The notes beneath the pieces were generated by a model. It made no database searches, was not told the DNA's origin, and saw only the letters and a list, made by a program, of their open reading frames with translations. The position numbers and the translations under genes were made by a program. From Halorussus vallis (GTDB taxonomy: Archaea; Halobacteriota; Halobacteria; Halobacteriales; Haladaptataceae), in assembly GCF_024138165.1 (NCBI RefSeq), contig NZ_CP100000.1, positions 310,001 through 374,000 on the forward strand: a stretch of 64,000 nucleotides of DNA, written 5' to 3'. Shown here one piece after another: positions 1-64,000 of the stretch (position 1 is the stretch's first letter; the number at the start of each line of letters is the position of its first letter).

Positions 1-1596
1 GGGAAGCCGACGCCGGTGGTCTGTACGTCGGGCACCGCCGCCGCGAACTTCCACCCGGCGGTCGTCGAAGCGAGTCAGGCCCGCGTGCCGATGCTCCTGC
101 TGACCGCCGACCGGCCGCCGGAACTCCGGGACAGCGGCGCGAACCAGACCGTCGACCAGGAGAAACTCTACGGCGACGCCGTGCGCTGGTACGCCGACCT
201 CGCAGAACCCGAGGCCGACGACCGCAAGTTGCGGTACCTCCGGACGACCGCGGCCCGTGCCGTCGCGGAGGCGACCGGCGTCCCGGCGGGGCCGGTCCAC
301 CTCAACTTCCCGTTCCGGAAACCGCTCGAACCGACCGAGGTACCGGGCGACGTGCCCGAGGACTTCGCCGACGCACATCCGCTCGCGGCCGAGGGCCGCG
401 ACGGGCCGTTCGTCCGGACCGCGCGGGGTGCGGCGGAACTCGACGCGGCGGACCTCCAAGAGGTCCGCCGCGCGCTGGCCGACGCCGAGCGCGGCCTCGT
501 CGTCGTCGGCCCCGCGGACAACCCCGCGCCCGACCGCGACGCGCTCGCGGCGCTCGCCGACGCGACCGGCTTTCCGGTGCTGGCCGACCCGCTGTCGGGC
601 CACCGGTTCGGTCACGGGAGAAACGGCGACGGCGCGCCTCTCGCGGTCGGAGGCTACGACGGCTACCTCGATGCGGTCGCCGATGCGTGGCCCGACCCCG
701 ACGTCGTAGTGCGCTTCGGCGCGTCGCCGACCTCGAAGGTTCTGCGGAACTACCTCGAAGCGGCCGACGCCCGGCAGTTCCTCGTCGACCCCGCGGGCGG
801 GTGGCGCGAGGCGACCTACACCGCGACCGACCTACTGGTGGCCGACCCGACGCGACTCGCCGAGCGAGTCGCGTCGGAACTGGACTCGGCGGGGTCGGCG
901 AGTGCCGGAGACGCGGCCGACGCCGGAACCTCGACCTGGCGCGACCGCTTCGCCGACGCCGAGGAAACGTACTGGTCGCTCGTGCGCGACGCGCGCGCGG
1001 AGCGCCTGTTCGAGGGCGGCGTCCTCTCGACCGTCGCGGCGCGACTGCCGGACCCGGCGACCGTGATGGTCTCGAACAGCATGCCGGTCCGGGACCTGGA
1101 CCGCTTCGGCGAACCGCGCGCGGCCGACGTGACGGTGCTCGGTAACCGCGGCGCGAGCGGCATCGACGGCATCACCAGCACCGGCCTCGGCGCGGGGAGC
1201 GCCACCGACGACCCGCTCGTAATCGTCACGGGCGACCTGGCGTACTACCACGACATGAACGGCCTGCTGGCGCTGGCGCGATGCGGCGTCGACGCGACCA
1301 TCGTGGAGGTGAACAACGACGGCGGCGGCATCTTCCACATGCTCCCCATCGAGGAGTTCGACCCGCCGTTCACCGAGCAGTTCCGAACGCCCCACGGCCT
1401 CGACTTCGAGGCGACCGGCGACCTCTACGACTTCGACTTCGAGCGCGTCTCGGACCTCGACGCGCTCGCCGAGGCGTTCGACGACTCGGTGGCGAGCGAC
1501 GGGACGCAGGTGCTCGAAGTCCGGACCGACGCCGCGGAGAGTCACGGGTTCCGCGACGAACTCGCCGAGCGCGTCGCCGACGCACTCGGCGAGTGA
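1..1596 (+). CDS. menD: 2-succinyl-5-enolpyruvyl-6-hydroxy-3-cyclohexene-1-carboxylate synthase, 5'-truncated
   Basis: MenD is the thiamine-diphosphate enzyme that joins isochorismate and 2-oxoglutarate in menaquinone synthesis in the cytoplasm. The frame is open from base 1 (it reads GKPTPVVCTS), so the true start lies upstream of the window; about 531 codons are visible. Early residues TADRPPELRDSGANQTVDQ are a MenD signature. Near the C terminus, GDLAYYHDMN followed by NNDGGGIFHMLPIEEF gives the thiamine-diphosphate binding block and the MenD-specific loop. The missing N terminus is probably only a short part of the PYR domain. menF would be expected just upstream, but this cannot be seen. 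An internal 14-bp inverted repeat (847-877) lies within conserved coding sequence. A strong hairpin follows the stop codon. The identification is secure. Confidence 0.95.
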   Translation, partial: GKPTPVVCTSGTAAANFHPAVVEASQARVPMLLLTADRPPELRDSGANQTVDQEKLYGDAVRWYADLAEPEADDRKLRYLRTTAARAVAEATGVPAGPVHLNFPFRKPLEPTEVPGDVPEDFADAHPLAAEGRDGPFVRTARGAAELDAADLQEVRRALADAERGLVVVGPADNPAPDRDALAALADATGFPVLADPLSGHRFGHGRNGDGAPLAVGGYDGYLDAVADAWPDPDVVVRFGASPTSKVLRNYLEAADARQFLVDPAGGWREATYTATDLLVADPTRLAERVASELDSAGSASAGDAADAGTSTWRDRFADAEETYWSLVRDARAERLFEGGVLSTVAARLPDPATVMVSNSMPVRDLDRFGEPRAADVTVLGNRGASGIDGITSTGLGAGSATDDPLVIVTGDLAYYHDMNGLLALARCGVDATIVEVNNDGGGIFHMLPIEEFDPPFTEQFRTPHGLDFEATGDLYDFDFERVSDLDALAEAFDDSVASDGTQVLEVRTDAAESHGFRDELAERVADALGE

Positions 1597-1684
1597 GTCT
1601 GCGGTGTAGTTCGGCGTCGCGAATCCGCAGAGGTGCCTGCGCGGTAAATCTGCGCGAAGAGAACCGCCACACCGCAGGTCGAAA

Positions 1685-1719
1685 CCGACCGGACCGCCGC
1701 CGGGCGGCGGTCCGGTCGG
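1685..1719. terminator. 17-bp-arm hairpin after menD
   Basis: Arms 1685-1701 and 1703-1719 are perfect reverse complements around a single central base, so in RNA this is a very stable GC hairpin. It lies 89 bp after the menD stop and about 70 bp before the next start. No oligo-T tract follows. I infer a transcript 3'-end structure; it could also be a palindromic mini-element. Confidence 0.5.
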
Positions 1720-1787
1720 CCTGATTATGACGGGTGATAATTCGGCCAAGATTGATATTTTCCGACCGTCAACCGGCAACGAGAACG

Positions 1788-2168
1788 ATGTCACCGAGTC
1801 GCTCAGAGACGTTGACCGACTTCCTCCGAAACCGCGTCGGCGACCACCTGCGAAGCGTCCTCTACTACGACGAATCGGGCGGCGAACTGCTCTACATCCG
1901 CGACGACGTCGCCGACCGCTACTCGAAAACCGAGGTCGCCGACGTCGAACGCGACGTCCGCCTGGAGGCGGTCGACAAACCCCACCAGGAGGACCTCTAC
2001 GACCACGGCGCGCTGAACGCGACGGTCCGGTGTTTCGACGACGCCGTCGAGATGCACTTCCCCCACGACGAAACCAGCGGGACCGCGGTGGCCCTCGACG
2101 GCGAAGTGTTCGCGATCCACAACACGTTCGTCGGCAAGTGCATGGAGCTGATGGACGACGAGGAGTAG
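1788..2168 (+). CDS. conserved haloarchaeal protein of unknown function
   Basis: This is a 126-residue acidic soluble protein with no signal peptide or membrane segment. The start is taken at the ATG encoding MSPSRSETLT; an upstream in-frame ATG at 1734 would add a basic, implausible leader that overlaps the promoter region. The sequence alternates charged helices and short strands (VLYYDESGGELLYIRDDV, then TAVALDGEVFAIHNTF), which suggests a compact alpha/beta domain. It resembles small haloarchaeal DUF families (possibly DUF7522), but no catalytic motif is visible. It lies downstream of menD and is convergent with the aminotransferase gene, 21 bp away. A link with menaquinone synthesis is not supported by the sequence. 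Confidence 0.75.
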   Translation: MSPSRSETLTDFLRNRVGDHLRSVLYYDESGGELLYIRDDVADRYSKTEVADVERDVRLEAVDKPHQEDLYDHGALNATVRCFDDAVEMHFPHDETSGTAVALDGEVFAIHNTFVGKCMELMDDEE

Positions 2169-2189
2169 CGACGACCGGAACTCGGGGAG

Positions 2190-3380
2190 CTACCGGCGCT
2201 CGTCCCGGACCATCTCCTCGATGCGGTCCATCCCCTCCTCGATGCGGTCGAGCGAGTTGGCGAAACTGAGCCTGAGGTAGCCCGACCCCGCCTCGCCGAA
2301 CCCCTCCCCGGGCACCGCGACGACGCCGTACTCCGAGAGCAGGCGCTTCGCGACGTCGAAGCTACTTCCGGGCAGGTCGCTCACGTCGAGGAAGGCGTAG
2401 AATGCCCCCTCGGGCCGCGCGCACGAGACGACCGGCGCGTCGGCGACCCGCTCGACCACGTAGTCGCGGCGCTCCTCGAACGCCGCCTTCATCTCGGCGG
2501 TCGGCTCCTGCGGACCGGTCAGCGCGGCGAGCGCGGCGTGCTGGCTCACGCTCGACGCGCAGGCCGACATGCTCTCGCCGAGGTGGGTGACCGCCTCGAC
2601 CACCGACTCCGGGCCGGCGAGCCATCCGAGTCGCCACCCGGTCATCGCGTAGGTCTTCGAGCAGGAACCCACGGTCAGCACGCGCTCGGGGTGGTCGACG
2701 TAGGACGCCGCGCCCCTGAACTCGCGGTCGTAGGTCAGTCGGCCGTACACCTCGTCGGCGATGACGTAGGCGTCGTGGTCCGCCGCGGCGTCGACGACCG
2801 CCCGAACCGCGTCCTCGTCGAACACGCGCCCGGTCGGGTTCGAGGGCGAGGTCAGTACCACCGCCGCGGTGTCGTCGGTGATGGACTCGGCGACCAACTC
2901 GGGGTCGAGGTCGAACCCCTCGTCGGCGGGCAGAGGGACCTCGACCGGCGTCGCGCCGGCGATCTGGGCCTGGTTGACGTAGTTGGGCCACGCAGGCGTC
3001 GGGACGACCACCTCGTCGCCCGGTCCCGCCAGCGCCAGAATCGTCAGCGCCAGCGCCTCCATCGCGCCGTTCTTCACCGTCACCTGCTCGGGCGTCACCT
3101 CGACGTCGTCCTCTCGGGCCAGCGTCTCCGCGATGGCCTCGCGGAGTTCGGGGATGCCGGCGTTCGAGGTGTAGTGAGTCTCGCCCTCGCGCGCGGCGCG
3201 CTCGGCCGCGTCGAGGACGTGTTCCGGCGTGTCGAAGTCGGGTTCGCCGACTTCGAGGCGTACGATATCGCCGGTCTGCTCCTCGGCTAACCCGAACATC
3301 AGGCGGATGGTCGAGCGGTCCATGTTCCGGGCGCGGTCGGCGAGTCGCGCCGCGGAGGTCTGCCGATTGGCGTCGGTCAT
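2190..3380 (-). CDS. class I/II pyridoxal-phosphate aminotransferase
   Basis: This 396-residue fold-type I aminotransferase is similar in length to archaeal aspartate/aromatic aminotransferases. Visible motifs are YTSNAGIPELREAIA (about residues 70-84), the SNPTGRVF loop (180-187), the aspartate-containing IADEVYGRL (207-215) and the PLP-lysine motif GSCSKTYAMTGWRLG, with K242 as the Schiff-base lysine. The reading frame stays open far upstream on this strand, but the ATG giving MTDANRQTSA restores the expected family N terminus. The substrate cannot be told from sequence; aspartate, aromatic or branched-chain amino acids are all possible. It stands alone between the convergent unknown gene and the divergent menB. 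Confidence 0.9.
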   Translation of the reverse strand: MTDANRQTSAARLADRARNMDRSTIRLMFGLAEEQTGDIVRLEVGEPDFDTPEHVLDAAERAAREGETHYTSNAGIPELREAIAETLAREDDVEVTPEQVTVKNGAMEALALTILALAGPGDEVVVPTPAWPNYVNQAQIAGATPVEVPLPADEGFDLDPELVAESITDDTAAVVLTSPSNPTGRVFDEDAVRAVVDAAADHDAYVIADEVYGRLTYDREFRGAASYVDHPERVLTVGSCSKTYAMTGWRLGWLAGPESVVEAVTHLGESMSACASSVSQHAALAALTGPQEPTAEMKAAFEERRDYVVERVADAPVVSCARPEGAFYAFLDVSDLPGSSFDVAKRLLSEYGVVAVPGEGFGEAGSGYLRLSFANSLDRIEEGMDRIEEMVRDERR

Positions 3381-3642
3381 GGAGATACGCACGGAACGTT
3401 CTCTCAAGTAAGTTCGTCCCCCGGAAAGGGAGAACTCTCTGAAGCGGATCGATGGAAAACGGTAGATATGGCTTTCGAGGAGTTTTCGGTTACTGTTGCT
3501 GCTGTCGTTCTTGGTAAGCAGGTGAGGGCAGTCCAAACGTTCTCTCCCAGTTCGCGACTTCACTCGGGCGATATCCGGAAGCGTTCTCCCACCGTCGGGT
3601 CGTTCGGGAATCTTTTTCCTCACACCGCCCCGACTCCGACGC

Positions 3643-4539
3643 ATGGTATCCGAACTCTTCGACCCCGAGGCGTGGACGCCCGTCGAGGACTGCGACTTCG
3701 ACGACATCACGTACCATCGCGCGGTCGACTCGGGCACCGTCCGAATCGCGTTCGACCGCCCGGAGGTCCGCAACGCCTTCCGACCCAAGACCGTCGACGA
3801 ACTCTACGACGCGCTCGACCACGCCAAGCGCCAGACCGACGTCGGGTGCGTGCTGCTGACCGGCAACGGCCCCTCGCCGAAGGACGGCGGGTGGGCGTTC
3901 TGCTCGGGCGGCGACCAGCGCGTCCGGGGTGACGAAGGCTACGAGTATCAGGGTGAGGACGGCGAAACCGACCGCGCCGCGAAGGGCGGCCGCCTCCACA
4001 TCCTCGAAGTCCAGCGGCTCATCCGCCACATCCCCAAGCCCGTAATCTGCGTCGCGCCCGGGTGGGCGGTCGGCGGCGGCCACAGCCTTCACGTCGTCTG
4101 CGACATGACCGTCGCCAGCGAGGAGCACGCCGTCTTCAAGCAGACCGACCCGGACGTCGCCTCCTTCGACGGCGGGTTCGGTTCCGCGTACCTCGCCCGG
4201 CAGGTCGGCCAGAAGAAGGCCCGCGAGATATTCTACCTCGGGAAGAACTACGACGCCGAGGAGGCCGCCGAGATGGGCATGGTCAACGAGGTCGTCCCCC
4301 ACGAGGGCCTCGAAACCGTCGCGCTGGAGTGGGCCGAGGAGATAAACGGCAAGAGTCCGACCGCCATCCGGATGCTGAAGTACGCCTTCAACATGGCCGA
4401 CGACGGGATGGTCGGCCAGCAGGTGTTCGCGGGCGAGGCCACTCGCCTGGCCTACATGACCGACGAAGCCAAGGAGGGCCGCGACGCCTTCGTGGAGGGA
4501 CGGGACCCCGACTTCGACGAGTTCGACTGGCACTACTGA
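3643..4539 (+). CDS. menB: 1,4-dihydroxy-2-naphthoyl-CoA synthase
   Basis: MenB closes the second ring of the naphthoquinone by a Dieckmann-type cyclisation of o-succinylbenzoyl-CoA. The protein has 298 residues and a crotonase fold. GGWAFCSGGDQR holds the oxyanion-hole and substrate region, and GWAVGGGHSLHVVCDM is the second oxyanion-hole motif. QTDPDVASFDGGFGSAYLA is the MenB signature. In that signature the residue after QT is Asp. Bicarbonate-dependent (type I) enzymes carry Gly there, and type II enzymes such as the mycobacterial one carry Asp, so this looks like a type II, bicarbonate-independent MenB. The gene is separated from menD and from menACE by unrelated genes. A 34-bp palindrome follows the stop. 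Confidence 0.96.
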   Translation: MVSELFDPEAWTPVEDCDFDDITYHRAVDSGTVRIAFDRPEVRNAFRPKTVDELYDALDHAKRQTDVGCVLLTGNGPSPKDGGWAFCSGGDQRVRGDEGYEYQGEDGETDRAAKGGRLHILEVQRLIRHIPKPVICVAPGWAVGGGHSLHVVCDMTVASEEHAVFKQTDPDVASFDGGFGSAYLARQVGQKKAREIFYLGKNYDAEEAAEMGMVNEVVPHEGLETVALEWAEEINGKSPTAIRMLKYAFNMADDGMVGQQVFAGEATRLAYMTDEAKEGRDAFVEGRDPDFDEFDWHY

Positions 4540-4570
4540 ATCCGATATCTAACCGCAAACCCGACCACGG

Positions 4571-4604
4571 CGCCCGGCGCTCCGCCGCGGCGGAGCGCCG
4601 GGCG
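4571..4604. terminator. 34-bp perfect palindrome between convergent genes
   Basis: Bases 4571-4604 form a perfect palindrome (two 17-base arms, no spacer) made only of G/C apart from one T/A pair per arm. It lies between the convergent menB and YihY-family genes, where a bidirectional 3'-end structure would serve both transcripts. No T-run is present on either side. Confidence 0.55.
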
Positions 4605-4648
4605 CCCGCGCCTCTCCCGCTCACCAATTCTCTCACTCGTCCATTCTC

Positions 4649-5476
4649 TCACTCGCCCAGTTGCTCGCGCGAGCGGTGCAACACGGCGTTGAGCGTCGCT
4701 CCCAGCAGGAGGACGAACCCGCTGAAGTAGAGCCACGTCGCCAGCACCAGCACGCCGCTGACGACGCCGAACACGTTCGAGCGGGCCACGAACGTGACGT
4801 AGAACCGGAACAGCGCCTGGAGGGCGGTCCAGCCGACGGCGGTGAACACCACGCCGGGGAGCACCTCGCGCCAGCCGAGCGAAATCTCGGGAAAGACGTA
4901 GAACATCGGGTGGAACGCCAGGGTGAGTCCGACTACAAGCGCCGCGGCGCGGATGGCGCCGACGAACGGCACGCCCTCGGGGAAGACCACCGAGGGCCAC
5001 GTCGCGGCGATGGCGAGCACGGCCGTTCCGAGCACCGCCAGCACGACGAAGGCGTCCCGGAGCTGGTTCGGGAGGTTGCCGCCCCGCTCGACGCCGTAGA
5101 GTTCGGTGAACGCCTTGTCGAGGCCGTTGAACACGGCGAACGCGCCGAACCCCAGGACCAGCACCCCGACGACGGAGTTGCCGGTGTTCTCGACCGCGTT
5201 TCGAACGGCCTCGCGGACCAGGCCACGGGCGTCGGCCGGGACCTGGTTCGCGGTAACCGCGAGGAGGCGGTCGGTCAGGTTCGGATTTCCGACCACGGTC
5301 GCGACCACTGCGAGCAGGAACAGTAGCGGCAGGAGCGAGACGAACGCCTGGTAGGCGATCGCGCCCGCCATGAACGGGACGTCGGCCGCCAGCGCGCGCC
5401 GAACCACCGACCGTCCCAGCGCGACCGGCCGGCGGAGCGAGGCGGTCGCGGTGCCGGTTTGGCTCGCGTCGCTCAT
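4649..5476 (-). CDS. YihY/'ribonuclease BN' family integral membrane protein
   Basis: This 275-residue polytopic membrane protein starts at MSDASQTGTATAS. It shows the YihY family pattern: the amphipathic DVPFMAGAIAYQAFVSLLP near residue 30, about six hydrophobic segments, the central LDKAFTELYGVERGGN, and a C-terminal VFGVVSGVLVLATWLYFSG segment. The old name ribonuclease BN is known to be a misassignment, and the family's real role (possibly transport or envelope) is unclear. It is transcribed away from menA, with a 149-bp shared upstream region. I see nothing that links it to quinone synthesis besides position. Confidence 0.88.
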   Translation of the reverse strand: MSDASQTGTATASLRRPVALGRSVVRRALAADVPFMAGAIAYQAFVSLLPLLFLLAVVATVVGNPNLTDRLLAVTANQVPADARGLVREAVRNAVENTGNSVVGVLVLGFGAFAVFNGLDKAFTELYGVERGGNLPNQLRDAFVVLAVLGTAVLAIAATWPSVVFPEGVPFVGAIRAAALVVGLTLAFHPMFYVFPEISLGWREVLPGVVFTAVGWTALQALFRFYVTFVARSNVFGVVSGVLVLATWLYFSGFVLLLGATLNAVLHRSREQLGE

Positions 5477-5625
5477 GTCGTTCCGTACGGTCGCGCGCTC
5501 CTTCCGAGTTGTGCCCGCTCGCCGGTCGAGGAGTCCTCGGGTACCGCGACCGACCGACGCCCGCGGGCGGTCCCGGCCCGCCGAAACCACAGACGCTATT
5601 GTCTCCGTTTCGTAACGATGGGACA

Positions 5626-6561
5626 ATGAGCGACGTCGCAACCCACTCCCGCCGCGAGGCGTGGCTGATGGCCGCCCGGCCCCACACCCTGCCGGCGGCG
5701 GCCGCGCCGGTCGTCGTCGGTACCGGCCTCGCCGTCCACGCGGGGAAGTTCGCCGCGCTGCCGGCGCTGGCCGCCTTCGTCGGCGCGGCACTCATCCAGA
5801 TCGGGACGAACTTTGCGAACGACTACTACGACGCCGTCAAGGGCGTCGACACTGACGAGCGCGAGGGGTTCACCCGGGTCACACAGACCGGCCTCATCCC
5901 GCCGAAGGAGGTCAAGCGCGCGATGTACGCCACCTTCGCGCTCGCGATACTCGTCGGAACGTACCTCGTCTGGGTCGGCGGCCTGCCCATCCTCGTCATC
6001 GGACTCGCGAGCGTGATTTCTGGCGTCGCCTACGCGGGCGGTCCCTTCCCGCTCGGTTCGCACGGCCTCGGCGACCTGTTCGTCTTCGTCTTCTTCGGCG
6101 TCGTCGCCGTGATGGGCACCTTCTACGTCCAGGCGGCCTCGCTCGTCGCGGGCGTCCCGGCCGGGATTCCTGCCGGCACGGTCACGCTCGCGGCGTTCGC
6201 CGCCAGCCTCCCGGTCGCCGCAATCTCGACGAACATCCTCGTGGTGAACAACGTCCGGGACCTCGAAACCGACCGACAGGCGGGCAAGAAGAGCCTCGCG
6301 GTCATCGTCGGCTACCGGGCCAGCAGGGTCGAGTTCGTCGGGATGCTCGCGCTGGCTTACGCCGTCCCGTTCTGGTTCTGGCTGAGCGAGGGCTACTCGC
6401 CGGCCGTGCTCCTGCCGCTCCTGACGATACCCTACGCCGTGCGCGTCACGAAGACCGTCCTGACCGACGCCTCGGGCGAGGCGCTGAACCCCGCACTCGA
6501 ACGGACCGGAAAACTGCTCGCGGCCTACTCGTCGCTGTTCGCGCTCGGCCTGGCGGTGTGA
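5626..6561 (+). CDS. menA: 1,4-dihydroxy-2-naphthoate polyprenyltransferase
   Basis: MenA attaches the polyprenyl tail to dihydroxynaphthoate in the membrane, giving demethylmenaquinone. The start chosen is the ATG encoding MSDVATHSRREAWLMAARPH, giving 311 residues, normal for the family. The UbiA-type Asp-rich motifs are both present: NDYYDAVKGVDTDE (about residues 66-79) and NNVRDLETDRQAGKKS (about 209-224). About eight to nine hydrophobic segments are visible. It is the first gene of a tight operon: its stop codon overlaps the GTG start of menC by 4 nt. The codon usage matches its neighbours. Confidence 0.96.
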   Translation: MSDVATHSRREAWLMAARPHTLPAAAAPVVVGTGLAVHAGKFAALPALAAFVGAALIQIGTNFANDYYDAVKGVDTDEREGFTRVTQTGLIPPKEVKRAMYATFALAILVGTYLVWVGGLPILVIGLASVISGVAYAGGPFPLGSHGLGDLFVFVFFGVVAVMGTFYVQAASLVAGVPAGIPAGTVTLAAFAASLPVAAISTNILVVNNVRDLETDRQAGKKSLAVIVGYRASRVEFVGMLALAYAVPFWFWLSEGYSPAVLLPLLTIPYAVRVTKTVLTDASGEALNPALERTGKLLAAYSSLFALGLAV

Positions 6562-7652
6562 ACGTGCGAGCGACCACCCGACCCTTCTCGCTCCCGCTGG
6601 CCGAACCGCTCGGGACAGCGAGGGGTCCAATCGAGCGCCGGGAGGGCCTGCTGGTCCGCCTCGAATCGGAGGGTTCCGCGGCGGTTCCGGCGGGCGTCGG
6701 TGTCGGCGAGGCCACGCCGCTCGCGGGGTGGACAGAGTTGCGCGAGGCGTGCGAGCAGGCGCTCGACGCGGCCGCGAGCGACGTCGAGTCGGGCGCCGAC
6801 CCCGACGACCTGCTGGCCGACCTCGACGACGCCCCGGCGGCGCGCCACGCGCTGGACCTGGCGCTGGCCGACCTGTGCGCCTCGGCCGAGGGCGTCCCCC
6901 TCTACCGGTATCTCGGCGCACCGTCGCGCGTCGAGTCGGTCCCGGTCAACGCCACCGTCGGTGACGGGTCGGTCGAGGAGACGGTCGCGGCCGCGCTCGA
7001 CGCGGTTTCGGCCGGCTTCGACTGCCTGAAGCTGAAGGTCGGCGCGCGCGACCTCTCGGCCGACATCGCGCGTGTCGAGCGCGTCTGCGACGCGCTCGAC
7101 ACGCGCGCTAATGAGGTCGAAGGGGACAGCGAACCCGAACGCGAAATCGAACTCCGCGCCGACGCCAACGGCGCGTGGTCCTTCGGGCAGGCCCAGACGT
7201 TCCTCGACGCGGTCGGCGACGACCTCTCGTACGTCGAACAGCCCTTGGCCGCGACCGACATGGCGGGACTGGCGGCCCTCGACGGTCCGGTCGCGCTCGA
7301 CGAGACGCTCGCCGAAGTCGCCTTCGAGGACGCGCTCGACGCGAATCCCGCGGCGGTCGTGCTGAAGCCGATGGCGCTGGGCGGCCCGCGCCGGGCGGTC
7401 GAACTCGCCGAGCGTGCCCGCGAGGCGGGCGTCGCCCCGGTCGTCACGACCACCGTCGACGCCGCGGTGGCTCGGACCGCCGCGGTCCACGTCGCGGCCG
7501 CGATACCGGACCCGCCGGCCTGCGGCCTCGCCACCGCCGAACTCCTCGAATCCGACCTGGTCCCGGACCCCGCGCCGGTCGGCGACGGCCGCGCCGCCGT
7601 CCCTCAGGGAAAGGGCAATGGAACTCCGGACACCCTAAGCGAGTATGAGTAA
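6558..7652 (+). CDS. menC: o-succinylbenzoate synthase (enolase superfamily)
   Basis: MenC dehydrates SHCHC to o-succinylbenzoate. The 364-residue protein uses a GTG start that overlaps the menA stop (GTGA), supporting translational coupling. Enolase-superfamily residues are in order: LKLKVGA (the KxK catalytic lysine), LRADANGAWS (metal Asp), YVEQPLA (metal Glu), ALDETLAE (metal Asp) and VVLKPMALGG (second catalytic lysine). An acidic insertion of about ten residues (NEVEGDSEPEREIE) precedes the first metal ligand; it is a typical halophilic surface insertion and unlikely to affect catalysis. Its 3' end overlaps menE by 8 nt. Confidence 0.95.
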   Translation: MNVRATTRPFSLPLAEPLGTARGPIERREGLLVRLESEGSAAVPAGVGVGEATPLAGWTELREACEQALDAAASDVESGADPDDLLADLDDAPAARHALDLALADLCASAEGVPLYRYLGAPSRVESVPVNATVGDGSVEETVAAALDAVSAGFDCLKLKVGARDLSADIARVERVCDALDTRANEVEGDSEPEREIELRADANGAWSFGQAQTFLDAVGDDLSYVEQPLAATDMAGLAALDGPVALDETLAEVAFEDALDANPAAVVLKPMALGGPRRAVELAERAREAGVAPVVTTTVDAAVARTAAVHVAAAIPDPPACGLATAELLESDLVPDPAPVGDGRAAVPQGKGNGTPDTLSEYE

Positions 7653-9204
7653 CGAGCCACCGAACGACACCGCCGTCCCGCGCGGGCCGACGCCGGAGTC
7701 ACCGGCCCGCGAGTGCGCTCGCGACTGGCTGACCCACCAGACGCGGTCCTCGCCCGACGCGACCGCGCTCGTGGAGGCGTCCGACGGCCGCGAGTGGACG
7801 TACGCCGAACTCGACGTCGCGGTGGAGGAGACCGCCGGACTGCTCGCCGGCATCGGCGTCGACGAGGGCGACCACCTCGGGGTGCTGATGGAGACGCGGG
7901 TGGCGTTCGTCAGACTCGCCCACGCCACGATGCGCCTCGGCGCCGTCCTCGTCCCGCTGAACGCGCGACTCGCCCGGCCCGAACTGGCCCGGCAGGCCGA
8001 GATAGCCGACTTGGACGCGCTGGTCTGTGGACGCGACACCGAGGACGACGCGGTGGCGGCAGTCGAGGCGGAGGAGATTCCGGTCGCGTCGGTGGACTCG
8101 GCCCACCGGGGGAACGTCGTCGCGCTCGCCCGCGAGAGCACCGCCGACTTCGACCCGGCAGAGTGGTCCCGGGACGACCCGCTGGCGATGCTGTTCACCT
8201 CCGGGACCACCGGCGACCCGAAGGCGGTCGTACTCACGATGGGCAACTTCCGGGCGAGCGCGACCGCCTCGGCGTTCCGACTCGGACTCGACCCCGACGA
8301 GCGCTGGCTGCTCTGCCTGTCGATGTACCACATGGGCGGACTGTCGGTCGTCCTCCGGTCGGCGCTGTACGGCACCACGGTCGTCCTCCAGGAGGGCTTC
8401 GACGCCGCGGCGGCGGCCGACGCGATAGGCGAGTACGAGGTCACGGGCGTCTCGCTCGTGCCGACGATGCTCCGACGGATGCTCGACTCGGCCGGGCGAC
8501 TCGCCGACTCGCTACGGTTCGTCCTGCTCGGGGGCGCGCCCGCGACAGAGCAGTTGCTCGACCGCTGCGAGGAACTTGGCGTGCCGGTCCACCCGACCTA
8601 CGGCATGACCGAGGCGACCTCCCAAATCGCGACCGCCCGGCCCGCCGAGGCGTTCGACCACCCCGGCACCGTGGGGCGGCCGCTCCTCTGGACCGACCTC
8701 TCGGTCGTCGACGACGACGGAAACGCCGTGTCTGCGGGCGAGGTCGGCGAACTCGTCGTCTCCGGCCCGACCGTGATGCGGGGCTACTACGACGACCCCG
8801 CGGCCACGGCGGAGGCGTTCGGCGAGTACGGACTGCACACCGGCGACGTCGGCTTCCGCGACGAGGGCGGCCGGGTCTGGGTGCTGAATCGGCGCGACGA
8901 CCGCATCGTCACCGGCGGGGAGAACGTCCACCCCGGCGAGGTAGTCGAGGCACTGCGCGACCACCCCGCCGTCAGGGACGCCGCGGTCGTCGGCCTCGAC
9001 GACGACGAGTGGGGCGAGCGCGTCGCCGCGCTGGTCGTCCCTGCTGGCGACGCGGCCCTCACCGGCGACGACCTCGTCGCGCACTGCCGCGACCGACTTG
9101 CAGGCTACAAGTGTCCGCGGACCGTCGCCTTCGCCGACGAACTCCCCCGGACCGCGTCGGGCACCGTCGACAGGGAGACGGTCCGCGAGCGCCTCCGAGA
9201 GTGA
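7645..9204 (+). CDS. menE: o-succinylbenzoate-CoA ligase
   Basis: MenE activates o-succinylbenzoate to its CoA thioester, the substrate of MenB. The protein has 519 residues and belongs to the ANL adenylate-forming superfamily. The P-loop motif LFTSGTTGDPKAVVL lies at about residues 190-204. HPTYGMTEATSQ is motif A5, and YGLHTGDVGFRDEGG followed by RRDDRIVTGGENVHPGE forms the hinge and A8 region. The catalytic lysine is in PRTASGTVDRET at the C terminus, where the usual Lys of PxTxxGKxxR is replaced by Val; this may mean weaker adenylation or a shifted lysine. Operon context (8-nt overlap with menC) makes MenE the best call. Confidence 0.92.
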   Translation: MSNEPPNDTAVPRGPTPESPARECARDWLTHQTRSSPDATALVEASDGREWTYAELDVAVEETAGLLAGIGVDEGDHLGVLMETRVAFVRLAHATMRLGAVLVPLNARLARPELARQAEIADLDALVCGRDTEDDAVAAVEAEEIPVASVDSAHRGNVVALARESTADFDPAEWSRDDPLAMLFTSGTTGDPKAVVLTMGNFRASATASAFRLGLDPDERWLLCLSMYHMGGLSVVLRSALYGTTVVLQEGFDAAAAADAIGEYEVTGVSLVPTMLRRMLDSAGRLADSLRFVLLGGAPATEQLLDRCEELGVPVHPTYGMTEATSQIATARPAEAFDHPGTVGRPLLWTDLSVVDDDGNAVSAGEVGELVVSGPTVMRGYYDDPAATAEAFGEYGLHTGDVGFRDEGGRVWVLNRRDDRIVTGGENVHPGEVVEALRDHPAVRDAAVVGLDDDEWGERVAALVVPAGDAALTGDDLVAHCRDRLAGYKCPRTVAFADELPRTASGTVDRETVRERLRE

Positions 9205-9259
9205 GCTTCGAGCGTTCGGTGGTTTCGCCGCCTCGATTTCGATTTCCCGCACGTCGAGG

Positions 9260-9293
9260 TCCGGTCCCGCCGGCAGACGCCGGCGGGACCGGA
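9260..9293. terminator. 15-bp-arm hairpin after the menACE operon
   Basis: Arms 9260-9274 and 9279-9293 pair perfectly around a 4-nt loop (agac). The hairpin lies 55 bp past the menE stop and ends about 28 bp before the TATA-like box of the next gene. There is no oligo-T tail. It fits the 3'-end hairpin pattern repeated across this window. Confidence 0.5.
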
Positions 9294-9320
9294 CTCCGGC
9301 AACCGCGACCCGGGCCGCGA

Positions 9321-9327
9321 CTTTTTA
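9321..9327 (+). promoter_or_regulatory. TATA-like box of the NRDE-family gene
   Basis: TTTTTAG is centred about 29 nt before the GTG start at 9353, the spacing expected of a leaderless haloarchaeal transcript. It supports this GTG as the start. Confidence 0.5.
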
Positions 9328-9352
9328 GCCTGACAGGTTCGTAGGGCCTACC

Positions 9353-10075
9353 GTGTGCACGCTCATCCTCGCCTGGCGGGTGTTCGAGGGGACGCCGATA
9401 GCCGTCGCGGCGAACCGCGACGAGGCGCTGGGTCGACCCTCGCGCCCGCCCGGCGTCCTCGACGACGACCCGCGGGTAATCGCGCCCCAGGACGCCGAGG
9501 CCGGCGGGACGTGGGTCGGCTACAACGACGAGGGGCTGTTCGTCGGCGTGACTAACAGGCTCACGGACCGCGAGGGCGAGCGCTCGCGAGGACTGCTCAC
9601 CCGCGACGCGCTCGCCCGGCCGACGGCCGCCGACGCCGTCTCGTTCGTCCGCCGGGAACTTGCCGAGCACGAGTACGCGGGGTTCAACCTCGTCGTCGCC
9701 GACGCGGAGGAGGCCGCCCTGCTGGAGTGGGACGGCGTCCTCCGGACGACGTACTTCGACCCGGGCGTCCACGTCGTCGTCAACGAGGGGTACGACGCCG
9801 CCTCGAAGGCCGAGCGCGTCCGCGAGGCCGTCCGTCCCGACACGAGCCCCGAATCCGGCGAGAAAGCCCGGGACGCCGACGTCGACGAGTGGTTCGAGTT
9901 GGCGAAGTCGGTGTTGCGCGACCACGACCTGGGCACCTGCGTCCACGGCGATGGGTACGGCACCCGGTCGTCGTCGCTCATCGCGGTCGACGACCGCGGG
10001 CGCGGCCGCTACTGGTTCGCCGACGGCAAGCCCTGCGAGACCGACTACGAACCGGTCGAAATCCGGGACGATTAG
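9353..10075 (+). CDS. NRDE/TANGO2-family protein
   Basis: This 240-residue cytoplasmic protein starts with GTG and reads MCTLILAWRVFEG. The family motif NRDE is present in AVAANRDEALGRPSRPPG, followed by GGTWVGYNDEGLFVGVTNR, both diagnostic of the family. Cys2 is conserved in the family, which has been related to N-terminal-nucleophile hydrolases. The biochemical role is not settled; the human homologue TANGO2 affects mitochondrial and lipid/heme metabolism. The stop codon abuts the TATA box of the next gene, so the two are probably transcribed separately. Confidence 0.9.
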   Translation: MCTLILAWRVFEGTPIAVAANRDEALGRPSRPPGVLDDDPRVIAPQDAEAGGTWVGYNDEGLFVGVTNRLTDREGERSRGLLTRDALARPTAADAVSFVRRELAEHEYAGFNLVVADAEEAALLEWDGVLRTTYFDPGVHVVVNEGYDAASKAERVREAVRPDTSPESGEKARDADVDEWFELAKSVLRDHDLGTCVHGDGYGTRSSSLIAVDDRGRGRYWFADGKPCETDYEPVEIRDD

Positions 10076-10084
10076 CTTTAAACG
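10076..10084 (+). promoter_or_regulatory. TATA box of the small HTH gene
   Basis: CTTTAAACG is centred about 28 nt before the ATG at 10107 and starts right after the stop codon of the NRDE gene. The spacing suggests a leaderless message. Confidence 0.55.
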
Positions 10085-10106
10085 GCTCCCGCCCCCAGTG
10101 GCGAGT

Positions 10107-10451
10107 ATGGCTGTATCCGAGGAGGACCTCACCGAGGAGGAGCGTGCGGGCCTCGAACTCGTCCGGGAGACCGGCGGCATCCACCAGAGCGACTTCTGGA
10201 AGGAACTGGGCGTCGACTCGCGCAAGGGGAGTCGCATCGTCGACTCGCTGGCCGACCAGGGTTTCGTCCAGCGGGAGGAGACGGTGTACGACGGGCACAA
10301 CACCTACCTCGTCACGCCCGCGCCCCGCGACCTCGACTTCTCGCTACTGATGGCGGGCGACATGCTCTCGCCGTTCATCGGCGAGGAGGAGATCGACCCC
10401 GAGAGCGACGCCTTCTCGCAGTGGATTATGAACCTGGCGTACAGCGAGTAA
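10107..10451 (+). CDS. small winged-helix transcription regulator
   Basis: This is a 114-residue protein. Residues about 10-60 form a helix-turn-helix domain: ERAGLELVRETGGIHQSDFW, then GVDSRKGSRIVDSLADQGFV and a wing-like EETVYDGHNTYLVTP. This is the pattern of haloarchaeal MarR/Lrs14-like regulators that carry only the DNA-binding domain. The C terminus (FIGEEEIDPESDAFSQWIMNL) is acidic and may mediate dimer contacts. The start is fixed by the TATA box 28 nt upstream. Its target is unknown; its neighbours do not share an obvious pathway. Confidence 0.85.
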   Translation: MAVSEEDLTEEERAGLELVRETGGIHQSDFWKELGVDSRKGSRIVDSLADQGFVQREETVYDGHNTYLVTPAPRDLDFSLLMAGDMLSPFIGEEEIDPESDAFSQWIMNLAYSE

Positions 10452-10589
10452 CGTAGTCGTCTCGGCCGCCGGCTCTTCTCGCGGCGGTTCTCTCTGCCGA
10501 CCGGAGTCGCCCGCCGAACGCCGACTTCCGACCGGCGCACCGGGGTTCGGACAGCAGAGATATGCTTCTCGCGAGAATCTACTCCGTCC

Positions 10590-12014
10590 ATGGTGAGCGA
10601 GACGCCGCCACCGCCGGGGGGAACCAACATCGAAGGACAGGCCCCAGAGGCCGAACCCGCGGTCGAGACGGACGAGGCGACGATCACCGAGGACGCCGAA
10701 CTGGAGCGCACGCTGGGACTCTCCGGCGGCCTCGCCATCGGAATCGGGACGATGATCGGCGCGGGCATCTTCGTGTTCCCGGGGCTGGCGGCCGGCCGCG
10801 CCGGTCCCGCCGCGGCGGCGTCGTTCGCCATCGGGGCGGTCGTCGCGCTGCTGGTCGCGCTTCCCGCCTCGGAACTCGCCACGGCCATGCCCAAGAGCGG
10901 CGGCGGCTACTACTTCATCTCCCGGGGGCTCGGGACGCTAGCCGGTGCCGTAGTCGGCCTCTCGCTCTGGTTCGGGCTGGTGTTCGCGACCGCCTTCTAC
11001 CTCGTCGGCTTCGGCTACTACGCTGTCGACACGCTCGCCGAACTCGGCGTGGCGGTCGGCGAGGACTTGGTCGTTCCGCTCGCACTGCTGTTCGGTGCAG
11101 GATTCACCGCGCTGAACGTCACCGGCACCGAGAACGCAGCGAAGCTCCAGAACGGCGTCGTCGCGCTGCTGCTGTCGATTCTCACGGTCTTCCTGCTCTA
11201 CGGGTCGTTCGACGCGCTCGGCGTCGTCGGTCGGCCGAGCGCGCCCGAGCAGTTCGCGCCGTTCGGCGCAGCGCCCGTCCTGACGACCGCGGCGCTCGTG
11301 TTCACGTCCTACCTCGGCTTCGCGCAGGTGGCGACCGTGGCCGGCGAGATGAAACGTCCCGGACGGAACCTCCCGCTGGCGATGGTCGGGTCGGTGCTCG
11401 TCGTCGGCGTCATGTACGTCGCGACCATCTTCGTCGCGACGAGCGCGTTCGGCAGCGAGCGACTCTCGGCGCTCGGCGAAACCGCGATGGTCGAGGTCGG
11501 CAGGGAGTTCCTCGGTCCGGTCGGCGCGCTCGCCATCGTCTTCGGTGGACTGCTCGCCACGATGTCCAGCGCTAACGCGTCGGTGCTCAGCACCTCGCGT
11601 GCCATCTACGCCGTCTCGAAGGACGCGCTGCTCCCGCGGTGGGCGAGTCGCATCAACCTCAGATACGGCACGCCGCACGTCGCGCTGGGGATGGCCGGGG
11701 GTCCCGTCCTCGTGCTGGTCGCGACGGGCCGGGTCGAGATCCTCGCGGAGGTCGCGTCGTTCCTCCACCTCGTCATGTACGGGCTGATGTGCGTCGCGCT
11801 GCTCGCGCTCCGGCGGGACGAACCGGAGTGGTACGACCCCGACTTCCGGGTGCCGGGCTACCCCGTCGTCCCCGCTGTCGGCGCGCTCGCGAGCTTCGCG
11901 CTCATCGGATTCATGCAGTTGCTCTCCCAGGTCGTCGGAATCGCCATCATGCTGGCGAGCGCCGGGTGGTACTTCTATTACGCTCGGGACGTGACGCTGA
12001 AGGGGGCGTTGTGA
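10590..12014 (+). CDS. APC-family amino-acid/polyamine permease
   Basis: This 474-residue integral membrane transporter has an acidic N-terminal tail of about 45 residues and then roughly twelve hydrophobic segments. TM1 carries [15 protein letters not shown], the unwound substrate-binding GxG motif of the APC superfamily. The next loop, [16 protein letters not shown], is also typical. Later segments include [18 protein letters not shown]. The TGATG overlap with the next gene, a UspA-like protein, indicates an operon. This pairing is common in haloarchaea, where the USP protein may regulate the transporter. Substrate cannot be assigned. Confidence 0.92.
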
Positions 12015-12703
12015 TGACGCGCGTGCTCGTTCCGGTGGCGGTGCTCGAAGGAGAGTCGGTTTCGACCGGTCTGGTTGACCTGCTCTCGACGGTGGACGTG
12101 ACGGTGCTGGGCTACCACGTCCTCCCCGAACAGACGCCGGCCGACCAAGCGCGCCTCCAGTACGAGGAGCGCGCCACCGAGGCGCTCGAAGCACTCACAG
12201 AGGAGTTTCGGCAGGCCGGCGGCAGCGCCGACCACCGACTCGTGTTCACCCACGACCGGAACCAGACCGTCGACCGTGTCGCCGACGAGGTCGACGCACG
12301 AGCGTACGCCATCACCGGGACGACCCGTCCAGTAGAGCGGTTGCTCGTGCCGCTAACCGGCGACGTCAACGCCGAGCGCATCCTGTCGTTCGTGGTCGAT
12401 ATCGTCGGCGACCGCGACGTCGGCGTGACGGTGTTGCACACCGCCGACGCGGAGACGACCGAGAACCGCGAATCTCTCGACGCCGCCGCCGAAATCCTCG
12501 CCGAGGCGGGTATCGACGTCCGAACCGAACTTGCGACTGGCACCGCCCCGTTCGAGGCGCTCGTCGACGCCGCGGCGCCCCACGACGTCGTCGTCATGGG
12601 CGAACGAGCGCCGTCGCTCCGGTCGCTGGTGTTCGGCGACGAGTCGGAGCGAGTCGCCGCCGAGACGGTCGGCCCGGTGCTCGTGGTTCGTCGGGAGGAG
12701 TAG
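12014..12703 (+). CDS. tandem universal-stress-protein (UspA) domain protein
   Basis: This 229-residue cytoplasmic protein shares its ATG with the last base of the permease stop (TGATG), so translation is probably coupled. It reads as two UspA-like halves: residues about 2-100 (TRVLVPVAVLEGESVSTGLV) and about 108-229 (RLLVPLTGDVNAERILSFVV). The second half ends with VVVMGERAPSLRSLVFGDES and GPVLVVRREE, which matches the UspA C-terminal nucleotide-binding loop (G2xG9xG(S/T)) only loosely. It may act as a soluble regulatory subunit of the adjoining permease, as seen in fused transporter-USP proteins. ATP binding is uncertain. Confidence 0.85.
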   Translation: MTRVLVPVAVLEGESVSTGLVDLLSTVDVTVLGYHVLPEQTPADQARLQYEERATEALEALTEEFRQAGGSADHRLVFTHDRNQTVDRVADEVDARAYAITGTTRPVERLLVPLTGDVNAERILSFVVDIVGDRDVGVTVLHTADAETTENRESLDAAAEILAEAGIDVRTELATGTAPFEALVDAAAPHDVVVMGERAPSLRSLVFGDESERVAAETVGPVLVVRREE

Positions 12704-12774
12704 GCTCGGCGTACGCATCGTCGGTCGCTGCGCGACCCCGCTCCCGAACTACTGTTTCTGCCGACTCTCGACGA

Positions 12775-13995
12775 CTACCACGCTTCTCGAAGCACTGCCT
12801 CGATGGCTTCCGCGGTCGGGTCCAATCCCTCCGGCGCGCGAGCCATCGGCGGGTCGTCGACGACGAACTCGGCTATCGCCGGCAGGTCTTCTCTTTGCGT
12901 CTCGGGCAGGTCCCGGAGACGCGCCGGCGCGCCGAGCGCGTCGCGGAACTCCGCGACGCGCTCGACGACCGCTTCGGCCACCTCGTCGGAGCGCCCCTCC
13001 GGGTCGATTCCGAGTCCGGTCGCCAGCAGGTCGCGGCTCGCGTCCACCTTCGAGAACAGGTACCGGAGGACGTGCGGGACGACCGCGGCGTGGACCGCGC
13101 CCTGCTGAATGTCGTACCGGCGGGCGAAGCCGTGACCGAACGCGTGAACGACCGAAACCTTCCGGTCGAGTTGGACGAGCAGGGAGCCGACGACCGCCCG
13201 GTCCATCGCTTCGGGGTCCGACGCCTCGGTACCGCCCGCGTCATCGCCCACGACCCGGGGGAGCGCATCGGTCAGCAGTCTCAGTCCGTGGACCGCCGTC
13301 GCGTCGCTGACCGGGTCGGCGTCGCGAGCGTAGGGCGTCTCGATGCCCTTGTCGAAGCCGTTCATCGCCGACCCGGCGAGCGCGCTCGTGGGCGTGGTTT
13401 CGAACAGCTCCGGGTCGGCGAAGTCGGCGACGGGCATCGCCGACCCGCGGGCGCTCACGGGGTGGCCGGTCGGCGATTCGTCGGCCGGGAGCACCTCGAT
13501 GGACCCGCCCGCGGAGACGTCGGCACCGGCGAAGGTCGTCGGAATCACGACCACCGGCGGCCGGTCGTCGGGGTCGCGGTCGGCGGCGAGCGAGTCGACC
13601 TCGCCGTCGCGGGCCGCCGTCCGGAGGTCGGCAAGCGAGCGACCGTCGGCCGCGAAGGCGCTGGCCTGCCGGGCGATGTCGAGGCTGCTTCCGCCGCCGA
13701 CGCCGACGAGCGCGTCGGCGTCCCGGTCGCGCATCGCGTCGATCACCTCGAAGGCCGACTCGGCCCGCTTGTCGGGGGTCGTCCCGTCGAAGACGCCGGC
13801 GAGGCGGTCGCCGAGGCCGTCCCGTATCGGTTCCATCAGGTCGTCGTTCGCGCCGACGTTCGACCCGCAGACGACCAGGGCGCGTTCGAGGCCCCGGTCG
13901 GCGAGGTACGCGCCGAGTCGGTCGACGCATCCGCGACCGTAGACGATGTCGCACCCGCGGTACTCGTACTCGAAGTCGTCGGCTACCGGGAGCAT
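12775..13995 (-). CDS. iron-ADH-superfamily protein lacking most metal ligands
   Basis: This 406-residue protein has the dehydroquinate-synthase/Fe-ADH fold. GVGGGSSLDIAR is the dinucleotide-binding GGGS motif, and VVIPTTFAGADVS is the next family block. In canonical members the metal site is D-x3-H plus two later histidines. Here the first pair aligns with N and K (MNGFDKGIE), the third His is kept (SVVHAFGHGF), and the last His of PHG is Gln (DIQQG). Three of four ligands are therefore replaced, so classical iron- or zinc-dependent alcohol oxidation is doubtful. It is probably a reductase or cyclase of another type, or a glycerol-1-phosphate-dehydrogenase-like paralogue. It starts with the ATG of MLPVADDFEYEYR. 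The downstream gap to the USP gene is short and convergent. Confidence 0.8.
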   Translation of the reverse strand: MLPVADDFEYEYRGCDIVYGRGCVDRLGAYLADRGLERALVVCGSNVGANDDLMEPIRDGLGDRLAGVFDGTTPDKRAESAFEVIDAMRDRDADALVGVGGGSSLDIARQASAFAADGRSLADLRTAARDGEVDSLAADRDPDDRPPVVVIPTTFAGADVSAGGSIEVLPADESPTGHPVSARGSAMPVADFADPELFETTPTSALAGSAMNGFDKGIETPYARDADPVSDATAVHGLRLLTDALPRVVGDDAGGTEASDPEAMDRAVVGSLLVQLDRKVSVVHAFGHGFARRYDIQQGAVHAAVVPHVLRYLFSKVDASRDLLATGLGIDPEGRSDEVAEAVVERVAEFRDALGAPARLRDLPETQREDLPAIAEFVVDDPPMARAPEGLDPTAEAIEAVLREAW

Positions 13996-14038
13996 CGTGT
14001 CCGTCGGGGTACGTCGCCGACCGGGTTAGTGGTCACGA

Positions 14039-14058
14039 CGCGAGCCGAACGGCTCGCG
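14039..14058. terminator. 8-bp-arm hairpin after gatA
   Basis: Arms 14039-14046 and 14051-14058 pair perfectly around gaac. The hairpin lies about 20 bp past the gatA stop and upstream of the next minus-strand gene. It is a weaker member of the 3'-end hairpin set. Confidence 0.35.
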
Positions 14059-14077
14059 GCCGCAGAAAGAGCGTCGT

Positions 14078-15349
14078 CTACTGCTCGACCGCGCTGCCGA
14101 CTCGGACGATGGTTTCCTCGCCGAACGCCGGCCCCATGAACTGGACGCCGACCGGGAGGCCGTCGACCTCGCCCATCGGCACCGAGATGGCGGGCAGGTC
14201 CGCCAGGTTCGCGGGCACCGTGTTGGCGTCGGCGAGGTACATCTGGAGCGGGTCGTCTAAGCTCTCGCCGACCTCGAACGGCGGCACCGGCATCGTCGGA
14301 CTGGCGAGCACGTCCACGTCCTCGAACGACTCGTCGAAGTCCTTCCGGACCCACGCGCGGGCGTCCTGAGCCTGTTTGTAGTACTTGTCGTGGTAGCCCG
14401 CCGAGAGGGCGTAGGTGCCCAGCAGGATGCGTCGCTTGACCTCCTCGCCGAACGCCTCCTCGCGGGCCTCGCCGAAGACCTCGTTCCAGTTACCGTCGAA
14501 GCCGCCGGAGTGGCCGTATCGCACGCCGTCGAAGCGCGCGAGGTTCGAGGAGGCCTCGGACATCGCGATGACGTAGTAGGCCTCCACGGCGTGTTCGACC
14601 GAGGGGAGCGAAACCTCCTCGACGGTCGCGCCCCGTTCGCGGAGGTCGTCCAGCGTCGCCTCGAAGCGCTCGCGGACGCCCTCGTCTGCTCCCTCGACGA
14701 GTTCGGTCGGGACGCCGACGGTCGTGCCCTCGACGTCGCCGTCTGCCGCGGCGGCGTAATTCGAGTCGTCGCCGGCGTCTCGGGTAGTGGCGTCCCGGTC
14801 GTCCTGCCCGCTAATGACGTCGAGCAGTTCCGCGGCCTCCTCGACGGTCGGCGCGAGCGGGCCGATCTGTTCGAGGCTGTTGGCGTAGGCGACCAGGCCG
14901 TACCGGGAGACCAGGCCGTAGGTCGGCTTGATGCCGACGACGCCGCAGAACGCCGCGGGGTTGCGGATGGAGCCGCCGGTGTCGGAGCCGAGCGCGAGGT
15001 CGGCCTCGCCCGCCGCGACTGCCGCCGCGCTCCCGCCGGAGGACCCGCCGGGGACGCGACCCGGCGCGGCCGGGTTTTCCGTCGCGCCGAACGCCGACGT
15101 CTCGGTGGTCGAGCCCATCCCGAACTCGTCCATATTGGCCTTGCCGACGATGGTCGCGCCGGCGTCCTTCAGTTTCCGGACGACCGTCGCGTCGTAGGGC
15201 GGCACGTAGTCTTCGAGCATCTTCGACCCGCAGGTGGTCCGGACGCCCTCGGTGCTGATGTTGTCCTTGACGGCGACGGTGCGGCCCGCGAGCGGGCCGT
15301 CGCCGTCGCCCTCGATTGTCTCGTCGGTGATGAAGATGTTCGCGCTCAT
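14078..15349 (-). CDS. gatA: aspartyl/glutamyl-tRNA amidotransferase subunit A
   Basis: GatA is the amidase subunit of GatCAB, which converts mischarged Asp-tRNA(Asn) (and in some organisms Glu-tRNA(Gln)) to the amide form; archaea use GatDE for Gln. The protein has 423 residues from MSANIFITDETIEG, slightly shorter than bacterial GatA. The Ser-cisSer-Lys triad is visible: Lys in RTVAVKDNIST, the cis-Ser in PGGSSGGSAAAV and the nucleophilic Ser in SDTGGSIRNPAA. VGIKPTYGLVSRYGL follows as expected. The open frame continues upstream without a plausible start. The gene begins 2 nt after the gatC stop, so the two are co-translated. gatB is not in the window. Confidence 0.96.
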   Translation of the reverse strand: MSANIFITDETIEGDGDGPLAGRTVAVKDNISTEGVRTTCGSKMLEDYVPPYDATVVRKLKDAGATIVGKANMDEFGMGSTTETSAFGATENPAAPGRVPGGSSGGSAAAVAAGEADLALGSDTGGSIRNPAAFCGVVGIKPTYGLVSRYGLVAYANSLEQIGPLAPTVEEAAELLDVISGQDDRDATTRDAGDDSNYAAAADGDVEGTTVGVPTELVEGADEGVRERFEATLDDLRERGATVEEVSLPSVEHAVEAYYVIAMSEASSNLARFDGVRYGHSGGFDGNWNEVFGEAREEAFGEEVKRRILLGTYALSAGYHDKYYKQAQDARAWVRKDFDESFEDVDVLASPTMPVPPFEVGESLDDPLQMYLADANTVPANLADLPAISVPMGEVDGLPVGVQFMGPAFGEETIVRVGSAVEQ

Positions 15350-15351
15350 GG

Positions 15352-15630
15352 TCACGAGACGTTCGGTCCCTTGAAGTAGCCGTCCTCGGTTTCGGCCGCG
15401 TTGGCCAGCGCTTCCTCCTGGCTCAGGCACTCGTGCTCCTCGTCGGGGCGCATCACGTTCACGAGGTCCTCCTCGCGCTCTACCTCCGGGACCTCCTCCA
15501 GCGTCTCGAAGTAGCCGAGGATGTCGGCGAACTGCTCGGTGAACCGCTCGACCTCCTCGTCGTCGAGACCGACGCGAGCGAGGTCGGCGACGTGACGGAC
15601 CTCCTCGGGGCCGGGAGACGTATCGCTCAT
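15352..15630 (-). CDS. gatC: aspartyl/glutamyl-tRNA amidotransferase subunit C
   Basis: GatC is a small helical subunit that wraps between GatA and GatB and stabilises the complex. It has 92 residues from MSDTSPGPEEVRHVADLARV, the usual family start. The helix pattern RVGLDDEEVERFTEQFADIL and the C-terminal NVMRPDEEHECLSQEEAL (family block xLRxDxxxxxL) are visible. It is the first gene of the gatCA operon, with a 2-nt gap to gatA. Its upstream region is shared with the divergent tfb gene. Confidence 0.94.
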   Translation of the reverse strand: MSDTSPGPEEVRHVADLARVGLDDEEVERFTEQFADILGYFETLEEVPEVEREEDLVNVMRPDEEHECLSQEEALANAAETEDGYFKGPNVS

Positions 15631-15950
15631 GGGTATAGGGTTCTCCGGGCCAGCGGTAAGGGTTTCGATACGCCGACTTCCGGGAGGACACAATAAAGAG
15701 CGAAAATTGCGGAGTATCTGCAAAACAGCTGAGATGCCGAATTGAAGAGCGAGAACGACGAAGTTGGCACGTATCCAGAATCGATATAGAAGCCAATCGC
15801 CAAAGTATTTAAGTTACTTCGGGCGCTAGCGTATAACGTCTTCTACGAATCTCGACTGTCGCGCCGTGTGCTGACGATTTTACGTCTCCGTATCGACTCG
15901 GCGATGCCCGTCTCGATGACCACCGATACCGTCCCGTCTCAGACCCGACC
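15631..15950. other. divergent gatC/tfb intergenic region (320 bp)
   Basis: No ORF is credible here. The region is AT-richer than its surroundings. TATTTAAG at 15806-15813 is the strongest TATA-like element and points towards tfb, but it lies about 140 nt before the tfb ATG and would leave a leader of roughly 110 nt. A second AT-rich block, GATTTTACG at 15876-15884, lies about 70 nt before the ATG. A structured or regulated tfb leader is possible. Confidence 0.45.
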
Positions 15951-16919
15951 ATGACAGAAACACGAATTCGGAATCAGACCGACGAACGAACGAACGACGA
16001 GGGGGAGCGCGAACAGGAGCAACACCGGTGTCCCGAATGCGGCGGGAACCTCGTCAACGACGAGGAGCGCGGCGAAACCGTCTGTGCGGAGTGCGGTCTC
16101 GTCGTCGACGAGGGCCAGATAGACCCCGGTCCGGAGTGGCGCGCGTTCGACTCCAAGGAGAAGAACGAGAAGTCGCGGGTGGGTGCCCCGACGACGAACA
16201 CGATGCACGACAAGGGGCTGTCGACCAACATCGGCTGGCAGGACAAGGACGCCTACGGCAACTCGCTGGGCTCCCGCCAGCGCGAGAAGATGCAGCGCCT
16301 TCGCAAGTGGAACGAGCGCTTCCGGACTCGCGACAGCAAGGAGCGTAACCTCAAGCAGGCGCTCGGCGAAATCGACCGGATGGCCAGCGCGCTCGGCCTG
16401 CCGACCAACGTCCGGGAAACCGCGTCGGTCATCTATCGGCGCGCGCTCGACGAGGACCTCCTGCCGGGACGCTCCATCGAGGGCGTCTCGACCAGCGCGC
16501 TCTACGCCGCCGCCCGACAGGCGGGGACTCCCCGGAGCCTCGACGAGATTACGAACGTCTCGCGGGTCGACAAGGACGAGATCGCCCGGACGTACCGCTA
16601 CGTCGTCCGCGAACTCGGCCTGGAAATCCAACCCGCCGACCCCAAGAGCTACGTCCCGCGGTTCGTCTCGGAACTCGGCGTGAGCGAGGAGGTAGAGCGC
16701 CGCGCCCGCGAACTGCTCGACAACGCCACCGAACAGGGCATCCACAGCGGCAAGTCGCCGGTCGGCCTCGCCGCGGCCGCCGTCTACGCCGCCGCCCTGC
16801 TCAGCAACGAGAAGGTGACCCAGAGCGAGGTCAGCGAAGTCTCGGACATCAGCGAGGTCACCATCCGCAACCGCTACCACGAACTACTGGACGCGAAGGA
16901 AGACGCGGTCGCTCCCTGA
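15951..16919 (+). CDS. tfb: transcription initiation factor IIB (TFB)
   Basis: TFB bridges TBP at the TATA box and RNA polymerase. The 322-residue protein is normal for the family. The zinc ribbon is CPECGGNLVNDEERGETVCAE, with the cysteine pairs near residues 27/30 and 45/48. It is followed by the B-reader/linker region PEWRAFDSKEKNEKSRVGAP. Two cyclin folds follow: about residues 125-215 (ALGEIDRMASALGLPTNV, YRRALDEDLLPGRSIEGVS) and about 220-315 (YVPRFVSELGVSEEVERRA, then GKSPVGLAAAAVYAA). The C-terminal helix-turn-helix SEVSDISEVTIRNRYHEL contacts the BRE. Haloarchaea carry several TFB paralogues with distinct regulons; which one this is cannot be told. Confidence 0.96.
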   Translation: MTETRIRNQTDERTNDEGEREQEQHRCPECGGNLVNDEERGETVCAECGLVVDEGQIDPGPEWRAFDSKEKNEKSRVGAPTTNTMHDKGLSTNIGWQDKDAYGNSLGSRQREKMQRLRKWNERFRTRDSKERNLKQALGEIDRMASALGLPTNVRETASVIYRRALDEDLLPGRSIEGVSTSALYAAARQAGTPRSLDEITNVSRVDKDEIARTYRYVVRELGLEIQPADPKSYVPRFVSELGVSEEVERRARELLDNATEQGIHSGKSPVGLAAAAVYAAALLSNEKVTQSEVSEVSDISEVTIRNRYHELLDAKEDAVAP

Positions 16920-17153
16920 TTCTCTTTCCTCGACCGACGACGAGCGTTCCGACGCCGTAGCCGAACCGACACGGCCGTTCGTCGGGCGCCGCCCGCGCCG
17001 CGGTCGGTGGGGCGCCGCGTCCAACTGCGGTCGTACAACTGCTCCGAACAGCCTCGTTTCCGCGTCTGGAAGCGGTCGAATTCCGACGGCGACCGCGACC
17101 CCGTTGTCACGGGCGTAGTGACCCGCCCGTCACGTCGTTCAAAGTGTAATTCT

Positions 17154-17160
17154 ACTTAAA
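17154..17160 (+). promoter_or_regulatory. TATA box of the DUF7344-like gene
   Basis: ACTTAAA is centred 29 nt before the ATG at 17186, in an AT-rich stretch within GC-rich flanks. The spacing supports a leaderless transcript and the chosen start. Confidence 0.55.
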
Positions 17161-17185
17161 CGTTTGGCGGGACTACTGTGCGTCG

Positions 17186-17554
17186 ATGAGCCAAACTCGC
17201 TATCGGTCCACCGTCGGTGGACCCGACGAATCTCGAGGCTCGCTCGACACGCAGTTCGACGTTCTCCGAAACCGCCGACGTCGATACGTCCTTCGCCACC
17301 TGCGCGACCGGACGCTCCCGGTCGCGGTAGCCGACCTGGCGAGGGTGGTGGCGGCGGACGAGGAGGGCGTCGAACCCGGCGATGCGTCCGAGTCGGCGGT
17401 CGACCGAGCGTACGTCTCGCTCTACCACAACCACGTCCCGAAGATGGTCGACGCCGGACTGCTCGTTCGCTTCGAGGAGCGGAACACCGTCGCGCTCGCT
17501 GATGACGCCCCGACCGTCGACCGGTTTCTCCGGTCGCTCTCGGCACTGGAGTAG
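17186..17554 (+). CDS. DUF7344-type winged-helix domain protein
   Basis: This 122-residue protein has a single DNA-binding-like domain. FDVLRNRRRRYVLRHLRDR (residues about 24-42) and the later YVSLYHNHVPKMVDAGLLVR are the hallmark of the haloarchaeal DUF7344 family: a helix of basic residues, then the SLYH-HxPKxxxAG block that acts as a recognition helix. An N-terminal tail of about 20 polar residues precedes it. It is followed 45 bp later by a TrmB-like regulator on the same strand, so the two may be co-regulated. Its targets are unknown. Confidence 0.85.
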   Translation: MSQTRYRSTVGGPDESRGSLDTQFDVLRNRRRRYVLRHLRDRTLPVAVADLARVVAADEEGVEPGDASESAVDRAYVSLYHNHVPKMVDAGLLVRFEERNTVALADDAPTVDRFLRSLSALE

Positions 17555-17599
17555 CGACGGGCACACGATACAAGTTCGTCGCGTTCCAAGGGAGTGTTC

Positions 17600-18373
17600 A
17601 TGGGTGGGGAACGCGACGCCGTGGAGGCGCTCGAACGGCTAGGGCTGACCGAGTACGAGGCCCGGTGCTTCGTCGGACTGGTCCGGATCAGTAAAGGAAC
17701 CGCCAAGGAGACGAGCAGGGTCGCCGACATCCCCCGCTCGCGCGTCTACGACACGCTCGACCGGCTCCACGACAGGGGGCTCGTCGACATCCAGGAGTCC
17801 GACCCGCGGGAGTACCGGGCGGTCGAGTTCGACGAGGCGCTCGGACTGCTGCGGCAGGACTACGAGTCGAGCATCGAAACCGCCCGGAGCGCGATGGCGG
17901 ACGTCGAGACGGTCGAAACCGAGGAGGACGAGGGCGTGTGGGCGGTCGCGAGCCAGGACCACGTCCTCGACCGTCTGACGGCCGTCTGCGAGGACGCCGA
18001 AGGCGAGATCCACTACCTGTTCGCCGACACCGTCACCCCGAAAGACGCCGTCCTCGACCGACTCGCCGCGGCGGTCGACCGCGGCGTCGCCGTCACCGTC
18101 GAGGTGCCCACCGAGGGCGTCCGGGACCGAGTTCGAGACGCCGTCCCCGGCGCGACGGTGCGGGTCGCGCCCGACCTCGACCGCACGGAACCCGTCGTCG
18201 AGAAGCGGCCGGGACAACTGGTGATGGTCGACGAACACGCCATCGTCGCGACCGGCGTCGAGGAGGGCGACCTCCCCGGGTTGGAGCGGGAGACGGCGGT
18301 CTGGACCAGCGGCAAGGACCACGGGTTCGCCACCTGGACGCGGGAGTTGCTCTCGAACAGACTCGACGGCTGA
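17600..18373 (+). CDS. TrmB-family transcription regulator
   Basis: This 257-residue protein starts at the ATG giving MGGERDAVEALERLGLTEYEA; a GTG 6 nt upstream is an equal alternative. Residues about 8-75 form the TrmB winged helix: LGLTEYEARCFVGLVRISKG, then DIPRSRVYDTLDRLHDRGLV, which contains the recognition helix. The rest is a TrmB_C-like effector domain (residues about 105-257), with HYLFADTVTPKDAVLDRLAA and GQLVMVDEHAIVATGVEEGD. Haloarchaeal TrmB proteins include sugar-responsive regulators, but this short version belongs to a broader set with unknown ligands. Confidence 0.9.
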   Translation: MGGERDAVEALERLGLTEYEARCFVGLVRISKGTAKETSRVADIPRSRVYDTLDRLHDRGLVDIQESDPREYRAVEFDEALGLLRQDYESSIETARSAMADVETVETEEDEGVWAVASQDHVLDRLTAVCEDAEGEIHYLFADTVTPKDAVLDRLAAAVDRGVAVTVEVPTEGVRDRVRDAVPGATVRVAPDLDRTEPVVEKRPGQLVMVDEHAIVATGVEEGDLPGLERETAVWTSGKDHGFATWTRELLSNRLDG

Positions 18374-18398
18374 CCGGTCCGGCGCCGAGCGGGCGCTG

Positions 18399-18438
18399 CC
18401 GGGCGTGTCGACGCGGCCCGCCGCGTCGACACGCCCGG
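18399..18438. terminator. 18-bp-arm hairpin after the TrmB-like gene
   Basis: Arms 18399-18416 and 18421-18438 pair perfectly around cccg. It starts 26 bp after the TrmB stop. No T-run follows. It is one of the strongest 3'-end hairpins in the window. Confidence 0.55.
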
Positions 18439-18482
18439 TATGAACCGCAACTCGAAAGCCGCGTGGGCCGGATTCCTCGCGC

Positions 18483-18956
18483 ATGGAAACCACGCGCCAC
18501 TTCACCGCCACGGTGTACGTCGTCCACGACGGCGCAACCGCCCTCCACGATCACAAACGCTTGAACATCCATATCCCGCCGGGCGGCCACGTCGACCGAG
18601 ACGAACTTCCCCACGAAACCGCCGTCCGCGAGTGCCGAGAAGAAACGGGCCTCACACCGACGATAGTTACCGATAACGGACGTATCGAGATGGACGCGGG
18701 CCGGTCGCTTCCCCGTCCGCGTCGGCAGATGCTCTACGACATCGACGTTCTCGGTGGCGAGGTCGCGCATCAACATATAGACCACATCTACTACGCAACG
18801 GTCGAAAATTGCAAGATCGACCCTGCTGACGGGGAGGAAAGTGCCGACGTCTGGGACTGGTACACACCTACCGATCTCCGAGAGGGGGACTTCGATTCGG
18901 ATGTCGTCGAAATCGGAACCGAAGCCATCCGGGTAGTGGAAGACGACTCGAATTAG
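18483..18956 (+). CDS. Nudix hydrolase
   Basis: This 157-residue protein has a complete Nudix box, GGHVDRDELPHETAVRE followed by CREETGL (residues about 37-60), matching Gx5Ex7REUXEEXGU. The N terminus METTRHFTATVYVVHDGATA forms the first strands. The family hydrolyses nucleoside diphosphates linked to another moiety; the substrate here is unknown. The middle of the gene (about 18,770-18,840) is clearly AT-richer than its neighbours (for example codons for HQHIDHIYYATVENC), which hints at relaxed codon bias or acquisition by transfer. It appears monocistronic. Confidence 0.92.
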   Translation: METTRHFTATVYVVHDGATALHDHKRLNIHIPPGGHVDRDELPHETAVRECREETGLTPTIVTDNGRIEMDAGRSLPRPRRQMLYDIDVLGGEVAHQHIDHIYYATVENCKIDPADGEESADVWDWYTPTDLREGDFDSDVVEIGTEAIRVVEDDSN

Positions 18957-19157
18957 CGATTGTCGGCTCTCACGTCGGGCTCAATCGAACTACGGAAGGG
19001 GGTCGCTCCGGTTGCGCTTGCAGTCGCCGGCGGCGGCGCGCCGATTTCGGGCGGAACCGGCGCGCTAGCGACTATCGTCCTTCGGGTACTTCAATTATTC
19101 TCGCTATCTTAAAACCGAAAAACATTAATTACGCCGAGAAACGAATACTCACCTATC

Positions 19158-19646
19158 ATGAGCGGCGGAACGCTCGGTGGCGCGCTCACCGCGGGCGAGG
19201 AGCAGTTGCTCTCGTGGACCTCCTCGACGGTGCACTGGGCGGGCGACTGGGACGACGACCCCCAGACGCCCACGGCGTTCGCCGCCACGGACCGCCGCAT
19301 CGTCTTCTCGAACGGCGAGTCGACCACCTCCATCGGCTACGACCACGTCCGGGCGGTCGAAACCGACGGGGTCAGCGGCGGCCTGGACGCGTACCACGCC
19401 TTCGTCGCGTTCGGCGGTCTCGGCCTGCTGGCCGGACTGGTCGTCGCCACCGCCGACCCGCTGAACGGGGTCGGCCTCGTCGTACTCTCGCTGATGCTCA
19501 TCGTGGCGGGGAGTGCGGTCGGAGACTCGTTCGGCGGCGGCGCCACGGTCACCATCGTCATCGACAACGAGCGCCAGCGCCTGACCTTCTCGGCCGAGGA
19601 GGGGGTCGCCGAGGAACTGCGCCGACTCGCCGCGGAGAACCGTTAG
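19158..19646 (+). CDS. PH-like domain protein with two membrane segments
   Basis: This is a 162-residue protein. Residues about 10-75 look like a bacterial PH-like domain (LTAGEEQLLSWTSSTVHWAG, then TPTAFAATDRRIVFSNGEST, with strand-turn-strand spacing). Two hydrophobic stretches follow, at about 82-100 and 103-122 (ending MLIVAGSAVGDSF). It closes with a short soluble strand-helix, TVTIVIDNERQRLTFSAEEG. The architecture suggests a small membrane-anchored domain facing the cytoplasm. Function is unknown. Its stop overlaps the convergent asparagine-synthase-like gene by 4 nt. The TATA-rich upstream stretch around 19,115-19,135 is a likely promoter. Confidence 0.8.
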   Translation: MSGGTLGGALTAGEEQLLSWTSSTVHWAGDWDDDPQTPTAFAATDRRIVFSNGESTTSIGYDHVRAVETDGVSGGLDAYHAFVAFGGLGLLAGLVVATADPLNGVGLVVLSLMLIVAGSAVGDSFGGGATVTIVIDNERQRLTFSAEEGVAEELRRLAAENR

Positions 19647-20839
19647 GCGTCGGAGTCGACCCGCGAGGCGACGTACTTCGAGACGTGGTCGTCGACCTTG
19701 CGCTTGAACCCCGCTTGCCGAGCGAGGCGGTCGAGTTCGCGTGCGACGAGGCTCCCGTACTGGACCGCCTTCTTCTCGCGGAACGCCACTCGGTCGGGGA
19801 CGAACTCGCGGGCGGCCAGACGGAACGCCTTCTTGCGCTCGCCCCGCGAATCGACCAGCAGTTCGCCGGACAGCGACAGCGCTGTCCGGACGACCCGGTC
19901 GTCAAGCAGGGGCGCGACCGGTTCGACGCCCGCGCCGCGGAGCGCCAGCACGTCTCGCTCCAGTTGGTCGGGGAGCGTCCGAATCACCTCGCGGGCCGCG
20001 CCGCGGACCGTCTCGGCCTCGACGCGGGGGTCTTCGGGCGCGCGAGCGACCTTAGCGTAGCCGCCGAACAGTTCGTCGGCGCCCTGGCCGACGGCGAGAC
20101 GGTCGAAGCCGTCGGCCGCCGCCCGCTCGGCCGCAAGGTAGAGCGGCAGGGCGATCTGGACGTCCATCGCGTTCGTCCGGCCGGTCGCGCGCGCGACGGC
20201 CGGTACCGCCCGTTCGACGTCCGCGACCGAGAGTTCGACGACGCGCAGGTCCGACTCGCGACCCATCAGTCGCGCGGCCGACCGCGCCGCGGCGACGTCG
20301 TGGCTGTCGGGGAACCCGACGACGTACAGCGGCGCGTCGACGGCGGCGGCGACGACCGCCGAGTCCACGCCGCCCGAGAAGGCGACCGCGAGTCCGTCGC
20401 CGGGAACGTCGAGGCTGTCGCCGAGCGCCTCCCCGAGTTCCGAAACCGCCTCACGAGCGTCGGCGAACGTCGGCGCGGCGGCGGCGGGTAGCGAGAAAAC
20501 GCGTTCGGCCCGGCCCGCGACGGTCCCGGAGTCGTCGCTCGCGGAGTCCTCGCCCGTAGGCGCGGGCGAGGACTCCACAGGCGCTGACTCCCTCGTCGAC
20601 AGCGCGTGACCCGCGGGTAGCGAAATCGGGTTCGACAGGTCGGCGGGGTCGAAACTCCACGCCTCGCCGTCGACGAACACCGGGTAGCGACCTAGCACGT
20701 CGCGGACGAGGTGACCGTCGGGGAGTCGCCCGGCGAACCCCCGGGTACCGGGAAACGGGTCGCCCGAGCGCGCCGCGCGCGCGGCGCGCTCGGGCGACGT
20801 CCCGTGCATCTCCGCCGCCTCCGAGGAGTCGTTCGTCAT
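19643..20839 (-). CDS. asparagine-synthase C-domain protein lacking the glutaminase domain
   Basis: This is a 398-residue protein. The ATP-pyrophosphatase P-loop LAVAFSGGVDSAVVAAAV sits near residue 155-172, and RLAVGQGADELFGGY is the second asparagine-synthase block. The C-terminal FREKKAVQYGSLVARELDRL is also family-like. The usual N-terminal class II glutaminase, with Cys at position 2, is absent. Residues 1-140 instead keep only remnants of the beta strands (GFAGRLPDGHLVRDVLGRYP) plus acidic linkers. It therefore probably uses ammonia or another nucleophile to amidate a substrate that cannot be named. Two hairpin-forming palindromes lie inside the N-terminal coding region. It overlaps the PHP gene by 4 nt, suggesting a two-gene operon. 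Confidence 0.85.
   Translation of the reverse strand: MTNDSSEAAEMHGTSPERAARAARSGDPFPGTRGFAGRLPDGHLVRDVLGRYPVFVDGEAWSFDPADLSNPISLPAGHALSTRESAPVESSPAPTGEDSASDDSGTVAGRAERVFSLPAAAAPTFADAREAVSELGEALGDSLDVPGDGLAVAFSGGVDSAVVAAAVDAPLYVVGFPDSHDVAAARSAARLMGRESDLRVVELSVADVERAVPAVARATGRTNAMDVQIALPLYLAAERAAADGFDRLAVGQGADELFGGYAKVARAPEDPRVEAETVRGAAREVIRTLPDQLERDVLALRGAGVEPVAPLLDDRVVRTALSLSGELLVDSRGERKKAFRLAAREFVPDRVAFREKKAVQYGSLVARELDRLARQAGFKRKVDDHVSKYVASRVDSDA
20543..20576. repeat. 14-bp inverted repeat inside the asparagine-synthase-like CDS
   Basis: Arms 20543-20556 and 20563-20576 pair perfectly around a 6-nt loop. It encodes part of the low-complexity linker around VESSPAPTGEDSASDDS, upstream of the P-loop domain, so it appears to be tolerated as an insertion. 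Confidence 0.6.
20761..20796. repeat. 36-bp perfect palindrome inside the asparagine-synthase-like CDS
   Basis: Bases 20761-20796 equal their own reverse complement over 36 bp. They encode the extra segment SPERAARAARSG near the N terminus. The reading frame is kept (36 is divisible by three). Confidence 0.7.
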
Positions 20840-21549
20840 TCGAGCGCGTCGAGGACCCGGTTCTTCACGCGGCGCTTCGCCCCGCCCGCGGCCTGCCGGA
20901 AACTGATGCGCCAGGGGGTCCGCTTGCCCTCGACGCTGGTCCGCCCCGCCTCGATGGCGTCGAGGATGCCCGCGATGCTCCGCTCGTCGGCGTCTATCTG
21001 GGTGACCGCCTGGCCGACCATCTCGCTGATGTGGGCGTCGCTCCCGGCGGTCCGCGGGAGGCCGTGGCCCGCGGCGAACTGTTCGGCCTTCCGGTTGCCC
21101 CGGCCGGTCAGCAGCCGGGAGTTGTACACCTCGATTGCGTCGGCTTCCGCGAGTTCCGACCGACCGATGTTGGCCATCACGCCGCTCCGGGAGGTCTGGA
21201 ACGGGTGGGGAACGACCGCGACGCCGCCCGCTTCGCGGATGCGGTCGAGCGTCTCGCCGAACGACAGGCCGGCGGGGACCCGCTCGCGGATGCCCAGTCC
21301 CAGAACGTGGCCCGCCGCGGAGCTAATCTCCATGCCGGGGATGCCGACCAGCCCGTACTCGCCGGCCTTCTCGACCGCGTCGAGGCTGGCGTCGATCTCG
21401 TCGTGGTCGGTTATCGCCAGCGCGTCGAGGCCGATGGCCGCGGCTTGCTCGAGGAGGAGGTCTACGTCGTCGCGGCCGTCGTACGAAAGCGACGAGTGGG
21501 CGTGTAACTCGGCCGATAGCACGGTCGGAAGTTGGAAGGGTGTCGGCAA
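20836..21549 (-). CDS. PHP-domain metal-dependent phosphoesterase
   Basis: This 237-residue protein (229 if the GTG at 21522, giving VLSAELHAHSS, is the true start, which fits the usual family N terminus). The PHP motifs are ELHAHSSLSYDG (motif I, His-x-His), LAITDHDEIDAS (motif II), GMEISSAAGHVLGLGI and VVPHPFQ (motif III), and GSDAHISEMVG near the C terminus (motif IV). Related proteins act as trinuclear-metal phosphoesterases, for example on nucleotides or polymerase products; the substrate is unknown here. Its 3' end overlaps the start of the asparagine-synthase-like gene by 4 nt, so it is the first gene of that operon. Confidence 0.9.
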   Translation of the reverse strand: MPTPFQLPTVLSAELHAHSSLSYDGRDDVDLLLEQAAAIGLDALAITDHDEIDASLDAVEKAGEYGLVGIPGMEISSAAGHVLGLGIRERVPAGLSFGETLDRIREAGGVAVVPHPFQTSRSGVMANIGRSELAEADAIEVYNSRLLTGRGNRKAEQFAAGHGLPRTAGSDAHISEMVGQAVTQIDADERSIAGILDAIEAGRTSVEGKRTPWRISFRQAAGGAKRRVKNRVLDALE

Positions 21550-21792
21550 AAGCGCCTCGGTCCGTCCGAGTGCGTGTCATTACCACGTACCGACGCCCTT
21601 CCGCCTTCTGACGACCGCAAAGTACAAATCCCAATTCGGTCGATTAACTCACGATGAGCGAATAGCTGGTCTTCGTCCTTTTTCGCTCTCGCTGCACTGT
21701 GCACGTCCACGCAGTGTGGTTCGAGCGCCAGCCATCCGAATCGAGACGCTTCCTCGCGGGAAGTACAACCGACACACGGTCAACACGAACAC

Positions 21793-21969
21793 ATGCCAAC
21801 AGCCATCGAGTTTCCGGTCTCCGCGGGCCGGACGACTCCCGGACGACCCGTCGGCCCCGAACGCGGGCCGACGCCGGTCGAGGTACAGTACGCAGTAATC
21901 GAAACGGGCGGAGAGGCGGCCGCGATCGTCGAACGCGACGCCGAAACGGAGGAGGAAGAGTCGCGATGA
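21793..21969 (+). CDS. 58-residue small protein translationally coupled to a glyoxalase-fold gene
   Basis: The ATG at 21793 opens a 58-codon frame reading MPTAIEFPVSAGRTTPG..., ending with a strongly acidic tail (ETEEEESR). Its stop overlaps the next start in an ATGA arrangement (21966-21969). That overlap, and GC-rich third positions throughout, support a real gene. A short strand-rich core, VEVQYAVIETGGEAAAIVER, is visible. It has no recognisable domain. It could be a small partner or a truncated remnant of a larger protein. Confidence 0.55.
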   Translation: MPTAIEFPVSAGRTTPGRPVGPERGPTPVEVQYAVIETGGEAAAIVERDAETEEEESR

Positions 21970-22403
21970 CATCCGATTCCGACCCCGAAATCTACCCGAT
22001 GCCGATGTTCGCCGGACTCGAAGTCTCGGACGTCGCTCGGTCCGCCGAGTGGTACGAGGACGTTCTCGGTTTCGCGAACGTCTTCCAGATGCCGACGCTG
22101 GCGCACCTCCGCTATCGAAAGTACGCGGACGTGCTCCTCGTTCCGAGCGAAACCGAAGGAGAGCGTGAACGACGAGCGAGCGGCGTCACCGTCAGTTTCA
22201 CCGCCGAGGGCGAAACCGTCGCCGAAATCGCCGAGCGGGCGCGCGACGCCGATGCCGACGTGAGCGGTCCGACCGAAACCTCTTACAACACGCGGGAGGT
22301 CGAGATCACCGACCCGGACGGCTACGCGCTGGCGTTCACCGAACCCGTCGATACGTCCCGACGTTTCGAGGACGTCATGGGGGTGGAGTACGAGAATCGA
22401 TAG
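21966..22403 (+). CDS. VOC/glyoxalase-fold protein
   Basis: This 145-residue protein starts at the ATG within the ATGA overlap and shows the betaalphabetabetabeta fold twice. GLEVSDVARSAEWYEDVLGF (residues about 16-35) is the classic first half. The second half ends with REVEITDPDGYALAFTEPV. Metal-ligand positions of glyoxalase I are not complete, so this may be a ring-cleavage, resistance or binding member rather than glyoxalase I. Longer in-frame upstream sequence is not protein-like. The gene stands in a small operon with the 58-residue protein. Confidence 0.88.
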   Translation: MTSDSDPEIYPMPMFAGLEVSDVARSAEWYEDVLGFANVFQMPTLAHLRYRKYADVLLVPSETEGERERRASGVTVSFTAEGETVAEIAERARDADADVSGPTETSYNTREVEITDPDGYALAFTEPVDTSRRFEDVMGVEYENR

Positions 22404-22510
22404 TTGCCACTCCGAGTCCCCCGTCCGTTCGAAAGAAGAATCGTGCCTCGTCGGGTCGGCGATGCCGTCTCCGTATCGACCGACCCGGAGCGATAACTAT
22501 CAACCTGAAG

Positions 22511-22528
22511 AAAATATTTCAACTATTT
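22511..22528 (+). promoter_or_regulatory. AT-rich promoter of the 228-residue protein
   Basis: The block AAAATATTTCAACTATTT is centred about 27 nt before the ATG at 22546, matching a TATA box for a leaderless message. It stands out clearly from the GC-rich flanks. Confidence 0.5.
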
Positions 22529-22545
22529 GCTCGTAGTGATTCCGC

Positions 22546-23232
22546 ATGTCCAGTACGCAGGTGACGTTCGAGTTCGAGGAGATGGAAGCCGAGCGGCGAT
22601 TTCTCCGGCGGTACATGGTTCCCGCCTGGGACCGCTTCGAGGAGATGGACGCCTTCGAATCGGGATGGTTCTGGCGACACGGCCGGGTTCACCGCCACGG
22701 AATCGACGGACTCGAAGAGGGAAAGATAATCTTCGTCATCAACGGGACGCCGGGCGCCGTCATCGAACGGGAACGCGACCGCTGGGAAGCCCAAAAAGCG
22801 GAGGGGGAACTCGCCGGTTGGTCCACCAGGACGTTCCGTCCCGAGTACGAGGACAGTCTCGACAAACTCCGGCAGAACTTCGGCGAGGTCGGAGGGCGTC
22901 GAAACTACAGACTCCGTACCCTGGCGCCGCGCTTCACGCTGGAAATGCTCCGGGAGTTCGAAGACCCGCTCCCCGCAGTCGGGGAAGCGACCGACGATAA
23001 CCCGCTCCCGGTCAACTTCTGGGTGCTCTTCCACTACCTGATGAAACAGAGCGGCTACGACTGGTACGACGAAATCGACGCCGCCACCAAAGCGATCGAG
23101 AACCGACTTCGTTCGCTCGCGGAGTTCAGGGGCGAAGCGGAAGCCCGACGGCAACTGCGGGAAACCATCGAAGAACTCGAAGCCTTCTCCGAGGAACTCG
23201 ATACGCCGTCGGGCAAGCGGGAGTCCCGTTGA
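22546..23232 (+). CDS. protein of unknown function, soluble and helical
   Basis: This 228-residue protein starts MSSTQVTFEFEEMEAERRFL and has no signal peptide or membrane segment. It is rich in aromatic and basic/acidic pairs (RYMVPAWDRFEEMDAFESGW, FWRHGRVHRHGIDGLEEG). The C terminus (residues about 180-228) is a predicted amphipathic helix (AEARRQLRETIEELEAFSEE) that could form a coiled coil. LPVNFWVLFHYLMKQSGYDW is a distinctive central block. I do not recognise the family. The tryptophan-rich N-terminal half suggests a nucleotide- or ligand-binding domain, but no motif supports a named activity. Confidence 0.7.
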   Translation: MSSTQVTFEFEEMEAERRFLRRYMVPAWDRFEEMDAFESGWFWRHGRVHRHGIDGLEEGKIIFVINGTPGAVIERERDRWEAQKAEGELAGWSTRTFRPEYEDSLDKLRQNFGEVGGRRNYRLRTLAPRFTLEMLREFEDPLPAVGEATDDNPLPVNFWVLFHYLMKQSGYDWYDEIDAATKAIENRLRSLAEFRGEAEARRQLRETIEELEAFSEELDTPSGKRESR

Positions 23233-23654
23233 GTCGTCTCCCCGTCGGTGTCGAACGCTTCCGCTCGCGTTTCCATCGGGCGTTCGCGTTCCAACCACCT
23301 GCGGCCGGCCGGCGACTCCCTCGCACCGACCGGGTCGCCGGTCAGTTCCGCCGAAAGGTCCTTCCGAATTTTCACGACGCTCCGCGGCGAGAACCGAGCG
23401 CAAACGGACACTGCCTGGCGATTTCGCGTCACTTTCTCCGGCGAACTACCGGCGCCGGAATCGCCGCGATTTTAGAATCCCACCCTCGAATTCTGTATAG
23501 CTCTAAATGGTTTATGTGGCGCGCCCGGGGCACTCGAAAGTGACTCTCAAGATACATCTCCGGCCAATGCCATATCCGAGATTCCCGAAAATCGCCCGCT
23601 TCGTTTCGGCCGGCGGCGAGACGGTTTATCTGCCCGGAGCGCGAACCCCGTGCC
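23233..23654. other. intergenic region before the P-loop gene (422 bp)
   Basis: No credible ORF. An AT-rich stretch at about 23,470-23,520 contains TATA-like blocks without a matching downstream start. GTTTAT at 23624-23629 is the likely promoter of the next gene. No strong hairpin was found. Confidence 0.4.
23624..23629 (+). promoter_or_regulatory. TATA-like box of the P-loop gene
   Basis: GTTTAT lies about 28 nt before the ATG at 23655, consistent with leaderless transcription. Confidence 0.5.
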
Positions 23655-24290
23655 ATGAAGGTCGCCGTCGGTGGACCGCCGAACTCCGGGAAGAGCACGT
23701 TCACCGCAGCCCTCGTCGAGGAGATCCGCGAACGCCGGCGCGACAGCACCGTCGACCTCTCCTTTACCTGGGAGACGCTCGACGTGACCGACAACTCGCT
23801 CGCGTACCTCCTCAACGAGCGCGAGCGTCCAGAGCGCAAACACGAGGAGATAGAGTGGAGCGACCAGACCGCCCGGACCAAGCGAGCCACCTTCGAGGGT
23901 TGCGACGAACAGCTGGTCGTCGCGGACACCCCCGGCAAACTCACCGAGGAACTGGACATCGTGCTCGAACCCGCCGACGAGATGATACTCCTCGTGAGCG
24001 CCGAAGGGGCCGAGGAGGCCGAGGCGTGGCGCCGGCAGGCCGAGTCACACGGCATCGACGTCCGGTGGTTCCTGACCACAGTGCTGGACGAAGAAGCCGA
24101 CCTCGGATGGCGAGACGACGAGGAGGAAAGCGAGGAAGGCGGCGAGCAGGCCAGAGATGGCGTGATTCGGAGCGTCGAGCGCCCGGCGTTCGAGGAGCGC
24201 GGAATCGACGCCTACGACCCGGAGTCGGCCCGCGCGATTCGCCGAGTCGCGCGGGACCTCGTTGAGCGGGCGACGCGAGTCGAAGCGTGA
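23655..24290 (+). CDS. P-loop NTPase of unknown role
   Basis: This 211-residue protein begins MKVAVGGPPNSGKSTFTAAL: the Walker A motif GPPNSGKST sits at residues about 7-15. A Walker B/G3-like VVADTPGKL appears near residue 89-97. The C-terminal half holds a long acidic stretch (DEEADLGWRDDEEESEEGG) and a final helix. It lacks a clear NKxD motif, so it is not a standard GTPase. The GPPxSGKS-plus-short-domain look resembles the ATPase part of Csx3-AAA proteins, but no CRISPR genes are present. A nucleotide-dependent regulatory role is the most I can say. Confidence 0.75.
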   Translation: MKVAVGGPPNSGKSTFTAALVEEIRERRRDSTVDLSFTWETLDVTDNSLAYLLNERERPERKHEEIEWSDQTARTKRATFEGCDEQLVVADTPGKLTEELDIVLEPADEMILLVSAEGAEEAEAWRRQAESHGIDVRWFLTTVLDEEADLGWRDDEEESEEGGEQARDGVIRSVERPAFEERGIDAYDPESARAIRRVARDLVERATRVEA

Positions 24291-24382
24291 GCGCGGACGG
24301 CGACTGCGGTCGACGGGTGTGAAACCCTGTACCGTTTTTTCGTGCGGTCAGGCGACTGTCTCCCGGCGCGCGGTCGCCGAGA

Positions 24383-24416
24383 GTGCACACGTTCGTGCAC
24401 ATGGAAAGGCATTAAT
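24383..24416 (+). promoter_or_regulatory. purL promoter with paired GTGCAC sites
   Basis: CATTAAT at 24410-24416 is centred about 29 nt before the purL ATG. Directly upstream, GTGCAC occurs at 24383-24388 and again at 24395-24400, 12 bp apart centre to centre. Each GTGCAC is a palindrome. Their position over the BRE side of the TATA box makes a repressor or activator site plausible. Confidence 0.45.
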
Positions 24417-24441
24417 CCGGCGTGTCTGTACAGAAGAGTGA

Positions 24442-26595
24442 ATGAGTCTCTCCGAGCCAGACCGCGAACTGGTCGTCGCCGAACTCGACCGGGAGCCGAC
24501 CCCGGCGGAGGCGGCCCTCTTCGAGAACCTCTGGAGCGAACACTGCGCGTACCGCTCGTCCCGACCGCTGCTCTCGGCGTTCGACTCCGAGGGCGAGCAG
24601 GTCGTCGTCGGACCGGGCGACGACGCCGCCGTGGTGGCCGTTCCGTCCCACGGCGGCGCCGACGAGGAGACGTACATCACGATGGGCATCGAGAGCCACA
24701 ACCACCCCTCGTTCGTCGACCCCTACGACGGCGCGGCGACCGGCGTCGGCGGTATCGTCCGCGACACGCTCTCGATGGGCGCCTACCCCATCGCGCTGGC
24801 CGACTCGCTGTACTTCGGCGACTTCGATCGCGAGCACTCGCGCTACCTGCTGGAGGGCGTCGTTGAGGGCATCTCGGACTACGGCAACTCCATCGGCGTC
24901 CCGACCGTGACGGGGAGCACCGAGTTCCACCCCGACTACGAGGGCAACCCGCTGGTCAACGTCGCCTGCGTCGGCCTACTGTCGGCCGACCGCCTCGTGA
25001 CCGCCGACGCGAAGGAACCCGGCAACAAACTGGTGCTCGTGGGCAACGCGACCGGCCGCGACGGACTGGGCGGTGCGAGCTTCGCCAGCGAGGACCTCGG
25101 CGAGGACGCCGAAACCGAGGACCGCCCGGCGGTCCAGGTCGGCGACCCTTACACCGAGAAACTCCTGATAGAAGCCAACGAGGCGCTGCTCGACGAGGAC
25201 CTCGTGGAGGCGGCCCGCGACCTCGGGGCGGCCGGCCTGGGCGGCGCGTCCTCCGAGATGGTTTCGAAGGGCGGACTCGGCGCGGAGATTCGCCTCGAGG
25301 AGGTCCACCAGCGCGAACCGAACATGAATGCGCTCGAAATCCTACTCGCGGAGTCCCAGGAGCGGATGTGCTACGAAGTTCGCCCGGAGAACGTCGAGGC
25401 GGTCCGCGCCGTCGCCGAGAAGTACGACCTCGGCTGTTCGGTCATCGGCGAGGTCACGGAGGGCAACTACGTCTGCACGTTCGAGGGCGAGACGGTCGTC
25501 GACGTCGACGCCCACTTCCTCGGCGAGGGCGCGCCGATGAACGACCTCCCGTCCGAGGACTCCGAACAGCCCGCACGGGACCTGCCCGAGGTCGACCTCC
25601 GGGAGGCGTTCGAGGCGGTCGTCGCCAGTCCGAACTGCGCCAGCAAGCGGTGGGTCTACCGCCAGTACGACCACGAGGTCCAGGTCCGGACCGCGGTCGC
25701 GCCGGGCGACGACGCGGCGCTACTCGCGCTCCGCGAAGCCGAAACCGGCCTCGCGTTCTCCTCGGGCGCGGTCCCGCGCTGGACGAGCGTCGCCCCCTAC
25801 GACGGCGCTCGGGCAGTGGCGCTCGAAAACGCAACCAACGTCGCCGCGAAGGGCGCGATGCCGCTTGCCGCGGTCGACTGCCTCAACGGCGGCAACCCCG
25901 AGAAGCCCGACGTCTACGGCGGTTTCCAAGCCATAATCTCCGGTCTAGCCGACATGTGCTCGGAGCTGTCGGTGCCGGTCGTCGGCGGCAACGTCTCGCT
26001 GTACAACGACTCGCCGTCCGGCCCGATTCCGCCGACGCCCACGCTGGCGATGACTGGCACGAAGGCGGGCTACGACGCTCCGCCCGCGGCGCTCGCGGGC
26101 GAGGGGACGCTCCTGCTCGTCGGGGCAGGCGGCGAGTCGACGCTCGGCGGATCGGAGTACCTCGCGCAGTTCGGCGGGAGCGACCGCTTCCCCGACCTCC
26201 CTGAGAACGCGAGCGAGGTCGTCGCGGCGCTCGCAGAGTCCGCGAACCTCCTCGGGACGCTCGCGGTCCACGACGTCAGCGACGGCGGCCTGGCCGTGAC
26301 GCTCGCCGAGATGGTCACCCCGAGCGCCGGCGCGTCGGTCGAACTCGCCGGTGAGGCGGTAGACGCCGCCTCGCCCGCGGAACTGCTGTTCGCGGAGACG
26401 CCCGGCCGCGCGGTGGTCGAGACGACCGACCCCGACGCGGTCCGCGAAACCTTCGAGGGCGTCGCGCCGGTCGTCGAACTCGGGTCGGCCGACGATTCCG
26501 GAACGCTCTCGCTGTCCGTCGGCGAGGAGTCGCTCTCCGTTGACGCCGACGAAATCGCAGAGCTCCGGGATACGCTTGCCCGGGAACTGGACTGA
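24442..26595 (+). CDS. purL: phosphoribosylformylglycinamidine synthase subunit PurL
   Basis: PurL performs the ATP-dependent amidation of FGAR to FGAM in purine synthesis, using ammonia from PurQ and the PurS bridge. The 717-residue protein is the small (archaeal/Gram-positive) form. [14 protein letters not shown] carries the catalytic His region, [20 protein letters not shown] is the family block around residues 74-93, and [20 protein letters not shown] follows. The second half repeats the AIR-synthase-like fold ([39 protein letters not shown]). It is monocistronic here; purQ and purS are not adjacent. A hairpin and a repeat element follow the stop. Confidence 0.97.
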
Positions 26596-26647
26596 ACTCC
26601 GTCGGCAAGTTCGACGATTCGATTACGCGGTTCTGATTTTGGGGACG

Positions 26648-26798
26648 GCGCGTGCTGGTGCGGCCGGCGGTTTCGGCCGCACCCACACGCGCGAGGGATG
26701 AGCGAACGAGCGAAGCGAGTGAGTGAATCGGCTGGGGAGGCGTGTGGCTGTGGCGGGGCGGTTGCGGTTTCTCAGTTGCGTCGTGCGAGTAGCGGTCA
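26648..26798 (+). repeat. dispersed element A, copy 1
   Basis: This non-coding element follows purL. It opens with a 19-bp imperfect hairpin (26648-26666 / 26674-26692). The conserved box ACGCGCGAGGGA (26687-26698), the conserved core CGGCTGGGGAGGCGTGTGG (about 26732-26750), GCGGTTGCGGTTTCTCA (about 26759-26775) and the end GTGCGAGTAGCGGTC (about 26783-26797) follow. The same blocks occur in the same order at 42,493-42,629 and, inverted, at 42,280-42,432. The 3' end recurs at 31,723-31,760. It fills most of the 336-bp purL to DUF7550-like gap, which has no other ORF worth calling. The hairpin may also end the purL transcript. Confidence 0.75.
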
Positions 26799-26931
26799 CC
26801 GTCGCAGAGTCAGTCCGAACTGGCCGTGGAGACGAGCCGTGTCACCGTCGCAGAATCGTCCGCTATCAGCCAACACCGATGGAGTCGTAGCGGCGAGAAG
26901 ATTTCGCGAAAACGAGCGGAGAGAACGACGA

Positions 26932-27120
26932 TTACGCCAGAACGAGCGGGAGAACGAACGCCACCGCCAGTCCCACGGCCAGCACGGCGAAACCGATGCC
27001 GACCTGCGAAGTCGAGAAGTCCTGCATCGGTGAGGTCACGCGGTCCATCTCCTGGGCCTCGTGGCCGTGGACGTCGTCGGTGTGGGCGTCTCGTTCCGAG
27101 GGGTCTTCTTGGTCGCTCAT
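26932..27120 (-). CDS. small single-pass membrane protein (DUF7550-like)
   Basis: This 62-residue protein has a hydrophilic, acidic N-terminal half (MSDQEDPSERDAHTDDVHGH) and a single hydrophobic helix at residues about 40-61 (VGIGFAVLAVGLAVAFVLPL). This arrangement fits short haloarchaeal tail-anchored proteins, possibly DUF7550. It is divergent from the GH13 gene, with a 136-bp shared upstream region. Function is unknown. Confidence 0.78.
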   Translation of the reverse strand: MSDQEDPSERDAHTDDVHGHEAQEMDRVTSPMQDFSTSQVGIGFAVLAVGLAVAFVLPLVLA

Positions 27121-27256
27121 GCTCGACGATTACGCCGCCCGCCACTTAAACGCACCCAAACGCCCCAATCGTGAATCGCGAATCGACGGGCCACCGTCGC
27201 GGGGAAGGTGGCGGTGTTCGTGGGGAATAAACCGGTGGACCACGTTCGTCCGGACG

Positions 27257-28975
27257 ATGGAAGGGCGAGCACCCGCTGGCGCTTCGGAGCGAGGCGAGGA
27301 GTGGTGGAAGGAGGCAGTGGTCTATCAGATCTATCCCCGGAGTTTCGCCGACTCCGACGGCGACGGCGTCGGCGACCTGCGCGGCATCGAGTCGAAACTC
27401 GACTACCTCGACGAACTCGGCGTCGACGTGGTGTGGCTCAATCCGGTGTACGACTCGCCGCACGCCGACAACGGCTACGACATCCGCGACTACCGGGCCA
27501 TCGACGACGACTTCGGGACGATGGACGACTGGGAGTCGCTCCTGTCGAGCCTCCACGACCGCGACATCCGCCTTATCATGGACCTCGTGGTCAACCACAC
27601 CTCCGACGAACACGAGTGGTTCCAGCGCGGTCGCGAGGACCCCGACTCCGAGTACCGCGACTTCTACATCTGGCGGGAGGGCCGCGGCGACGGCCCCGGC
27701 GGGAAGGGCGAACCGCCGAACAACTGGGAGTCGGCGTTCGGCGGGTCGGCCTGGACGTACGACGAGCGGGTCGGGAAGTACTACCTCCACCTCTTCGACG
27801 AGAAGCAACCCGACCTCAACTGGCGCAACCCTGCGGTCCGCGAGCGCGTCTACAACATGATGGAGTGGTGGCTCGACCGGGGCATCGACGGCTTCCGGAT
27901 GGACGTCGTCGACCTGCTCTCGAAGGCCGAGGGCCTGCCCGACGGCGACCCCGGTTCCGGATGGGTCGGCTCCGAGCACTTCATGAGCGGGCCGAACATC
28001 CACGACTACATCGGCGAGATGCACGAGGAAGTCCTGGAAGGCCGGGACGTGATGACCGTCGGCGAGATGCCCGGCGCGACCTTGGAGGAGGCCAGGCGGT
28101 ACCTCGGGCCGGACGGCGACGGCCTGAACATGATCTTCCACTTCGAGCACATCGACATCGACGTGAAGGAGGGGTCGTGGCACGCCGTCGACGACTGGTC
28201 GCTGACGGAACTCAAGGAGATACTGACGAAGTGGCAGGAGGGCCTGCGCGGCGAGGGGTGGAACAGCGTCTACCTGGGCAACCACGACTGGCCCCGGATG
28301 GTCTCGCGGTTCGGCGACGACGGACTATACCGCATCGAGTCGGCGAAGATGCTGGCGACGCTGCTGTTCACCCTCGAAGGCACGCCGTACGTCTACCAGG
28401 GGGACGAACTCGGGATGACGAACTACCCCTTCTCCGAGCCCGAGGAGGTCGACGACGTGAGCGCGAGGAACTACCTCGAACGCCGGCGCGAGGCGGGCGA
28501 CCCCGTCGAGGATATCATGGAGGCCATCGAGTACGGAAGCCGGGACAACGCCCGCACGCCGATGCAGTGGTCCGACGAGGAGAACGCCGGGTTCACCGAG
28601 GGTGACCCGTGGCTCCAAATCAATCCCAACTACGAGACTGTCAACGCCGCGGACGCCCGGTCGCGCGAGGACTCCGTCTGGCACTACTACCGCGACCTCG
28701 TCGAGTTCCGCGACGACACCCCGGCCGCGGTGTACGGCGAATACGACCTGCTGTTGCCCGACGACCCCGACATCTACGCCTACACCCGAACGCTCGGCGA
28801 TAGCCGACTGCTGGTCGTGTTGAACTTCTTCGACGGGACGCCGACGTTCTCGCTCCCGCCCGAGGTGACCTACGACGAGGCCGTATATCGCCTGGGCAAC
28901 TACCCCGTCGCGGGCGACGACCCCGGGTCGTTCGAACTGCGGCCTTACGAGGCGCGGGTGTACGAACTCGCGTAG
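27257..28975 (+). CDS. GH13 alpha-glucosidase/oligo-1,6-glucosidase
   Basis: This 572-residue cytoplasmic glycoside hydrolase starts at the ATG giving MEGRAPAGASERGEEWWKEA; the frame is open farther upstream but the sequence there is not protein-like. GH13 landmarks: VVYQIYPRSFADSDGDGVGD (residues about 21-40), MDLVVNHTSDEHEWF (region I), DGFRMDVVD with nucleophile D216, TVGEMPG with acid/base E270, and GNHDWPR with D344 as transition-state stabiliser. QPDLNWRNPAVRERV and the domain B segment agree with the GH13_31 group (oligo-1,6-glucosidase, alpha-glucosidase, sucrase types). No signal peptide is visible, so it probably acts on imported oligosaccharides. It ends 39 bp before a convergent gene. 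Confidence 0.94.
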   Translation: MEGRAPAGASERGEEWWKEAVVYQIYPRSFADSDGDGVGDLRGIESKLDYLDELGVDVVWLNPVYDSPHADNGYDIRDYRAIDDDFGTMDDWESLLSSLHDRDIRLIMDLVVNHTSDEHEWFQRGREDPDSEYRDFYIWREGRGDGPGGKGEPPNNWESAFGGSAWTYDERVGKYYLHLFDEKQPDLNWRNPAVRERVYNMMEWWLDRGIDGFRMDVVDLLSKAEGLPDGDPGSGWVGSEHFMSGPNIHDYIGEMHEEVLEGRDVMTVGEMPGATLEEARRYLGPDGDGLNMIFHFEHIDIDVKEGSWHAVDDWSLTELKEILTKWQEGLRGEGWNSVYLGNHDWPRMVSRFGDDGLYRIESAKMLATLLFTLEGTPYVYQGDELGMTNYPFSEPEEVDDVSARNYLERRREAGDPVEDIMEAIEYGSRDNARTPMQWSDEENAGFTEGDPWLQINPNYETVNAADARSREDSVWHYYRDLVEFRDDTPAAVYGEYDLLLPDDPDIYAYTRTLGDSRLLVVLNFFDGTPTFSLPPEVTYDEAVYRLGNYPVAGDDPGSFELRPYEARVYELA

Positions 28976-29014
28976 CCGAGCGCGATTTCGGCGGAAACCG
29001 GAGACTCCGTTCCG

Positions 29015-30412
29015 TCACTCGGCGGAGACGACGCGGTGGAGTCCGCCGCCGTCGTCGCCGGTCCCGAGGACGTACACCTCGCCGGCGGCATCCCGGCCGA
29101 ACGAGAGCACGCGCTGAATCTTCCCGGCGTCGTCGCCGGCGACTTCGAGGACGCGCGTCGGCCACTGGCCGCCGTCCGTGTCACCTCCGCCCGCTCCGTT
29201 CTGTCTGCCCGTGGGCCGCGTCGCGGCGAACAATCGCCCGGAGGCGGCGTAGTCGGCGAACAGGTACGTCCCCCGCAGTCCGGGAACGCTCGACCCGCGA
29301 TAGACGTAGCCGCCGATGACCGAGACGCCGCTGATGGCGGCGTCGGAGTGGGGATACTCGATTATCGGGTCGACCAGCGGTTCGCCGCCCCGGACGTCCT
29401 GCGGGGTCCGGTCCGGGCAGTCGTTCGCCCCGTAGCAGTGGGTTCCCTCCTTGACGTTCCAGCCGTAGTTGCCGCCCTTCTCGACCAGGCTGACCTCCTC
29501 GTAGGCGCTCTGGCCCACGTCGGCGACGAAGAAGTCCCCGCGGTCGAACGAGAACCGCCACGGGTTGCGGAACCCCCACGCGTAGTGTTCGGGCAGGCCC
29601 TCGGAGCCGACCAGCGGATTGTCGTCCGGAATCGCGTAGGGCTTGCCGTCTTCCCGGTTGTTAACGTCGATTCGCAGGATGCTCCCCAGCAGATTCTCTG
29701 TCACGTCCTGGCCGTTGCCCCCCGAGACGGCGTCGTACCAGTCGTCGACGTGGCCGGTACCCTGGTCGCCCCCGCTACCGCCGTCGCCGACGCCGAGGTA
29801 GAGGTAGCCGTCGGGGCCGAACGCGAGCGACCCGGCGTTGTGGTTGGCCTGAGGTTCGGGAATCTCCAGGATCGCCCGCTCGAAGTCGGGCTTGGCCCGC
29901 CTGCCGTTCGCGGTCGCCTCGAACTCCGAGAGGACGAACGTGTGGCTGTAGTCGTCGGGCGTCCCCGAACGCGGAGGCGCGCTGTACCGGACGAACACCC
30001 GGCGATTCCGCGCGAAGTTCGGATGGAGCGCGATGCCCAGCAACCCCGTCTCGCTCCCGACGGTGACCGACTCGCGCAGGTCGAGGAACGGTCGGTCGCG
30101 GAGGCCGCCCGACTCGTGGACGAAGACTCGACCCTGCTGGTCGGCGACGTACCGCCGGTCGGCGTCTGGGGCGAACTCGACGTCCAGCGGCGCGTCGAAC
30201 CCGGTCGCCAGCGTCTCCAGGCCGACCGAGTCGGGGACAGATGCCCCCGACTCGGTCGTTTCGCCGGCGTCGGTCGTCGTTTCGGTCCCGGCGGTCGTCC
30301 CGGTCGTCGTTCCCTGCCGAGGTTCGTTCGACCCCGAACACCCCGCGAGTCCGGTCACCGCGCCGGCGAGCGCCGTCCCGAGGAAGCGTCGCCTGCTGAA
30401 AGGAGGTTCCAT
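29015..30412 (-). CDS. PQQ-dependent soluble aldose/sorbosone-dehydrogenase-like Tat lipoprotein
   Basis: This 465-residue protein has the Tat signal SRRRFLGTALAGAVTGLAGC, whose last residue is a lipobox cysteine at 25. A Thr-rich linker follows. The glucose/sorbosone dehydrogenase propeller fold is shown by LATGFDAPLDVEFAPDADR (residues about 65-84), GLLGIALHPNF, NHNAGSLAFGPDGYLYLGVG, AWGFRNPWRFSFD and YPHSDAAISGVSVIGGYVY. PQQ and Ca ligands are likely but not verified residue by residue. It would oxidise sugars on the outer face and pass electrons to the membrane chain. The TATA box at 30438-30443 lies 28 nt before the ATG. Confidence 0.9.
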   Translation of the reverse strand: MEPPFSRRRFLGTALAGAVTGLAGCSGSNEPRQGTTTGTTAGTETTTDAGETTESGASVPDSVGLETLATGFDAPLDVEFAPDADRRYVADQQGRVFVHESGGLRDRPFLDLRESVTVGSETGLLGIALHPNFARNRRVFVRYSAPPRSGTPDDYSHTFVLSEFEATANGRRAKPDFERAILEIPEPQANHNAGSLAFGPDGYLYLGVGDGGSGGDQGTGHVDDWYDAVSGGNGQDVTENLLGSILRIDVNNREDGKPYAIPDDNPLVGSEGLPEHYAWGFRNPWRFSFDRGDFFVADVGQSAYEEVSLVEKGGNYGWNVKEGTHCYGANDCPDRTPQDVRGGEPLVDPIIEYPHSDAAISGVSVIGGYVYRGSSVPGLRGTYLFADYAASGRLFAATRPTGRQNGAGGGDTDGGQWPTRVLEVAGDDAGKIQRVLSFGRDAAGEVYVLGTGDDGGGLHRVVSAE

Positions 30413-30437
30413 GGGAGTCGTCTAGGCTCGCCAACGG

Positions 30438-30443
30438 AAATAA
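30438..30443 (-). promoter_or_regulatory. TATA box of the aldose-dehydrogenase-like gene
   Basis: On the minus strand TTATTT is centred 28 nt before the ATG at 30412. It supports the chosen start and a leaderless transcript. Confidence 0.5.
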
Positions 30444-30462
30444 CTGCGTGCGGGAATCGGGG

Positions 30463-30677
30463 GCGCTCAGTGAGACGAACCGCCGGAAGCGGTCGCCGTG
30501 ACGGAATAGGGGACGCGCTCGGTGAACCAACCGACGGGTGGGACTGAAAGGGGCCGCTCGCTGGCGGGCCGCAGGCCCCTGGTCGCTTCCGACGGGCCAC
30601 TATTCGGCGCTCGCCGTGGGCGAGCGTCGAATATCCCGCGGAACGACCGCCAGCGAGCGGGGGCTTTCGAGGCGGTC
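30463..30677 (+). repeat. dispersed element B, filled copy with multi-stem insert
   Basis: This 215-bp element occupies most of the 365-bp gap before hisF. Two degenerate GCGCTCRGTGA...AACC units open it (30463 and about 30514). GGGACT at about 30540-30545 then borders an insert of 123 bp (30546-30668). The insert is closed by 22-nt arms, 30546-30567 and 30647-30668, which pair except for a 3x3 internal loop and end in GAAAG/CTTTC. Inside lie hairpin GGGCC-gca-GGCCC (about 30566-30578) and a 14-bp hairpin 30602-30615/30619-30632. TTCGAGGCGGTC follows. The copy at 62,674 lacks the insert entirely. The remainder of the gap (30,678-30,777) shows nothing else. Confidence 0.7.
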
Positions 30678-30777
30678 ACAGTCACGATACTGTACGAACA
30701 CGACGACCCGTACTCTCCGAGTCCCTGCCGCAGTCGAAACCGTGAAACCGCGTTCACGCCAATCCACGAACGACTAG

Positions 30778-31593
30778 ATGACCCTCACCAAACGTATCAT
30801 CCCGTGCATCGACGTCGACGTCGACGACGACGGCGAGGCGGCGGTGTACACGGGCGTCAACTTCGAGGACCTCCAGTACACGGGCGACCCGGTCGAGATG
30901 GCCCGCGAGTACAACGAGTCGGGGGCCGACGAGTTCGTCTTCCTCGACATCACCGCGAGCGCGGAGGGCCGCGAGACGATGCTCGATACCGTCTCGGCGG
31001 TCGCAGACGAGGTGTTCATCCCGCTGACCGTCGGCGGCGGCATTCGCACCACGGAGGACATCAAAGAGACGCTCCGCGCCGGCGCCGACAAGGTGTCCAT
31101 CAACTCCGGCGCGATAGCCAACCCCGACCTCATCGACGAGGGCGCGGCCGCGTTCGGCAGCCAGTGCATCGTCATCTCCGTCGACGCAGAGCGCCGCTAC
31201 GACGAGCGAGGCGAACACTACGCCGAGGTCGACGGCGAGTCGTGCTGGTTCGAGTGCACCGTCAAGGGCGGCCGCGAGGGCACCGGCCTCGACGTGGTCG
31301 AGTGGGCGACCGAGGCCGAGGAGCGCGGTGCGGGCGAACTGTTCGTCAACTCCATCGACGCCGACGGGACCAAGGACGGTTACGACATCCCGCTCACGAA
31401 GGCGGTCTGCGACGCCGTGAACACCCCGGTGATCGCCTCCTCGGGTTGCGGCGGTCCCGAGGACATGCACGAGGTGTTCGAGGACGCGGGCGCCGACGCC
31501 GCGCTCGCGGCCTCCATCTTCCACTACGGCGAGTACACGATTCGAGAGGTCAAGGAGTACCTCGACGAGCAGGGCGTTCCGGTTCGGCTCTAG
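30778..31593 (+). CDS. hisF: imidazole glycerol phosphate synthase cyclase subunit
   Basis: HisF is the cyclase half of the glutamine-dependent synthase that makes IGP and AICAR in histidine synthesis. The 271-residue TIM barrel begins [20 protein letters not shown], with the catalytic Asp in [24 protein letters not shown] is the phosphate-binding block, and [17 protein letters not shown] carries the second catalytic Asp. [19 protein letters not shown] and [20 protein letters not shown] follow as expected. It is monocistronic, with hisH elsewhere. A palindromic hairpin about 165 bp downstream may mark its 3' region. Confidence 0.97.
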
Positions 31594-31904
31594 GGACGTC
31601 TGTCGTCGGCGAGTCGTTCCGTGAGGGGCGGTACGTTTGGTTTTGTGGAGAGCGAAGGATGCGGTAAGAGGCGGAGAAATACAGTACGAGGCGCTGAAAA
31701 TCCCACTGTGGACCGCAACGCGGACCGCCACTCGCACGAATCAAGTGAAACAGCACCGCCGTCGGACCGGCGGTCCGACGGGCCTGCGTTCGCTACGCTC
31801 CCGAAGACGCCAGCGCGCACCGTGACCGACGGACGACTGTTCGCCGTCGATTCCTAAAAGAAAGTTATCGTCTTCACTCCCGAAACTGCGGTCGTCGACT
31901 CCCC
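31594..31904. other. hisF downstream intergenic region (311 bp)
   Basis: The gap holds a fragment of element A (31723-31760, minus orientation) directly abutting an 11-bp-arm hairpin (31759-31781). No believable ORF or TATA box was seen elsewhere in the gap. Genes on both sides converge on it. Confidence 0.5.
31723..31781 (-). repeat. element A, 3'-fragment with its own hairpin
   Basis: Bases 31723-31760, read on the minus strand, match the 3' end of element A; 22 bases (31723-31744) are identical to 42280-42301. The hairpin 31759-31769/31771-31781 pairs perfectly and directly abuts it. The region between hairpin and 3' block that other copies carry is missing, so this looks like an internally deleted copy. 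Confidence 0.65.
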
Positions 31905-32660
31905 TTACCGCTCGGGCGCGCGGTACGCCGCGGTCGTCGTGGTGTTCCCGGTGCCCGCTTCGCCTTCGGTCGCGGTGCCGGTCGTCTGCTCGTCACCGCC
32001 GCCGAGGACCGAACCGATGCCGACGGAGGCGTTCTCGACGCTCACGCTGTCGGCCTGCACCGCGTCGAGGACCACCGAATCGACGGTCATGTTACCCACC
32101 GAGATGGTCGGCGACTCTAACTGGCCCGCGTCGGTCGCGTTCCCGCCGGGGGAGATGGACGCCTGGACGTCGTTGACCTCGACGGTGCCGACGCGGCTCT
32201 CGTTGACGTACAGCGAGTCGAGGCTCACGTTCGAGAGCGTGGCGTTCTGGACGGTCGCGGTGCCGTCCTCGGGCGTCGCGTTCCCGAGCAGTGCGTCGGC
32301 GACCGTCTGGTTACGGATGGTCACGTTCTGAAGCGTGACGTTCCGGAGCGTGGCGTTGACGACGGTCAGGTTCGACGCCGCGGCGGTGCCGAGCGGGTTG
32401 GTTCCGCCGGCCTCGCGCTGGAGGACCGTGTTCTCCAGTCGCGCTTGTCCGATCTGGACGCCCTCCAGGTGGAGGCGCTGGATTGTCAGGTTCTGTAGCT
32501 GAACCGCGGTGTCGTTGCCGCCGTCCTGCATCGCGGCCGCCGCGGGTGCGTCTGCGCCGGTCGCGGCGTGCGTACTCGGTCCGGTTTCGGCCGCCGCCAG
32601 CGCCGAGGAGACGCCGGCGAGCAGTACGAGCGTCGCTACGGCTATTGCGCGTGTTCTCAT
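31905..32660 (-). CDS. secreted protein with pentapeptide-like repeats and many N-glycosylation sequons
   Basis: This 251-residue protein begins with a Sec signal peptide, MRTRAIAVATLVLLAGVSSA, with probable cleavage near LAAAETG. The mature chain has a five-residue period (NATLR NVTLQ NVTIR NQTVA at about residues 102-121), as in right-handed quadrilateral beta helices, and repeats of VENASVG type towards the C terminus. Asn-X-Ser/Thr sequons are very frequent (about fifteen), several at the same place in consecutive coils. An extended Thr-rich tail ends it. No membrane anchor is visible. It may be a glycosylated surface or extracellular scaffold. Function is unknown. Confidence 0.78.
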   Translation of the reverse strand: MRTRAIAVATLVLLAGVSSALAAAETGPSTHAATGADAPAAAAMQDGGNDTAVQLQNLTIQRLHLEGVQIGQARLENTVLQREAGGTNPLGTAAASNLTVVNATLRNVTLQNVTIRNQTVADALLGNATPEDGTATVQNATLSNVSLDSLYVNESRVGTVEVNDVQASISPGGNATDAGQLESPTISVGNMTVDSVVLDAVQADSVSVENASVGIGSVLGGGDEQTTGTATEGEAGTGNTTTTAAYRAPER

Positions 32661-33017
32661 GCGTAATCCGAGTTTCCCGCCCGCGCGAATAAACCGAAGC
32701 GACCGTTTCGTTTTTCCGTGAGTCGTTGGCCGCGGTTAGTCTCGGCTTATCTCCGCGGCTCGAACGCTTCTCACCGGGTGTGAGACGCCGGACGCCGGCA
32801 GTAACGAGGCATACGTCTGAGAGTCCGCCGAGGGTGTCAATCGGTGACGTGACGGCGGCGCGGTCGCCGTCCTCGGCCGCCCTCGATTGAGGATGACCTC
32901 GGACGATAAACCGTAGGGCGCTTTAGGGAGGGTGGTTCGACGGAGCGTCGGAGAAGAGGGGCGGCGGGACCGGCACGGAATCCCAAACTATACGCTTCCT
33001 ATCGCTGAGGTCACATC
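32661..33017. other. divergent intergenic region (357 bp)
   Basis: Lies between the secreted protein and the SDR gene, which are transcribed divergently. A small hairpin with 6-bp arms TCTCAC/GTGAGA around 32,769-32,785 is visible. AAACTATACG around 32,986-32,995 is the likely SDR promoter. There is no ORF. Confidence 0.4.
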
Positions 33018-33815
33018 ATGGATTTGAAACTCGACGGGAAGCGGGCGTACGTCGTGGCCGCCAGCGGGGGTCTCGGCCGGGCGGTGGCCGAAGCGTTCGT
33101 TCGGGAGGGCGCTTCCGTCGTCATCTCGTCCCGGAGCGCCGAACGACTGGAGACTGCGACCGAGTCCATCCGAGCGGCGACCGGGTGCGAGACGGACACC
33201 GTCGATTCGGTCGTCTGCGACCTGAGCGACGGAACGTCGGTACGGGACGCGACCGAGGCGGCCGTCGACCGCCTCGGGGGCCTCGACGCTCTGGTGACGA
33301 ACCACGGCGGCCCCGAGACGACGCCGTTTTCGGGCCTCTCGATCGACGACTTCGACGAGGGGTACCGCGGCATCCTCCGGAGTACCGTCCTCACGTGCAA
33401 GACGGCGCTCCCCGCGCTCCGGGAGGGAGGCGGCGCGATAACGAACTTGGTCGCGGCGTCAGCGCTGGAGCCGTCGGCCCGCGGCGCGCTCGGGAACGTC
33501 TTCCGTCCCGGGATATACGGACTCTCGAAGGTGCTCGCCGAGGAGTTCGGCGCCGACGGGGTTCGCGTCAACTGCGTCTCCCCGCGGGGAGTGACCACCG
33601 ACCGCATCGACCACAAAATCGAGCAACTCGCCGAGCGGGAGGGAATCAGCCGGGAGGAAGCCGAGCAGCGCCGGACGGACGAACTTCCCCTCGACGACCT
33701 GGGAACGCCGGAGTCGTTCGCGCGCGCCGCGACCTACCTCTCGTCGCCGGCCGCCGATTACATCACGGGCGCCGTGCTGCCGGTCGACGGCGGGTGGCAC
33801 CGGCGCGGATTCTGA
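33018..33815 (+). CDS. short-chain dehydrogenase/reductase
   Basis: This 265-residue classical SDR reads MDLKLDGKRAYVVAASGGLG; ASGGLGRA supplies the TGxxxGxG-type dinucleotide site. NHGGPETTPF replaces the usual NNAG, and the catalytic Ser is in NLVAASALEP. GIYGLSKVLAEEFG contains the YxxxK dyad. C-terminal GAVLPVDGGWHRRGF is the family ending. The basic residue after the first strand (SSRSAERLE) hints at NADP preference. NHGG is typical of SDRs annotated as ketoacyl-reductase-like or gluconate dehydrogenase; the substrate is unknown. It stands alone. Confidence 0.92.
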   Translation: MDLKLDGKRAYVVAASGGLGRAVAEAFVREGASVVISSRSAERLETATESIRAATGCETDTVDSVVCDLSDGTSVRDATEAAVDRLGGLDALVTNHGGPETTPFSGLSIDDFDEGYRGILRSTVLTCKTALPALREGGGAITNLVAASALEPSARGALGNVFRPGIYGLSKVLAEEFGADGVRVNCVSPRGVTTDRIDHKIEQLAEREGISREEAEQRRTDELPLDDLGTPESFARAATYLSSPAADYITGAVLPVDGGWHRRGF

Positions 33816-33956
33816 CCGGCGGGGATTTCTAACCCGCAGTTCCGACACTGTGCGGTAACTTCGAGAACGATTCGAGAACGAGGAGATGCCGGCAGGAGTA
33901 GATTTAGATGGCGGTTCGTTCGTGCGACGCTCGCGCGATTCGGTCCGGTCCGGTCG

Positions 33957-34241
33957 TCAGGCCGCGTTCTGGTAGGCGTCGTGGAACGCCGCCGTCTTGT
34001 CGTCGATGTCGCGGGCGGCGGCCTCCAGCGCGTCGAGGGGGTCGGTGCCGTCCTCGGTCTTGATGGTGAGGATGGGTTCGGTCTGGCCGCCGGACTGCTC
34101 GGGGTTCACGTCGTAGGTCGCGGCCGCGACGCCCTCGCGTTCGAGGAGCGCCCCCTTCAGCACGTTCATGAAGGTGTGGTCCTCGCCGCCGATTTCGATG
34201 GAGAGTTCGTCGTCCTCCTTCTCGATGACCCGTAGTTCCAT
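33957..34241 (-). CDS. rpoL: DNA-directed RNA polymerase subunit L (Rpo11)
   Basis: Rpo11 dimerises with Rpo3 to form the assembly platform of archaeal RNA polymerase. The 94-residue protein starts [40 protein letters not shown] is the conserved alpha-like dimerisation motif, and [20 protein letters not shown] the following block. [20 protein letters not shown] is the C-terminal helix. GAGGAGGT immediately precedes the ATG, an unusually close Shine-Dalgarno-like stretch. The frame is open 10 codons upstream, but that leader is not family-like. Confidence 0.94.
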
Positions 34242-34473
34242 ACCTCCTCGTTCTGGCTTTGCGGGTTTCAAGGTTGCGGAAGCGGGATTCGAGCGACCCG
34301 GAGGGCCAGGATTCGCCCGGCCGGCAGGAAGCCTGTACTGTCGGCTGTCGTTCCGTTGCGCACGCCGGTCCTCGAAACCGTCGACGTAGTCCGGAAACCG
34401 TGTGGTACAATCGGTCGAATCACCACAGCGCTACGGCCCACAGCATAAGTGCCCGAGCGTCGACCGTCGGAGT

Positions 34474-34704
34474 ATGGAGGACGGAGAGAACGAACCGGTC
34501 GAGGTACCTCGGCAAGTGTACTGCGAACTCAAGACGATGCGCCAGATGGGGACTCACGAACCGCTGTCGGACGAAGTGCTCGACGGACTGGAAACCTACA
34601 ACTTCCGGGCGGCCCGCGAGTGGGTGCTCGACAATCCCGAGGCGTACGTGCGGACGGTCTATGACGGGATGGTGGACGCGACGTCGTCCGAGAGCGAATC
34701 CTGA
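34474..34704 (+). CDS. small conserved haloarchaeal protein of unknown function
   Basis: This 76-residue acidic protein reads MEDGENEPVEVPRQVYCELK with helical segments (YNFRAAREWVLDNPEAYVRT). GCATAAGT at 34443-34450 is a good TATA box 27 nt before this ATG, which settles the start and suggests a leaderless message. The family is a short haloarchaeal one with no known role. Confidence 0.75.
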   Translation: MEDGENEPVEVPRQVYCELKTMRQMGTHEPLSDEVLDGLETYNFRAAREWVLDNPEAYVRTVYDGMVDATSSESES

Positions 34705-34884
34705 ATCCTCGGAGACGCGTCGGCTCGAATCGCTCGCGGTTGGCGGGCGTGCGGCGCGGGGTCACTCGCGGTCGTTCGGGCGGCGGCGTCGAGGGAGGCT
34801 CGTTCGAGCACTGCGAACGCCGCCCCGTCCGAGCCCGGCCGACTCCAACCACCCATTTATACGGCCTCCGTCTTATTCACGGAC

Positions 34885-36756
34885 ATGGGTCAGTTGCTTC
34901 CGTGGCTTCCCGCGCCGGAGCAGGTCGCCATCCCCCTCGTCTTCCTGCTGTCGTTGGCGGCGGTGTGGTGGCTCGACCGGCCCCGCGGTCGCTGGGGGCG
35001 GACGCTCCGGTCGCAATTCCTGTTCGGCCTGCCGTGGGGGACGCTGGTTTCGGTGCTCGGCGTCCTCGCGGTGTACCTGTTCGTCCAGGGCGGTTTCGCT
35101 CGCTGGCAGCACCCGCTCACGCTCCCGTTCTCGTCGTGGTCGTACCTCTACCCGACTGGGTGGCTCCTCGCGCCGTTCTCGCACACCGGCCCCGGACATC
35201 TCATCGGTAACCTCACCACCACGCTCACCGTCGCGCCGCTGGCGGAGTACTTCTTCGGCCACTTCCCGCACGCCCGCGGTCGGCGGAGCTTCGAATCGTG
35301 GCGCACGAACCCCTACGTACGGGCGTTCGTCCTGTTTCCGCTCGGGGTGTTCCTCGTCGGCCTGGCGACCAGCGTGTTCGCGTGGGGTCCCATCATCGGC
35401 TTCTCGGGCGTCGCGTTCGCGTTCGCGGGATTCGCGCTGGTGCGTTACCCCCTCGGAACCGTCGTCGCGCTCTCGGTGCAGGAACTCGTCAGGACCGTCT
35501 ACCAAGCGTTCCTCGACCCCGTGACGCCGGGGGCCGCCCGGCAGGTGTTCCAGACCCCGTGGTGGTACGGCATCGCCATCCAGGGCCACGCCCTCGGCCT
35601 CTTCCTCGGCGTCCTGCTCGGCGTCCTCGTCCTCTACCGGCGCGACGAGACTCCCTCGGCGCTCCGACTGTGGACCGGCGCGACGGTCCTCGGAATCTCG
35701 ATGACGCTGTGGGCGCTCTGGTGGTACCGCGGCGGAAACTCCTACGTCCTCTATCGGGGACTCGGCGTCGTCTTCGTCGTCGCGGTGGCGTTGCTCTTCA
35801 CGGTCGCCGCGGTCGCCGGCGACCGACCGCTGCCGGCGTGGCCGTCGCGCCGCCGCGCGCTCCTCGGTTTCGACGCGCTACTCGTCCTCGGATGGGTGGC
35901 GTGGGGCGTGTTCGGGTCGAGTCCCGCCGGACTCCGGACGCTCTCGCTCGAGGTCGCCGGACTCCGGATAGGCGCCGTCAGCGCGCTGTTCGGGGTCGCG
36001 GTGGTCGCCGTCTCGACCGGCGCGGCGCTGAGTTCCGAGCGGCCGCTGTTGCCCCGGTCGGTCACCAGAAAGCAGGCGGCGTTCGTCTGCCTCCTGATCC
36101 CGCTGGCGGCCATGGTGGGCGTCGCGGGCGTGGTCAACGCCACGCAGGTCACCGACGACGCGGGCGTTCCCGGCGACGGTCCGGCGGTTTCGGTCGGCGA
36201 CTACTCGGTCACCTACGCCGAGAGCGTCCCGAACGAGAAGGTGTCGGTGATCGACGTCTCGCTGTTCGGCGAGACGACGAACGTCGAGACGAGCGGCGTC
36301 ATCGTGGTGAACCCCGACCGCGAGATCTGGGCGGTCCCCGTCTCGAAGGGGAGACTCGCGTTCCGGGGCCGGGCGGGCGTCCAGGTCGGCGGCGTCGGCT
36401 GGTCTGAGGTCGTCCGGGTCAGGCGCGCCGGGTGGTCGACGGTCCACGGCGGCACCGCCTACCAGGTGTGGCTCCGCGGCTCCGACGACCGCACGTGGAC
36501 CCACGCGTTCGCCTCGAACCCCGCGACGGCCGGGGCGACCCTGGCGAACCGGAAGGTGTCGGTCGTCCCCCAGGGCGGGGCGTTCCTCCTGCGTGTCACG
36601 CGGAACAACTCCACGCTGGCGACCGTCCCGCTCCCGAAGAAGGGCGCGAACGCGACGGCCGCCGGCCTCCGCTTCGAGCGGCGGGGCGGGCGACTGTTCG
36701 CCGAGACGAACGGGACCAGAATCCGCATCGCCGCGACCGAACGCTCCGGAACGTGA
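34885..36756 (+). CDS. long rhomboid-family intramembrane serine protease
   Basis: This is a 623-residue protein. The rhomboid core covers residues about 1-250: HTGPGHLIGNL holds H105 and N109, GPIIGFSGVAFAFAG carries the nucleophile S174 in GxSG, and GHALGLFLGVLLG holds H235. Further hydrophobic helices extend to about residue 440, more than the canonical six or seven. A C-terminal soluble domain of about 170 residues (DYSVTYAESVPNEKVSVIDV... to the end) contains Asn-X-Thr sites and is probably exposed outside. Such an extension is unusual and may bind substrates. The gene is monocistronic. Confidence 0.9.
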   Translation: MGQLLPWLPAPEQVAIPLVFLLSLAAVWWLDRPRGRWGRTLRSQFLFGLPWGTLVSVLGVLAVYLFVQGGFARWQHPLTLPFSSWSYLYPTGWLLAPFSHTGPGHLIGNLTTTLTVAPLAEYFFGHFPHARGRRSFESWRTNPYVRAFVLFPLGVFLVGLATSVFAWGPIIGFSGVAFAFAGFALVRYPLGTVVALSVQELVRTVYQAFLDPVTPGAARQVFQTPWWYGIAIQGHALGLFLGVLLGVLVLYRRDETPSALRLWTGATVLGISMTLWALWWYRGGNSYVLYRGLGVVFVVAVALLFTVAAVAGDRPLPAWPSRRRALLGFDALLVLGWVAWGVFGSSPAGLRTLSLEVAGLRIGAVSALFGVAVVAVSTGAALSSERPLLPRSVTRKQAAFVCLLIPLAAMVGVAGVVNATQVTDDAGVPGDGPAVSVGDYSVTYAESVPNEKVSVIDVSLFGETTNVETSGVIVVNPDREIWAVPVSKGRLAFRGRAGVQVGGVGWSEVVRVRRAGWSTVHGGTAYQVWLRGSDDRTWTHAFASNPATAGATLANRKVSVVPQGGAFLLRVTRNNSTLATVPLPKKGANATAAGLRFERRGGRLFAETNGTRIRIAATERSGT

Positions 36757-36858
36757 CCTCGCTGGCGATACGTAATCTTCCGGGCGATTCCGGCGCTTCG
36801 ACGCGGGAGGCCGTAACGGTGATTTCGCTCCGCGTCGTCGGGCCGACGTGACAGTTCC

Positions 36859-36911
36859 GGGGTGGGCGATTCGATGAACGACGCTCGGGGGTGGACGGTT
36901 CGATGAACGAC
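36859..36911. repeat. imperfect 29-bp-period tandem duplication
   Basis: The 24-bp blocks 36859-36882 and 36888-36911 match at 22 of 24 positions, 29 bp apart. The second copy contains the ATG of the following small gene. The first also contains an ATG, but out of frame, so the gene's start region has been duplicated. Confidence 0.7.
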
Positions 36912-37049
36912 CAGGGTGGAAAGACCGGCGGAATGGGGACCGCGATTCGACGGCTGGAGGGCGTCGCGCGCCCACTCGCCGGCGCGCTCGGACTCGGCGT
37001 GTTGATAGTCTCGCTGGTCCGTCGCCTGGAGGGGCGCGGAAACGGTTAG
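36903..37049 (+). CDS. 48-residue membrane protein
   Basis: An ATG at 36903 opens MNDQGGKTGGMGTAIRRLEG, followed by a hydrophobic helix (ARPLAGALGLGVLIVSLVRR) and a basic tail. Its stop overlaps the stop of the convergent small gene by 4 nt (37046-37049). GC-rich third positions and a plausible membrane topology favour a real gene. Function is unknown. Confidence 0.55.
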   Translation: MNDQGGKTGGMGTAIRRLEGVARPLAGALGLGVLIVSLVRRLEGRGNG

Positions 37050-37189
37050 ACGACGCCGCCGAGGGTGACCAGCGTCCCGACCAGCGCGAGCCCGAATCCG
37101 ATTTCGCCGTAGAAAGCCACCGCGAAACCACCCAACAGCGTCAGTTGTAGCCCGACGGCGATTATCCGAATTCTCGACTCCAGTTTCAT
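37046..37189 (-). CDS. 47-residue membrane protein
   Basis: On the minus strand the ATG at 37189 begins MKLESRIRIIAVGLQLTLLG. The product has two short hydrophobic stretches (VGLQLTLLGGFAVAFYG and FGLALVGTLVTLGGVV), so it could form a helical hairpin. It converges tail to tail with the 48-residue gene. Function is unknown. An AT-rich ATAAAAAG at about 37,213-37,220 lies upstream. Confidence 0.5.
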   Translation of the reverse strand: MKLESRIRIIAVGLQLTLLGGFAVAFYGEIGFGLALVGTLVTLGGVV

Positions 37190-37220
37190 AGCGTTCGAGT
37201 CTCACCGTTTCGATAAAAAG

Positions 37221-37898
37221 TCACCGCCACCGAATCCGGAACACCTCGGCGTCGAGCACCTCGCGCTCGCTGGTCTGGTGGTCGTACTGTCTGGGGAGGA
37301 CCAGTTCCGCGCGGAAGGCGTGGGTGACCTCGCCGCCCTCGTCCGCGGCGAACGCCTCGACGAACTCCCGACTGCCCGCGTTGTGGACCGAGTAGGAGAC
37401 GCCCGCCACCGCGGCGGCCGTCTCCAGGAACGCGCGGTCGGCGTGGACGTTGTCTCGCTGTGCGCCGAAGGGCGGGTTCATCAGGACCGTGACGGCCGAG
37501 TCCCGGTCAGCGCGGGCCGACGCCGACGCGGCCGCGTCGGCGTCGGCCCGCGCTCGACCCAGGCAGAGCGGGTGGCGGGTCGCGTCGGCGAGGAGCCACT
37601 CGACCCCGACCGCGGGGCCGACGCGACCGTGGTTCTCGCGGGCCTGCGCGAGCGCCGCGGGGTCGCGGTCGAGTCCGAATACGCGCTCGGGGCCGCGCGT
37701 CGCGGCCCCGAGCGCGAGCATCCCGGTGCCGGTTCCGAGATCGAAGACCGTCCGGCCGCCGAGGTCGCCCTGCACGTCGGCGAGGTGGACGAGGTGGGCC
37801 GCGAGGTCGGCGGGGGTCGGGTACTGTTCGAGTTCCAGTTTCGGGTCGGCGAACCCTTCGACGGCCGACAGGCGGCGCTCCAGCGCGGCCTTGCTCAT
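37221..37898 (-). CDS. METTL5-like N6-adenine rRNA methyltransferase
   Basis: This 225-residue Rossmann methyltransferase starts MSKAALERRLSAVEGFADPK. LEQYPTPADLAAHLVHLA is a METTL5 hallmark. TVFDLGTGTGMLALGA is the SAM motif I and LNPPFGAQRDNVHADRAFL carries the NPPF catalytic motif of N6-adenine methyltransferases. Between them is an extra low-complexity segment, ARADADAAASASARADRDSA, encoded by a 46-bp perfect palindrome. Relatives methylate small-subunit rRNA, in eukaryotes with TRMT112. It is likely functional despite the insert, which falls in a surface loop before the NPPF strand. Confidence 0.88.
   Translation of the reverse strand: MSKAALERRLSAVEGFADPKLELEQYPTPADLAAHLVHLADVQGDLGGRTVFDLGTGTGMLALGAATRGPERVFGLDRDPAALAQARENHGRVGPAVGVEWLLADATRHPLCLGRARADADAAASASARADRDSAVTVLMNPPFGAQRDNVHADRAFLETAAAVAGVSYSVHNAGSREFVEAFAADEGGEVTHAFRAELVLPRQYDHQTSEREVLDAEVFRIRWR
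37509..37554. repeat. 46-bp perfect palindrome inside the METTL5-like CDS
   Basis: Bases 37509-37554 equal their own reverse complement over all 46 positions (23-base arms, no spacer). They encode the linker ADADAAASASARA between SAM motif I and NPPF. It is the longest perfect palindrome found in the window. Confidence 0.8.
37682..37716. repeat. 16-bp-arm inverted repeat inside the METTL5-like CDS
   Basis: Arms 37682-37697 and 37701-37716 pair perfectly around cgt. The encoded residues (LGAATRGPERVFG) look conserved, so this one is not an obvious insertion. Confidence 0.6.
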
Positions 37899-37974
37899 GG
37901 CGGGAGAGAAGCGGTCGAGAGGATAGAGACTTCGGATTCGCGGTCGGGAAGACGGGACGCCGAGCGGACCTCGC

Positions 37975-38376
37975 TCAGGCGTCGAGCGAGAGCGGACCGT
38001 CGACGTCGAACGCGACGCCCTCGCGGCGGGCGCGTTCCGCGACCGCCGCGAGGGCGGGTCGGACCTTGCCTTCGTCGGAGACGCCGTCGAACTCGACGGT
38101 GACGGTGCCCGCGCCGAGGTACTTCGCGGCCCGGACGTACTCGCGCACGCGGTCGGCCTCCTCCTGGGTCGCGAACGAGCAGTCCTCGTCGAAGCAGGCC
38201 GAGACGACGATGCGGGCGGGCACGAGGTCGTCGGCGTCGAGTTGGCGCTTCAGTTCGGCGAGGTCGGGTCGGGCGGTCGAGGGAATCGTCTCGGCGTCGA
38301 GGCTCACCGGGGTGGCGTCTTCGACGTGACAGCCTTCGATAGCGGTTCGGACGTCGGCGGAACGGGTGGCGCTCAT
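37975..38376 (-). CDS. conserved haloarchaeal protein of unknown function
   Basis: This 133-residue protein starts at the ATG giving MSATRSADVRTAIEGCHVED; the upstream in-frame sequence is AT-rich promoter DNA rather than coding. VPARIVVSACFDEDCSFATQ (two cysteines) and EYVRAAKYLGAGTVTVEFDG suggest a small alpha/beta fold. VRPALAAVAERARREGVAF is a helix. No catalytic motif is known to me. TATA-like TTTGTATTAC lies about 27 nt upstream on this strand (38,398-38,407). Confidence 0.7.
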   Translation of the reverse strand: MSATRSADVRTAIEGCHVEDATPVSLDAETIPSTARPDLAELKRQLDADDLVPARIVVSACFDEDCSFATQEEADRVREYVRAAKYLGAGTVTVEFDGVSDEGKVRPALAAVAERARREGVAFDVDGPLSLDA

Positions 38377-38519
38377 CGTTACCAGTACATACAAAACGGT
38401 AATACAAAAACCTTTGTGAATGCGCAATAGTAATACGCCGGGGTCGGAGGCGAGGGCGACGGGTCGATTCGAGGTCGGTCCGAGGCACGTTTATCTACGG
38501 ACGCGTTGTGTGGTAACTC

Positions 38520-38714
38520 ATGGCAACATGGGGGCGCGACGCCTGGCTCACGCTCGCCACGACGGTCACGCTACTCGTCGGCGTCGGTCTGGTCGTGTTC
38601 GGCAACGCGACGCTGACCGTCCTCGGCATCCTCCTGATAATCGGGAGCGCCATCGTCTTCCTCGTCGACGTGAAGGACCTGCTCGTCAAGACCGACGAGA
38701 AGGCCAGAAAGTGA
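38520..38714 (+). CDS. small two-helix membrane protein
   Basis: This 64-residue protein is MATWGRDAWLTLATTVTLLV... with two hydrophobic segments (residues about 9-28 and 31-49) and a basic/acidic C terminus, KDLLVKTDEKARK. It is probably a tail-facing-cytoplasm hairpin in the membrane. Function is unknown. It lies divergent from the preceding gene, with a 143-bp gap. Confidence 0.68.
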   Translation: MATWGRDAWLTLATTVTLLVGVGLVVFGNATLTVLGILLIIGSAIVFLVDVKDLLVKTDEKARK

Positions 38715-38811
38715 GGACGGCGGCGTCGGTCGCGTTCCGGAGTCCGTCGAGCGAGCGTCTCTCCCCGATGTCGGCCGGGAGACGCTGAGGTGGATTTTTG
38801 CCGGTACGGCG

Positions 38812-39678
38812 ATGACTACCGGTATGTACGAGTCGGTGCCGGCGGCATTCGGGGGTGACCGCGAGCGCGTCGTCTGGGCCGACGACGGGGACGAGTTCGC
38901 GACGTTGACGCCTTCCGACCGGTCCGGAACGCTCCCGGAAGCGACGTTCGCGTTTCGCCTCGCCAACGACCGGGGGACACGACTATGGACGAACGCGTAC
39001 GGATGGAAACTCCTAAAGCGAGTCGACGGGGCGTGGTACCTCGTCGCGCCGACGTTCACGCCGCTCGTAGGGCTGAGCGTCGCATCCGGTAGTTTCCGTG
39101 ACTGGTGGCTGACCCTCGAACGCGAGCCGATTCAGACGGGCGAGCGCACCCGCTCGACCTATCGACAGGAGAGCGTCGACGGCCGGCCCGTCGACCGGCT
39201 TCGCGTCGGACCCGTCGGCGGTGGAACGTACGCCTTCGGCGTTCCGGGCGGTTTCGAGGGTGACGGAAACGAGGGATCCGAAATCGACGCAATTCACGCC
39301 GCAGAGTTCGAACTGGCGGGCGACCCGCTCGTCGTCACTCCGACCGACGACGTCGCCAGCGTCGAGGACCGCGGCACGGAGGTCGTCGTCCGTCTCGCCG
39401 ACGACGCGGAGTTCCTCGATGCCGACTTCCCACGGGCGACCTACGAGGTGACGAAGGTGAGTCCGGACGAAGCGACCAGAAAACCAACTCGGAAGATTCC
39501 GGAGCAACTCGCACACACCCCCGAACTGTGGAACGCCGTCGCGAACTTCGAACCCGGCGTCGAGCGGGTCCGCATCCTGACGCGGAACGCCACGGAACCG
39601 CCGTTCGGGATGGCGACGTCGACGTACTTCGCGTTCGACGGCGAGACGTACAGAATCGAGACGAGAAGGCCGGAGTGA
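38812..39678 (+). CDS. protein of unknown function, beta-rich
   Basis: This 288-residue acidic soluble protein begins MTTGMYESVPAAFGGDRERV; the ATG at 38824 (MYESV) is an alternative. Two similar strand-rich halves, around residues 15-110 and 150-230, contain TFAFRLANDRGTRLWTNAYG and FPRATYEVTKVSPDEATRKP. The C terminus, RVRILTRNATEPPFGMATST, has one glycosylation-like sequon but there is no signal peptide. I do not recognise the family. Confidence 0.65.
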   Translation: MTTGMYESVPAAFGGDRERVVWADDGDEFATLTPSDRSGTLPEATFAFRLANDRGTRLWTNAYGWKLLKRVDGAWYLVAPTFTPLVGLSVASGSFRDWWLTLEREPIQTGERTRSTYRQESVDGRPVDRLRVGPVGGGTYAFGVPGGFEGDGNEGSEIDAIHAAEFELAGDPLVVTPTDDVASVEDRGTEVVVRLADDAEFLDADFPRATYEVTKVSPDEATRKPTRKIPEQLAHTPELWNAVANFEPGVERVRILTRNATEPPFGMATSTYFAFDGETYRIETRRPE

Positions 39679-39702
39679 GTCGGAACTCGCCTGTGCGAAC
39701 GC

Positions 39703-40884
39703 TCAGGCTTCTTCGAGCGCGTAGGCCTTCGACGACTCGTCGCCGCCGCCCTCGGTTAGCACGAACACCGCGCCGTCGGCTACCGCGAGGCCCTGCTCGG
39801 GGCGTCCCTCGACGGGGTGCGACCAGCGCTTGGCACCGGCCCGGAACCGGCCGACGCCGAGGCCGCCGCCGAACTCGTAGGCGATGACCCGGTCGTCGCT
39901 CGCGGCGTAGACCGTCTCGCCCGCGGCGGCCGGACCGCACTGGGTCGTCTCGCCGCCGGTCCACCGGCGCTCGCCCGAGTTCGTATTCAGCGAGACGAGG
40001 CGGTCGCCCACCGCGAACAGCGTCCCGGCGGTGACCGCGAACGAGTCGGTCGTCCAGACGTCGGCCCTCCAGGCCGTCGCGCCGTTGCGCTCGCCGGAGA
40101 GTTCGACCGTCGGTCCGCCGAAGACCGAGACGAACGCGCCGTGGCTGTCCCCGGTGGCGAGCGCCTGGATCTGGCCGTGTAGTCTGCGCCGCCAGTACGC
40201 CCTGCCGTCGGTCGAATCGAGGCCGAACACCTCGCCCGCCTCGGTCGCCACGAGGAGTTCGGGGATGCTCCGGGCGAACGCGGTCACGCCGCCGAACACC
40301 CGACGCCGCCACCGGGTTTCGCCCGTCGTCGGGTCGAGTCCGTAGACGTACCCCTCGTCGTCACCCGCGAAGAGGGCGGGCCGCCGAGGGTCGACCAGGA
40401 GTGCTTGTGCACCAAATCCCTTCGGCGAGAGGGTCCACCGACGCTCGCCGGTCTTCGCGTCGAGCGCGAGAAGTCCCGGAGCGCCCATCCAGGCGACGAA
40501 GAGGGTGCCGTCGTGGTGGACCACCGACCGCGGCCACATCGGCGGGTCGCCGCCGTTCTCGCGCCACCGCTCCTCGCCGGTGTTCGCGTCCACCGCCCGG
40601 ACCGCGCTCGCGGTCGGCAGGAAGGCGAGTCCGTCGGCGACCACGGGTGCGCACGCGGAAGGCGCGGAGATGTCGAGGCTCCAGCGCTCCTGAACGGATT
40701 CGCTGGGACCGACGGGCTTCGGGTTGTAACAGGAGCCGAGGTCGTCGAACCGCGGTTGGGGCCACCACTTCGTGTTCGATTCGCCGTCGCCGGCGTAGTT
40801 GGGGTCGGACGAGCCGAGACAGCCGACGGTGGCTGCGAGTCCGGCGGCCCCGACGCTCGCGACGAACTGACGTCTGGAGGGCAT
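39703..40884 (-). CDS. PQQ-like beta-propeller Tat lipoprotein
   Basis: This 393-residue protein starts at MPSRRQFVASVGAAGLAATV; the frame opens 9 codons earlier without improving the signal. The Tat motif SRRQF and the lipobox cysteine in TVGC (residue 22) predict export by Tat and lipid anchoring. Repeated blades read ALDAKTGERRWTLS, GLDPTTGETRWRRR and LNTNSGERRWTGG, the PQQ/WD-like tryptophan-docking motif of beta-propellers. It has no dehydrogenase active site that I can see, so it may be a scaffold or binding protein like BamB-type propellers. It is convergent with the preceding gene. Confidence 0.85.
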   Translation of the reverse strand: MPSRRQFVASVGAAGLAATVGCLGSSDPNYAGDGESNTKWWPQPRFDDLGSCYNPKPVGPSESVQERWSLDISAPSACAPVVADGLAFLPTASAVRAVDANTGEERWRENGGDPPMWPRSVVHHDGTLFVAWMGAPGLLALDAKTGERRWTLSPKGFGAQALLVDPRRPALFAGDDEGYVYGLDPTTGETRWRRRVFGGVTAFARSIPELLVATEAGEVFGLDSTDGRAYWRRRLHGQIQALATGDSHGAFVSVFGGPTVELSGERNGATAWRADVWTTDSFAVTAGTLFAVGDRLVSLNTNSGERRWTGGETTQCGPAAAGETVYAASDDRVIAYEFGGGLGVGRFRAGAKRWSHPVEGRPEQGLAVADGAVFVLTEGGGDESSKAYALEEA

Positions 40885-41054
40885 ATCGGCCACTGCTCGC
40901 GAGTCGGCCAATAATGTTTCTACTCTTCTCGGGGTGAAGAAATCGGAGAGACGAGAGGGAGAATCGCCGGAGGAGCCACGCTCCGTCCGGACGGTTCGAG
41001 GTTCCTCCGGACGGTCACCGCGCGCCGCGGAACATCACCGCGTGTCGTCGGAGG

Positions 41055-42104
41055 TCACCACGTGCCGTGGAACGTGTCGAACGAGAGTTCGTCCAGCGGC
41101 TTGTTCCCCACCGCGATTTCGTACTCGCCGGGCGTGAGCATCGGCTTGTGGAACTGCGGGCCGTCGTCGGTCGTGATGCGGGGACAGCCCGTGTTGACGA
41201 ACGCGTCCATGTCGAAGTTCCGCAGGCGGTCGGGGGTCACCTCGTCCATCGTGATGAGGTAGGCGTCGTCGTTGTCGTCCAGTATCTCCTGGGCCTGCTC
41301 CCAGCGGCCCTGACCGATCTTCGTGCAGAAGATGACGCCCCACTTCTGGGCGTCCATTGCCTTGTGGACCGAGGCGTAGCGCTGTTTCAGGAACTTCTCG
41401 GTGTCGGCGACGGTGACGACGTTGTTGACGGGGTCGGCGATGACCACGTTCTTGTCGGGGTGCTCCATCGCGAGGCCGAGCGGATGGAACTTGCCGCCAC
41501 CGACGTAGAGCACCTGGTCTGCGTCGATGTCGGCGCTGGCGTAGTTGCACCCGAGCACCTGGCCCTCGTGAGTGAGTCGGTCGTCGCCCTTACGGGTGTG
41601 GACCTCGTAGCCGCGCTCGTCGAGCCACGACTTCATCTCCTCGAAGCGGTTCATGTGCTGGGCGGTCGTGACCAGGCCGACGTCGGGGTTCTCTGCGGGG
41701 TCGGCGAGTTCCTCCAGGGACTCCTCTATGATGGGGAAGACGTCGACGTTCGAGAACAGCGGGACGTAGATGACCTTGTCCGTATTCTTCATCGGCGAGT
41801 GGCCGAAGTGGACGAACACGTCGGTCCGCTTCATCAGGAAGGTGTCGAGGTCGCAGGCGCCGTAGCAGGGCTGGCCCGACAGCATCACGGTCACGTCGTC
41901 GGGGACGAGTTCGCGGATGTCGTCGGCGACCTTCGGGCCGCGCCGCTTGAGTCCCTCGGGGAACTGTAGCCCGACCTTGGTGGCGTCGCGCTCCTCGACC
42001 GCCTCGACGATGCGGTCGAGTTCGTAGTCCCACTCGCGGTCGTGCTTGAGGGACATGCCGGTGTTCCGGAGGTCTCCCTCCGAGTAGTCCTGTTCCTGGC
42101 TCAT
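41055..42104 (-). CDS. dph2: diphthamide biosynthesis radical-SAM protein Dph2
   Basis: Dph2 transfers the 3-amino-3-carboxypropyl group of SAM to a histidine of elongation factor 2, using a non-classical radical from a 4Fe-4S cluster. The 349-residue protein has the three cluster cysteines: C84 in GQPCYGACD (C80 nearby), C186 in VLGCNYASAD and C307 in VNTGCPRI. The LQFPEGLKRRGPKVADDIRE block and KFHPLGLAMEHPDKN are family-like. In archaea Dph2 acts as a homodimer. The ATG is supported by a TATA box 28 nt upstream. Confidence 0.95.
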   Translation of the reverse strand: MSQEQDYSEGDLRNTGMSLKHDREWDYELDRIVEAVEERDATKVGLQFPEGLKRRGPKVADDIRELVPDDVTVMLSGQPCYGACDLDTFLMKRTDVFVHFGHSPMKNTDKVIYVPLFSNVDVFPIIEESLEELADPAENPDVGLVTTAQHMNRFEEMKSWLDERGYEVHTRKGDDRLTHEGQVLGCNYASADIDADQVLYVGGGKFHPLGLAMEHPDKNVVIADPVNNVVTVADTEKFLKQRYASVHKAMDAQKWGVIFCTKIGQGRWEQAQEILDDNDDAYLITMDEVTPDRLRNFDMDAFVNTGCPRITTDDGPQFHKPMLTPGEYEIAVGNKPLDELSFDTFHGTW

Positions 42105-42128
42105 TGGAACGGCTTTGTCGTCGCACGC

Positions 42129-42136
42129 GTTTAAGC
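42129..42136 (-). promoter_or_regulatory. TATA box of dph2
   Basis: On the minus strand GCTTAAAC is centred about 28 nt before the dph2 ATG (42104), as for a leaderless mRNA. Confidence 0.55.
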
Positions 42137-42279
42137 GCGGTGTTCCTGCGATACCGGGTGGTTAGTTCTGTCGTGGTAGACGTCGTCAGTACGTGAGTGA
42201 ACTCGGAAGTGGGAGACGAGAACGGCCCGAGGCTCCCGTTCGGCGTCCACTCTCACGATTCGAACTCCACCGTAGTCGT

Positions 42280-42432
42280 GACCGCCACTCGCACGAATCA
42301 AATGAGAAACCGCAACCGCCACTGCACCGCGACCGCATGCCACGAGCCTCCCCAGCCGACTCCCTCGTTCGTACCTCCGGCACTCACTCGGTCGTCCCTC
42401 GCGCGGTTTGGTCGCACCACGAAGGTGCGACC
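42280..42432 (-). repeat. dispersed element A, copy 2 (inverted)
   Basis: Read on the minus strand, this copy begins with a 9-bp hairpin (42410-42418/42424-42432), then CCGCGCGAGGGA (about 42395-42406), a variable stretch containing GAGTGAGTG, the core CGGCTGGGGAGGC (about 42347-42359), GCGGTTGCGGTTTCTCA (about 42304-42320) and the end GTGCGAGTGGCGGTC (42280-42294). It fills the 633-bp gap between dph2 and ylbF together with copy 3, 61 bp away in the opposite orientation. The rest of that gap shows no ORF. Confidence 0.75.
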
Positions 42433-42492
42433 GCACGCGCCACGCCGAAGGACAGTGTTGCGCTTCTCCACACCACCAATTCGGCGCGCGCT

Positions 42493-42629
42493 GGCGCGAC
42501 CTCGTGTCGCGCCTTTACGCGCGAGGGACGACTGAGCGCCTCGGAGAGGCGCGACGGAGTCGGCTGGGGAGGCGTGTGGCCGTGCGGTTGCGGTGCGGTT
42601 TCTCATACTCATCGTGTCAGTAGCGGTCG
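42493..42629 (+). repeat. dispersed element A, copy 3
   Basis: The plus-strand copy begins with the 8-bp hairpin 42493-42500/42506-42513, then ACGCGCGAGGGA (42517-42528), a second hairpin with arms GCGCCTC/GAGGCGC (42536-42542/42546-42552), the core CGGCTGGGGAGGCGTGTGG (about 42561-42579), GTGCGGTTTCTCA (42594-42606) and the end GTGTCAGTAGCGGTC (about 42614-42628). Order and spacing match copy 1. Confidence 0.75.
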
Positions 42630-42706
42630 TAGTCGCAGTTGCGGTCGAGGAGTCGAGGGGTCAACTACTCTCACGGAGTGTCAATTCCCTCGCCCCATCC
42701 GGCAGG

Positions 42707-42713
42707 TCTAAAA
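42707..42713 (+). promoter_or_regulatory. TATA box of the YlbF-family gene
   Basis: TCTAAAA is centred about 28 nt before the ATG at 42738, supporting that start over farther upstream in-frame positions inside the repeat element. Confidence 0.5.
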
Positions 42714-42737
42714 CGTCCGAAGCCTAACCACCGACGC

Positions 42738-43136
42738 ATGAGCGTCGAAACCGAAGCCGACGAAACCGCCGAACTCTCGCACCTCGAAACGCTCGGCGAG
42801 GAGCTCGGCGAGGCCATCGCCGACTCGCCCGCCTACCGGACGTTCGAGGAGAAGAAGGCGGCGGTCGAGGAGGACGAGGAAGCCCAGGAGAAGGTCCGCG
42901 AGTTCGAACAGCTCCGCCAGGAGTTCATGCTCGCGCGCCAGACCGGCGAGGCGACCCAGGAGGACGTCGAGAAGGTCCAGCGAGCCCAGCAGGAACTCCA
43001 CCAGCTTCCCGTGATGGCCGAGTACCTCCAGGCCCAGGAGGAACTCGAAGCCAAACTCGAAGCCGTCAACGAGGCCATCTCGTCCCAGCTCGCGGTCGAC
43101 TTCGGCCAGCAGGCCGGCGGTTGCTGCGAGGACTGA
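42738..43136 (+). CDS. YlbF/YmcA-family protein
   Basis: This 132-residue all-helical protein reads MSVETEADETAELSHLETLG. The core YRTFEEKKAAVEEDEEAQEK, followed by VREFEQLRQEFMLARQTG and VMAEYLQAQEELEAKLEAVN, matches the YlbF-type helical fold that in Bacillus forms a 4Fe-4S/FAD complex stimulating RNase Y. The C terminus ends GGCCED, with a vicinal cysteine pair that could bind a metal or cluster. In archaea the partner nuclease is unknown. The start is supported by a TATA box. Confidence 0.85.
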   Translation: MSVETEADETAELSHLETLGEELGEAIADSPAYRTFEEKKAAVEEDEEAQEKVREFEQLRQEFMLARQTGEATQEDVEKVQRAQQELHQLPVMAEYLQAQEELEAKLEAVNEAISSQLAVDFGQQAGGCCED

Positions 43137-43355
43137 GGCGGCCTTCTGCGCACACTTTCCGTTTTCTGAATACCGTCGAGCGACGAGTGGCGACGCTCGG
43201 CGACGTCCGATACCGCCCGCTGACGTCCGCCACCGCCCGATGACGTCCCGCACCGCCGAACTGTTTAGCAGTCTGAATGGACAACCGGACGGTGTACGGC
43301 AGTTCGCCAGCACGAATAAGTGCGTCCTGAACGTTGAGAGTGGTGGTGGGGGACC

Positions 43356-44831
43356 ATGGACGATAATACACGAAACGACACGGACGTATCTCGTGACGGG
43401 GAATCGAACATCACCACGGACCGCGAGACGGTGCGGACGTGGCTCGAAGACGCGGGTGCGAGACCCGCGTACCGAACTACCGGCGAGAACGAACGGGAGC
43501 TCCACATCCATCACGACGAACACGACGCCGACGAGTCCGTCGAGGAGGCCGACTGGGACGAGTTCCATCAGCGATTCGAGGACGACGAGATGGCGCTCAT
43601 GCGCCACGGCGACCGCTCCGGCGCGGACGCCTTCGAGCTCATCCCGCAGTCCGAGGCGATAGAGCGGGCGACCCTCGAAGACCGAGAGGTCGAAGAGGCC
43701 CTGCTGGAGGGCGAAACCGTCACCAGCCAGATCGTCGAGACGAAGGTCATCGAACGGACGGTCCAGGAAACCGAGACCATCGAGAGCAAGATCATCGATA
43801 GCGAGGTCGTCCGCGACGAGGTCATCGACGAAGAGCTGATCCGCCGGGAGGTCGCCGGCATCCACCTCGGCGAGCGAGACACCGGCGTGACCGTCGTCGA
43901 GGAGAGCGAGTCCGTCGGCGTCGGCGACGAGGACCTCCGAGCTGAGGAGGACGAACTCGAGGTGCTCGAACACGAGGTCGTCACCCTCGACGTCGACGAA
44001 ACCCGCGAGGTCACCCGGGAAGTCATCGAGCGCAAGACGGTCGAGAGCCGGCTGGTGGACGTCGACATCGAGGAAACCGACACGGTCGAATCCGACACGC
44101 TCGAGAGCCGCGTCGACCTCGAAGGCGTCCAGCGGACCATCGTCGAGAGCGACATCCTGGGCGGCGAGGTCGTCACCGAGGACGTCATCGAGGGCGGCCA
44201 GATGGAGAGCGAGATCACCGAGGACCAGACCATCCTGACGGAGCTCTACGAGCGCACCATCGTCGTCGACGAGGTCGTCGACCGCAAGCGTCTCCTCTTC
44301 GAACTCGTCGAAGAGGACATCGTCGACACCGAGACCATCACGTCCCGAGTCATCGAGAGCGAACTCGTCGGCTCGGACGCGATGGAGGAGGGCGTCGAGG
44401 TCGAGGGCGTGGCCATCGATCGCGAGGAGACCGTGACGACCGAAACGACCACGACCACCGAGACGACGACCGAGACCACCGAATCGACCGACGCGACGAT
44501 GGGCGACGTGGAGACTACCGAGGCCGACACCGGGACCACGACCGACTCGGACACGATGGGCGAGTCCGACACGATGACCGACACCGGAACGGTCGTGCTG
44601 GACGACGACACTGTCGGCAAGCGCGTCGTCGACGAGAGCGGCGAGAAGGTCGGCGTAGTGACCGAGGTCGATGAGGACGCCGGCCAGATGTACGTCGACC
44701 CGAACCCCGGCATCGCCGAGCGCATCCGGAGTCGTCTCGGCTGGGAGAGCCACGACGACGACGCCTACTCGGTCGACCGTGACCACATCGAGGTCATCGA
44801 CGACGACGAAGTGCGACTCCGCTCACTCTGA
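43356..44831 (+). CDS. repetitive acidic protein with a C-terminal PRC-barrel domain
   Basis: This is a 491-residue protein. The N-terminal part (residues about 20-110) is a small domain (TVRTWLEDAGARPAYRTTGE, EFHQRFEDDEMALMRHGDRS). Residues about 115-345 consist of a repeated motif of 10-11 residues of the form VIExxTVESxLVDxD, for example VTSQIVETKVIERTVQETET and LVDVDIEETDTVESDTLESR. This alternating hydrophobic/acidic pattern should make a long beta ladder. A Thr/Glu-rich linker (about 365-410) follows. Residues about 415-491 (DDTVGKRVVDESGEKVGVVT, then YSVDRDHIEVIDDDEVRLRS) match a PRC-barrel. It may be a stress-associated or scaffold protein of the YsnF/PRC type. Confidence 0.78.
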   Translation: MDDNTRNDTDVSRDGESNITTDRETVRTWLEDAGARPAYRTTGENERELHIHHDEHDADESVEEADWDEFHQRFEDDEMALMRHGDRSGADAFELIPQSEAIERATLEDREVEEALLEGETVTSQIVETKVIERTVQETETIESKIIDSEVVRDEVIDEELIRREVAGIHLGERDTGVTVVEESESVGVGDEDLRAEEDELEVLEHEVVTLDVDETREVTREVIERKTVESRLVDVDIEETDTVESDTLESRVDLEGVQRTIVESDILGGEVVTEDVIEGGQMESEITEDQTILTELYERTIVVDEVVDRKRLLFELVEEDIVDTETITSRVIESELVGSDAMEEGVEVEGVAIDREETVTTETTTTTETTTETTESTDATMGDVETTEADTGTTTDSDTMGESDTMTDTGTVVLDDDTVGKRVVDESGEKVGVVTEVDEDAGQMYVDPNPGIAERIRSRLGWESHDDDAYSVDRDHIEVIDDDEVRLRSL

Positions 44832-44884
44832 GCGGACGAGCCGAGAGCGCAAGCCTTACCGGGGTTCTCGGCGAGTCCCCGGAT

Positions 44885-45718
44885 ATGGCTGTTCACTCAG
44901 ACTGGGGCGACTGGCTCCCCCGGGAAATCGAGGACGCCGACCCCGAAGGCATCGCCGTCTGGTACCTCGGCTGCAACGGTTTCGTGCTCAAGGCGGCCGA
45001 CACGACCGTGTTCGTCGACCCGTACCTCGGGACCGGCGACCCGCCGCGGACCGTCCGGATGGTGCCGGTGCCGTTCGACCCCGCGGACGTGACCGAGGCC
45101 GACGCCGTGTTCGCGACCCACGAGCACACCGACCACGTCCACGGCCCGAGCCAGGCCCCGATTCTCGAGAACACCGACGCGACCTTCTACGGCCCCGACG
45201 ACAGCGTCGCGGTCGCGCGCGAAGAGGAGAACTGGACCGACGAGTGGGACGTCTCCGACGACCGACTCGACGTCGTCGAGGAGGGCGACAGCGTCGAGGT
45301 CGGCGCGTTCACGGTCCACGTCGAACCCGCCCACGACCCCGACGCGACCCACCCGGTGAGCTACCTCTTCGAGTACAACGGCCGCACCGTCTTCCACGGC
45401 GGCGACACCAAACCCAGCGACGAGTTCGCCCGCATCGGCGAGGAGTACGATATCGACCTCGGCATCCTGGCGTTCGGGACCGTGGGCAACATCCCCGACA
45501 AGGAAACCGACGAACCGACGCGCACGAAGTGGTACAACGACGAGAACCAGGCCGTCGAGGCCGCCAGCGACCTGCAGTTCGAGCGCTTCCTGCCGAGCCA
45601 CTGGGACATGTGGAAGGGCCTGACCGCCGACCCGAAGGCGCTCCACCACCACGTAAACAGCTTCGACTATCCGCGCGAACTGGAAATCGTGGAGATTGGC
45701 GATAAAGTGGACGTGTAG
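44885..45718 (+). CDS. metallo-beta-lactamase-fold hydrolase
   Basis: This 277-residue protein resembles the UlaG/YtnP-like L-ascorbate-6-phosphate lactonase group. YLGCNGFVLKAADTTVFVDP is the first beta strand pair, THEHTDHVHG the HxHxDH zinc motif (residues about 79-88), and EYNGRTVFHGGDTKPSDEFA holds the bridging Asp. SHWDMWKGLTADPKALHHHV gives a C-terminal His. No signal peptide is seen, so it acts in the cytoplasm. The substrate is unknown; it may be a phosphorylated lactone or phosphodiester. Confidence 0.9.
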   Translation: MAVHSDWGDWLPREIEDADPEGIAVWYLGCNGFVLKAADTTVFVDPYLGTGDPPRTVRMVPVPFDPADVTEADAVFATHEHTDHVHGPSQAPILENTDATFYGPDDSVAVAREEENWTDEWDVSDDRLDVVEEGDSVEVGAFTVHVEPAHDPDATHPVSYLFEYNGRTVFHGGDTKPSDEFARIGEEYDIDLGILAFGTVGNIPDKETDEPTRTKWYNDENQAVEAASDLQFERFLPSHWDMWKGLTADPKALHHHVNSFDYPRELEIVEIGDKVDV

Positions 45719-46024
45719 ACGGTTCCCTCTGCCGTCTGTTCTTCTCCGAGCGGGAGCACGCACTGCGACCGCAACTGCGGCATCAATCTGACCGTAACCG
45801 CGAACGCAACTTGCACTCCAAGACTGAGGCCGGGATCCGAAGCTCACTTTCAAACGACCGAAGCCATCGCGCCACCTCGTCCACGACGAAGCGAACTTTC
45901 AAATACCATCCCGCGGCCAACTCTCCGCGGACGCTTCGCGCGGTCGCGGGCGGCGCACCTGGACCGCCAGTCCGGCTAAGCCGGGAACGGCCGAGCCCTA
46001 ACGAAAACGCGAGTACCGACTGGG
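45719..46024. other. intergenic region between convergent genes (306 bp)
   Basis: No ORF is credible. A direct repeat is visible: CGAAGCTCACTTTCAAA at about 45,839 and CGAAGCGAACTTTCAAA at about 45,888, 49 bp apart. Nothing else stands out. Confidence 0.4.
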
Positions 46025-46957
46025 CTACAGTCCGAGCAGGGACGATACGCCCGCAGGTAACTCGCCACCGTCGACCCACTCGTCCGACGAGCGTACGATC
46101 ACCCGGCCGTCGTTCGTGCCCGCCACGACCTGCCCGTCGTAGGCGGTCCACCCGAGCACGACCTCCTCGGGTTCGCCTGGGTACGCCACGGGCTCCAGCG
46201 TGTCCCCCTCGTCCGTGGACTCGAAGAGCGCGGCGTCAGCGCCGTTCTCGCCGCGCCAGGTCCCCGGCGACGAACGCGCCGCCGCGGCGTAGAGGACACC
46301 GTCGGAGGCGAACGCTTCGCGGAAGTAAGTGTGGTCGACGTCCGTGTCGAGTCGGGTCCACGACTCGCCCGCGTCCCGCGTCCGGTAGAGGCCGCCGCCG
46401 CAGGAGGCGACGTAGTGGGACGGTCCGCGCACGAGGACGTGGTGGACGTCGTCGTGGACGCCGTCCCTGCGCTCGGACCACGTCTCGCCCTCGTCGTCGC
46501 TGACGTGGACGCCGCCGACCTCCACGCCCGCGACCACCCGTTCGGGCGCGTCGGCGTGGGCGCCGAGGCTCCGAACGTGGGCCTCGTCGCGGTGGCGCGG
46601 CGTGTGCCACTGGTCGCGCGAGGGGAGGTCCTGGAACCCCTCGAGTTCGCCCCACGATTCACCGCCGTCCTTGGAGACGTAGAGGTGAGCGGGATGGGTG
46701 CCGGCGTACAGGCGTTCTCCCGAAGGGTCGCCCAGCACCGAGTACACCTCCTCCCGCGGGACGTCGAGGTTCGTCCAGAGGCCACCGCCGTCGGTCGAGC
46801 GGTAGAGGCCGCTCTTGGTCGCGGCGAACGCGCCGTCCCACGCCTCGAACCGCCGGACGCGCAGGACCCGGCCGCAGTCGAGCACCTGCTCGCCCGCGTC
46901 GAAGCGCGGGCCGTCGGTCCGATACACCCCGTCGTAGGTTCCGGCCAACAGTGTCAC
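46025..46957 (-). CDS. BNR/sialidase-repeat beta-propeller protein
   Basis: This 310-residue protein uses a GTG start (VTLLAGTYDGVYRTD). The repeated BNR motif S-x-D-x-G-x-x-W occurs as STDGGGLWTNLD, SKDGGESWGELE, SDDEGETWSERR and TRDAGESWTRLD, so the protein is a beta-propeller like VPS10/sialidase-type sensors and hydrolases. There are no acidic-pair catalytic residues of sialidases, and no signal peptide. It may be cytoplasmic or exported by an unusual route. The reading frame stays open across the antisense strand of the next genes for about 4 kb, which is not meaningful. Confidence 0.85.
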   Translation of the reverse strand: MTLLAGTYDGVYRTDGPRFDAGEQVLDCGRVLRVRRFEAWDGAFAATKSGLYRSTDGGGLWTNLDVPREEVYSVLGDPSGERLYAGTHPAHLYVSKDGGESWGELEGFQDLPSRDQWHTPRHRDEAHVRSLGAHADAPERVVAGVEVGGVHVSDDEGETWSERRDGVHDDVHHVLVRGPSHYVASCGGGLYRTRDAGESWTRLDTDVDHTYFREAFASDGVLYAAAARSSPGTWRGENGADAALFESTDEGDTLEPVAYPGEPEEVVLGWTAYDGQVVAGTNDGRVIVRSSDEWVDGGELPAGVSSLLGL

Positions 46958-47127
46958 GTGCGGACGTACGACTCGGAGGCCCAAATTCGTATGCCCTCTC
47001 TCCGCTCGCACCGTCGGGAGGGAAGTACTATGAGGCGTGCTACGAGGCGTACCGCGACCGTCGTGTCGAATCCGCGTCGTATCTACGAAATCGGCGAGCC
47101 CTCGATTTACGCTTCGCGCGGCGTGTG

Positions 47128-47135
47128 ATTTATAT
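47128..47135 (+). promoter_or_regulatory. TATA box of the coiled-coil/histidine-kinase operon
   Basis: ATTTATAT is centred 27 nt before the ATG at 47159 and decides that start in favour of the GTG at 47150. It drives the coiled-coil gene and probably the kinase. Confidence 0.6.
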
Positions 47136-47158
47136 GGCCCTTCTGGGATGTGAACCGT

Positions 47159-49093
47159 ATGAGTGACAGCATGACCGAAGTCGTGACGACCGAACGGGAC
47201 ATGGTCGTCGTAGAGAAGTCCTTCGAGGGCGACGAGTTCGCCGTACCGGCCATCAAGTTCGTCGTCCGCTCCGAGCGCGACGACCGCGCGGCGTTCACGC
47301 TCGCCGACGACATCCCCGAGTCGTTTCCGATGGACAACGTCGGATTCCACCCCGACTACGAGAACGACAACTGGACCGCGTACAAGGACCACCGGGTCCA
47401 GTTCGAGCGCGTCCTCGAACCCGGCGAGGAACTGGTCACCGTCTACGGCGTCCGACTCACCGACGACGACGACCCGGACGGCTTCCTCGGCTCGCCGTCC
47501 ATCGAGGAGGTCGCGCCCGTCTCGGACGACTCCGAAAACGACGACTCGGCGTCCGAGTCCGAACCGGAACCCGACCCGGACGCGCTCAACGGCGGCGCGG
47601 GCGAGCGCGACAACACAATCACCGACATCGTCTCGGAGGAGGACAGCCGACTCGTCCGCGACGTGGTTTCGGGCGAAGAGGGCCTCGGACTCGACGAGGA
47701 CGCGGACGATGACGACCCCCTCGCGGTCGAGGACGCCGACCCGCTGGCCGCCGACGACGCCGACCTCCTCGGCGACGCGGACGACCCGCTCGCCGAAGAC
47801 GAGGGCGAAGACCCGCTGGCCGACGCCGACCCACTGGCCGCCGACGAGGGTGAAGCCGAAACCGACGACGGGGCCGACTTCCTCGAATCCGAGGACGGTG
47901 AGAAGTTCCTCGAACCGGAAGCCGACGACGCCGAATCCGAGGACGACGCGGTCGCGTCGTCCGAACTCGACGGCGAGAGACCCTCCGAGGCGGCCGAGGA
48001 AACCGAAACCGCCGAACCGTCGGTGTCGCCACCGTCGGACGCCGCGTCCGACGAGGTTCGCGAACGGCAGGTTCGCTCTCCCCCGACGCCGGGGACGGTC
48101 GCGGCGACGCTCGCCGAGGAGATTCGCGCGGGCGAGGTTTCCGAGGAGGACCTGAAGGTGCTCCAGCGGGAACTCGACATCGACACGCCCGAGAGCACCA
48201 ACGTCCGCATCCGCCACCTCCAGTCGCGGGTCGAGGACCTCTCGGCCTACACCGGCGCGCTGGAGGAGTTCATCGACGAGGAGGGCGTCGCGAGCGACAT
48301 TCTCGGCGACTTCGAGGACGACATCGCGCAGGTCCGCGCCGACGTCCAGGCGTTCGAGGACGAGGTGCAGTCGGTCAGAGCCGACGCGAACGAAACCGAC
48401 GAGCGCGTCGGTGACCTCGACGACGACCTCGCGGCGCTCGAAAGCGACCTCGACGGTGTCGAGGAGGACCTGGCCGGGTTCGAGGACGAACTCGCGGCGG
48501 TCGAGGAACTCGACGCCGACCTCGCCGACGTCGAGGCCGACCTCGCGGCCGTGGACGGACTGGCAGACGACGTCGCCGAACTCGAATCCGACGTGGCCGA
48601 ACTCGGCGACCTCCGCGAGGAGGTCGAGTCGGTCGAGAGCGAACTCGACGCCGTCGGCGACCTCCGCGAGGACCTCCGGACGGTCGAAGAAGAACTCGAC
48701 TCGCTGGAGGACTTCGGCGGCGACGTGGAGGCCGTCTCGACCCAGTTGGAGGAACTGGAGGACCTCGTCGGCGCGAACACGACCGACGTCTCGAATGTGA
48801 GCAACGAACTGTCGTCCCTGCAGAGCGACTTCGAGTCGGTTCGGGACGACGTGGCCGACGCCGCCGACGCCGCGGAGGACATCTCGGCGGTCCGCGAGAG
48901 CGTCGAATCCGTCTCCGAGAGCGTCGAGTCGCTGTCGGCCGACGTCGACGCGCTCGAGGCGAACCTCACCGCGCGCGTGGAGGACGTCGAGGCGAGCGTC
49001 TCCGACGTCGAGGGCGAGATCGCCGACATCCACGACGAACTCGAAGGCCTCCAGGAGTGGCGCGACCAGATTTCGAACGTCTTCGGGAACTGA
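47159..49093 (+). CDS. acidic coiled-coil protein with an N-terminal conserved haloarchaeal domain
   Basis: This is a 644-residue protein. Residues 1-105 form a conserved domain (MTEVVTTERDMVVVEKSFEG, DNVGFHPDYENDNWTAYKDH, then FERVLEPGEELVTVYGVR) seen in many haloarchaeal proteins; its role is unknown to me. Residues about 110-300 are a disordered acidic region with repeated DPLA(A/V)(E/D)DAD units. Residues about 320-640 are a long coiled coil of DLADVEADLAAVDGL-type heptads with Asp/Glu on the surface, ending LEGLQEWRDQISNVFG. There is no signal peptide or TM segment. It resembles structural or signalling scaffolds. The next gene, a histidine kinase, starts 9 nt after its stop. Confidence 0.8.
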   Translation: MSDSMTEVVTTERDMVVVEKSFEGDEFAVPAIKFVVRSERDDRAAFTLADDIPESFPMDNVGFHPDYENDNWTAYKDHRVQFERVLEPGEELVTVYGVRLTDDDDPDGFLGSPSIEEVAPVSDDSENDDSASESEPEPDPDALNGGAGERDNTITDIVSEEDSRLVRDVVSGEEGLGLDEDADDDDPLAVEDADPLAADDADLLGDADDPLAEDEGEDPLADADPLAADEGEAETDDGADFLESEDGEKFLEPEADDAESEDDAVASSELDGERPSEAAEETETAEPSVSPPSDAASDEVRERQVRSPPTPGTVAATLAEEIRAGEVSEEDLKVLQRELDIDTPESTNVRIRHLQSRVEDLSAYTGALEEFIDEEGVASDILGDFEDDIAQVRADVQAFEDEVQSVRADANETDERVGDLDDDLAALESDLDGVEEDLAGFEDELAAVEELDADLADVEADLAAVDGLADDVAELESDVAELGDLREEVESVESELDAVGDLREDLRTVEEELDSLEDFGGDVEAVSTQLEELEDLVGANTTDVSNVSNELSSLQSDFESVRDDVADAADAAEDISAVRESVESVSESVESLSADVDALEANLTARVEDVEASVSDVEGEIADIHDELEGLQEWRDQISNVFGN

Positions 49094-49102
49094 TCGACGC
49101 CG

Positions 49103-50179
49103 ATGTTTCGCCGGTCGGACGAGCGCTCGGTCGCCCGCAGTGTCGGCCCGTTGCGGTCGTGGTCCGTCGTCGGTCTCGGCGTCGGACTGCTGGCCGTCTC
49201 CGGAAGCTACTTCTTCGTCGACGCCGCGCTCGACGCGACCGAACTCGTCCGACTGGGCATCCCGGTGGGTGTTTCGCTGTTGGTCGTCGCGCTCGGTACC
49301 TGGCTTCGGACGTCGGCGCTCTCGGCGAGGCGCGTCGGCGCGGTCTTCGTCTGGAGCGTCGCCGGCGGAATCGTGATGGGCCTGCTCTCGGGGTGGGTCA
49401 CGGTGTTGCAGGCGATGGAGGGACGACCGATGGTCCGGCCGGCGTCCATCGTCCTGACGGAGGTCGCCCTCGGCGCGCTGGGCGGCGGCCTGCTCGGCGT
49501 CTACCACGGCCGCCTGCGCCGCCGGACCGAGCAGTTGGCCGAGGAGCGAAATCGACTCGACGAGTTCGCGGGCATCGTCTCCCACGACCTCCGCAACCCG
49601 TTGAACGTCGCGCAGGGCCACCTCGAACTCGCCTGCGAGACGGGGCGCGACGAGAGCTTCGAGGCGGTCGCCGACGCCCACGGCCGGATGGAGCGATTGG
49701 TCGAGGAGGTGCTGGCGCTGTCGCGGCGCGGCCGAACCGTCGCCGACGCGGAGTCGGTGTCGGTCGGGTCGGTCGCCCGCGAGGCGTGGGCGACCGTCGA
49801 GACGCGGGGGATGGAACTGCGCGTCGAAACCGACCGCGAAGTCGTCGCCGACGCCCGGCGACTCCGGGCGCTGTTCGAGAACCTGTTTCGAAACGCTGTC
49901 GAACATGGAATCGAGGACGGGTCGGCCGACGACCGCGCCGGCGCGGTCGTCGTCGGCGAGTGCGAGTCGGGGTTCTTCGTCGCCGACGACGGGCCGGGCA
50001 TCCCGGCCGACGAGCGCGAGCGCGTCTTCGAAGGCGGCTACTCCACGGCGAAGAACGGGACGGGCTTCGGCCTCGCCATCGTTCGACGCATCGCCGAGGC
50101 CCACGACTGGCGTATCCGGGTCGGCGAGAGCGAGGCGGGCGGCGCGCGCTTCGAGTTCGTCGGCGCGCGCGACCGATAG
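49103..50179 (+). CDS. membrane-bound sensor histidine kinase
   Basis: This 358-residue protein has four hydrophobic segments before residue 135 (for example SVVGLGVGLLAVSGSYFFVD and RLGIPVGVSLLVVALGTWL). The HisKA domain holds H161 in FAGIVSHDLRNPLNVAQGHL. The HATPase_c domain shows the N box FENLFRNAVEHGIE, the G1 box VADDGPGIPADERE and the G2 box GTGFGLAIVRRI. Its input is the short transmembrane bundle itself; no PAS or GAF domain is visible. It is co-transcribed with the coiled-coil gene (9-nt gap), so the coiled-coil protein could be its partner or signal input. No response regulator is adjacent. Confidence 0.9.
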   Translation: MFRRSDERSVARSVGPLRSWSVVGLGVGLLAVSGSYFFVDAALDATELVRLGIPVGVSLLVVALGTWLRTSALSARRVGAVFVWSVAGGIVMGLLSGWVTVLQAMEGRPMVRPASIVLTEVALGALGGGLLGVYHGRLRRRTEQLAEERNRLDEFAGIVSHDLRNPLNVAQGHLELACETGRDESFEAVADAHGRMERLVEEVLALSRRGRTVADAESVSVGSVAREAWATVETRGMELRVETDREVVADARRLRALFENLFRNAVEHGIEDGSADDRAGAVVVGECESGFFVADDGPGIPADERERVFEGGYSTAKNGTGFGLAIVRRIAEAHDWRIRVGESEAGGARFEFVGARDR

Positions 50180-50191
50180 GACAGGGACACG

Positions 50192-50228
50192 CGGCGCGGC
50201 GTCGCGGCACCGCCGCGACGCCGCGCCG
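50192..50228. terminator. 16-bp-arm hairpin after the histidine kinase
   Basis: Arms 50192-50207 and 50213-50228 pair perfectly around a 5-nt loop (caccg), starting 13 bp past the kinase stop. No T-run follows. Confidence 0.55.
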
Positions 50229-50317
50229 GACCGGAGTGACCGTTCTGCGGCCGAACCCTCGGCAAAACGTCGCACGAAGCGCAACCGGTTTACTGGCGCC
50301 GTCCGTGTTTCGGGGTA

Positions 50318-51217
50318 ATGACTGAGACGATTTCGGTCGCGGTGCCGCGCAAGGGCCGGCCGCTGGAGGCGGTCCTCCAGCGCGTCGCCGAGCAGGCCGA
50401 CGCCCAGGGGGTCGCCGACGACGTCATCTCGACGCTCCGCTACGAGAAGGCGGTCACCAAGCGCGACCAGGAAGCCAACGAGGACGTCTACCAGCGCTTG
50501 GCCGACTACAGCCACCTCGGCGAGGAGACCGAACCCGACTACACCCTGCTCCGGGACGACCGGGCGGGCAAGCCCCGGCGCATCGTCTTCGACAGCGTGA
50601 CGGTTCCGGTCGGCGACGTGAACCTCCGACTGGTGGGCCGCGAGGAACCGTTCCGGGCGCTCCGCAAGCACGACTTCGCGCTCGGCTTCGACAGCGCCGA
50701 CCTCGTGCTGGAGGAGGTCGTCGAACTCCGTCCGGACCCATTGACCCGCATCGCCGACGTGAACGCCCGCATCGACCCCCACGACACCGACGTCCGAGTC
50801 GTGGCCGGGATGGGCGACACCGTCTACCACACGCTGATGGCGACCCCCGAGGCGCTCGGCCAGGGCCGCCAGCCCACCCGCGAGTTCCTCGCCGACTACG
50901 AGGGGCCGCTCTGCATCTCGCCGCGCTACGAGCGACTGGTCGAGGCCGTTCTCGGCACGCGCAACGCCGACTCGCTGGAGTTCTGCTACCCCGACGAGGA
51001 CGTCGAGGAGGAAGCCGCCATCGCCGAGGCGGGCGTCGGCGTCTACCTGACCGTCACCGGGTCGACGGCGCGCGACCACGGTCTGGTCGTCGGCGACGAA
51101 CTGTTCCCCAGCGAAACCGTGCTGATGGAGAACTACGAGGAGGCCGACGAGGCCGCAGAACGCGCAAAGGAGGTCTTCACGCGGGCGGAACTGGAGACCG
51201 AGATGGCGATTCACTGA
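50318..51217 (+). CDS. HisG-like protein (ATP phosphoribosyltransferase paralogue)
   Basis: This is a 299-residue protein. ISVAVPRKGRPLEAVLQRV resembles the HisG start (IAVPNKGRL), RALRKHDFALGFDSADLVLE resembles the substrate-binding GxDLV region, and AGVGVYLTVTGSTARDHGLV resembles the HisG phosphate loop block VSTGTTLRENGL. However, about 60 residues of the N-terminal half (ISTLRYEKAVTKRDQEANED) do not fit, and the C-terminal regulatory ACT-like domain is not recognised. It may be a diverged HisG, a short form needing HisZ, or a different periplasmic-binding-fold enzyme. The identity is moderate. Confidence 0.6.
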   Translation: MTETISVAVPRKGRPLEAVLQRVAEQADAQGVADDVISTLRYEKAVTKRDQEANEDVYQRLADYSHLGEETEPDYTLLRDDRAGKPRRIVFDSVTVPVGDVNLRLVGREEPFRALRKHDFALGFDSADLVLEEVVELRPDPLTRIADVNARIDPHDTDVRVVAGMGDTVYHTLMATPEALGQGRQPTREFLADYEGPLCISPRYERLVEAVLGTRNADSLEFCYPDEDVEEEAAIAEAGVGVYLTVTGSTARDHGLVVGDELFPSETVLMENYEEADEAAERAKEVFTRAELETEMAIH

Positions 51218-51383
51218 CCGATTTGATGCGGCTCGTCGCTCCACCAAAACCACGGTGTTCCTGTGGAATTTCGGGCGACTCTCGACGTTCCCGCCGCAGT
51301 TCACGGACGTAGGCCGGTCTGCTTCGGTCGGCCCGTGGAACTTCTCGTTCCGACTTCCGACCGCTGTCTGGATATAGCAGGAT

Positions 51384-51393
51384 ACAATTTATA
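51384..51393. promoter_or_regulatory. strong TATA-like block without a matching gene
   Basis: CAATTTATAC (51384-51393) is the best isolated TATA match in the 259-bp gap between the HisG-like and GNAT genes. On either strand it lacks a credible start codon about 27 nt downstream. A small RNA or an antisense transcript of a neighbouring 3' end is possible. Confidence 0.35.
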
Positions 51394-51476
51394 CCTCGCA
51401 TTTCGGACGTGGTTTTCGATTTCGAATTGGCCGTGAACAGCGAAGAGGACCGGTGACGTCGTGGAAATTGGCGTTT

Positions 51477-51920
51477 CTACTCCTCGTCGTCCAGCCTACA
51501 CGTCATCCGGACGAGTTCCTCGGTGCCACCTTCGGGAACCTCGAACTCGGGGCCGAAGACCTCGAACCCGACCGACTCGTAGAAGGGAACCAGCCCCTCT
51601 CGGCAGAGCAGCGAGAGGCCGACGACGGACTGGAGCTCGGGATGGTCGCGGATCGCTTCCATCAACTCCCTGCCGAGGCCGTCTCCGCGGCGGTCGGCGG
51701 CGACGACCACGTCGAAGACGTTCGCGTAGTAGGTGAAGTCGGTCAAGACGCGCCCCGCGGCGACGAGTTCGCCGTCGGCATCGATGCCGACGGCGAACTC
51801 GGTTTCCGCCAGCGCGGCGCGGACGTCCTCCGTTTCTCGGTCGGCCCACCACTCGTACTCCTCGTAGAGGGCGGTCAGCTCCTCGGCGTCTGCCGGAGCG
51901 AGGTCGCGCACGGTGCTCAT
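51477..51920 (-). CDS. GNAT-family N-acetyltransferase
   Basis: This 147-residue protein starts MSTVRDLAPADAEELTALYE. FDVVVAADRRGDGLGRELME carries the acetyl-CoA pyrophosphate loop (RRGDGLG, about residues 76-82), typical motif A. LLCREGLVPFYESVGFEVFG is motif B. It is a single-domain GNAT; the acceptor could be an amino acid, amine, antibiotic or protein N terminus. It is flanked by large gaps and appears monocistronic. Confidence 0.9.
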   Translation of the reverse strand: MSTVRDLAPADAEELTALYEEYEWWADRETEDVRAALAETEFAVGIDADGELVAAGRVLTDFTYYANVFDVVVAADRRGDGLGRELMEAIRDHPELQSVVGLSLLCREGLVPFYESVGFEVFGPEFEVPEGGTEELVRMTCRLDDEE

Positions 51921-52107
51921 TCGGCTCCGTGTTTCTCCCCCCGAGGAAAAGCTCCTCGGGTGGTGGGTGAATCGGTGTCAAAGTGAAGGGTCGGGGGAGT
52001 CGTTGGTCCACGGCCGACGCTAGGGACACGCTCTCGGGGCGTGAGAGCGCCCTGAGCTACCTCGTGGACAAGCCCATCGGAGTCCGCGGCCCGAGTGACG
52101 AATGCCG

Positions 52108-52154
52108 TCGGTCGAGACGAGAGCGACTGCGTGGCGCTCTGTCGTCTCGACCGA
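52108..52154. repeat. large imperfect hairpin
   Basis: Arms 52108-52125 and 52135-52154 pair over 13 bp plus 5 bp with a 2-nt bulge (loop actgcgtgg). It lies in the middle of the 714-bp gap. Confidence 0.55.
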
Positions 52155-52447
52155 GGTTTCTGATTACTGTGGCATCGACGCGGTTCCGTCGAGACGCCGT
52201 TCGACGTCCGTTCGCTCGTCCAACTACGTGACTCGACGCGCGAGAAAGACGACCATGGTCGAACGAGTGAAGTCGAATGCATCGACACGGGAACCACCCC
52301 CGTTTCGGACGACGAGCGAACCCGCGGTTCCGCCGTTGCCCGGCCGCGCAAAAACTCCCTAAAATATGATATGTGTCGCGTTCTACTTCTGTTCGACTCG
52401 AACGCGACGCGTTCGAGTTTCTTCTTCGAGACGAGCACCGGATCGAG

Positions 52448-52598
52448 TAATCCACCCTCGTGGCACTTCCACCGGAGAATTTCTAATCAGTCTTTGTAGG
52501 ACTTCGACTCCATAAATCACTCTCCGTGGCACATCCTTTCTGCGCTTTTCCGGCACTACGGCAGAAGATAAGGTCACTTATCCGTACTCGTGGGACAG
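52448..52598. repeat. three degenerate 21-bp iterons about 65 bp apart
   Basis: TAATCCACCCTCGTGGCACTT (52448-52468, 21 bp), AAATCACTCTCCGTGGCACAT (52514-52534, 21 bp) and TTATCCGTACTCGTGGGACAG (52578-52598, 21 bp) share the pattern WAATC...CGTGGCAC. Spacing is 66 and 64 bp, about six helical turns. They end 37 bp before the DUF5805 start and look like an array of protein binding sites. Confidence 0.5.
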
Positions 52599-52634
52599 AT
52601 TGATGTACCGGGGGTGAGAGGGTCCGAACGACCG

Positions 52635-53036
52635 ATGAGCGAGGGTTCCGACACCGACCGCGCCGTGGTGAAGACGTTCGTCCCCCAATATCAAAAATCC
52701 GAGTGGAAGCGTCACGCCGACGAACTCGACATGAGCCAGAGCGAGTTCGTCAGATCGATGGTACAGGCCGGGAGACGCGGGTTCTCGGTCGAAAATTCGG
52801 AGAACCGTTCGGAAGGCGGTTCTCCACCCTCCGACCCCGGGGGTGACGGCCTCGAAACACGCCTCCTCGCGCTTCTCGATTCGGCCGACCACCTGTCGTG
52901 GGACCAACTAGTCGAGGAACTGGCCGGCGACTTCGAAGACCGACTGGAGGATACACTCCAGCGACTCCAGAACGAGAACCGCGTCCAGTACAGCGGCCGC
53001 CGAGGCGGCTACACGGTGGTGGGCGATGGCGAGTAG
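52635..53036 (+). CDS. DUF5805 domain protein
   Basis: This is a 133-residue protein. The start taken is the ATG giving MSEGSDTDRAVVKTFVPQYQ, because the upstream in-frame stretch overlaps the third iteron. Residues about 8-40 (VKTFVPQYQKSEWKRHADEL, DMSQSEFVRSMVQAGRR) resemble a ribbon-helix-helix-type DNA-binding unit. A variable Ser/Gly linker contains a small inverted repeat (52799-52825). The C-terminal half, LETRLLALLDSADHLSWDQL, looks like a winged-helix domain. In haloarchaea this family is regularly paired with a tyrosine recombinase, as here (11-nt overlap), so it may control or guide recombination. Confidence 0.85.
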   Translation: MSEGSDTDRAVVKTFVPQYQKSEWKRHADELDMSQSEFVRSMVQAGRRGFSVENSENRSEGGSPPSDPGGDGLETRLLALLDSADHLSWDQLVEELAGDFEDRLEDTLQRLQNENRVQYSGRRGGYTVVGDGE

Positions 53037-54087
53037 CCGACCGACTGGCGGCGAGGTCGAAACCGACGACCCCGTGGGTTACTTCCTCGAAGACCTCCGG
53101 TTCCACGGCAAGAGCGAGCGCACCCGCGAGTACTACGAGCGAGTGCTCCGGGAGTTCGAGGCGTTCCTCGGCGACCCCGACCGCAACCCCGGCGGCGTCT
53201 CGCTCGCACCGGGCGAGGCCACCCAGCGCGAGTGCATGGCGTGGGTCCACAGCCTCCGAGGCGACCTCGCCGAGAGCACCATCGCGACGTACGCCTCCTA
53301 CCTCCACCGCTTCTACGCCTACATGACCCAGGTCGGGGCGTTCGACTCGAATCCGATGGCGCTCGTCGCCGAGGAGATGACCGAGTCCATCGACAAGGAC
53401 CCCACCCGCCGGGAGATCTCGGTCGAGCAGATGCGGGGGTTCGTCGCCGGCATCGGCCACCCCCTCGAACGCGCGGCGGTCGTCACGTTGCTGAAGACCG
53501 GGATGCGTGTCGGCGAACTCTGTAACCTCGACCTGCGAGACCTGCGACTTACCGGCGAGGCCGCGGAGGTATACGACCTCGGCTCGCGGCCCGCGCTCGA
53601 CGGTCGCGGCGAGTCGCTGTTCGTCGCAAGCGACGTGGGTCGCGGCGACGTGGTCAACGGCGAGGAGCGGTCGGCCGCCAACAAGCGAAAGCGCGACACC
53701 GTGATTCCGGTGGACGCCGAACTCGCGGCCGAACTCGCCCGCTGGCTGGCAATTCGCCCCGACACCGTCTCGGAGGCCGAACCGCTGTTCGTGAGCACGC
53801 GCCGCCAGTGGGGCCGCCGGCTCACCCCGCAGATGGTCCGCAACGCCGTCGAAACCCACGCCCGCGAGGCCGGGTGGTACCGCGAGGGCGGCGGCGCCGA
53901 GGAGAACGTCACGCCCCACTACTTCCGGCACTTCTTCACGACCCACCTCCGGGACAGAACCGGCGACAGGGGCATCGTGAAGTACCTCCGCGGGGACGTG
54001 GCCGAAGACATCATCGACACCTACACCCACAACTGGGGCGACCGAGTGCGCGAGGTGTACGAGGCGAACGTCTACTCGCTGTTCTGA
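53026..54087 (+). CDS. XerC/D-like tyrosine recombinase
   Basis: This 353-residue protein has an N-terminal SAM-like DNA-binding domain (residues about 15-105, TREYYERVLREFEAFLGD). Its catalytic domain has the RKHRHY set: R161 in LKTGMRVGELCNL, a lysine in KRKRDTVIPVD, H298 and R301 in PHYFRHFFTTHL, H335 in IIDTYTHNW and Y345 in VREVYEANVY (Y350 is a second candidate). It starts inside DUF5805 with an 11-nt overlap, so the two are translated together. The pair is chromosomal in many haloarchaea and probably not an integrase of a provirus. Confidence 0.9.
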   Translation: MASSRPTGGEVETDDPVGYFLEDLRFHGKSERTREYYERVLREFEAFLGDPDRNPGGVSLAPGEATQRECMAWVHSLRGDLAESTIATYASYLHRFYAYMTQVGAFDSNPMALVAEEMTESIDKDPTRREISVEQMRGFVAGIGHPLERAAVVTLLKTGMRVGELCNLDLRDLRLTGEAAEVYDLGSRPALDGRGESLFVASDVGRGDVVNGEERSAANKRKRDTVIPVDAELAAELARWLAIRPDTVSEAEPLFVSTRRQWGRRLTPQMVRNAVETHAREAGWYREGGGAEENVTPHYFRHFFTTHLRDRTGDRGIVKYLRGDVAEDIIDTYTHNWGDRVREVYEANVYSLF

Positions 54088-54344
54088 GTCGAAAGCGCCG
54101 CTTCCGCCGGTGAAAGTTTCGCGGAATTCCGTCTTATCGGCGACTCCTAAACCATATGTTGCTACATTCATCACGAGGGGCGCAGTCGAACTTCGATTCG
54201 GATTCGGGCTCGATGGGCGCACCTGGTCTGTGCAGAACGGTCGTCCGCACCGATAATCGAATTACAGCGCGAAAGAAGTCCCGGAGCGTCCGTTTCGCCG
54301 GGTGACCCCGGAAAGTACTTGCCCGTCGTTTCGCAACGAATCGC

Positions 54345-54848
54345 ATGCAACGGCGAGCCCTCCTCTCCTCACTCGGTGCTCTCGGAGCCGTGAATCTCTC
54401 CGGCTGTCTCGGGAGCCTGACGGCCGAAGAAACGACGACGACGCTCGCCTGGCTCGCGATTTACAACTACGACGAGAATCGCGGTCATCGAATCGACGTC
54501 CACGTCGAGCGAGACAGCGAGGTCGTCCACGAGTCGACCCACACCGTAGAGCGGAACCGGGAAGAGCGGATTCCCGCTGTCTCCGGCGCCATGGTGGAGT
54601 GTACGTGGGACGACATCGCGGGGCGGTACGTCGTCTTCGCCCGGACCGACGGCGGCGAATGGGTCGAGCAGGACCTCGTCGAAGCGTACGAACACCATCC
54701 CGGGTGCGTTACCGCCACGGTCGAGCACCACGGTGACGACGACTTCAGAGTGATGGTTCGTAACGACTGTAGCAACGTCGACGGCTACGTGGGCGGTTGT
54801 CCGGCCTACAAAGACCCCGAGACGACGACCGACGAGACGGAAGCGTAG
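54345..54848 (+). CDS. small lipoprotein of unknown function
   Basis: This 167-residue protein has the lipobox LSGC at residues 18-21 after MQRRALLSSLGALGAVNLSG; there is no twin-arginine followed by a long h-region typical of Tat, though RR at 3-4 could serve. The mature part is beta-rich (HRIDVHVERDSEVVHESTH, GRYVVFARTDGGEWVEQDLV) with cysteines in MVECTWDD, PGCVTATV, NDCSN and GGCPAY, which may form disulfides. It probably sits on the outer face of the membrane. It is convergent with the PolB2 gene. Confidence 0.75.
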   Translation: MQRRALLSSLGALGAVNLSGCLGSLTAEETTTTLAWLAIYNYDENRGHRIDVHVERDSEVVHESTHTVERNREERIPAVSGAMVECTWDDIAGRYVVFARTDGGEWVEQDLVEAYEHHPGCVTATVEHHGDDDFRVMVRNDCSNVDGYVGGCPAYKDPETTTDETEA

Positions 54849-54877
54849 CCGGCTAGTGTCGCGAACCGACGCGTCGG

Positions 54878-57037
54878 TCAGCCGTCTCCGAACGCCGACA
54901 GCCGGACTTCCTCCACGTCGCGCAAGTAGCGCCGAATCCGCGCGCGGTCCCAGCCCAGCGGCGAAACCACGCTCTCGGCCGCCCGAATCAGGCGGTCCTC
55001 GTAGAACTCGACGTCGTAGGGCGTTTCCTCGTCGAGTTCGAAGTCCAGGCGCACGCGCTCGCGCGAGCGCGCCGAGTCGTCGACGACGACGAAGTCGAAC
55101 GACTGGCCCTGTCGCGGGTCGAGTCCGGCCGCCTTCGCGCGGTCGAGCGCCGCCACCGTTCGGGTTCGCCGGCGGTACGCCTCCGGACGCTTGAACGCCC
55201 GGGTCGTGACCAGCAAGTCCTCGGTCGGAACGTCGCCCGCCCGAAGTTCGCCGAGTCGGCGTTTCAGCGCGTCGCAGACCGGTTCGGGCTTTCGGTGGCG
55301 GTCGACCGCCCGGAGGAGTTCCCGCTGGGTGTCCGCGACGAACGCCGGGGTGGACCGCTGGCGAGCCTCGATGCCCCGAACCTTGTACTCGTCGGCGTCG
55401 CGTTCCTTGCCGAAGTACCGGTTGAGCGCGCCCGCCGACGAGTCGCGCTTCGGGACGAAGCAGATCCAGTCGTACGTCGCCTCGTGTTCGAGTCGAACAC
55501 CGACGTCGGCGGTGACCGCCTCGGTCACCGCCGAGAGCGGCGTCGGGTCGCGGTCTTCGACGGGCGTCACCCAGAGGCTGTCGACGATGCCGTGGACGAC
55601 CCGCCAGCCCTCTGCCTCGAACGCCTCCTTGGCTCGCAGGAGCACGTCGCGGGCGACGGCGTTGATGGCCTCGTGACACTCGATGCGGCCGAACTTCGCG
55701 TTCCGGTAGCCCTGGTAGCCAAAACAGGAAACCAGAATCCACTTGATGGCGCTGGCGGTCCGCCGGAGGTCGGCCTCCCGGTCGGGGTCGTCGGTTTCGC
55801 GGGCCTCGCGCTTCATCCGCGCGCGGTCGTCCAACAGCGGTCGGAGCACGTCGGGGAGGAACCCCCGGTCGTCGCAGACGCTGTACCCCAGTTCGGGCAC
55901 GTCCTCGCGGTCGGCGTGGCAGTCGCAGCAGACGGTGTCGGGCGAGACGTTGTACCGACAGATGACGTTGGGGTACAGCGACGCGAAGTCGACCTCGTAG
56001 ACCCCCTCGTGGAGGCCGACCTCCGGCGAGAAGGTGAACCCGCCGCGGTCGGCGGCGTGGAGCGTCCGCACGTCCTTGAACGCCTCCGGTTCCCACTTGT
56101 TCCACGGAATCAGCACGTCGCGGTCGCGGGCCTCGCGGATTTGAATCGCAGTGAGCACGGTGCCGATGCTGGCCCGGCCAACCTCCTGAATCGGCTGCCA
56201 CGACCGCGAAACCAGGTACTCCAGGCCGGCGAGTCCGGCCTGCCCCCAGAGGAAACTGTTCGAGGCGTCCACGACGGCCCGGCCCGGTACGTCGTATCCG
56301 CCGCGCGAGCGACCGACTCGGCCGTCGCTTCCGGCGGTACCGCTCCCGTCGGTGTCACCCTCGTCGGTGTCGGCTCCTCCCGTCTCCCGCTCGGGACGTC
56401 GACCGAGTGCGAACTCCTCGCGGCCGTGTTCGTCGGCCTTCTCGGCGAGCAACGCGAGGAGTTCGCCGTGGCTCACGACGAGTACGTCGGGGTCGGCGTC
56501 CGCGAGTCGGTGCTCGACCACCTCCAACATCACGTCCTCGGTGGCTCTGAGGAAGTCGCCGTCGACGGTGAGTCGCGAAATGTCGCGGTCGGCGAGTCGC
56601 TTGCGGGTCGTCCCGAGTTCGAGCGTCCGGAGGTCGACGTCCTCGGGCGTCGTCGGGTCGGTGCCGGTGTCGATGCAGTAGCGGAACTGCGGCGAGAGGT
56701 CGACATCGAACAGTCGGAACGTTCCCGGCGGATACTCGCCGCGTTCGTGGACGCCGCGAATCTCGCGGGCGAGCGTTCGGACCTCGTCCACCCGGGCGAG
56801 GTCGGCGCGCAGGACGAGTTCGCGCTCGTCGGCCCGCAAGTCGACGTAGCGTTCCTCGAAGGCGGTCCCGACGACCTTCGGATCGGCGTCTAGACGCGCC
56901 CGCAGGTCGGCGAGTTTCGACCGCTCGGCGGCGACGAACAGCGCAGGTTCGTACTCGTCGTTTCGCCGGGTCGTCACGCCGTCTTCGGTGCGGTGCCACT
57001 CCACGACCGCGTCGTCGTAGAAGTCGACTTTGAACAT
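54878..57037 (-). CDS. polB2: PolB2-clade family-B DNA polymerase with altered motif C
   Basis: This 719-residue protein has motif A YEVDFASLYPNVI (D350), motif B AIKWILVSCFGYQGYRNAKF (K432) and motif C VHGIVDSLWV. In motif C the first Asp of DTDS is Ile484, while D486 is kept. It is short for a replicative PolB, and no intact exonuclease motifs were found. The archaeal PolB2 group has been described as containing disrupted polymerase motifs, although crenarchaeal members have been reported active in translesion synthesis. Residues about 220-245 are an acidic insertion. CCDCH...C (residues about 370-388) may bind zinc. It is the third gene of a three-gene operon (1-nt gap). Confidence 0.88.
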   Translation of the reverse strand: MFKVDFYDDAVVEWHRTEDGVTTRRNDEYEPALFVAAERSKLADLRARLDADPKVVGTAFEERYVDLRADERELVLRADLARVDEVRTLAREIRGVHERGEYPPGTFRLFDVDLSPQFRYCIDTGTDPTTPEDVDLRTLELGTTRKRLADRDISRLTVDGDFLRATEDVMLEVVEHRLADADPDVLVVSHGELLALLAEKADEHGREEFALGRRPERETGGADTDEGDTDGSGTAGSDGRVGRSRGGYDVPGRAVVDASNSFLWGQAGLAGLEYLVSRSWQPIQEVGRASIGTVLTAIQIREARDRDVLIPWNKWEPEAFKDVRTLHAADRGGFTFSPEVGLHEGVYEVDFASLYPNVICRYNVSPDTVCCDCHADREDVPELGYSVCDDRGFLPDVLRPLLDDRARMKREARETDDPDREADLRRTASAIKWILVSCFGYQGYRNAKFGRIECHEAINAVARDVLLRAKEAFEAEGWRVVHGIVDSLWVTPVEDRDPTPLSAVTEAVTADVGVRLEHEATYDWICFVPKRDSSAGALNRYFGKERDADEYKVRGIEARQRSTPAFVADTQRELLRAVDRHRKPEPVCDALKRRLGELRAGDVPTEDLLVTTRAFKRPEAYRRRTRTVAALDRAKAAGLDPRQGQSFDFVVVDDSARSRERVRLDFELDEETPYDVEFYEDRLIRAAESVVSPLGWDRARIRRYLRDVEEVRLSAFGDG

Positions 57038-57038
57038 G

Positions 57039-57347
57039 TTACTCGGCGGGTCGGTCCGGGGTCGGCTCCGGGTCGGCGCCGTCGTCCTCGTCCGATTCCG
57101 TCGCGGCGTCGAGGCGCCGCCGGAGTCGACGAATCTCGACCTCCTGGGACAACAGCACCGACAGCACGAACGCGCGTTCTGGGTCGGCGGCGTTCATGTA
57201 TCCCGCGGCGTCGGCGTGCTCGCGGGCGCGGTCGAACAGTCGGTCGAAGTGGGGTTTGTACCGACGGCGGAGTCCCCGGCGGTAGGCCGACCAGTCGTCC
57301 TCGTAGCGGTCGAGGAAATCTCGGAAGGTGGGGTTGGTCCGACCCAT
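57039..57347 (-). CDS. small helical protein of the PolB2 operon
   Basis: This 102-residue protein reads MGRTNPTFRDFLDRYEDDWS, with helical FDRLFDRAREHADAAGYMNA and a coiled-coil-like VLSVLLSQEVEIRRLRRRLD. The C terminus is acidic and disordered. It overlaps neither neighbour: 1 nt separates it from the RecA-like gene upstream and 1 nt from polB2. It may tether the RecA-like protein to the polymerase. The family is specific to this operon type. Confidence 0.75.
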   Translation of the reverse strand: MGRTNPTFRDFLDRYEDDWSAYRRGLRRRYKPHFDRLFDRAREHADAAGYMNAADPERAFVLSVLLSQEVEIRRLRRRLDAATESDEDDGADPEPTPDRPAE

Positions 57348-57348
57348 G

Positions 57349-58026
57349 CTACACCTCGCCCGCGACGAGTCCGGCGGCCGTCGCCGCGGCGACCGGGTCG
57401 TCCTCGGCCACCGCGCCGAGCAACTCGACCCAGTAGGGGATGGTGGTCTGCCAGAAGCCGTCGTCGAGGTAGACGGTCGTCTCGAAGTCGTCGCTCGCGT
57501 ACCGAAGTCCCGCATCCGTCCGCGTGCACTCGATTTCGGCGTCGGCGTAATCGGCGACGAGGGCGGCCGTTTCGGCGTCGGCCCCCTCGGCCGTGACCAC
57601 CACCGGGAGGTCGAGCGCGCTAGCGAGTTCGGCGAGGACGGCGAGCGACGCGGAGAGCAGGTCCCGGCCCTCCCGGTCGGGCAGGTCGTCGTCCCGGTAG
57701 AGCGACGCGACGCAGGGCGCGACGACGAGCGCGGTCGACGGCGACGCCCGCCGGGCGGCCGCCCGCACGAGCGAGTGGTGCTGGTAGGCCGTGAACGCGC
57801 GAGCGACTCGGACCCCGTCGAGTCGTCGCCGACCCGGCGCGAGTTCGTGGAGCGCGTAGGTCGAGGCCTGGTTTCGCGCGTCGACCCACAGCGTCTCTCC
57901 GGTCCGCTCGCCCAGTTCGTGGAGGGCGAGTCGGTGGAGCGCGGTCGAGCGCCGTGAGGGCCGTTCGAGCACCGTCAGTCCCGGTTCCAAGCGTGGCAAC
58001 GTCTTCGAGTGGGTTCCTCCCGTCAT
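57349..58026 (-). CDS. RecA-fold protein lacking Walker A residues
   Basis: This 225-residue protein starts MTGGTHSKTLPRLEPGLTVL. The RadA/RecA core pattern is recognisable in DGVRVARAFTAYQHHSLVRAAA and TALVVAPCVASLYRDDDL, but where RadA has G-E-x-G-x-G-K-T this protein has ERPSRRSTAL (residues 21-30), so the glycines and the P-loop lysine are gone. It therefore probably cannot hydrolyse ATP in the normal way. It is the promoter-proximal gene of the PolB2 operon. The pairing recalls bacterial ImuA (RecA-like) with translesion polymerases. Confidence 0.8.
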   Translation of the reverse strand: MTGGTHSKTLPRLEPGLTVLERPSRRSTALHRLALHELGERTGETLWVDARNQASTYALHELAPGRRRLDGVRVARAFTAYQHHSLVRAAARRASPSTALVVAPCVASLYRDDDLPDREGRDLLSASLAVLAELASALDLPVVVTAEGADAETAALVADYADAEIECTRTDAGLRYASDDFETTVYLDDGFWQTTIPYWVELLGAVAEDDPVAAATAAGLVAGEV

Positions 58027-58042
58027 AGCACCTCTCCACTCA

Positions 58043-58072
58043 CCGATAAATCGGAGTACCGTTTAACGGTAC
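58043..58072 (-). promoter_or_regulatory. PolB2-operon promoter and operator-like dyad
   Basis: ATTTATC (minus strand, 58051-58045) is a TATA-like box centred 22 nt before the operon ATG. Just upstream lies a perfect 8-bp-arm dyad, 58056-58063 and 58065-58072, around one base. A smaller dyad CCGAT/ATCGG (58043-58047/58050-58054) overlaps the TATA box. This layout suits a repressor covering the BRE/TATA region. Confidence 0.55.
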
Positions 58073-58296
58073 GCCGTCCGCGGAGTGAAAGTGAAACTGG
58101 AGCGTCGGGGCGGAACGCGGCAGCTCGCTCCCGTAGACGGGCGTTCAGGGGGTCTGCTCGGCGGTGAAAGTGGTCGGATGACGGGAAGGGTGGCGCGACC
58201 GGGCGAGTGGCCTAGTGCGCCGGCCGGGGTTCGTGATGAGTGCGGGTGCGGCGTTAGTGTGCTGGAGCCGATTCGGGATTCCGCGAACGGAAGCAA

Positions 58297-58333
58297 GCGT
58301 CCGGGCGGCGCTCGGCGAACGCCGCCCGGACGC
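58297..58333. terminator. 14-bp-arm hairpin in the Nudix-PolB2 gap
   Basis: Arms 58297-58310 and 58320-58333 pair perfectly around a 9-nt loop. It lies about 280 bp past the Nudix gene's stop and about 230 bp upstream of the PolB2 operon's first TATA box. Confidence 0.4.
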
Positions 58334-58614
58334 CGCGAAACCCGTCGACTGCGAGCGGTCGAGCCGGGGAATCTGGCCATATAGTCCTATTTTTGGTATG
58401 TATTCGGAACTGCAGAACGTCCGAGCACGGACTTATGAACTTCATGCAGCTATACCGAATCTGGTTCCCTGAGGCTACCGAGATTTGTCTACTGAGAAGC
58501 GAAATTCGGGCGGAAGAGCCGCCGATTCGGAGGTTGTCACTCGAAGAGCGAAATCGGCGATAGCGAACACGCGAGGTGAAGCGGTATAATCGGGAGCGCC
58601 GAGCGAGTCTCGCC

Positions 58615-59196
58615 TCAGAAGTGCCGCCGGAGCACGCCGGCGTGTTCGGGTTCGCCGCAGTCGGGAATCGATTCGAACCACGCCGCGGCCTCGATCTCCG
58701 CGTCGTTCTCCCCGAGGTCGCCGCCGAGCGAGCGGGGCGACGAAGGGAGCACGCGCGTCTCGAAGACGGCGAAGTAGCCCTCGATGGTGGCCGCGGTCGC
58801 GCACTCCCCGGGCGAGTCGCCGGCCGCCGCGGCGGCCGGCGACTCGCGTTCTATCAACTCCGACTCGCTCTCGCGCACGAACGTCTGTTCGACTACTTCG
58901 AGGGGCCGCTCCACGCCAACGTCGAGGCCGGTTTCCTCTCGGGCCTCTCGGACCGCCGCTCCAGGGAGCGTCTCGCCGGGTTCGACCTTCCCGCCGGGGA
59001 GCACCCAGCCGTCGCTCCAGCGATTCCGCACCAGCGCGACCCGGCCCGCATCGTCCCGGACGAACGCGCCGACCGAAACTTCGTAGCCGGCCTCGACGTT
59101 CTCGCGGACCGTCTCGAACTCCGCGTCCGAGAGCGGGACGCTCTCCGCGGTGCGAGCCACATCGTCCCGGGCGACCAGCGCGTCGATTCCGGTCAT
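58615..59196 (-). CDS. Nudix hydrolase with a palindrome-encoded insertion
   Basis: This 193-residue protein starts [38 protein letters not shown] followed by REETGLDV is a complete Nudix box (residues about 70-95). After the box, [14 protein letters not shown] is an alanine-rich insertion encoded by a 36-bp perfect palindrome (58812-58847). It lies in a loop, so activity is likely preserved. The substrate is unknown. The frame is open far upstream, but no better start is visible. Confidence 0.88.
58812..58847. repeat. 36-bp perfect palindrome inside the Nudix CDS
   Basis: Bases 58812-58847 equal their own reverse complement (18-base arms) and encode [12 protein letters not shown]. It is a multiple of three and keeps the reading frame. 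Confidence 0.75.
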
Positions 59197-59277
59197 CAGT
59201 TCGACGATTCGTCGGCCGCGGCGTAAAGGTTCGTCCCCGCGACCCGACGGTGGTTTCCGGCGGGTTACGAAAGTAAC

Positions 59278-60483
59278 ATGACACGCGAGCGCGACGGCAT
59301 TCGCATGTCCCCGACCCGTCGGACCCTCCTCCGGGCGAGCGCGGTCGGCCTCCTCGGCGCGTTCGCAGGCTGTGCGGGCGACCGAGACGACGCCGAACCG
59401 ACTTCGTTCGAAGCGAGCAGTACGAAAGCGACGACCGCGACTCCCAGCCACGGAACCGCGACGAAAGCGACGAGAGCGACGGCGACGACTCCCGCGGCCG
59501 AGGCGCGGGCGGTGGCGTTCCCCCATCGGAGTTCCGTCCTCGACTCCGGCGTTCAGTCGGTCGACGCGCGATACCACGCCCGCGTCTTCGACGACCGGTC
59601 GGCCGCGAGAGCCCTCGACGTGTCGAACGCGCGCGGAGAAATCGACGGACGGCACCTCGACTACGTCGACCGGTTCGTCGCCGAAACCGACTTCGAATCG
59701 TCGGCCCTGTTCGTCGTGCAGGCCGAAGTTCCGTCGTCGGAGTATGGACTCTCGTTCGACTTCGTGGACCGTGACGCCGCGCCGCCGCAGGTCGTCGCGC
59801 GCGTCCGGCGGACGGACCGCTCCGAACGCGGCGGCGAGTCCGAGTCCTCCGAGTCCCGGACCGTCGCTTCGACGCTCCTGGTCCGCGTTCCGGCGGCGAT
59901 GGCGTTCCGATGCATCGCCACCGTGGTCGACTTCGCGGGCTGGCACCGGAAGGGGCACCTCCAGTCGATTCGGACGTTCGCACCGCCGAGCGAGACGCTG
60001 TTCGAATCGGTTCGAGTCGCTCTCGGCGGGCGGTGGGACGGACTCGCGTCGCCCGGCGGCACGCTGGTGACGACGCCGGCCGACGCGCGCCGGTTCGTCC
60101 CGGAGAATGCCGCGTTCTCGTCGTTCGTTCGCGAAACGACGTTCGAGCGGGCGTACCTGCTCGCCGTCCGAACCTCGGTCGACAGCGGCGATTACCTGTG
60201 GCCTCAGTCGGTCGAGCGCGTCGGGTCGCGAGTGACGGCGAAACTCCGCCTGCAAGCGTACTCGACCGGCATCAACTCGATGGACGACGTGCTCACGCTC
60301 GTCCGACTGTTCGACGCGTCACCGCCGACGGAAGGTGCGGTGACGATACGGCGCTACGCCGCCGACCCCGGCGACTCGCCGACCGAGCGGACGACTCTCC
60401 GCGTTTCGGCGACCCCGACGACCGGAACCGGTCGGGGTCGTTCGGGGTCGTCCGGGACGACCCTGCACGGCAATCGAAGCTAA
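59278..60483 (+). CDS. Tat-type lipoprotein of unknown function
   Basis: This 401-residue protein (392 if the ATG at 59305 is used) has [20 protein letters not shown], a twin-arginine signal with a lipobox cysteine. A long Thr/Ala-rich linker of about 50 residues follows. The mature part reads as two similar beta-rich halves (residues about 90-190 and 230-330: [40 protein letters not shown]), which may be a duplicated domain. No catalytic motif is evident. It is likely anchored on the outer membrane face. Confidence 0.78.
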
Positions 60484-60509
60484 GTGAATGGGTGTCGTGA
60501 ACGTATGCC

Positions 60510-60692
60510 ATGGACCGGGACGACACCCAGTTCTGGGCCGGCGTGATACTCTTCGTACTCGGGGGATTCCTGTTGTTCGCGCCCCTCGTGATGAACTGGC
60601 GGTACACGGATTTACTGCTCGCGGTCGCGGTGCTCGGACTGGCCGTCGGTGCCCTGCTCGTCGGCGTCTCGGGGCGCGGCCGGCCGGTGTGA
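60510..60692 (+). CDS. small membrane protein
   Basis: This 60-residue protein is MDRDDTQFWAGVILFVLGGF... with two hydrophobic segments (residues about 9-28 and 34-54) and an arginine-rich C terminus, GRGRPV. It is separated by only 26 bp from the lipoprotein gene, so the two are probably co-transcribed. Function is unknown. Confidence 0.7.
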   Translation: MDRDDTQFWAGVILFVLGGFLLFAPLVMNWRYTDLLLAVAVLGLAVGALLVGVSGRGRPV

Positions 60693-60797
60693 GGGCCGTC
60701 CTGTTCGCTCGGAACCGTCGGTCCCCGGCGTCGCGATTCCTCTCGCTCCGTCGGGATGTCGCTGTTTTAATGTGCGCAGGGTCAGTAGAACGCGACA

Positions 60798-61955
60798 ATG
60801 ACAGACGAGGATTTCACCGTCACGCCCTACGCGGTCGAGGGCGACGTGGACTACGACAAGGTCCTCGAACAGTTCGGAGCCGACGAACTCACCGACGAGG
60901 ACCGCGACCGGTTCCCGAAACCGCTCCACCCGCTGGTCAAGCGCGGCATCTTCTACGGCGGCCGCGACGTCGACGAGTGGCTCGACGGCGTCGAGTCCGA
61001 CGAGACGGTTTCCATCGTCACCGGGCGCGGCCCGTCGGGTAAGATGCACATCGGGCACGTCTTCGTGTTCTACCTCGCCAAGCGCCTGCAGGAGCAGACC
61101 GGCGCGCACGTTTACATCCCCATCTCCGACGACGAGAAGTACTTCGCGAAGGACCAGTCGTTCGAGGACATCCAGGGCTGGGCGAAGAACAACGTCGAGG
61201 AAGTGATGGCGGTCGGCTTCGACCCCGAGAAGACCCGCATCATCGTCGACACCGCCGACGCCGACGTGGTCTACCCCCACGCCGCGAAGTTCGCCAAGAA
61301 GTACACCCAGTCGACGGTCGACGCCACCTACGGGAACCCCGAGAACATCGGCCTGTCGTTCTACCCCGCCGTGCAGGCGACCCACCTCCTGCTCCCCCAA
61401 CTGGTCCACGGCAAGCACCGGACGATGGTCCCCATCGCCGTCGACCAGGACCCCCACATCCGACTCTGCCGCGACGTGGCCGCCAAAGAGCAGTTCGAGG
61501 TTTCCAAGCCCTCGGCCCTGCTGAGCCGGTTCTTCCCGCAGCTCAAGGGGTCGGGCGGCAAGATGAGCAGTTCGGGCGACGACCCGACCATCTACCTCGA
61601 CGACGACCGCGAAACCATCAAGAACAAGATCAGCAAGTACGCCTACTCGGGCGGTCAGACGAGCGTCGAGGAACACCGCGAGAAGGGCGGTGACCCGGAC
61701 GTCGACGTCTCCTACCAGCTGATGTACTACTTCTTCGAGGAGGACGACGCGGAAGTCGAGCGCCTCGCCGAGGAGTACCGCTCCGGCGAACTGCTGAGCG
61801 GCGAGATGAAACTCACCGCGGCCGAAAAGGTCGCCGACTTCCTCGAAGAACACCAGGAGCGCAAGGCCGACCTCGGCGACTTCGACGAGGAGATGGCGAA
61901 GTACCGGTTCACCGACGAGGAGCGCGAGATTCTGACGAGCGACCTGCTGTACTGA
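60798..61955 (+). CDS. trpS: tryptophanyl-tRNA synthetase
   Basis: TrpS charges tRNA(Trp). The protein is 385 residues, a class I synthetase. GRGPSGKMHIGHVFVFYLAK holds the HIGH motif (residues 84-87) and GGKMSSSGDDPTIYLDD the KMSKS-equivalent KMSSS (255-259). VPIAVDQDPHIRLCRDVAAK and GLSFYPAVQATHLLLPQL are typical of archaeal TrpS. The N terminus (TPYAVEGDVDYDKVLEQFGA) is the archaeal/eukaryal extension. Haloarchaea often encode two trpS copies; whether this is the sole one cannot be seen. A 38-bp palindrome follows the gene. Confidence 0.96.
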   Translation: MTDEDFTVTPYAVEGDVDYDKVLEQFGADELTDEDRDRFPKPLHPLVKRGIFYGGRDVDEWLDGVESDETVSIVTGRGPSGKMHIGHVFVFYLAKRLQEQTGAHVYIPISDDEKYFAKDQSFEDIQGWAKNNVEEVMAVGFDPEKTRIIVDTADADVVYPHAAKFAKKYTQSTVDATYGNPENIGLSFYPAVQATHLLLPQLVHGKHRTMVPIAVDQDPHIRLCRDVAAKEQFEVSKPSALLSRFFPQLKGSGGKMSSSGDDPTIYLDDDRETIKNKISKYAYSGGQTSVEEHREKGGDPDVDVSYQLMYYFFEEDDAEVERLAEEYRSGELLSGEMKLTAAEKVADFLEEHQERKADLGDFDEEMAKYRFTDEEREILTSDLLY

Positions 61956-61994
61956 GCGGTCCGCCGTCTCGTCCTCTCGACCATCATCGTCTTC

Positions 61995-62032
61995 GGCGTT
62001 CCCGGCGGCCCCGCGGGGCCGCCGGGAACGCC
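61995..62032. terminator. 38-bp perfect palindrome after trpS
   Basis: Bases 61995-62032 equal their own reverse complement (19-base arms). It starts 40 bp past the trpS stop and ends 38 bp before the next ATG. There is no T-run. It is the longest intergenic palindrome in the window. Confidence 0.6.
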
Positions 62033-62070
62033 CAATCTACTTACCTCGCTCGCGCACGTCCAGAGTCTCC

Positions 62071-62634
62071 ATGCCGAATCGAGACGACGAAGCCGACGAC
62101 TCGAACGAGCACAGCGGTGACTCCGACGGGCCGGCGACCCGCCGGAGTCGCCCGGTGACGGAGGAGAGCTACGGCATTCCCGACGACGAGGAGGGACTGC
62201 TGTCGTGGGAGTTCGTCGCCGACCGGATGGCCGACGACCGGACGTACTGGGTTTCGACCACGCGCCCGGACGGCCACCCGCACGCGCGACCCGTCTGGGG
62301 CATCTGGTTCGACGACACCTTCCACTGCGGCGGCGGCGAGCGGACGCGGTGGGTCCAGAACCTCGCGGAGAACGCCGAGATAACTGTCCACCGCGAGAGC
62401 GGCACCGAGGTCGTCATCGTCGAGGGCCGGGCGGGGATGCTCACGGAGCGGACCGCCGACGAGGAACGCCTGGAGCGAATCGACGACGCCTACGAGGAGA
62501 AGTACGGAATCCGCCACGGGACGCCCGTCTTCGCGGTCCACCCCCACACGGTCTTCGCGTGGAGCGACTACCCCGAGGACGCGACCCGGTGGACGTTCGG
62601 TCACCAGAGCGACGAGGAAGAAGACGAGGAGTGA
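62071..62634 (+). CDS. PNPOx-like flavin-dependent oxidase family protein
   Basis: This 187-residue protein begins with an acidic disordered tail (MPNRDDEADDSNEHSGDSDG), then SYGIPDDEEGLLSWEFVADR. YWVSTTRPDGHPHARPVWG is the split-barrel motif of the pyridoxamine-phosphate-oxidase superfamily, and FDDTFHCGGGERTRWVQNLA and TEVVIVEGRAGMLTERT follow. FMN/F420 binding is likely; the substrate is unknown, and it may be an F420-dependent reductase rather than PNPOx. The upstream TATA-like CTACTTACC around 62,036-62,044 agrees with the ATG. Confidence 0.86.
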   Translation: MPNRDDEADDSNEHSGDSDGPATRRSRPVTEESYGIPDDEEGLLSWEFVADRMADDRTYWVSTTRPDGHPHARPVWGIWFDDTFHCGGGERTRWVQNLAENAEITVHRESGTEVVIVEGRAGMLTERTADEERLERIDDAYEEKYGIRHGTPVFAVHPHTVFAWSDYPEDATRWTFGHQSDEEEDEE

Positions 62635-62673
62635 GGAGTCCGGTGAACGCGCCGGAGAGACGTTTGGGGAACT

Positions 62674-62742
62674 GCGCTCGGTGACACCAACCCCCGGAAG
62701 CGCTCGGTGAATCAACCGATAGGGGGGACTTTCGAGGCGGTC
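62674..62742 (+). repeat. dispersed element B, copy without the insert
   Basis: This copy has the two GCGCTCGGTGA...AACC units and GGGACT joined directly to TTCGAGGCGGTC (62742). The 123-bp multi-stem insert of the copy at 30,463 is absent at exactly this point. It lies in the 241-bp gap before the acyl-CoA synthetase. Confidence 0.65.
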
Positions 62743-62800
62743 TGCTTTGCCGCGGTTACCGTCTCGTCGAATCCAATACCGTTTCCATCCGATTATGTAA

Positions 62801-62860
62801 TCTCGGGTACGTTCCGCAACTCCAATCAGCGCGAACGGCGATAGAGCAAAGTACCCGAGA
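62801..62860. repeat. 10-bp inverted repeat with a 40-bp spacer
   Basis: Arms 62801-62810 and 62851-62860 pair perfectly. The right arm ends 15 bp before the ATG of the acyl-CoA synthetase, so the structure could form an mRNA leader hairpin or mark a double operator. Confidence 0.5.
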
Positions 62861-62875
62861 GACACCATTGGTACC

Positions 62876-64000
62876 ATGTCTCTCGACTACGAGCGGGAAC
62901 TGGCGGAGTTCGAGTGGGACATCCCGGACGACTACAACATCCCGGCGGTCGTCGAGGACCACGCCGAGTCGTTCGGCGACCGCCTGGCGGTCCGGTACCG
63001 CGACGACAGGGGCCGGGAGGCCGAGCGGACCTTCGCCGACGTGCGGGACGACGCCAACCGGTTCGCCAACGCGCTGGCCGACCTCGGCGTCGGCGAGGGC
63101 GACCGGGTGATGCACCTCTTTCCCCGCCACCCCGACGCCTTCGCCATCCAGGTCGGCGCGCTGGCCCGCGGCGCGCTGCTGGTGCCGTGTTCGGCCATGC
63201 TCAAGCCCAAGGACATCGGCTTCCGGGCGAGCGACTGCGAGGCCGAGACGGTGGTCTGTCACGCCGACCTCACCGAGATGGTCGAACCGGTGCTCGAGGA
63301 GACGCCGCTGTCGCGGGTCGTCGTCCTCGACGCCGATGAAGGCGACGAGCGACTCGACCGCGAGGGCTGGTACGGCTTCGCCGACCTCATCGACGGCCAG
63401 TCGACCGACCACGACGGCCCGGACCTCGGCGCCCAGGACCCCATGTCCATCAACTACACGTCCGGGACGACCGGCCAGCCCAAGCCGGTGCTCCACCGCC
63501 ACCGCTGGCTCCGCTGTTTCGAACTCGTCAACGGCCGCTACTGGTGGGGCGTCGAGGCGGGCGACGACTTCTCGGACGAACTGCTGTGGGCGACCACCGG
63601 CACCGGGTGGGCGAAGTGGTTCTGGAGCCCCGTCGGCGTCGGCCTGACGACCGGCGCGCCACAGTTCCTCTACGAGGGCGAGTTCGACGCCGGAACGTTC
63701 CTCGACCTGATGGAGGAAGAGGACGTCACGCGCCTCTGTGCGGTGCCGACCCAGTACCGGATGTTCGCCCAGCGCGACGACCTCGCCGACCGTGACCTCG
63801 CGCTCACGGAAGCGGTTTCGGCAGGCGAACCGCTCAACCGCGAACCGATTCAGGCCTTCGAGGACGCGCTCGGGGTGACGCCCCGGGACGGCTACGGCCA
63901 GACCGAGACGGTCGCGCTCGTCACCAATTACCCCGGCATCGACGTCAAGCCCGGCAGCATGGGCAAGCCCGCGCCCGGCATGGGGACGACCGTCATCGAC
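62876..64000 (+). CDS. acyl-CoA synthetase (AMP-forming), 3'-truncated
   Basis: The visible 375 codons start at MSLDYERELAEFEWDIPDDY and continue past the window end. NYTSGTTGQPKPVLHRHR is the P-loop motif (about residues 196-213), DGYGQTETVALVTNYPG the A5 region. WATTGTGWAKWFWSPVGVGL is typical of medium-chain or acetyl-CoA-synthetase-like haloarchaeal ligases. The C-terminal domain with the catalytic lysine is beyond the window. The substrate is uncertain (medium-chain fatty or aromatic acid). Confidence 0.92.
   Translation, partial: MSLDYERELAEFEWDIPDDYNIPAVVEDHAESFGDRLAVRYRDDRGREAERTFADVRDDANRFANALADLGVGEGDRVMHLFPRHPDAFAIQVGALARGALLVPCSAMLKPKDIGFRASDCEAETVVCHADLTEMVEPVLEETPLSRVVVLDADEGDERLDREGWYGFADLIDGQSTDHDGPDLGAQDPMSINYTSGTTGQPKPVLHRHRWLRCFELVNGRYWWGVEAGDDFSDELLWATTGTGWAKWFWSPVGVGLTTGAPQFLYEGEFDAGTFLDLMEEEDVTRLCAVPTQYRMFAQRDDLADRDLALTEAVSAGEPLNREPIQAFEDALGVTPRDGYGQTETVALVTNYPGIDVKPGSMGKPAPGMGTTVID

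Follow-up and report, generated by a model that had tools for sequence, protein, structure and literature searches.

The closest described relatives of the locus reported here are the archaeal PolB2 operons and the Dpo2 polymerase of Sulfolobus. From gene neighbourhoods, Makarova et al. (2014; PMC4104785) predicted an operon composed of PolB2, the small helical protein arCOG07300 and an inactivated RadA, with haloarchaea mentioned, and put forward a DNA-damage complex. The two partners received the names PPB2 and iRadA from Timinskas et al. (2025; PMC11791011), who modelled a heteropentamer of composition PolB2-iRadA-PPB2(x3), the 40 complexes modelled having AlphaFold ranking scores of 0.80–0.91. 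In these models the MGRT arm touches PolB2, iRadA and probably DNA, and iRadA is contacted by a PolB2 loop preceding the D(K/R) motif, in the manner of a RadA-RadA subunit contact. Sulfolobus Dpo2 was described as an active, exonuclease-free polymerase capable of mismatch extension and with an extender role, and PolB2 as having HxxxD for YxDTD in an alignment which includes Haloferax volcanii PolB2 (Feng et al. 2022; PMC8764526), while targeted mutagenesis in S. islandicus was found to be due to Dpo2 alone (Feng et al. 2020; PMC7390963). For haloarchaea, polB2 was non-essential in Halobacterium NRC-1 (PMC1906834), and the Haloferax volcanii gene (HVO_A0065), likewise a haloarchaeal polB2 and located near a radA-like gene, was reported to be deletable in an unpublished result cited in PMC7776575; the available portions of these two papers report no damage phenotype following loss of polB2. 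We found no activity experiment on any haloarchaeal PolB2 in the literature.

The stretch of DNA that we analyzed, referred to as the window, comprises 64,000 nucleotides from Halorussus vallis (contig NZ_CP100000.1, positions 310,001 to 374,000). It contains three minus-strand genes in the order iRadA-PPB2-PolB2, an order already described (PMC11791011). These encode a 225 aa iRadA with a RadA/Rad51 fold but without Walker A and without the N-terminal helical domain (57349..58026), a 102 aa PPB2 of the arCOG07300 type (57039..57347) and a 719 aa B-family DNA polymerase, PolB2, with an HGIVDS motif, an ADRGG loop and a degenerate exonuclease domain (54878..57037). Single-base gaps at 57348 (iRadA/PPB2) and 57038 (PPB2/PolB2) separate the genes, and both these coordinates and the translation of the middle gene agree with the original prediction, made from the letters of the window, of three genes with 1-nt gaps and a small middle gene of 102 residues. 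PolB2 matched NCBIfam NF004418 with E=1.6e-271 (score 902.7 against a curated cut-off of 692) and comparison of the window genes with three relatives gave a dN/dS of 0.17–0.41, indicating that the operon is under purifying selection. Because of this match and the conservation of all three genes, chance is excluded as the source of the trio.

Every family sequence feature tested was present, and the trio appears to be a haloarchaeal PolB2 mutasome operon. We consider it highly probable that it specifies an error-prone bypass polymerase working with an iRadA of structural role and with a PPB2 arm. As the mutasome idea is already established in the literature, the window locus is a further member of a system already described, haloarchaea included, and is ordinary for haloarchaea. 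It is like the published PolB2 mutasome (PMC11791011, PMC4104785) in its three families, gene order, MGRT arm, D(K/R) motif, inactive RadA and degenerate exonuclease; it differs in that the window copy is haloarchaeal, belongs to a distinct clade and comes from a genome with four complete operons.

Alignment of the window PolB2 showed that motif A reads DFASLYPN with its Asp kept (D350) and that motif C, where YxDTDS is expected, reads H482-G-I-V-D486-S (HxxxD), the first Asp being replaced and the second kept, just as predicted from the occurrence of GIVDS for GDTDS. The corresponding motif C residues are IID in S. islandicus Dpo2, which is known biochemically whereas the window PolB2 is known from sequence. 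Two changes on which the prediction was silent were also found: the motif B Asn was replaced (KWILVSCFGY, compared with KILANSYYGY in Pyrococcus PolB) and the exonuclease active site was lost, with Exo I DIE changed to GTT and Exo II NGD to HGE when aligned to Pyrococcus abyssi PolB (PDB 4flt). The loop WEPEAFKDVRTLHAADRGG (residues 315-333, 56039..56095, minus strand) contains a RadA-oligomerisation-like segment and, after it, the D(K/R) motif, which is D330-R331 within ADRGG, and a conserved W..E.[FY]K....L..A was present upstream of ADRGG in the PolB2 alignment. Motifs were counted in 172 distinct haloarchaeal sequences, out of 198 near-complete PolB2 retrieved; HGIVDS and [AG]DRGG were each present in 171. 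The one remaining motif C, QAIVDS in the PolB2 of Halobacterium sp. TGN-42-S1, is without the His described as invariant in PolB2.

With the exonuclease motifs, the motif B Asn and the first Asp of motif C all lost, PolB2 could be regarded as catalytically dead and the complex as having only a structural or regulatory function, such as the clearance or marking of stalled forks, which was the reading of 2008–2014 when inactivation was predicted (including in PMC4104785). We regard this as improbable, however, since Asp350 and Asp486 are retained, HGIVDS is nearly invariant in a manner that decay would not produce, Sulfolobus Dpo2 shows robust activity despite its HxxxD, and in solved structures of B-family enzymes the first Asp of motif C is oriented away from the active centre (PMC8764526). 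Decay to a pseudogene is ruled out by the low dN/dS together with the near-invariant motifs. The motif C change characterises the whole clade and is compatible with activity; it is no mark of a dead enzyme.

In one region the window PolB2 departs from its relatives and from the published mutasome (PMC11791011, PMC4104785): an acidic Gly/Asp-rich low-complexity stretch at residues ~206-250 (56288-56422) replaces a segment ending in HSPARY, which was kept by all 16 aligned relatives. As the HSPARY segment is missing, the window PolB2 may differ in detail from them. The AlphaFold model of the window PolB2, built from 17 sequences, was mediocre (pLDDT 72, pTM 0.51) and no argument was built on it.

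The P-loop position of iRadA reads ERPSRRSTAL, and Walker A (GxxxxGK[TS]) is missing. Of 146 haloarchaeal iRadA that are partners of distinct PolB2, none had GK[ST] at this position, which bears out the earlier description of a RecA-fold protein without Walker A. A G....GKT pattern found in two iRadA proved false, as it lies at residue 288, distant from the P-loop position. The Walker B Asp is also absent, RadA DSL being aligned to PAL in the iRadA family profile and to PCV in the window protein, which therefore lacks both of these elements of an active RadA or RadB recombinase. As a single query the window iRadA scored below the Rad51 and RadB model cut-offs (21.6 against 172.4 for RadB), and a profile of 19 haloarchaeal iRadA relatives matched solved RadA/Rad51 chains with a best E of 7e-10. 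The AlphaFold2 model of iRadA (pLDDT 82, pTM 0.78) gave the same result, the best 50 Foldseek matches being solely RadA, DMC1, RAD51 and RAD51-complex structures (best E ~5e-10).

No significant match was obtained for PPB2 in Pfam, NCBIfam or PDB. Its N-terminus, MGRTNPTFR, is the arm motif of the PPB2 family, with Arg9 where S. islandicus PPB2 has Thr9; the arm itself (MGRTNPT) is encoded at 57327..57347 on the minus strand, and its presumed role follows the models of PMC11791011. An xGRT N-terminus was found in 143/157 PPB2 homologues adjoining distinct haloarchaeal PolB2, where V and L as the first residue were read as GTG and TTG starts. Seven distinct intact PolB2 (L021, L042, L043, L045, L047, L183, L201) were preceded at a fixed 43 nt by an armless PPB2 relative, with no iRadA detected at these loci; this is a reduced two-gene variant and the named examples are Haladaptatus plasmids.

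Co-occurrence was determined in 322 genomes of the order which were at least 90% complete. PolB2 was present in 207, strong iRadA in 197 and PPB2 in 199, after E-value filtering had removed 25 genomes with weak RadA-level matches from the iRadA count and a single weak PPB2 match had been omitted. All three genes were found in 191 genomes and none in 109 (Fisher 1e-64 to 1e-78). Among the matches listed, 121 of 151 PolB2 had a same-strand iRadA no more than 20 kb upstream, and for 88 the distance was within 700 bp, while the rest of these 151 PolB2 included interspersed operons (2-12 kb) and copies without iRadA among the matches listed. In the interspersed operons, for example G009:C7:13904-25236 and G098:C3:111431-119175, iRadA-PPB2 and PolB2 were on the same strand, ~2-12 kb apart.

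Distance matrices from 141 operons were strongly correlated (PolB2-iRadA 0.96, PolB2-PPB2 0.93, iRadA-PPB2 0.93), and label shuffles of PolB2-iRadA gave a correlation of at most 0.15. As shared ancestry alone would yield some correlation, partners were also swapped solely inside the 12 genomes with at least two operons. Swapping iRadA lowered the PolB2-iRadA correlation from 0.981 to a mean of 0.41, and swapping PPB2 lowered the correlation from 0.950 to a mean of 0.42; the true value was reached in 0/2000 swaps in either case. The trio is therefore inherited as a unit, the outcome for which the original prediction had proposed a check, and genomes with several operons keep the partners matched set by set, which makes such genomes natural partner-swap controls. 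The mutasome signature of MGRT arm, DRGG loop, HGIVDS and RadA fold without ATP site is confirmed across haloarchaea. Partner matching is consistent with a PolB2-iRadA-PPB2 complex. A MI-APC covariation scan for interfaces across the three proteins had an effective sequence number of only 74 and was uninformative, as its signal looks phylogenetic.

In the proposed mutasome, PolB2, without proofreading, would extend from lesions or mismatched primer ends by means of the motif A Asp and the second motif C Asp. With ATP binding lost, iRadA would act as a structural subunit docking on the RadA-oligomerisation-like PolB2 loop, and PPB2, probably as a trimer, would place one MGRT arm between PolB2, iRadA and DNA, the predicted outcome being damage-inducible, error-prone bypass synthesis. 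Catalytic activity and damage induction in this scheme are drawn from the Sulfolobus literature and the architecture of the complex from the published AlphaFold models, and we infer that the Halorussus copy would do the same. The original prediction, a complex of three parts for damage tolerance whose RecA-like subunit is structural and whose small protein is an adaptor, is supported and corresponds to the prediction of Makarova et al. and the models of Timinskas et al.; that interpretation was largely right, yet it is not new, the system having been described before. The proposed complex resembles E. coli Pol V (UmuD'2C-RecA) and bacterial ImuA/ImuB in combining an error-prone polymerase, a RecA-family subunit and a small partner, although those contain a Y-family polymerase, active RecA (Pol V) and an unrelated small subunit, and the likeness is one of analogy only. 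The Halorussus genome has one Y-family polymerase. Tractable haloarchaea, polB2 having been deleted in Halobacterium and reportedly in Haloferax volcanii, would permit tests of a role in mutagenesis outside Sulfolobus.

A candidate promoter region of the operon lies upstream of the iRadA start at 58027..58110 (minus strand) and contains TTTCACTTTCAC, an CCGTTAAACGG palindrome and an AT-rich CGATTTATC box. Within 58040-58110 the elements TTTCACTTTCAC, GTACCGTTAAACGGTAC and CCGATTTATCGG are partly conserved in Halorussus orthologues and form a possible operator and TATA region. An ANTTTC motif is known from Sulfolobus and TTTCACTTTC is similar to it. As TTTCACTTTC was found in only 4/79 haloarchaeal upstream regions, those of close relatives of the window copy and of one Halobacterium, the element is local. 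A general haloarchaeal damage box was rejected on this count, and with 11 genome-wide matches against 7 for the reversed control a regulon was unsupported.

Four complete PolB2 operons were found in this Halorussus genome, the window copy on a 3.96 Mb replicon, two near-identical copies 121 kb apart on a 167 kb contig (G000:C4:35945-38083 and C4:157230-159365) and one on a 131 kb contig (G000:C5:41448-43541). A tree of 46 PolB2 placed the window copy in a fully supported clade of 15, mostly on chromosome-sized contigs, and the other copies of the same genome outside this clade. PolB2 is common on haloarchaeal plasmids: 135 PLSDB records, mostly from haloarchaea, matched it and 86 carried 80% or more of PolB2 at a single site. 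The presence of four complete operons in a genome, the plasmid frequency of PolB2 and the separate clade of the window copy are less documented so far.

An operon that mainly serves the replication of plasmids or the control of origins, as a polymerase cassette moving along with replicons and Orc genes, would suit this plasmid frequency, the arORC2 linkage in euryarchaea (PMC4104785) and the situation in Halobacterium NRC-1 and Haloarcula marismortui, where polB2 is extrachromosomal and divergent from an orc gene (PMC1906834). We judge this very unlikely, since the main replicon carries the window copy and no orc gene adjoins it, its clade is mostly on contigs of chromosome size, the Halobacterium NRC-1 polB2 (~49% identical to the window copy) is non-essential despite its location on pNRC200 (PMC1906834), and some bacterial operons carry lexA (PMC11791011, PMC4104785). 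Returning to the bypass mutasome, it is possible, and we put this forward tentatively, that haloarchaea run several parallel, non-interchangeable mutasomes per cell, every polymerase being kept with its own iRadA and PPB2. One deep clade, that of the window copy, would then reside for the most part on replicons of chromosome size, and the other clades frequently on plasmids. If true, the plasmid-borne mutasomes would be an archaeal counterpart of the mucAB and rumAB mutagenesis genes on bacterial mobile elements.

The neighbours of the window operon are a DUF5805 gene and an overlapping tyrosine recombinase gene (window 52590-54087). The same pair adjoins the PolB2 operon in Halorussus litoreus, so a fresh mobile insertion was rejected and the neighbourhood is older. 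A full PolB2 operon was also found on a 7 kb contig (JALDAF010000058.1) binned to a nanohaloarchaeon, so that either the operon was transferred to a DPANN archaeon or the contig was misbinned. In the Halorussus genome a PolB2 C-terminal fragment at G000:C1:3221925-3223067 (L034:8965-10086) starts at motif A, is without PPB2 and iRadA, and adjoins an apparent tyrosine recombinase.
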